A stretch of 21,326 bases of DNA from a virus: IMG/VR virus record IMGVR_UViG_3300021962_000765, positions 1 to 21,326 of that record, one strand, 5' to 3'. The notes under the pieces were generated by a model. That model was not told where the DNA came from. It made no database searches and saw only the letters and a program-made list of their open reading frames with translations. Shown piece by piece: positions 1 through 21,326 of this stretch. A program made the position numbers and the translations under genes. The stretch's first letter is position 1; each line of letters opens with the position of its first letter.

Positions 1-33
1 CGAGTCATCGTTGCGAAGTCCAACTACAGCTAA
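1..33 (+). CDS. 3' end of upstream gene, probably major capsid protein (partial)
   Basis: Frame 1 is open from the first base and ends at TAA 31-33, giving the C-terminal residues RVIVAKSNYS. Only ten residues are visible, so the identity cannot be read from sequence. It is followed by a strong hairpin and then by small structural genes, an order that in T7-like phages places the major capsid gene immediately upstream. The capsid assignment is therefore inference from position only. The adjacent 84-residue protein also ends in NYS, which is probably chance. Confidence 0.4.
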   Translation, partial: RVIVAKSNYS

Positions 34-79
34 TAATTAAATGGGAACCATGCTAGTCATTGGTATGGGTCCTCGGAAA

Positions 80-105
80 GCTGGGGAGGATAAAACCTCC
101 CCAGC
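80..105 (+). terminator. Strong GC-rich hairpin, probable partial transcription terminator
   Basis: The arm GCTGGGGAGG (80-89) and the arm CCTCCCCAGC (96-105) are perfect complements around the 6-base loop ATAAAA. The downstream bases (CTCTTCC) are only weakly T-rich, so it fits an attenuating or partial terminator better than a full rho-independent stop. It lies 46 bases after the stop of the preceding gene. In T7 the late terminator lies directly after capsid gene 10, and this hairpin would occupy the matching place. A role in mRNA stability is the alternative. Confidence 0.65.
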
Positions 106-130
106 CTCTTCCACCAAGGAGAAACCAGCT

Positions 131-385
131 ATGAAAGAAGGATTGGTTAAATTGCCGATCTCTATGTTCGAGCTAGGTGAAGGCGAAGAAAACGCCACAC
201 CAGAAGCTGGGGACATGGTGGAACTGGAAGGTGTAGTGGAGAAAATTGAAGGTGGTGTGGCTATGGTGCGTGTAAACAACGCCATGGCTGAACAACCCGA
301 AGAAGAATCTGCTAAACCCGAAGAGTCCGAAGAAGACCGCATGATGAAGATGGCCGAGGAGTCGGATAAGGAAAACTATAGCTAA
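131..385 (+). CDS. Small acidic protein, putative head-associated/structural
   Basis: The product is an 84-residue, strongly acidic protein with no family I can name. Residues 28-50 (GDMVELEGVVEKIEGG and following) alternate like a small beta barrel, and residues 53-82 are an almost pure Glu/Lys/Ser tail with EESEED. I chose ATG 131 because AAGGAG lies at 116-121, nine bases upstream. The longer reading from ATG 41 has no ribosome site and would have to translate through the hairpin at 80-105. The stop overlaps the next start as TAATG. A scaffold, decoration or capsid-accessory role is inferred only from its place after the presumed capsid gene. Confidence 0.7.
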   Translation: MKEGLVKLPISMFELGEGEENATPEAGDMVELEGVVEKIEGGVAMVRVNNAMAEQPEEESAKPEESEEDRMMKMAEESDKENYS

Positions 386-663
386 TGCCTGTTTACCAGT
401 ACGAGGACTCCAGAAATGGGAAAGTTGTCGAACTGGAAAAGGCTGTAGCCGAAAGGGATTCTGTCCCTCGTTACCTTAAACGATTCACCGTCCCGCAAAG
501 ATTGAGCCTAGTGGGGGTTGGCGAACCCCTCGACAACCCGCTAGGAGTCAATCAAACAAACTTGATGAAGGGGTACTACCGCCAAGAACAAAAGCTTGGC
601 AGTAGGTTTAGAAGCCAGTACACGCCAGATAGTATCAAACGTGCGGCTATAAGGAGAAAATAA
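385..663 (+). CDS. Basic protein with FmdB-like N-terminus lacking the zinc cysteines
   Basis: The protein has 92 residues and is basic towards the C-terminus, with IKRAAIRRK at its end. It starts MPVYQYEDSRNGKVVELEKA, which resembles the first strand of FmdB-type zinc-ribbon proteins (MPxYxYxCxxCG), but the expected cysteines are absent; positions 7-11 read EDSRN. If the relationship is real, this is a degenerate, non-metal form. The start overlaps the previous stop (TAATG), so translation is probably coupled. It sits among small structural genes. Function is unknown and the FmdB resemblance is only suggestive. Confidence 0.65.
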   Translation: MPVYQYEDSRNGKVVELEKAVAERDSVPRYLKRFTVPQRLSLVGVGEPLDNPLGVNQTNLMKGYYRQEQKLGSRFRSQYTPDSIKRAAIRRK

Positions 664-664
664 T

Positions 665-859
665 ATGGCTAGTGAGTTTCAAAGAAGTCCAGTAAAAGCG
701 AAGAATAAAGCCGTTCGTATTGATGGTGCTAACTTCGCCAATGTCATTGAGTTTACTGCAAGCTCCAGCGGTGGCACAGTTAATACTGTTGCTACTGCCC
801 CTGCGTCCTTGAACGTGACTCTTAACGGCACGTCTTACAGAATCGCACTACACACCTAA
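665..859 (+). CDS. Small beta-rich structural protein
   Basis: This 64-residue protein has a good ribosome site, AAGGAGA at 651-657. After a basic N-terminal tail (residues 5-18) it is rich in Thr, Ser, Val and Ala with alternating strands (NVTLNGTSYRIALHT at the end), as in small phage decoration or fibre-stem proteins. The frame closes at TAA 857-859, and the next ORF begins only four bases later in another frame without its own ribosome site. The two may therefore be one protein split by a frameshift, or a coupled pair. Confidence 0.6.
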   Translation: MASEFQRSPVKAKNKAVRIDGANFANVIEFTASSSGGTVNTVATAPASLNVTLNGTSYRIALHT

Positions 860-863
860 TTGT

Positions 864-1100
864 ATGCGACTCTTATCTCGCCTTACGCTTGGTAATGGTG
901 GGACAATTATTGCATCGTCAGCTTCCACTAATACTGGAAGCTACGATGCGGTAACTGCTCTTACGCTTTCCACGGCTACCCTTGTTATCAGTGGTGCTAC
1001 AACCGCCGCAACCTACGCTGCTGGTGTGACCGTTTACGGTGACATCGACCAGGTTGCTTTAACTGGCGGTGCGATGGCAATTTATAATCGTAAAGATTAA
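864..1100 (+). CDS. Small phage structural protein with 'GVxxYG...L..GA..aYn' C-terminus
   Basis: The product has 78 residues. The C-terminal part reads AAGVTVYGDIDQVALTGG followed by AMAIYNRKD. This pattern (GVxxYGxFxxIxLxSGxxxAYN) is common in small decoration or tail-associated proteins of uncultured phages. The start ATG 864 has no Shine-Dalgarno sequence and lies four bases after the previous stop. The frame is open back to 819, so a +1 frameshift joining it to the upstream 64-residue frame is possible. Otherwise it would be read by termination-reinitiation. The coding content looks real; the exact N-terminus is uncertain. Confidence 0.55.
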   Translation: MRLLSRLTLGNGGTIIASSASTNTGSYDAVTALTLSTATLVISGATTAATYAAGVTVYGDIDQVALTGGAMAIYNRKD

Positions 1101-1111
1101 GGAGTCCTAAA

Positions 1112-1516
1112 ATGGGCCGCCAGTGGAACACGATTATTGATGCCCTTAGTGGCGGCACAATGGCCATTAATGTCAACGTAGCTGACATTGAGGCTTTACT
1201 TGTAACCCTCCAAGCTGACGTTGCCGATGGCATTAGGCTTCCAAACGCCACAACTGGAGGAACTGGACCAACCACATTTACCAGTACCAGCTACGGAACA
1301 ATTGCAACGGCAAGCACAGGCAGGTTGGGTTGCACTATCTTTAATGAGGGTGCAGGCCGATTACACGCAACCCTTGGAACATCTACTACGTCAACAACCT
1401 TGTATACTGTCAGCATTGGAAGCGGCGAGTACTACGAAGTCCCAATGAACTACACTGGTCTAATTGGTGGTATTTTTGCTACAGCAGGAACAGCTAGAGT
1501 TACAGTATTAAGCTAG
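1112..1516 (+). CDS. Phage structural protein, beta-sandwich type (decoration/tail-associated)
   Basis: This 134-residue protein has the ribosome site AAGGAG at 1099-1104. Residues 1-40 form a short amphipathic region. From about residue 50 it becomes a Thr/Ser/Gly-rich beta domain with the pattern R-x-G-x-T-I-x-N-E-G-A-G-x-L and later VSIGSGEYYEVP...YTG, ending in AGTARVTVLS. That layout is familiar from small phage virion proteins that sit beside capsid genes, where such domains decorate the head or tail. No enzymatic motif is visible. The exact role is not known. Confidence 0.65.
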   Translation: MGRQWNTIIDALSGGTMAINVNVADIEALLVTLQADVADGIRLPNATTGGTGPTTFTSTSYGTIATASTGRLGCTIFNEGAGRLHATLGTSTTSTTLYTVSIGSGEYYEVPMNYTGLIGGIFATAGTARVTVLS

Positions 1517-1525
1517 AGGTAAACT

Positions 1526-2590
1526 GTGCCTCTGTATTCCACAGCTTGCCCACTTCCATTAAGCAGGAAGATATTTAGGCATCGAGCCTCTGCACCATTC
1601 TCCCCAGCCAATTTAACTGGCCTATCCCTCTGGCTCAAGGCTGATGCTGGCGTTACTACAGGAATCGGAACTCCATTCATTAGCTCTGTAATTATTAGCG
1701 GAGCAGGATCAACCACTTCTAATGGAACTTATACAAGAACATCTGGAGGATATACAACCTTTACTAAATCTGGCGGTAATTATATAGCGTACGGATACAA
1801 CTCAACTGCTGATAGTGACGTATGGTACATATCTGATGCAACACTTAATTATGTACCCACATACTATGCTAACGATGAAGGCGCTATTTCTAATTGGCAA
1901 ATAGATCAAGGATCAGCAAATGCCCCCTCATCTACAACATCAAATACAACGCCAACGATTGTGACAAATTGGGCAGATCAGAGTGGGAATGGGAGAGACG
2001 CAAGCCCAGTAGATGTAAGCCCCACACTTAACTCGTCAGACCTAAACAGCAAGCCCACCATAAGTCTTTCATCCGTAGCTGGTGGAACAAACAAATCACT
2101 TCAAATTTTCGGAAATCCAATGGGTGCATCTGGAGCAACAGCATTTGTGGTTAACTATGTTGACTCAGGTGTTTTTGGTGAGGATGCCAACGGTGCATTG
2201 CTTGGAAATTTTGGAAGTGCATCGGATGGCAGTCATTGGCCGTATGGCTTTACAAACTCTGTTTATGATTCATTTGCTACTGACACAAGAAAAGATGATC
2301 TAGGACTACCAACTGGAATTACAGATTGGAACATTTATTCTGTTTATTCTCAAGACAATGACTGGAAACTATTCTGCAACGGAACAGAGTTTTATTCTGA
2401 CTCGTCAAATGTTTATTCAAATGCAGTAGCAAATTCCACAAGCCTCTATATTGGAATGCAGAACAACGCTGATTCTGACCAAATATTTAAAGGAAAAGTT
2501 GCCGAAGTTGTAGTTTACAACCGAGTCCTTACAACCCAAGAACGCCAGCAAGTAGAGGCATATCTAAACGCTAAATACGCAATCTACTAA
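1526..2590 (+). CDS. LamG/concanavalin-like lectin-fold virion protein with nested insert
   Basis: The product has 354 residues and starts at GTG 1526 behind AGAGGT (1514-1519). Residues 32-43 (GLSLWLKADAGV) and 148-158 (NWADQSGNGRD) are the two N-terminal signature blocks of LamG-like carbohydrate-binding domains (W-L-x-A ... W-x-D-x-S-G-N-G). The last 35 residues (FKGKVAEVVVYNRVLT followed by TQERQQVEAYL) are the usual C-terminal strand and helix. About 95 residues (52-146), rich in Ser, Thr, Tyr and Asn, are inserted between the first two blocks. Such proteins normally sit on the particle surface and bind sugars, so a head or tail adhesin role is likely but not proven. Confidence 0.75.
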   Translation: MPLYSTACPLPLSRKIFRHRASAPFSPANLTGLSLWLKADAGVTTGIGTPFISSVIISGAGSTTSNGTYTRTSGGYTTFTKSGGNYIAYGYNSTADSDVWYISDATLNYVPTYYANDEGAISNWQIDQGSANAPSSTTSNTTPTIVTNWADQSGNGRDASPVDVSPTLNSSDLNSKPTISLSSVAGGTNKSLQIFGNPMGASGATAFVVNYVDSGVFGEDANGALLGNFGSASDGSHWPYGFTNSVYDSFATDTRKDDLGLPTGITDWNIYSVYSQDNDWKLFCNGTEFYSDSSNVYSNAVANSTSLYIGMQNNADSDQIFKGKVAEVVVYNRVLTTQERQQVEAYLNAKYAIY

Positions 2591-2591
2591 A

Positions 2592-2714
2592 ATGCCCCTC
2601 CTCCTCCTCACCCTCCTGCTCTGCTCCTGCTCGCCACGGCCAGCGGATCAGAACAATTCACTTCCCCGCTACTCCGATATGGGCGCGGCTGAAGACGCTG
2701 GTAATGTCAAATGA
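2592..2714 (+). CDS. Small lipoprotein, candidate Rz1-like outer-membrane spanin
   Basis: A 40-residue ORF fills the gap between two genes and ends inside the next start (ATGA at 2711-2714). Residues 3-10 are almost all Leu, followed by CSCSPRP. LCSC at 10-13 fits a lipobox ([LVI]-x-[GAS]-C) with lipidated Cys13, leaving a mature chain of about 28 residues rich in polar residues and containing Pro. This is the architecture of Rz1-type outer-membrane spanins, which complete lysis of Gram-negative hosts by linking to an inner-membrane partner. Weak points are the lack of a basic n-region, the lack of a clear ribosome site, and no obvious Rz partner nearby. Confidence 0.5.
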   Translation: MPLLLLTLLLCSCSPRPADQNNSLPRYSDMGAAEDAGNVK

Positions 2715-2989
2715 AACGCATCGCCATGTGGCTGACCAATTTGAGTTTGCGTTTCTTAATGACGGGGCAGGAATACGCCTGTTTCAAGGAGGCGTTAAAG
2801 TTTGCCGTAGAGAACAACAACATGGTCAAGGAGACCAAGTACATTGGCAAGGTAAAGCATCTCCTATCTGTCAACAGAAGCATCAAGCGGATAGTCGACG
2901 AAGGCCGAGATCGGGAAGAGGTGACGGATGCAGTTGTCCATCTTGCTGTTGCACTCAGATACCTGGAGGGTAAAGGTCGTGAGTCTTGA
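2711..2989 (+). CDS. Hypothetical helical protein in the probable lysis cassette
   Basis: The protein has 92 residues and is predominantly helical, with mixed charges (KFAVENNNMVKETKYIGKV; VDEGRDREEVTDAVVHLAVA). The N-terminal 16 residues are moderately hydrophobic, but I see no convincing membrane span. The start shares ATGA with the preceding lipoprotein gene, and the 3' end overlaps the next gene by 11 bases, so the three are translationally linked. I do not recognise the family. Its position between a lipoprotein and a holin-like protein suggests a lysis or regulatory accessory, but that is inference. Confidence 0.6.
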   Translation: MKRIAMWLTNLSLRFLMTGQEYACFKEALKFAVENNNMVKETKYIGKVKHLLSVNRSIKRIVDEGRDREEVTDAVVHLAVALRYLEGKGRES

Positions 2990-3227
2990 TGAGGTAGCGG
3001 ATCTGCGGGATAGAGTTGCCAACGTATCAGAACGATTGGTGCGTATGGAAGAACGCCAGATGACCTTGTACTCCATGATCGAACGCTCACTTGCTTTTCA
3101 TGGGGATGTTGCTAATAGATTAGGTGCGCTAGAAACCTTAAAGACGAAGGTTCTGGCTGTAGCTGGAGTTGTTGGGCTGGCCTGCTCAATGGCTTGGGAT
3201 GTATTGAAAAACCGCTTTAACGGATAG
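2979..3227 (+). CDS. XhlA-like coiled-coil protein with C-terminal membrane span (holin-associated)
   Basis: I place the start at GTG 2979, with GGAGGG at 2965-2970 upstream, giving 82 residues; a longer in-frame reading from ATG 2928 has no ribosome site. Residues 2-56 form a heptad-patterned helix (VADLRDRVANVSERLVRMEE), and residues 57-73 (KVLAVAGVVGLACSMAW) are a membrane span near the C-terminus, followed by a basic end. This order, cytoplasmic coiled coil then C-terminal anchor, is that of haemolysin XhlA-family proteins, which work beside phage holins at the inner membrane. It overlaps the preceding gene by 11 bases. Confidence 0.65.
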   Translation: MSLDEVADLRDRVANVSERLVRMEERQMTLYSMIERSLAFHGDVANRLGALETLKTKVLAVAGVVGLACSMAWDVLKNRFNG

Positions 3228-3235
3228 GAGATAAA

Positions 3236-3781
3236 ATGGCAACATTAGGAACGCAGAATATTTCAACCAGTTACGTCCAGCTAATGAAAACTAGCGGTCT
3301 TACTGGCATTGACGGCACGATCCAGACCATTACAGATGGCAATAATGTATCCTCTGCACTTCAGCTATCCACAGGAGGCGTGAGTAGCACAGGTTCCCTT
3401 TCTGTTACTGGTGTGGCTACAGTTGGCAGTCTTGAGATTGGCGGTTCGGCAGGGCCAACGCTTACAAAGGTGTCCTATGGAACCGCAGCGTTTACTGGCT
3501 CTACATTCCAAGACCTAGACTCGGCTACAGCGGGGTCAAATGTTACAACAGGAACATTTGCGGTAACAGGCGCAGCCTTGGGAGACATCGTCTTTGGTGG
3601 GCTTACATCAATTGGCTCAAGCACAGGAACAAACGCTACCTTAGCCCAAAGGCTAATCCCTTCGTTTAGGGTTGAATCGGCAGATACGATTCGATATGTA
3701 ATACTTAATACAGATACAATTTCCCACGGCACAACTCCCGCAGGAACGCTATACGCAACCGCAATGAGGTTTACAGCATGA
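3236..3781 (+). CDS. Tail fibre stem/structural protein
   Basis: The product has 181 residues, with ribosome site AGGAGA at 3225-3230. The sequence is low in charge and rich in Gly, Thr, Ser and Val. Residues about 26-72 read as stacked short strands (ITDGNNVSSALQLSTGGVS; GSLSVTGVATVGSLEIGGS), the usual pattern of trimeric fibre shafts. The C-terminal half is a denser beta domain ending in LYATAMRFTA. It shares ATGA with the following repeat-rich fibre gene, so the two are probably made together and may form parts of one host-recognition appendage. No catalytic motif is visible. Confidence 0.65.
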   Translation: MATLGTQNISTSYVQLMKTSGLTGIDGTIQTITDGNNVSSALQLSTGGVSSTGSLSVTGVATVGSLEIGGSAGPTLTKVSYGTAAFTGSTFQDLDSATAGSNVTTGTFAVTGAALGDIVFGGLTSIGSSTGTNATLAQRLIPSFRVESADTIRYVILNTDTISHGTTPAGTLYATAMRFTA

Positions 3782-5418
3782 GTAAATTTAACGCAGGTCA
3801 ATCTTTCGCTGATGGCGATACAGTAACAGGCGCAAAGCTAAACAACATTGCTGGCCTACTAGACATTTATACTGGTCTAATATCCGAGCAAACAGCAATG
3901 GTTGCAACTGTCAGCACGGCAGATCAACTTCTTATTGCAGATGTGGATAACGGAGATAGTGGCGCGGCCAATCGCGTGACAGTTCAGAAGCTGTTAAACG
4001 ATGGTTTGACCAATGGAACTTTTTCAAACCTAAGCTTAACTGGCAACTTAAATGTCACACAGCTTTCTACCCTTGGAACGATAAACAATACCAGGGGTAC
4101 AGTTGGCATTCTAAATAGCACAACTGGAACAATTCAGTCTCTTACATCTAGTACGGCCAACATTAGCCAAGGATCAGCCATATTTACTCAAGGCACGATT
4201 AACACGCTTAACAGTACTACAGGAACGATTGGAACGCTTAACAATACCACTGGAACGATTGGCACTCTGAATAGTACTACTGGAACAATTGCTACGCTTG
4301 TAGCAACAAATAATGCCACCATTAACGGAGTAAGTGTTGGTAAGGGCGGAGGAAACATAGTTGGCAATACAGTTCTTGGGGCAAGTGCGTTAGCAACAAG
4401 TACAACTGGATCTCAAAATACAGCCATTGGGGCTAGCGCACTTAATGCAAACACGGCTGGATCTCAAAATACAGCTATTGGATTAAGTGCATTAGTATCA
4501 AATACAACTGGTGCTAGAAATACTTCAAGCGGTGTAAATACACTAGCATATAACACAACTGGATATGATAATGTTGCTGCTGGCATGAACGCACTCGTTT
4601 TAAATACAACTGGATTTAACAACGTAGGGATTGGGTCAAGCGCACTTTCGGGAAATACAACTGGAAATAACAATACGGCTGTTGGAGCAAGTTCACTTGT
4701 GGCAAACACAACTGGAAATATCAATACGGCTGTTGGATCAAGTTCACTTGGCTCAAATACAACAGGATCATTTAACACGGCTGTTGGAATCAATTCTTTA
4801 GTAGCCAATACAACCGCAATTAGAAACACAGCCGTGGGCGCGAACGCTTTATTTGCCAATACGAGTGGAGAGGGCAACACGGCTGTTGGGTCAAATGTTA
4901 GTCAAGCAAACACAACTGGATCATTTAATACAGTAGTTGGTACATTTGCGGCTCAAAATAACTCAACTGGAAACAATAATACTGTTGTTGGATATGACGC
5001 GTTGCGCGTCAACACAACTGGAGAAAATAATACGGCATATGGAGTCAGTGCGCTTCGAAACAATACAACTGGATCATATAATGTGGCTGCTGGCATGAGC
5101 GCACTTTATGCAAATACAACTGGATCATATAACACGGCTAGTGGTTATCAAGCTGGACAAACAATTACAATTGGAACAGGAAACGTTTGCATAGGTGCAA
5201 CATCAGATGTTAGTATTGGAACAATATCTAACGCAATTTCAATTGGATACGGAGCAACTGCTCAATTAAATGGAGAAATTGCACTTGGAACAACTCTTTC
5301 AACCAAAACAACTATTGGCGCAAATGGTGCGGCATCGGCACTTACGGCAGTTCCAGTAGGATATATTAGAATCAGAATTGGTGCTACTGCATATCAAATT
5401 CCATATTACAACGTATAA
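3778..5418 (+). CDS. Tail fibre/adhesin with 17-residue YadA-head-like repeats
   Basis: The protein has 546 residues. The N-terminus (FNAGQSFADGDTVTGAKLN) matches the common attachment segment of phage fibres (F-x-x-G-x-x-V-T-x-x-x-L-N). Residues about 107-178 contain degenerate 10-residue repeats of the form GTIGTLNSTT. Residues 208-462 are fifteen exact-length 17-residue repeats, NTTG-x-x-NTAVG-x-x-[AS]L-x-x, which resemble the left-handed parallel beta-roll of YadA-type trimeric adhesin heads. The C-terminus (VGYIRIRIGATAYQIPYY) is a typical phage fibre tip ending. It probably forms a trimer that contacts the host surface. It overlaps the preceding stem gene by ATGA. Confidence 0.8.
   Translation: MSKFNAGQSFADGDTVTGAKLNNIAGLLDIYTGLISEQTAMVATVSTADQLLIADVDNGDSGAANRVTVQKLLNDGLTNGTFSNLSLTGNLNVTQLSTLGTINNTRGTVGILNSTTGTIQSLTSSTANISQGSAIFTQGTINTLNSTTGTIGTLNNTTGTIGTLNSTTGTIATLVATNNATINGVSVGKGGGNIVGNTVLGASALATSTTGSQNTAIGASALNANTAGSQNTAIGLSALVSNTTGARNTSSGVNTLAYNTTGYDNVAAGMNALVLNTTGFNNVGIGSSALSGNTTGNNNTAVGASSLVANTTGNINTAVGSSSLGSNTTGSFNTAVGINSLVANTTAIRNTAVGANALFANTSGEGNTAVGSNVSQANTTGSFNTVVGTFAAQNNSTGNNNTVVGYDALRVNTTGENNTAYGVSALRNNTTGSYNVAAGMSALYANTTGSYNTASGYQAGQTITIGTGNVCIGATSDVSIGTISNAISIGYGATAQLNGEIALGTTLSTKTTIGANGAASALTAVPVGYIRIRIGATAYQIPYYNV
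4192..4311 (+). repeat. 30-bp coding repeats in tail fibre shaft (about 4 units)
   Basis: Four tandem 30-base units encode GTINTLNSTT, GTIGTLNNTT, GTIGTLNSTT and GTIATLVATN. More divergent units lie upstream at 4096-4155 (GTVGILNSTT, GTIQSLTSST). Length is strictly kept while synonymous bases vary, so selection acts on the protein period. They probably form a coiled or beta-solenoid shaft. Confidence 0.85.
4399..5163 (+). repeat. 51-bp tandem coding repeats in tail fibre (15 units)
   Basis: Fifteen consecutive 51-base units start at 4399 and each encodes 17 residues. The core NTTG..NTAVG..[AS]L is kept, and the two residues after NTTG (SQ, AR, YD, FN, NN, NI, SF, IR, EG, EN, SY) and after each VG vary. 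A further divergent unit may precede it at 4348-4398. No unit is out of register. The variable positions recur at fixed points of the period, as expected for surface residues of a beta-roll. Confidence 0.9.
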
Positions 5419-5423
5419 AACAA

Positions 5424-5663
5424 ATGAATATAGAAATTACACCAGCAAAAAGATATTCCGCTGCAATGGACAGCGTTAATCTTATTAATAACAGGATTAT
5501 CGCAGGAGAAGAAAATGAAACTGAAGATCAACGCAAAAACGATATTGATAGAAATGTAGAGCATCTAAAGCTGGCTATTGCTTGGGATATATGGACAACA
5601 GAGGATCTTTCGCCCCTTAATCTTGCAATAGAAAATGGCTCTAATTGGCTATCTAATAACTAA
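5424..5663 (+). CDS. Small acidic helical protein next to tail fibre
   Basis: This 79-residue protein is acidic, with a helical central region (NETEDQRKNDIDRNVEHLKL) and WDIW at residues about 55-58. It begins five bases after the fibre stop, and its own stop is directly adjacent to the next start. No clear ribosome site is present. Small acidic proteins at this position are often fibre-assembly helpers or are simply conserved unknowns. I do not recognise the family, so any chaperone role is inference from position. Confidence 0.6.
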   Translation: MNIEITPAKRYSAAMDSVNLINNRIIAGEENETEDQRKNDIDRNVEHLKLAIAWDIWTTEDLSPLNLAIENGSNWLSNN

Positions 5664-6365
5664 ATGACCCTAACCGAAATCGCCCAGTATGCGGGTGAGA
5701 AGATCGGCAAGACCGATGCTGACACGCTTACCTTCCTGCAAAAGTCAGCCAGCCTAAATTACAGGCGGGTGTGGAACTTTGCCCCTTGGCGCGAGACTGT
5801 TACCACATCTACTTACGATGTTACCGCTGGTAGCAGGACAGTCACCCTTGGTTCAAATGTAGAGAACCCGCTTTCGGTTGCTTACAACAATTCAGAGTTA
5901 CAGGCAATGGATCTTGCAACCATTGTAAGCCAAAACTCTAGCTTATTTGATGACGCAAGCACTGGCACGCCTGTATTCTTCTACTTCAAGGGTCGCAACA
6001 CTAGCGGGACAGCGCAACTTGATCTCTACCCAATCCTAGAAACTACCAGCACCAACACGCTCTTAGTTGTGGAAAAGCTTCAATGCCTAACCAGAACCAA
6101 CTACGTTGTTGATTTCCCGCCCTCTGCAAGCGCAATCAATGATGAGCTTCGCTTGCCCCATGTCAGCCACGTTGTCCTTGCCTTAACCCACGCTGATGCC
6201 TTAGAGCGTGAGCGTCAGTATGGTAAATCGCAGATCGTTACGCAGGCCGCTAACGCCGACCTAGCCGCAATGGCGAACTACGAACTCTCCCAGGTAGGCG
6301 GGATGAAGCAGATCACACCAATCAGTTTAGGCGAACTTTCAATTGAACAAATGTTCTCTGCTTAA
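5664..6365 (+). CDS. Tail adaptor-like protein (T7 gp11 position)
   Basis: The protein has 233 residues. The N-terminal 40 residues are helical (LTEIAQYAGEKIGKTDADTL; LNYRRVWNFAPWRE) and are followed by beta segments and a C-terminal helical bundle (residues about 165-210). This is the pattern of head-tail adaptor or 'tail tubular A' proteins, where an N-terminal helical bundle docks on the portal. It directly precedes a 618-residue nozzle-like protein, as gp11 precedes gp12 in T7. It would form the dodecameric ring between portal and nozzle. Identity is supported by order and fold pattern, not by a diagnostic motif. Confidence 0.65.
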   Translation: MTLTEIAQYAGEKIGKTDADTLTFLQKSASLNYRRVWNFAPWRETVTTSTYDVTAGSRTVTLGSNVENPLSVAYNNSELQAMDLATIVSQNSSLFDDASTGTPVFFYFKGRNTSGTAQLDLYPILETTSTNTLLVVEKLQCLTRTNYVVDFPPSASAINDELRLPHVSHVVLALTHADALERERQYGKSQIVTQAANADLAAMANYELSQVGGMKQITPISLGELSIEQMFSA

Positions 6366-6380
6366 AGAGACAATATAGCC

Positions 6381-8237
6381 ATGCCATACTTCGTGGACGC
6401 AACCGATGACGTGCTGGCGTTTGACGGAATACGTCAATTTAATGGTGGGCAGGCCAGCGGGATTCAATCGGATAACTTGGCTGAGAACCAAGTACAAGAG
6501 TTAAAGAACATGACCTTGTCTCCGCAGGGCAGAGTGGAGACTAGATACGGATTTGCAAGCTTCTCCACAGGAGCTACTACAACTGGAACAACCTCAGTTG
6601 GTGGACTTGGCTACTACGATACCTTCAGCAACGAGCAGTTGCTTACAGTTTCCAGCGGAAGATTGTTTTCTATAGACAATGCAGGCGTTGCGACAAGGCA
6701 ACCAGCCCTTGCCACTTGGTCAGCCACAACTTCTACTTGGGCCACAACGAATCAAGTATGGGAAAATGGCTACTTAGTAGCATCTACAGCAAGAGTCAAT
6801 ATGACTCAGTTCAATGACCTTGAGTACTTAGTTGATGGTGCTGGATCGCTAATGGTTTGGGATGGTACAAACGTAAAACAGCAGGGTGGCAAGCTAAGAG
6901 CGATTACAGTAGATACCGCTGGCACTGGCTATACATCTGCAACCGCAATTATTACTAGCCCCAATCTTGGTGGCGTACCTCCAACCCTAATTACAACAGT
7001 AGCTGGTGGAGCCGTTACTGAAGTTCTTGTATCAGATAATTCTGGTGGTGGTTATTCAATCACGCCTACTGTAACAATTGTTGGCGATGGTTCTGGGGCT
7101 ACCGCAACGCCTTCTATGGGCATACCTCCTACTGCACTGCGTATCATTGCTTCCAGCGGGAACAGGTTGTTTGGAGTTGGTAGCGATGTATCGCGCAATA
7201 CACTTTATTGTTCCGACCTTCTTGATGCTGGCCTATGGGCAGCGACCAATAGCATTGTTGTTGGAAGCGGGGATGGGGAAGAGATAGTTGCAGTTGTGCC
7301 ATACTACGCCAACCGCCTAGTTGTATTTAAAGCATCCAAGATTTACCAAGTAACTATCCCAGCCGACATGACTTCTGCTGCTGACTGGGTAGTTGAACAG
7401 GTTAGTTCCACAGTTGGATGTGCGGCTGAAAAGTCGGCTGTGCAGGTCAATTCCGACATATTCTTCTTGTCATCAGATGGGATACGCTCGCTTAGTAGGT
7501 CAACCGCCGATGACTTTACTTCAGTTGGATTGCCACTTAGCGAGATTATTAAGGACGTTATCCTTACCATCAATCCAGTTGAAATCGGCAAGTCATACGC
7601 AATCTTTAATGACAATCGGTATATACTTTCTGTACCTACAAACTCCAGCGACACCTGTAATGCGATGATAGTTTACAATACGATCCTGCAATCTTTTGAG
7701 GGAACCTGGAGCTTTGGAGCTATCCAGTTCACCCAGACAAACTTTAGTGCGCTAGGGCGCAGGCTTGCTGCCAAGACTTCTAATGGATTGATTACAAACT
7801 ATAATGGCTATAAAACCCTAAACTCAACTCTGGGGAGCGACTACAAGGATGCTGGGTCTTATTACGAGTCATATGTTTCCACCAGAGCGTTTATCTTTGA
7901 AGATCCTTTTGCAGACAAACATGGCAGTCATTTTGAGATAAGCTTTGACAAGACGTTTAGCAAGGACGTGGATGTATTTATCCAGCGTGATAAGGATTCA
8001 TCATTTGTATCAGTTTTGGCTAATATAAATGCATCTACCACAGAACTAACCCTGCCCTTTGTTATCCCAGCAGTTCTTACCGCTTCAGCTAAAAATAGGG
8101 TTGCCAATGACCTTCGTACCTACCAGAAATGGCGTAGTTTAGCTATCAAGGTAGCAAGTTCAACAGGTCAGTTCTCTGTGCGCCAAATCATTGCCGCAGC
8201 CAACCCAGACACAATCCAGATACAGAAGGCTATATGA
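6381..8237 (+). CDS. Tail nozzle protein (T7 gp12/tail tubular B-like)
   Basis: The product has 618 residues, with AGAGA at 6366-6370 as ribosome site. The N-terminus (FNGGQASGIQSDNLAENQVQ, then ELKNMTLSPQGRVETRYGF) matches the usual opening of podovirus nozzle proteins (G...S.....ENQ...l.N....p.G....R.Gf). A beta-propeller pattern with NRLFGVG, LYCSDLLDAGLW, ANRLVVFK and SSDGIRSLS follows. Residues 172-246 are an inserted Gly/Thr/Pro-rich double repeat (GYTSATAII; GYSITPTVTI) not expected in the core fold. The protein would form the hexameric tail tip that DNA and internal proteins pass through. Confidence 0.75.
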   Translation: MPYFVDATDDVLAFDGIRQFNGGQASGIQSDNLAENQVQELKNMTLSPQGRVETRYGFASFSTGATTTGTTSVGGLGYYDTFSNEQLLTVSSGRLFSIDNAGVATRQPALATWSATTSTWATTNQVWENGYLVASTARVNMTQFNDLEYLVDGAGSLMVWDGTNVKQQGGKLRAITVDTAGTGYTSATAIITSPNLGGVPPTLITTVAGGAVTEVLVSDNSGGGYSITPTVTIVGDGSGATATPSMGIPPTALRIIASSGNRLFGVGSDVSRNTLYCSDLLDAGLWAATNSIVVGSGDGEEIVAVVPYYANRLVVFKASKIYQVTIPADMTSAADWVVEQVSSTVGCAAEKSAVQVNSDIFFLSSDGIRSLSRSTADDFTSVGLPLSEIIKDVILTINPVEIGKSYAIFNDNRYILSVPTNSSDTCNAMIVYNTILQSFEGTWSFGAIQFTQTNFSALGRRLAAKTSNGLITNYNGYKTLNSTLGSDYKDAGSYYESYVSTRAFIFEDPFADKHGSHFEISFDKTFSKDVDVFIQRDKDSSFVSVLANINASTTELTLPFVIPAVLTASAKNRVANDLRTYQKWRSLAIKVASSTGQFSVRQIIAAANPDTIQIQKAI

Positions 8238-8602
8238 CGGCTGTTGAGTACATTGAGGAAAGTGGCGTTCCAGAGGCTATGTGGCCTAACCTGGCTGAGT
8301 GGTTTGGCTGGTTCGAGAAGCAGGGTATGGTCGGGATTGTTAGGGATGAGGAAGGTATAGCTGGCGTGGCTCTGGCTAGGTGCATAAAGGATGGGCAAAA
8401 GCCTGACCATTATGTGCATAGCGAAGATGGTGAGAATGTCTTTGTTGACTTGACGATCTCCTCAAAGGGTGCTAAATCCTTAAAGTGCTTGCTGTTGCTC
8501 TTGGCAGAGCGTTTTGGTCCTCGCAAGCGGATCACCTTTAATCGTTCTGGCAAACCAAGGAGTTACGACTATATGACATTTATGCGAAAGGCTTTACTCT
8601 AA
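8234..8602 (+). CDS. Acyltransferase-fold protein, T7 gp13 position
   Basis: The protein has 122 residues. The layout is an N-terminal helix, a strand pair (GIVRDEEGIAGVALARCI), then VFVDLTIS followed by a helix (KGAKSLKCLLLLLAERFG) and a strand (RITFNR). That strand-helix unit resembles the acetyl-CoA-binding part of GNAT folds, and T7 gp13-type (DUF2833) proteins share a GNAT-like fold and the same place after gp12. The canonical Q/RxxGxG/A loop is not evident (SSKGAKS instead), so enzymatic activity is doubtful. Overlaps by ATGA with the nozzle gene and TAATG with the next gene indicate coupled translation. Confidence 0.5.
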   Translation: MTAVEYIEESGVPEAMWPNLAEWFGWFEKQGMVGIVRDEEGIAGVALARCIKDGQKPDHYVHSEDGENVFVDLTISSKGAKSLKCLLLLLAERFGPRKRITFNRSGKPRSYDYMTFMRKALL

Positions 8603-9063
8603 TGGGTGGCAGTCCTTCTATTCCAGCACCTCCTCCGCCTCCTAATCCCATGGATGCGGCCAAGGCTAATGATCTTTTCTACAGGTCTTCTCTTAATACC
8701 TATATTGAGAAACAACCTGAAATAGCAGACCTAGAACAGAACTTGCGCGAAAAGTATGCCCCCCGCCAGCGTGAATTAGAGCGTCAGATGTCAGCCCTAG
8801 ACTTACAGAGGTCAGCCCAGGCAGGATTACAGGTCGAGCGTGAACTTGGACCGCAACGCTCGCTTGAGGCTATGCGCCGTCAGTTTGAGATGTCTCCTAA
8901 TGCCTTTGCCACACAGCGCGGATTGGGTCAGCAGGCGGCAATTCAGTTCGCTCGTCTTTACGGTCAGAATCCTATGGGTGCAGTTCCGCAGGAAGTACAA
9001 CAATCTCAAGGCATAAATCAAGTCGATTATCTTAGTGGCCTTCCAAGGACAGGAATAGTTTAA
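8602..9063 (+). CDS. Internal virion protein, small (gp14 position)
   Basis: This 153-residue protein begins with the run IPAPPPPPNPMDAAKAN, a familiar opening for internal core proteins of uncultured podoviruses. It continues as a charged helix (residues about 38-85, with YAPRQRELERQMSALDLQRS) and a Gln/Ala-rich region. No enzyme motif is present. It is probably a head-internal (ejection) protein. Its proline-rich N-terminus followed by a QRELE helix looks like the front half of longer core proteins, and the next gene's C-terminal region looks like the back half. It starts by TAATG overlap. Confidence 0.6.
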   Translation: MGGSPSIPAPPPPPNPMDAAKANDLFYRSSLNTYIEKQPEIADLEQNLREKYAPRQRELERQMSALDLQRSAQAGLQVERELGPQRSLEAMRRQFEMSPNAFATQRGLGQQAAIQFARLYGQNPMGAVPQEVQQSQGINQVDYLSGLPRTGIV

Positions 9064-9064
9064 T

Positions 9065-11065
9065 ATGGCACAAAGGACATCAGCAAAAAAACTAGCGGAC
9101 AATGCCGCAGCAGCAGCACAAAAAGCGGCAGCTAAAGCAGATCCAAATCAAGCATTTTTTGATAAGTACACTGCTCTCGGTCTTACCAATCCTGCAAGCT
9201 ATGTTACAAGAGGAAAGTTTGACGAGGAAAAGGCCCAAACAGATATAATTAAAAATGTATATAAACTTGATCCAAAAGTATATACAAGCAAAAATTTTAA
9301 TGAAGCCACAACAAAATATCAATTTGAACAACCCAAGATTACTGCACCAGCAAAAAAGGCAACAAATTTTCAAACTGCTGTAAATAATTATTCGGACGTA
9401 TTGTCAAAAGCACAGGAAATTGGAATAGCAAATTTAAATGCAGTAGATCAAAAAGCCATCAAGGCTGCCGCAGAAAGAATTAGATTTTTTGCCCCAGATA
9501 ATCCAACAGATAATGTAAAAACACTTCTTGCAAATGTAATGGCTGCGTCAGATCAGCTTGATAGCATTAATGCAAAAAGGGAAGATGTTGCGACTTATCA
9601 GGCAAAAGTTAATTCAAAATTACGCGGTAAGGCCAAGGGAGATGCGCTAACTAAGCTTGAAACGGCGCAAGGCGAACTTGCAAATTTACAAAGAAATACA
9701 ACAAATAAATCCCCTTATCTTATAGAATCCTTAGCAAAACTTAGGCTTTCTGATTATGGCATAAGTGGATATGGTGCTGGCGGGGATACAACTGGTGGAG
9801 GGACTGTAACAGGAGGAGGAGTTACAACAGGAGGTGGAGTTACAACTGGAGGAGGGACAGCAACTGGCGGCGGGACATCCATTTCTACTATTGGCAGTGC
9901 CGTTAATGCTCTTGGGTCTGGTTCGCTTGTTCTTGGCAACAATTTACTTGGCAAGTTAAATACAGAAGTAACGGATGCTCAGGCTTTAAGTGGTATTAAT
10001 GACGCAACAAAGACAGCGTATGCAAAATACTTTGATCTTGCGACAACAGCAGCAACTGATTTAACAAGTAAAATTGCTTCTGCTACAGATATTTTAAATA
10101 ATATCCCCGAAAAGAATACTGTTGAAAGGGCAAGAGTAACTACAGCTATTGAAGGATTTAAAACTGAACTTACAAAAGTTCAGGGATATGCTGTTAAGGC
10201 AAAGGGTCTTCTTGATAATTACAAGCCACTTACTGGCGATGCCGCAGCAACCGCTGTGTCTAATTTCAGGGAAACACTTCGCCTTCCAGAAGAACGCACA
10301 ATCAAGCAGATTGAGGAAATAGATCCTACTGTTGGTGCAACTGCTCGCGCCCTTTCTAAACAGTATCAAACTATGGCGGAGACTCCTCTGGGTCCAACCA
10401 CAACCAAGCAGACTGAAGACCTTCGCAATCAAATTGAGCAAGAAGCAATCAATCAGCTTAAACTTGGTTCAACTCTTGGTGCTGAAGAACGCCGTCAGTA
10501 TGAGCAAGCAACTAGGTCAGCGCAGTCTGCTCGCGGAAACATTTTTGGACTTGGACCAGCAGTGCAAGAAGCAGCCAATATCGGTGCTGCCGCAGAACAG
10601 CGTAAGCTTGCACGCTATGGCGCAGCCGCTGCTTTCCTTGGTTCTGGAGAGACAACTGGTGCGGCCACAGCGCGCGATCTTGGTCTTCGCAATGCCTTGG
10701 ATCAATCCCGCCTTGGCGCGGCTCAAGGCTTTATTGCAAGCGGTCCTACGCTGTACAACTTGGCCTCACAGCGTCTTGGAGAGCAGCAGGGTATGCTCAA
10801 CAACTATCTTGCAGCCTCACAACCGCTACAGACTGGCCAGTTCCAAGGTGCTTCTTCAGCAGCCAATCCTTACGGATATGTTAACCCCAACGCTGGATTC
10901 CTTGGTGCGCAGAATGCGGCGGATATAATGAGAACTCAATATAATTATGCTCAAGGAGTCTTTGGCTCGCAGGTTGGCGCACTTGCCAGTCAGCCAAGCG
11001 GAGCGCAGAACTTTGGAGCAATTGCTTCTGGTATTGGTTCGTTGATGCCAAACATAAGCATTTAA
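9065..11065 (+). CDS. Internal virion/core protein (gp15 position), mosaic
   Basis: The protein has 666 residues, is Ala-rich and largely helical. Residues 1-235 are Lys/Asn-rich with AT-rich codons, and residues 243-272 are a Gly/Thr linker of five 6-residue units (TGGGTV/TGGGVT type). Residues about 280-395 form helices. Residues about 395-666 are a GC-richer, Ala/Gln-rich module (RTIKQIEEIDPTVGATARAL; QATRSAQSARGNIFG) ending in PNISI. A 60-base sample at 9241-9300 has 10 G+C and one at 10681-10740 has 33, so the two ends have different histories. It lies between a small core protein and a gp16-like protein, fitting a DNA-ejection component. Confidence 0.65.
   Translation: MAQRTSAKKLADNAAAAAQKAAAKADPNQAFFDKYTALGLTNPASYVTRGKFDEEKAQTDIIKNVYKLDPKVYTSKNFNEATTKYQFEQPKITAPAKKATNFQTAVNNYSDVLSKAQEIGIANLNAVDQKAIKAAAERIRFFAPDNPTDNVKTLLANVMAASDQLDSINAKREDVATYQAKVNSKLRGKAKGDALTKLETAQGELANLQRNTTNKSPYLIESLAKLRLSDYGISGYGAGGDTTGGGTVTGGGVTTGGGVTTGGGTATGGGTSISTIGSAVNALGSGSLVLGNNLLGKLNTEVTDAQALSGINDATKTAYAKYFDLATTAATDLTSKIASATDILNNIPEKNTVERARVTTAIEGFKTELTKVQGYAVKAKGLLDNYKPLTGDAAATAVSNFRETLRLPEERTIKQIEEIDPTVGATARALSKQYQTMAETPLGPTTTKQTEDLRNQIEQEAINQLKLGSTLGAEERRQYEQATRSAQSARGNIFGLGPAVQEAANIGAAAEQRKLARYGAAAAFLGSGETTGAATARDLGLRNALDQSRLGAAQGFIASGPTLYNLASQRLGEQQGMLNNYLAASQPLQTGQFQGASSAANPYGYVNPNAGFLGAQNAADIMRTQYNYAQGVFGSQVGALASQPSGAQNFGAIASGIGSLMPNISI
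9791..9880 (+). repeat. 18-bp Gly/Thr-linker repeats (5 units)
   Basis: Five in-register 18-base units encode TGGGTV, TGGGVT, TGGGVT, TGGGTA and TGGGTS. They form a flexible linker within the 666-residue core protein and mark the edge of the AT-rich N-terminal part. Confidence 0.9.
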
Positions 11066-11073
11066 GGAGATTT

Positions 11074-11820
11074 ATGGGCAAAATTACAATGGATTTGGCG
11101 GCGATGTTTCCTCAAACTTTTGGGGATCAAGACGCATTACGCAGGGCTGCCACTGCCGAACAACTCCAGAATGCTCAGTTAAATTCGTACATGCAGAATC
11201 AACAGGAGAAGGATGTAATAAGGTCAAATCAAGTCTTGCCATTTGAAGACTTTAAGATTGATGTAAATGGAGAGCAGATTCCATTTAAGGCATTGCCGCC
11301 AGAGCAGAAAACGCAATGGGCAAAACAACGCCAAGTTGATTGGCAGCTAGAGCAATCAAAAAAGTTTACAAAGTACCAAGCAGATATGGCCAAAGCCGAA
11401 GTTGAGCTTGAGCAAAATTTACAAAAGAAAGCAGATATACAATCAGCTAGGGGTGGCTTTATGGGCGGAGAGAAGCCTGGTCCAGATTTTCTGCCTGGTG
11501 CATTATTTGGAAAACCATACGCACAGCAAACTAGCGACATTGAGAAAAAAATAATGGAAACAGAACAACGCAGAAATGTTGCTGGAGTACAGATGCAGGC
11601 ATTACAAGACTCTCAAATGCCTCAAAGCTATGGGATGCCTTCGGTTGCAAAGCCTGCCGCACAGCAAGCAACAGCCCAGCCATCCGCACAGCCGCAAGCG
11701 CAGCCACAAACACAGCAAGCAGTTCCTACTTATAAATCAAGAGACGAGGCAATCCAAGGCGGGGCAAGGGCTGGGGATATTGTTTATATTCCAGGTGTCG
11801 GAAAAGTAAGGATAAAATAA
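11074..11820 (+). CDS. Coiled-coil virion protein with Pro/Gln/Ala linker and small C-terminal domain
   Basis: The product has 248 residues, with AAGGAG at 11064-11069. Residues about 85-130 form a long charged helix (KFTKYQADMAKAEVELEQN), and residues about 192-217 are a low-complexity AQP/QPQ linker. The last 30 residues (SRDEAIQGGARAGDIVYIPG, then VGKVRIK) form a small conserved-looking beta module seen at the ends of phage virion proteins. It lies between two ejection-type proteins, so a third internal or tail-associated component is likely. I do not recognise a specific family. Confidence 0.6.
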   Translation: MGKITMDLAAMFPQTFGDQDALRRAATAEQLQNAQLNSYMQNQQEKDVIRSNQVLPFEDFKIDVNGEQIPFKALPPEQKTQWAKQRQVDWQLEQSKKFTKYQADMAKAEVELEQNLQKKADIQSARGGFMGGEKPGPDFLPGALFGKPYAQQTSDIEKKIMETEQRRNVAGVQMQALQDSQMPQSYGMPSVAKPAAQQATAQPSAQPQAQPQTQQAVPTYKSRDEAIQGGARAGDIVYIPGVGKVRIK

Positions 11821-11824
11821 CACA

Positions 11825-14800
11825 ATGGCAAGTCCCGACTTGGGGTTTGACATTATTGAGCCAGAGGTAAAAGCAGATCAGCAAGATGCTGGCTATGACG
11901 TAATTGAGCCAGAAAACGCCCAACCAACGCCATCGGAATTATTTGAAGTAATTGAACCAGACAAGCAATACTTGTCTCAAATCAAGCGCGACTACGTTTC
12001 TCAAGGTGGCAATCCGCTTGATGTGTACGCACCAGAGCGTGCAAACTTGCTTACCACCGAGTTTAATAAAAATCTTGAGTCTGGCCTGTCTCAAGAGGAT
12101 GCAATGCTCAAAGCAACTGATGCGCTTGAGGCAATGCCTCCAGAAACAAGGCCAGATGGGTCTATATCCGCAGGATACCTTCCAACTGAGGAAGCTATCC
12201 AAAAGGGAATGATACAACCAGCAGCGTTGCCAGCCGTCAGAAAGGCAATGAACGAAGGCGTGCTTACTGTATCCTCTGGATTTGATAAAGATAAAGGCGT
12301 TGGATTTGCTGTTGGGAAGGCAAAAGATGGGCGAGTTGTTCGTATTGAGGAAAAGCCACCAACGCTTGTTGGGGCATCGTTAAGGTCGGTTGGAGAACAG
12401 ATTATACCTGGTGCTAGTGCAGTTGCTGGATCAATCCTTGGCGGAGTTGCTGGCGCGCCAGCGGGGCCAGTTGGAATACTTGCTGGAGGATTGGCTGGTG
12501 GTGCTGCTGGATATAAAGCAGGCGAAATGGGGCAAGCTGGACTTGCAAGAATCTTGGCTGGCGAACAAGGTTACGCTGACTACCAAAGAATGCGCGAGGC
12601 CGATATTGCAATGTTCCCGATCACAACAAAGTCTCTTGAGATTGCTGCACCTATAGCTGTTAGTGCGGGACTCGCAGGACCAACAAAAGCTATCGATAAA
12701 TTTCAACAATTGTTGCAGCCCAAAGCTGTCCCGTCATTGCAGGCAAAGCCACAACCATCAGAGGTTATTGCAACTATTGAAGGCCAGCAGCCAATTCGCC
12801 AAGGCGTAGTTGGCGAGGCTGGATTTGAGTCTGGCACAGTGCGTCCAGAGTTTAAGATGCCAGAAGTTCCAGGGGGATCTAAAATTGCAAGAACGGCTGA
12901 ACGAGTGTTGAAGTCCGAGAAAGCACCAGAGCCATTCAAAGCAGAAGTTGCGCTTCAGCCAAGCACAGTAAGAGCGAATGTTCCGCTGGGTGCTATTAAG
13001 GGGAACCTTGAAGACCTTACAGATGACGAGCTGAATGTTATTGCAAGAAGAAGCATTACTTCGTCAGCGTATGATGATGCCGAAAGGGCAGGGGCAAATG
13101 CAATACTAGCCGCAAGGCAGATTGATGCAGACCCAGCATCTGCCGCGATCAATTGGGATGAGTTTACAAAAGCAGCATCGCTGGCTGGCGTTTCTTTGAG
13201 GAATGTGCGCGAGTATCTAAGCACGCCTGCTGGGTATTTGGCAACCATATCAAAGGCAGCGGAGGCGGCTAAGAGAAATATACCCAAAGACGTAAGTGAC
13301 GAGGTTCTTAGATTATTTAATGTAAGTAAAAATGCAAAAGCCGAATTGGTTAAAGCGGAAGCAAATTACAGATCAAGCTTAACCGATAGGGCTGCTGCTA
13401 TTGCTGAAAACGCAAGAAGGGCGGCAGCAAGCGCGGCAACAAAACTTCAAAGATATTCAGACAGCATTTTTCCAAAGAAAATTCTTGGAGAAACACTTCC
13501 GCAGGGAATACAGATTACACTATTAAGTCCATTATCTCTCGTTAAGAATCCAGTATTTAACGTAGCCAGAGCAGTAGGCCAGCTTGGTGTGAGATCACTA
13601 GCAAACGCTGGAGATGCAGTGTTGAGTTTTGTTGCAAAACAGAGGGCTGTCTTGGGTGGAAAAACACAAGAAGAAATAGCAAGGGCTGGTCAAAGGACGA
13701 TGGCACAATCTTTGCTTACAACAAGAGGAGCAATGATTCGTGGAACTGAAAAGACAAAAGAAGCAATTCGAGCATTCCTTGGTGAAGGCATTCCAGAGTC
13801 ATCAGCATTGGCTGGTGAGGGGGTGAAGGGATTTACGGTATTCAAATCTTTAGCACAAGCATTTACTGGAAAGGATATGGTTACAAATGCAAAAGGAAAC
13901 ATTGCTCTTATTGATCGCGTGCGAAAGCTTACTGAGGGAATAATTGGATTATATACTGAGCCAGTAGGCAGGGCATTAACTCTTGGTGACGTTCCAGCCA
14001 GAGGATTTGCAGAGGGAAGACTTCTAGCAGAGCAGGCTATTTTAGCTGGAAAATCGCCAAAGGAAGTTTTTGCAAGCGTGAGATTCCCCACGAAGACAGA
14101 GCTAAAAGCAATATCAAACAAGGCAGCAGAGGCAACATTTCAGCAGGACACAAAGCTTACGGCAGTAGTTGGTGTTGTTGCAAATGCGGTAAAAGCTGTT
14201 CCTATTGTTGGTCCGCTAACTAAAGCAGTCGTTGCTCCATATACAAAAACACCAGTTAATGTTGTTACAGATGTTGTTGATGTTGCAGTGCCAGGACTGG
14301 CCTTTTCCAAAAGCGCGTATTATGCAGTTAAAGGAGACAGAAAAAAATCACTTGAAGCTGCGGCGAAAGGAATAGTCGGAACAGTAATTGGAGGTACGGC
14401 CGCTGCCTTGTATCGCGCTGGTGTTATTACTGGATCTGCCTCGAAGTCTGCAAAAGAGCGAGGAATCCAATACGAAACACAGCCTCCTAATACTATCAAT
14501 ATGTCTGGATTAAATAGACTATTGAATGGCGAAGATCCAGCAATCCAGGCTGGTGACGATATAAAGAGCTATGAGAATTTTGGTTATCTTGGAACAATCT
14601 TTAACGTCTATGCAAATGTACTAAGCAAGAATGAAGGCTCTGGACTGCTAGAGGATGTTCTTGATGTAACTCTTAAAGGTTTGCCGTCAGTTGCAAGCTA
14701 TACGCTCAACCAAACATTCTTGAAGAGTACAAACACTCTTCTTAATGCAATTTCAAAAGAAGACTATGATAGTTATTTAGAGTCTTTGTACGGGACAATA

Positions 14801-15388
14801 TCATCGATTCCATTTCCGAACACATTGCAAGCCTTCAATAAGGCAAGCCGCGAGAATATGGTCGACCTAAAAACTGATGATAGCTTGCAACTATTCGCCA
14901 ATGTTCTTAAATCGAAGATGCCAGAGTTTGCACGCGAGGCTATTGGCGCAGAAGAGTTGCCACTCAAAAGAGATATGTGGGGGAATCCAGTTAAGCAGAC
15001 CCCAGAAGGAGCGAATCCGTTTCTATACAATTTCCTTGATTTCACTAGGTCAAGAATAGTCCCAAGTGACGAATCCAATCTTGCCCTATATAGGCTATGG
15101 AAAGAAACTGGAAATGCTGATGCCTTGCCATCCGTTCCGTCAAGGAATGTTATGGATAAGAAAATCACTTACCAGCTTGATGAGAGCCAGTATGCAATCT
15201 ACCAAGAGTATGTCGGCCAAAGAAGGAAGGCTCTTGTGGATAATCTATTCCAGAGCGCAACATTTGATGGAATGGATGCAGACTTCAAGATTAAGGCATT
15301 GGGCAAGGCGTATGAGCGTGGTGCTGAAGATGGCAAAAGACAGTTCTTGAAATACAATAGGGATTATTTGACACCAAAGGAGAAATAA
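11825..15388 (+). CDS. Large internal ejection protein (T7 gp16-like position, polyvalent)
   Basis: The protein has 1187 residues, a size like T7 gp16. Residues 7-13, 23-29 and 39-45 carry GFDIIEP, GYDVIEP and LFEVIEP, spaced exactly 16 apart. Residues about 195-238 are a glycine-zipper, membrane-active stretch (VAGSILGGVAGAPAGPVGIL), and residues about 494-545 are a coiled-coil candidate. Residues about 777-872 contain further hydrophobic segments, with TKTPVNV and KGIVGTVIGGTAAALYRAG, which recall conserved C-terminal regions of large phage polyvalent proteins. No transglycosylase motif is visible; the muramidase is encoded separately downstream. It probably enters the cell envelope with the DNA and forms part of the translocation channel. 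Confidence 0.7.
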   Translation: MASPDLGFDIIEPEVKADQQDAGYDVIEPENAQPTPSELFEVIEPDKQYLSQIKRDYVSQGGNPLDVYAPERANLLTTEFNKNLESGLSQEDAMLKATDALEAMPPETRPDGSISAGYLPTEEAIQKGMIQPAALPAVRKAMNEGVLTVSSGFDKDKGVGFAVGKAKDGRVVRIEEKPPTLVGASLRSVGEQIIPGASAVAGSILGGVAGAPAGPVGILAGGLAGGAAGYKAGEMGQAGLARILAGEQGYADYQRMREADIAMFPITTKSLEIAAPIAVSAGLAGPTKAIDKFQQLLQPKAVPSLQAKPQPSEVIATIEGQQPIRQGVVGEAGFESGTVRPEFKMPEVPGGSKIARTAERVLKSEKAPEPFKAEVALQPSTVRANVPLGAIKGNLEDLTDDELNVIARRSITSSAYDDAERAGANAILAARQIDADPASAAINWDEFTKAASLAGVSLRNVREYLSTPAGYLATISKAAEAAKRNIPKDVSDEVLRLFNVSKNAKAELVKAEANYRSSLTDRAAAIAENARRAAASAATKLQRYSDSIFPKKILGETLPQGIQITLLSPLSLVKNPVFNVARAVGQLGVRSLANAGDAVLSFVAKQRAVLGGKTQEEIARAGQRTMAQSLLTTRGAMIRGTEKTKEAIRAFLGEGIPESSALAGEGVKGFTVFKSLAQAFTGKDMVTNAKGNIALIDRVRKLTEGIIGLYTEPVGRALTLGDVPARGFAEGRLLAEQAILAGKSPKEVFASVRFPTKTELKAISNKAAEATFQQDTKLTAVVGVVANAVKAVPIVGPLTKAVVAPYTKTPVNVVTDVVDVAVPGLAFSKSAYYAVKGDRKKSLEAAAKGIVGTVIGGTAAALYRAGVITGSASKSAKERGIQYETQPPNTINMSGLNRLLNGEDPAIQAGDDIKSYENFGYLGTIFNVYANVLSKNEGSGLLEDVLDVTLKGLPSVASYTLNQTFLKSTNTLLNAISKEDYDSYLESLYGTISSIPFPNTLQAFNKASRENMVDLKTDDSLQLFANVLKSKMPEFAREAIGAEELPLKRDMWGNPVKQTPEGANPFLYNFLDFTRSRIVPSDESNLALYRLWKETGNADALPSVPSRNVMDKKITYQLDESQYAIYQEYVGQRRKALVDNLFQSATFDGMDADFKIKALGKAYERGAEDGKRQFLKYNRDYLTPKEK
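11843..11959 (+). other. Three-copy [GL]-[FY]-[DE]-[IV]-I-E-P motif, N-terminus of ejection protein
   Basis: The three copies (GFDIIEP, GYDVIEP, LFEVIEP) start at residues 7, 23 and 39, so the period is 16 residues (48 bases), followed each time by an acidic residue. The intervening sequences are not conserved, which points to a short linear motif rather than a folded repeat domain. The same motif recurs in the next gene product at 15531-15551. Confidence 0.8.
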
Positions 15389-15389
15389 A

Positions 15390-16121
15390 ATGGAACGCTA
15401 CGAAAAGATGATGCAGGCAAACATACCGAAGCCTAGTGTTGCTCCAGTTCAGCAGCCAATTGTACGGCAGGCACAACCTATCAATAATCAAATTGAGAGC
15501 GTCACGCCAGAACAACCTAAAACTGATCTTGGTTATGATGTTATTGAGCCAGGTGGTGTGGGAAGCAATACCTTTGGATTTGATTTGATAAATGCAGCTA
15601 AAACAACAGTAAATTGGGAAGGCCGAAGAGATAAGAAAGGTAATCTTTCGGTATATGCCTTGCCTGCTGGTGATATGGGCGGAGATTATGAGGTAGCTGG
15701 AATCAATGACCGATACCATCCAGAAGCATTCAGAAGGATTGCAGGCTTGCCAGCCCAAGATAGGGAGGAAGCGGCCGCAAAATACATCAGTGAATATACA
15801 GCCCCTCTTGTGTCAAGGCTTCCACAGGCAATTCAGCCATTCGCCCAGGATATGGCGTTTAATAGAGGAATGGGCGGTGCAACAAAGTATATCCAAGAGG
15901 GACTAAATTCACTTGGCGTTAAGGTTGCTGTTGACGGAGCCATTGGGCCAAAAACTCTTGCTGCTATTGGAGGAGTAAATCCAAAGCAACTTATGATTGC
16001 GGCGAGCCAAGCGCAATTGAACGATGAAAGAGCCAGGGCTGGTGCTGACCCAAGGAGAAAGAAGTTTATTGTTGGTCTTGAAAACAGAATCAACAACAGA
16101 CTTAGCGCATTTGGGGGGTAG
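15390..16121 (+). CDS. Virion-associated muramidase, GH108-like with peptidoglycan-binding C-terminus
   Basis: The product has 243 residues, with AAGGAG at 15377-15382. Residues 1-70 are a Pro/Gln-rich tail that carries GYDVIEP (48-54) and a weaker GFDLIN (63-68). The catalytic region starts at NWEG with Glu77 as the probable acid, then DMGGDYEVAGIND (95-107), as in GH108 lysozymes (E-G-G...D-x-G-G-x-T-x-x-G-I). DMAFNRG (154-160) and VDGAIGPKTLAAI (181-193) form the peptidoglycan-binding part. It would cut the glycan strands locally during DNA entry, or act at lysis. Its place directly after the ejection protein and the shared motif favour a virion role. No signal peptide is seen. Confidence 0.75.
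   Translation: MERYEKMMQANIPKPSVAPVQQPIVRQAQPINNQIESVTPEQPKTDLGYDVIEPGGVGSNTFGFDLINAAKTTVNWEGRRDKKGNLSVYALPAGDMGGDYEVAGINDRYHPEAFRRIAGLPAQDREEAAAKYISEYTAPLVSRLPQAIQPFAQDMAFNRGMGGATKYIQEGLNSLGVKVAVDGAIGPKTLAAIGGVNPKQLMIAASQAQLNDERARAGADPRRKKFIVGLENRINNRLSAFGG
15531..15593 (+). other. Shared IEP motif copies in the muramidase N-terminal tail
   Basis: GYDVIEP lies at residues 48-54 and a degenerate GFDLIN at residues 63-68, 15 residues apart. The first is identical to the second copy in the preceding 1187-residue ejection protein. The catalytic region begins only at about residue 74, so the motif sits in a flexible, non-catalytic tail. Confidence 0.75.
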
Positions 16122-16125
16122 TTAA

Positions 16126-16464
16126 TTATTCTGAATCGTTTTCAAACACATAGGTTGAACCAGCCGTTCCAGAATAATAATCGCCAACCTGCACTTTTGT
16201 TCCATTTGATCCATAATAAAGGTATCCAGTTTTTGTCACAATTTCTCCGTTCCCATAATAAACATCTCCACACGATGAATAACATCCATTAGGGGTTTGT
16301 TTGAGTATGCCATTATCCACTATCAATCCATTGGATGTTATAGCCAGTCCCTTGCCACCGCTAAACACGGCGCATCCAGAGTCATATACTCCGCCAGCAA
16401 AGTCATCCGCCAACCCCGATGCCACAAGCATCGCCATCAGTGTTATAGTTGTTATTGCTTTCAT
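16126..16464 (-). CDS. Exported small Cys-containing protein, lone minus-strand gene
   Basis: The protein has 112 residues. It begins MKAITTITLMAMLVASGLAD, a typical Sec signal peptide with cleavage likely after GLA. The mature part holds three cysteines (near residues 31, 61 and 65), and its second half has Gly/Tyr strand repeats (GDVYYGNGEIVTKTGYLYYG; KVQVGDYYSG). It is the only minus-strand gene, convergent with the muramidase gene (4 bases apart) and divergent from the next. No Shine-Dalgarno sequence is seen. A weak TTGACG (16495-16500, minus) and TAGAAA (16474-16479) 15 bases apart would give a near-leaderless transcript. It may be a host-altering accessory ('moron') gene. Family not recognised. 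Confidence 0.6.
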   Translation of the reverse strand: MKAITTITLMAMLVASGLADDFAGGVYDSGCAVFSGGKGLAITSNGLIVDNGILKQTPNGCYSSCGDVYYGNGEIVTKTGYLYYGSNGTKVQVGDYYSGTAGSTYVFENDSE

Positions 16465-16502
16465 AGGAAAAAGTTTCTAGCACAAACCCAAAGCCGTCAA
16501 GC

Positions 16503-16886
16503 ATGAAATTATCATCACGTCAAATAGGTGCAGTAGGGGTGGCGCGCGTTACTGGCGCGTTACTGCGGTGCGGGTACTCGGTGCTGTTACCTTACGAGGA
16601 CTTTTCTGGTTATGATGTAGTAGCTGAAAAGAACAATAAGTTCTTCCGCATCCAAGTTAAGACCGCCCAAGCCGTAGAGTCTGGGCGCACCAAGTATCGC
16701 TTCAGCACCAGCGTTGGCAATGGGTACAACATACCCAAACGCGCTATCAGTGGCGTGGATTATGTGGCCTGCTGGGGAATGAACGATGATCTATTCTGGC
16801 TTTTGCCAATTGCCAAGTGCAGATCGGTCACAACCAAGCTTTGTCCATCGACAGGCCAAAGCTGGCGTGTATTCCAGAATCTATGA
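16503..16886 (+). CDS. PD-(D/E)XK-type nuclease, group I intron endonuclease/resolvase-like
   Basis: The product has 127 residues. An N-terminal helix (QIGAVGVARVTGALLRCGY) precedes the catalytic strand pair GYDVVAEKNNKFFRIQVKTA, with Asp38 and Gln51-x-Lys53, so the usual E/D-x-K is Q-x-K as in several small archaeal and phage PD-(D/E)XK nucleases. The remainder (GVDYVACWGMNDDLFWLLPI) is the expected third strand region. It probably cuts DNA as a resolvase or host-DNA nuclease. No ribosome site is obvious. The stop overlaps the next gene by ATGA. It opens the DNA-metabolism half of the window. Confidence 0.7.
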   Translation: MKLSSRQIGAVGVARVTGALLRCGYSVLLPYEDFSGYDVVAEKNNKFFRIQVKTAQAVESGRTKYRFSTSVGNGYNIPKRAISGVDYVACWGMNDDLFWLLPIAKCRSVTTKLCPSTGQSWRVFQNL

Positions 16887-17062
16887 CCGAGAAGGAGGCG
16901 TGGGTAAAGTTTGAGGATGGGCTGAAGGATGCACAATCCTTCGACGAGGCTGTGGCTTGGGTCAAAAAGAACAAGAAGATCGTCGAGAAACTTACTATGA
17001 TGGCAATGATTAGACGATTTAATAATGATATTAGCCGCGCTAATAAGACTTGGCGGAACTGA
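16883..17062 (+). CDS. Small helical hypothetical protein
   Basis: The product is 59 residues when started at ATG 16883, whose ATGA overlaps the preceding stop. The in-frame ATG 16817 would add 22 residues lying wholly inside the nuclease gene and is less likely. The sequence is helical and charged (WVKFEDGLKDAQSFDEAVAW; VKKNKKIVEKL; MMAMIRRFNNDISRAN). No motif is recognised. Its size and coupling to the nuclease suggest an accessory or regulatory partner, which is inference. Confidence 0.6.
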   Translation: MTEKEAWVKFEDGLKDAQSFDEAVAWVKKNKKIVEKLTMMAMIRRFNNDISRANKTWRN

Positions 17063-17086
17063 AATAGATTAAAATATATATCGACA

Positions 17087-17116
17087 CCATTGCGGGTTGA
17101 CAGCTAAACCCGATGG
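17087..17116 (+). promoter_or_regulatory. Hairpin directly before the resolvase-like start codon
   Basis: CGGGTT (17093-17098) pairs with AACCCG (17107-17112) around an 8-base loop, and CCAT (17087-17090) pairs with ATGG (17113-17116), leaving a 2-base TG bulge. It abuts the ATG at 17117 and lies in the only 54-base gap of this part, which also holds an AT-rich stretch at 17069-17082. A translational operator or mRNA-processing signal is possible. Confidence 0.45.
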
Positions 17117-17581
17117 ATGGGCAAAATCAATAGTCGGGCTAAAGGCGCAGCGGGTGAGAGAGAGTTAGCCAATTATCTGCGCAAACAGGGTTGGCAGAAG
17201 GCCAGACGCACCCAGCAGTATGCAGGCAATCCCGAAGGTGGTAGCGGGGATGTGGTTTGCGAGAATTTCCCATTTCATATTGAAGGCAAGCGTTGCCAAG
17301 CACTGAAGCCCGAAGAATGGATGGAGCAGTCCAAGCAAGATTGTCCAGAAGGCAAGATTCCAGCAGTGTTCTTTCGCCGTAATGGTCGCAAAGAGTGGCT
17401 AGTCATATTGACCGCCGACAGCGTATGCGAATTAGCTCGACAAATCGCACCAGCAAATGTGAAGATTGAATATGTGCCAAATAATCCGATGTCAACTACA
17501 GTCGGTGCTGGCTTTTGGGTGCACAGCCCAGACCAACTTATCCCCAAATACATACAACCAATAATAAACCCAAATAAATAA
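17117..17581 (+). CDS. PD-(D/E)XK endonuclease, putative Holliday junction resolvase (T7 gp3 role)
   Basis: The product has 154 residues. Residues 6-22 (SRAKGAAGERELANYLR) carry the conserved N-terminal Glu14, GSGDVV (42-47) gives Asp45, and FHIEGKR (53-59) gives Glu56-x-Lys58, the full PD-(D/E)XK signature of phage Holliday-junction resolvase-like nucleases. IPAVFFRRNGRKEWLVIL is the following strand pair. Such enzymes resolve branched replication intermediates before packaging. ATG 17117 has no Shine-Dalgarno and is preceded by a hairpin; the nearby ATG 17113 closes after six codons. It is followed by the SSB-like gene. Confidence 0.75.
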   Translation: MGKINSRAKGAAGERELANYLRKQGWQKARRTQQYAGNPEGGSGDVVCENFPFHIEGKRCQALKPEEWMEQSKQDCPEGKIPAVFFRRNGRKEWLVILTADSVCELARQIAPANVKIEYVPNNPMSTTVGAGFWVHSPDQLIPKYIQPIINPNK

Positions 17582-17593
17582 AGGAGAAATAAC

Positions 17594-18235
17594 ATGGCAC
17601 TAACCATAAGTGAATCGCAGAAGATGGAACGCAAGTTGCCCGAAGCTGGCGCAACCGTAGGCGTTCTTTACAGCCTAGTTGACCTAGGCCACCAGAAAAC
17701 TAATTGGGACAACCAAGAGAAGTGGACACCTAAAGTTCGCTTGACCTTTGAGTTGCCCGATCAGACTGATGAGTTTGAGGTAGAGGAGAAGGGCAAAGTA
17801 ACAAAGGTAGAAAAGCCTATGGTCGTTTCCATCGAGCAAACCCGCAGTCTTGGCGAGAAAGCAAGCCTTCGCAAGCTTCTCGAACAATGGCGTGGTCAAA
17901 CCTTCACATCCAAGGAACTCCAAGCGTTCAGCTTGAAGAACCTATTGGGCAAGCCAGCTATGCTGACGCTGATCCACAAGACCAGCCAGCAGGGCAGGCA
18001 GTATTGCGCCATTGCGGGTGCATCCAAACTGCCCAAGGGCATGAAAGCACCAGCTACCACCACTAATGATCAGTTGTATTACGAGATCGAGCAGGGTGAG
18101 GCTGGGCAGTTTAACGACATGCCCGACTGGTTGCAGGAGAAGATCCGCGCTTCCAAAGAGTTTGCTACCGCTGCGGGAAAGTCCACTGCCACTAAGGTCG
18201 AAGTTGACGCAGACGGCAATGTAATGCCGTTCTAG
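17594..18235 (+). CDS. Single-stranded DNA-binding-like protein (T7 gp2.5 role)
   Basis: The product has 213 residues, with AAGGAG at 17581-17586. The central part has strands typical of an OB fold (WTPKVRLTFELPDQ; PMVVSIEQTRS; GKPAMLTLIHK; RQYCAIAGASKLPKG), and the last residues are VDADGNVMPF. An acidic end with a terminal MPF resembles the DDDIPF tip by which bacterial SSB recruits partners. It lies between a resolvase and a RecB-like exonuclease, matching an SSB/exonuclease recombination set. It would coat single-stranded DNA and may promote annealing. The exact family is not certain from sequence alone. Confidence 0.7.
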   Translation: MALTISESQKMERKLPEAGATVGVLYSLVDLGHQKTNWDNQEKWTPKVRLTFELPDQTDEFEVEEKGKVTKVEKPMVVSIEQTRSLGEKASLRKLLEQWRGQTFTSKELQAFSLKNLLGKPAMLTLIHKTSQQGRQYCAIAGASKLPKGMKAPATTTNDQLYYEIEQGEAGQFNDMPDWLQEKIRASKEFATAAGKSTATKVEVDADGNVMPF

Positions 18236-18240
18236 GTTAT

Positions 18241-19074
18241 ATGGCACTTACTATTACAAGTAAGTGGGATAGCTCCTCGGCTAATTCCAGATTGGTTATT
18301 GTTGAAAGCAGCGGCCACTGGTACGATGCCGAGGGGCGATCTGCCCACGTTATTCTCGGAAAGAATGGCAAGGAACGAAACACAACTGTTGCTGACGCTA
18401 GAAAGATGGGATTGTTGCCATCGGTCACTAGCGTCCAGTCAATTTTGGAGAAGCCCCAACTGACGGCATGGAAAATTTCCACCGCCGTAGAGTCTGCGCT
18501 TACTCTGCCAAAGGAGGAAAATGAAACACTCGAAGAATACGCAAGAAGGGTCGTTGAGGACAGCAAGGCGCAAACCAAGAAAGCCGCAGAGCATGGTACG
18601 GCAGTTCACACCGAAATGGAGAACATCCTCTTGGGAAGAGCCGTATCCAGAGATGAAACACTTGCTCCATACATCGAAACCTTTAAGAAGTGGTCTGATG
18701 CAAACATTGAGAAAACCTACTGGTGCGAAAAGGGTCTTGTCGGCGCAGGCTATGCGGGAAGGTGTGATGCCTACGTCAAGCTACGCGGTATTGGTGACGC
18801 TATCATCGACCTAAAGAATCGGAAGGTTAACAAGAAGTACAACGTCCCGCCTTGGTATCCAACCGATGCGCAACAGCTTTGGGCATATAGGAATGCAAGC
18901 GAGAATCCTCAAGCAGCCTGCGTTTCAGTTGTTCTGGCATCCAATGATCCAGAATACATAGAGCATCATCAGTGGGACGAAGACGAACTCTACCAAGCTG
19001 GCATTGCATTCTGCGCTATGCAGAAGGTGTGGGCTTGGGTAAAGGGTTACACTCCTCCTGGGATGAAATTGTGA
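18241..19074 (+). CDS. RecB/Cas4-like PD-(D/E)XK exonuclease (T7 gp6 role)
   Basis: The protein has 277 residues. The motifs in order are GTAVH (119-123) with His123, Glu163 in WCEKGL, GRCDAY (173-178) with Asp176, IIDLKNRK (188-195) with Asp190-x-Lys192, and QQLWAYRNA (211-219), the helix typical of RecB-family nucleases. All catalytic residues expected for a two-metal PD-(D/E)XK exonuclease are present, and there is no helicase domain. It probably degrades double-stranded ends for recombination and nucleotide recycling. It starts five bases after the SSB gene without a clear ribosome site and ends in a GTGA overlap. Confidence 0.8.
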   Translation: MALTITSKWDSSSANSRLVIVESSGHWYDAEGRSAHVILGKNGKERNTTVADARKMGLLPSVTSVQSILEKPQLTAWKISTAVESALTLPKEENETLEEYARRVVEDSKAQTKKAAEHGTAVHTEMENILLGRAVSRDETLAPYIETFKKWSDANIEKTYWCEKGLVGAGYAGRCDAYVKLRGIGDAIIDLKNRKVNKKYNVPPWYPTDAQQLWAYRNASENPQAACVSVVLASNDPEYIEHHQWDEDELYQAGIAFCAMQKVWAWVKGYTPPGMKL

Positions 19075-19142
19075 TTGACCCACAAGACGTGCTTTGGCTA
19101 GAAGATTTGCTGGACCAAGTTTATAGAAACCTAGCAAAATGA
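19071..19142 (+). CDS. Micro-ORF, 23 residues, coupled on both sides
   Basis: GTG 19071 shares GTGA with the exonuclease stop, and its TGA (19140-19142) shares ATGA with the methyltransferase start. The frame therefore fills the intergenic stretch exactly. The predicted peptide is acidic and helical (MIDPQDVLWLEDLLDQVYR and four more residues), with regularly spaced Leu and Trp that would make an amphipathic helix. No family can be assigned at this length. It may be a real small protein or may serve only to carry ribosomes to the next gene. Confidence 0.45.
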   Translation: MIDPQDVLWLEDLLDQVYRNLAK

Positions 19143-19810
19143 AGTCAATTGTATCAAATTTAGATTATAAAAATGGTGACAGGCTATACGACTTAGCCAT
19201 GTTTGATCCACCTTTTGATATTTGGAAGGATATAGATTGGAAGCCAAAAGCTAAAACATATTGTTGTTTCACGAATTTTCAGAATAGGCATTATGTTGAA
19301 AAGATATTTGGAAATCCTAAATTTGAAATTATTTGGTTTTTTAAGGACGGAAGATGGGTTAGCCACAATATGCCAAGGCTCACACATGAGCATATTATGA
19401 TATACGGAGAATTGCGCCATGATGCATATACTGGAGATTATAATACAAATATGTTGCCAGTAAGAAAGGGAATGGGATGTATAGGCAGGGATAAGAGTCT
19501 TGGAGAAAGAACATATATTCCAAAAGAAAGAAAAATGCTGAACAGCGTAATTGAAGTGCCTAGAAATGTTGGGAAGGAATTGGGTGTTTGGGGTAAGCCA
19601 ATTGATTTGGTTAAGCCAATAATGGAATGGTTGTGCAGGGAGGGTGAGGCAGTTTGGGATGGATTTGCTGGTAGTGGCACTTTTGGAGTTGTGGCAAAAG
19701 ATTTAAAACTTGATTACGATGGATATGAAATTAATTCAGATACCTGCATGGCTGCAAATTCAAGAATAAATAGTCATTTATCTTGTGAGCTATTATTTAA
19801 TAAATTATGA
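19139..19810 (+). CDS. DNA N6-adenine/N4-cytosine methyltransferase, class beta
   Basis: The protein has 223 residues. DPPF (23-26) is catalytic motif IV, and WDGFAGSGTFGV (173-184) is the AdoMet-binding FxGxG motif I, followed by GYEIN (195-199), the acidic motif II residue. Motif IV preceding motif I defines class beta. KPIDLVKPIMEWL (153-165) matches motif X. No restriction endonuclease partner is evident nearby, so it is an orphan enzyme, probably protecting phage DNA from host restriction. A 60-base sample at 19141-19200 has 19 G+C against 27 in a sample of the preceding gene (18781-18840), suggesting later acquisition. Confidence 0.8.
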   Translation: MKSIVSNLDYKNGDRLYDLAMFDPPFDIWKDIDWKPKAKTYCCFTNFQNRHYVEKIFGNPKFEIIWFFKDGRWVSHNMPRLTHEHIMIYGELRHDAYTGDYNTNMLPVRKGMGCIGRDKSLGERTYIPKERKMLNSVIEVPRNVGKELGVWGKPIDLVKPIMEWLCREGEAVWDGFAGSGTFGVVAKDLKLDYDGYEINSDTCMAANSRINSHLSCELLFNKL

Positions 19811-20103
19811 CACCACCAACAATTCAAGAAATGGGTAACGCTGCACAGGAGATCGTCTGGCGCGTGATGGGCAAGGGATCGGAGAAGTCTGGCTACGGAG
19901 ATTGGTTGGAGAAGGATAGACCCACTCACGATTACCATATCGCTAGAGCCGTACGCCACCTGGCCACAGCGCAGATGCAACTGCACAAGTCATCGCCTTG
20001 TCCTGATAATAACGGTGAGACAAGTGTTGACCATCTTGAGCGTGCGCTGGTAAGAACATTGTTTGTGTTAGCTCAAATAAAGAAAGAGGTACCAAGATTA
20101 TGA
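19807..20103 (+). CDS. Small helical protein with paired H-x-x-R-A motifs (DUF5664-like?)
   Basis: This 98-residue protein starts by ATGA overlap with the methyltransferase. HIARAVRHLATAQ (44-56) and DHLERALVRTLFVLAQ (75-90) are two helices with similar His-x-x-Arg-Ala spacing, as in an all-alpha bundle. The first resembles the nucleotide-pyrophosphohydrolase-type DUF5664 pattern seen in phages, but the metal-binding Glu pairs of active enzymes are not evident. I treat that link as tentative. It lies in the nucleotide/DNA-metabolism cluster and has ordinary composition for its neighbours. Confidence 0.55.
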   Translation: MTPPTIQEMGNAAQEIVWRVMGKGSEKSGYGDWLEKDRPTHDYHIARAVRHLATAQMQLHKSSPCPDNNGETSVDHLERALVRTLFVLAQIKKEVPRL

Positions 20104-20372
20104 TTATGGAAGATGTAAGCGTTGATTTTGAATTTAATGGAGAAAAGTATACTGCGTATGGCAACGCAGAGGTTGATACTATCACCGAGGATATTGGTCC
20201 AGTTGGATATAGGGAACATTACTTTGCCGAGGTGGTCAACAATGTGACTATGTCAAAGATTGAAATTTCAACTGCTACTGAGGACATAAAGAATCCAAGC
20301 AAGGAATTGCTGGAAAAGGCTGATGACCTTTTGTCAATTCAGGCAACAGAAGATTTTGACGCTGGCAAATGA
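20100..20372 (+). CDS. Small acidic hypothetical protein
   Basis: The 90-residue product is acidic, with beta-type alternation at the N-terminus (VSVDFEFNGEKYTAYGNAEV) and a helix near the C-terminus (KELLEKADDLLSIQ). The start ATG 20100 overlaps the previous stop (ATGA); ATG 20106 is a close alternative. The stop overlaps the next gene as ATGA. No motif is recognised. Its coupling suggests co-expression with the preceding helical protein and the following glycosyltransferase. Confidence 0.6.
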   Translation: MIMEDVSVDFEFNGEKYTAYGNAEVDTITEDIGPVGYREHYFAEVVNNVTMSKIEISTATEDIKNPSKELLEKADDLLSIQATEDFDAGK

Positions 20373-21034
20373 AACAAGCATTAGTAACTCAATCGTTTGG
20401 TGAGGACTGGCAGAAGATTCTGGATCTAACTAGGCCACGCATGGAGGCGTACTGCAAGCGGCATAACTGCGACTTCATTCTGATCGACAAACCCCTAACC
20501 CACCCTATGCAGTATTCTAAGTCTGCCATCGGGAACATCATGGCCACTAAGGGCTATGACCAAGTGACATTTGTTGACGCTGATGTTTTGATTACAGCCG
20601 ATTGCCCCAAGCTATCCGAGGACGCTGGTGTATTCTGCGCGTTTGACGAAGGAGCATACTTAGACCGCAAGCCAGAGATGGTTAAGCTGGCTGGTGCATT
20701 CGGTGGTGTTATTGAGCCTCAATTTTACGTCAATACTGGAGTTTTTGTAGTTCATACCAAGGCCGTTGGTATCTTGTCGATGCCACCCATTGGCCTGCAC
20801 CCAAACCACTTTGCCGAGCAGACCTGGCTCAACGTTATGGCGCACCTGTGGGAAATTCCCCTAACCGAGCTTGACCCGTCCTTTAACTGCATGACCAGCG
20901 TTGAGTCACATTTTGGACTAGACCGCTACAAGGATGCGATGATTATTCATTACGCTGGGCAGTCGAATGATCTGGTTAAGTTGGCTAACCAGATTAAAGA
21001 AGACGAAGCGAAGCTGGTGGGGTTGGGTAGGTGA
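20369..21034 (+). CDS. GT-A-type glycosyltransferase
   Basis: The product has 221 residues. An N-terminal Rossmann-like start (KQALVTQSFGEDWQKILDLT) is followed by VTFVDADVLI, with the metal- and nucleotide-sugar-binding DxD at residues 70-72. Later blocks are FYVNTGVFVVHT, FAEQTWLN and MIIHYAGQ, the layout of GT8/GMA12-like enzymes (DxD, then N-T-G-x-F, D/E-Q, H-x-x-G). It would transfer a sugar from a nucleotide donor. The acceptor is unknown: phage virion proteins, modified DNA bases and host surface glycans are all possible. Coupled by ATGA upstream and GTGA downstream. Confidence 0.7.
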   Translation: MKQALVTQSFGEDWQKILDLTRPRMEAYCKRHNCDFILIDKPLTHPMQYSKSAIGNIMATKGYDQVTFVDADVLITADCPKLSEDAGVFCAFDEGAYLDRKPEMVKLAGAFGGVIEPQFYVNTGVFVVHTKAVGILSMPPIGLHPNHFAEQTWLNVMAHLWEIPLTELDPSFNCMTSVESHFGLDRYKDAMIIHYAGQSNDLVKLANQIKEDEAKLVGLGR

Positions 21035-21326
21035 GGTCAACGCACCTGTGTCGTGGTGATTATGACGATAGGTTGCAGCAGTTGGCTGGAGAGGTTGCGT
21101 TGCAAGCCATCCGTGATCTACGCCTGCTTCGCAAGCGAGGGATGGTTAAGGGCATGAAGATTATCAAGGATCACCAGGGCGTAGCACTCAACGATGCGCT
21201 GGAGTACAAGAACTCGCACGAGGTACAGAAGCTACTGCGAGATTTTAAGACAGGCGTTGTCTCTTGGTGGTGCAGAGCCAGCGGAGTAAGGATTGATAAT
21301 CGGACGTTACTGCGCAAACTACAGGA
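21031..21326 (+). CDS. Basic hypothetical protein, truncated by the window end
   Basis: GTG 21031 shares GTGA with the glycosyltransferase stop, and the frame then stays open for 98 codons to the last base. The visible part is strongly basic and helical (GEVALQAIRDLRLLRKRGMV; KNSHEVQKLLRDF), followed by SWWCRASGVRIDNRTLLRKL. The overlap, length and even composition support a real gene. A basic, helical protein in the DNA-metabolism region could bind nucleic acid, but no family is recognised and the C-terminus is missing. Confidence 0.6.
   Translation, partial: MRSTHLCRGDYDDRLQQLAGEVALQAIRDLRLLRKRGMVKGMKIIKDHQGVALNDALEYKNSHEVQKLLRDFKTGVVSWWCRASGVRIDNRTLLRKLQ

Follow-up and report, generated by a model that had tools for sequence, protein, structure and literature searches.

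The locus raises the question of why a large phage ejection protein and the peptidoglycan hydrolase encoded beside it should carry the same short motif in their tails. The window, meaning the whole stretch of DNA that was analysed, is a virus record of 21,326 bases (G000). The two genes and their motif copies, hereafter called tags, are located as follows:

11825..15388, + strand: BIG, large ejection protein remotely related to the T7-type internal virion protein D (gp16), from hhalign
11846..11863, + strand: tag copy 1, FDIIEP, BIG residues 8–13, from the sequence
11894..11911, + strand: tag copy 2, YDVIEP, BIG residues 24–29, from the sequence
11942..11959, + strand: tag copy 3, FEVIEP, BIG residues 40–45, from the sequence
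15390..16121, + strand: MUR, N-acetylmuramidase-like peptidoglycan hydrolase, from PG_binding_3 and an endolysin PHROG
15534..15551, + strand: muramidase-tail tag, YDVIEP, MUR residues 49–54, from the sequence

The Proteins That Carry the Tags

A profile of five BIG relatives was compared by hhalign with an internal virion protein D profile made from contig L251 and from Pelagibacter, Roseobacter, Desulfovibrio and Synechococcus phages. The two aligned over 401 columns in the C-terminal part (probability 98.6, E 9.4e-16), a remote homology that bears out an earlier note on this DNA, where the protein was taken for a large ejection protein. The large protein of L251 is itself a homologue of internal virion protein D. 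No direct match to BIG was found in PHROGs, Pfam, PDB or INPHARED. Pfam detected no hydrolase domain in BIG, so there is no N-terminal transglycosylase as in T7 gp16; the hydrolase is a separate, adjoining gene. In its product MUR, PF09374 (PG_binding_3) scored over the gathering threshold, E77 in the catalytic Glu region was invariant across the alignment, and the NCBIfam muramidase model gave a partial match under its cut-off. These are the features of a GH108/PG_binding_3 N-acetylmuramidase, and MUR is a putative enzyme of this kind.

Muramidase relatives with 40–45% identity and no tagged tail were present in contigs L185–L196, from Spartobacteria and other Verrucomicrobia MAGs, which may hint at the hosts or at lateral transfer. 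The BIG proteins of L016, L020, L028 and L049/L172 (1382–1385 aa) had about 210 additional residues ahead of the equivalent of BIG residue 319. Elsewhere in the window, positions 3778–5418 encode a 546-aa protein with many NTTGSxNTAVGxxAL-type repeats resembling those of trimeric adhesin heads; it is likely an appendage.

Copies and Spacing of the Tag

The 1187-aa BIG protein opens with MASPDLGFDIIEPEVKADQQDAGYDVIEPENAQPTPSELFEVIEPDKQ. Its three cores share the pattern [FY][DE][IV]IEP and are spaced by exactly 16 residues (G7, G23 and L39; the codons from G7 to P45 occupy 11843–11959), and MUR residues 48–54 read GYDVIEP, identical to the second copy. The periodic motif and its identical counterpart in MUR, both described in the earlier note, are thus present. 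When the first 60 residues of BIG were shuffled 200,000 times, at least one copy appeared in 41 shuffles, and two or three copies in none. Among 7,655 non-redundant ORFs of the collected loci (1.66 million aa), 28 contained at least two matches to [FY][DE][VIL][IVL]EP within 60 aa, every one near the N-terminus.

Other details of that description need revision. The core holds in all three BIG copies, but the glycine said to precede it is replaced by leucine in copy 3. The 16-residue spacing is exact in BIG but not among relatives, where in clades B and C it is about 10; because spacing differs among clades, a structural-repeat reading was rejected. Judged from these sequences, neither the glycine nor the spacing is essential to the tag. 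A weaker copy attributed to the muramidase, GFDLINA, turned out to be no tag but the start, or variable edge, of the conserved catalytic region, with NFD, NVD or NND in relatives.

Concerted Switching of Tag Type

Relatives of BIG and MUR were gathered from IMG/VR. Their tags fall into five clades:

Clade A: three G[FY]D[IV]IEP in BIG; the same motif in the muramidase
Clade B: three EFVPD in BIG; QFVPD in the muramidase
Clade C: GYEV(L/I) in BIG; GYEII in the muramidase
Clade D: GYEVIE in BIG; GYEIIE in the muramidase
Clade E: LEFVPE in BIG; LEFIPE in the muramidase

Copy number and spacing vary, and the kind of tag was always the same in the BIG and MUR of one phage. The true pairing of BIG and MUR clades was equalled in 2 of 120 permutations, itself included (five clades, of which B and E have a common tag type). 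In each of eight tagged genome contigs of 33–41 kb (ORFs of at least 40 aa), BIG and MUR both had the contig's own type of tag; three of the contigs also had isolated near-matches to a tag pattern in other places. According to the earlier note, homologues lacking the motif would speak against a tag. The homologues do bear other motifs, yet in each phage both proteins bear the same one. The concerted change of type is what a short linear motif common to the variable acidic tails of an ejection protein and its adjacent muramidase, acting as if on one partner, would produce, and in this the note's central idea was supported.

A Candidate Receptor in the Upstream Protein

The tag type is matched in the gene preceding BIG, in the following region of the window:

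9065..11065, + strand: 666-aa upstream protein in the presumed ejection module, 99% identical across differing tag types
11074..11820, + strand: ORF7, 248-aa protein bearing the mini-domain, from the ORF and its relatives
11644..11721, + strand: linker rich in Q, P and A ahead of the mini-domain, probably flexible, from its sequence and its length variation in relatives
11722..11817, + strand: candidate receptor, C-terminal mini-domain VPTYKSRDEAIQGGARAGDIVYIPGVGKVRIK, ORF7 residues 217–248, from co-variation, recurrence and predicted fold

The 666-aa protein is not the type-specific partner, because it is 99% identical in phages of different tag type. ORF7 belongs to no family in Pfam, PHROGs or NCBIfam and has no direct homologue in INPHARED. 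It ends in a mini-domain of about 30 aa whose final strand alters with the tag type. The ends ...GDIVYIPGVGKVRIK (type A), ...GDVITLQGVGKVRLK (type D) and ...GPAKVRLTR (type C) are paired with [FY][DE][VI][IL] tags, and the ends ...GDRVIIGGRAGTFKRPK (type B) and ...GQTVIIKGQRGTLQPKR (type E) with EFVP tags. Two types can be defined: V, a GVGKVR-type mini-domain with [FY][DE][VI][IL]E tags, and T, a GxxGT-type mini-domain with EFVP[DE] tags.

In 71 distinct ORF7/BIG/MUR sets, no mini-domain of one type was combined with tags of the other, a tally to be read as a description and not as a test, since the V and T profiles and the tag patterns were defined after the family had been seen. All 28 sets with a V-type mini-domain had V tags, 25 of them by pattern in both proteins; the others involve two MUR tags (clade D, GYEIIEG) and one BIG pair (L183, PYEVIEAE) outside the pattern. 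Tandem T tags accompanied half of the ten T-type mini-domains, the other five lacking tandem tags, and none of the 33 sets without a mini-domain was tagged. At the level of sequence, the switching involves three elements, and tag and candidate receptor types match across phages as those of a docking pair would. L122, L130, L140, L146 and L150 form a group with a T-like mini-domain in which the muramidase is untagged and BIG has no tandem tags, at most a lone F.P. close to its start.

Such T-like mini-domains (GDMVIIGGRRGILEP and similar) lie ahead of BIG in these five contigs and in L266, L288 and L317. The BIG that follows lacks tandem tags and has one N-terminal F.P.. or a similar motif (MAFRPLDGE, MGFLPDDQ), possibly a single-copy form of the tag.

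The mini-domain was not recognised by Pfam, PHROGs, NCBIfam or PDB, and short queries against INPHARED gave chance-like matches alone; a Salinibacter match was discarded, being located mid-protein. Its EAxxAGxKxGDxI segment resembles the alpha-A/beta-D segment of PDZ domains (DegP/DegQ), a local likeness of 10–13 residues (best E 0.0095) that is far too short for a claim of homology. The profile gave seven weak matches in 773 sampled bacterial genomes; their loci show no C-terminal mini-domain-like pattern, and therefore provide no prophage cases.

Natural Exchange between Two Genomes

Genomes G002 (type A) and G003 (type B) share genes that are mostly 95–100% identical, flanking structural genes included. 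Identity falls to 84% in ORF7, 86% in BIG and 80% in MUR. The divergent block is contiguous, starting at about ORF7 residue 129 and stopping near MUR. The lowest nucleotide identities within it are 42% in the mini-domain, 49% in the BIG tail and 40–52% in the MUR tail, with the exception of one BIG-internal stretch with a 48-base gap. As read from this alignment, the mini-domain and both tags have been swapped as one recombinant block between two genomes that are otherwise almost the same. Because the flanking structural genes are mostly 95–100% identical, ORF7 is the candidate for the type-specific partner, if a virion partner exists.

Recurrence in Unrelated Phages

Contig L068 was found by a scan for GYDVIEP and was not retrieved through similarity to BIG or MUR. 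One of its genes opens with AYDLLEP, GYDIIEP and GYDVIEP, and the gene just upstream has the C-terminus GDVIYLEGVGKVKLR, ending with TAKYQSEEAARTAGAKAGDVIYLEGVGKVKLR (V profile, E 6.7e-15). A type-blind scan for the mini-domain pattern EAxxAGxKxGD led to L341, where a protein ends with GDKVIINGVSGTLK (T 37 bits, V 23) and the following ORF opens with MDFVPDEPKKLEFVPDK. Of the 80 ORFs of at least 40 aa with an in-frame match to Y[DE]VIEP[DE] in a third scan, the one in L449 alone has tandem N-terminal tags (MPADYDVIEPEVAPATDYDVVEPE). The preceding ORF ends with GFKKGDKVRIKGVGLVQLR, the top V-profile match among 1,390 C-termini (E 1.3e-4; V 18.0, T 14.8 bits). The predicted pair of tag and mini-domain recurs, by these matches, in three unrelated phages, which are few and all metagenomic. 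The pair was not found in the T7-like Pelagibacter, Roseobacter, Desulfovibrio and Synechococcus phages inspected, which have an internal virion protein D. An ORF of L381 fitting the two-match tag pattern was rejected as a globular protein with unrelated matches, and in Vibrio phage 1.275.O, a distant relative of the L341 BIG, the junction differs.

The type-blind scan also retrieved L251/L261, where the mini-domain ends with ...GPDGTTYTVN and the next gene carries MANPFEGFATPTEKTNSFEGFAEP, and L243, where it ends with ...TPDGRIVYAP and is followed by DPWDAAGF...DPWSAAGF. Mini-domains with PDG...Y endings stand there (L243:6306-8200, L251:1-500 and L261) before genes with tandem NPFEGFA or DPW[DS]AAGF, probably a third tag type or further types. 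In untagged relatives and other podophages (L041:1619, L048/L158, L120/L125; Vibrio phage 1.275.O, L454:5600-5760), a different junction was observed. A hairpin-plus-helix module, for example MDIELPNGRVIQGVPDGTPKEEIM, opens BIG there, and the protein encoded before it has a short peptide (TGTVIKWDDL, KYNPKTGLLMK or GKYMTDPATGKVMRVK) at its end; possibly this is a docking pair of opposite polarity.

Predicted Structure of the Junction

A single stop is all that separates ORF7 from BIG in clade C, clade D and most of clade E, where the two share a reading frame, so read-through translation joins the mini-domain and the tags in one chain. This natural read-through of the ORF7 C-terminus and the BIG tail was given to AlphaFold. 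In the type E model (pTM 0.51), the mini-domain blocks had pLDDT values of 81–90 and the tag LEFVP formed a strand (block 79), the linker block reaching 52 and the second tag block 59. In the type D model (pTM 0.51), with a very short linker, the mini-domain blocks reached 89–90 and YEVLEP was a strand (blocks 87 and 76), the second tag being at 51. The fold predicted for the mini-domain of these relatives is beta-alpha-beta-beta. The first tag is predicted as a strand beside the mini-domain; the tether holds it near and may favour this placement. A Foldseek search of PDB with the type E model gave no fold match with E below 1, and none of the 50 matches listed was a PDZ fold by title.

A Model of Tag Docking and Its Alternatives

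We propose that the tags dock BIG and MUR on the ORF7 mini-domain in matched types, and we consider this likely; the binding is a candidate one, and virion location and function are inferred. In this model, ORF7 would be a small virion protein anchoring both clients. Its mini-domain, on a flexible linker, would bind the tag, probably as an added beta-strand. With two or three tags on BIG and one on MUR, both would be recruited to the same ORF7 assembly; sharing this socket, they would therefore be packaged and ejected together and co-assembled in the ejectosome, perhaps in a set order. A separate peptidoglycan hydrolase would be attached non-covalently where T7 gp16 has fused one, and tag and mini-domain would evolve, or be exchanged, as a matched set.

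The ORF7 C-terminus and the BIG N-terminus adjoin in the DNA and can travel together without interacting. It is thus conceivable, although we find it unlikely, that the ORF7 C-terminus and the BIG and muramidase tails are swapped as a block without any binding, the motifs being alike by descent or internal duplication. The contiguity of the G002/G003 exchange fits such a cassette, and so does the type B muramidase tag, which differs from BIG tag 1 at 1 of 21 bases (L035:4457-4477 vs L035:8124-8144) and could be a recent copy. Linkage explains least the muramidase tag, 3.5 kb off. In type A, moreover, BIG copy 2 and the MUR copy differ by silent codon changes (GGC/GGT, GAC/GAT, GTA/GTT) with the peptide kept; the 33 relatives devoid of the mini-domain are devoid of tags; and the three blind cases occurred in phages that had not come up among the relatives of these proteins.

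The earlier note had placed the partner in the portal, the core or the capsid interior. An invariant partner of this sort would agree with podophage ejection proteins sitting on the portal (PMC8954989, PMC11440229), but the tags follow the ORF7 mini-domain instead, and, despite the difference in tag type, G002 and G003 are about 95–100% identical in most of their remaining structural genes, the upstream neighbour of ORF7 among them; we regard such a partner as quite improbable.

Cleavage by a maturation protease, for which the processing permitted by the capsid targeting sequence of T4-type internal proteins offers a parallel (cited in PMC3012670), is hardly credible: the change from VIEP to FVPD keeps no single scissile residue, the muramidase copy lies mid-tail, and co-variation with a C-terminal mini-domain is left unexplained. 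Functionless expansion of low-complexity tails would suit their variable length and their richness in Pro, Gln, Ala and Glu, but is just as implausible given a motif retained while linkers change, its silent codon differences and the absence of two copies from 200,000 shuffles.

Returning to docking on ORF7, we lean towards a more general view, in which a type-matched code of tags and sockets would operate across unrelated podophages. N-terminal tags would dock several ejected proteins on the C-terminal mini-domain of a neighbour, in several exclusive types (YDVIEP, EFVPD and probably FEGFA/DPWxAAGF) with a junction exchangeable as a unit. Little is understood about how a podophage gathers its ejection proteins and wall-cutting enzymes in one ejectosome, and such proteins are hidden by sequence divergence. 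The code, if true, would allow ejection modules and virion-associated hydrolases to be found in uncultured phages by sequence, would make co-ejected proteins predictable and would supply small orthogonal docking pairs. Synthetic peptides and the 32-residue domain would allow a direct test.

Comparison with Known Systems

As described in PMC3012670, a short conserved sequence, the capsid targeting sequence (CTS), puts otherwise diverse internal proteins inside the T4 head. The present tags resemble it by that description; however, the CTS leads to the scaffolding core, whereas here tandem copies face a type-matched C-terminal mini-domain on a neighbour protein. In the T7 gp15–gp16 ejectosome, an extended gp16 segment (the "molecular tape", residues 157–228) cements gp15, and the gp16 N-terminus bears a peptidoglycan hydrolase (PMC8954989). 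Ejection proteins are joined there by an extended segment of gp16, to which BIG is remotely homologous, but the present phages have a separate hydrolase, a short repeated motif in place of the long segment and, as candidate partner, a C-terminal mini-domain of about 30 aa. In phage N4, the N-terminal domain of gp50 docks on the tunnel protein gp51, so that a large ejected protein is likewise associated via its N-terminal part; this is a domain and not a short tag, and the accessible text describes no tag shared with a hydrolase (PMC12633501). Our literature search, which covered few subscription journals, returned no paper describing such a pair of tag and mini-domain.

The docking domains of NRPS and PKS assembly lines combine a beta-hairpin domain with a C-terminal linear motif, in matched terminal pairs that bind by strand addition. 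The likeness lies in terminal pairs on neighbouring proteins, matched and exchangeable as a set, with binding by strand addition, which is here predicted. The biology is different, the motif is N-terminal and the domain C-terminal in the phages, and one domain would serve two clients.
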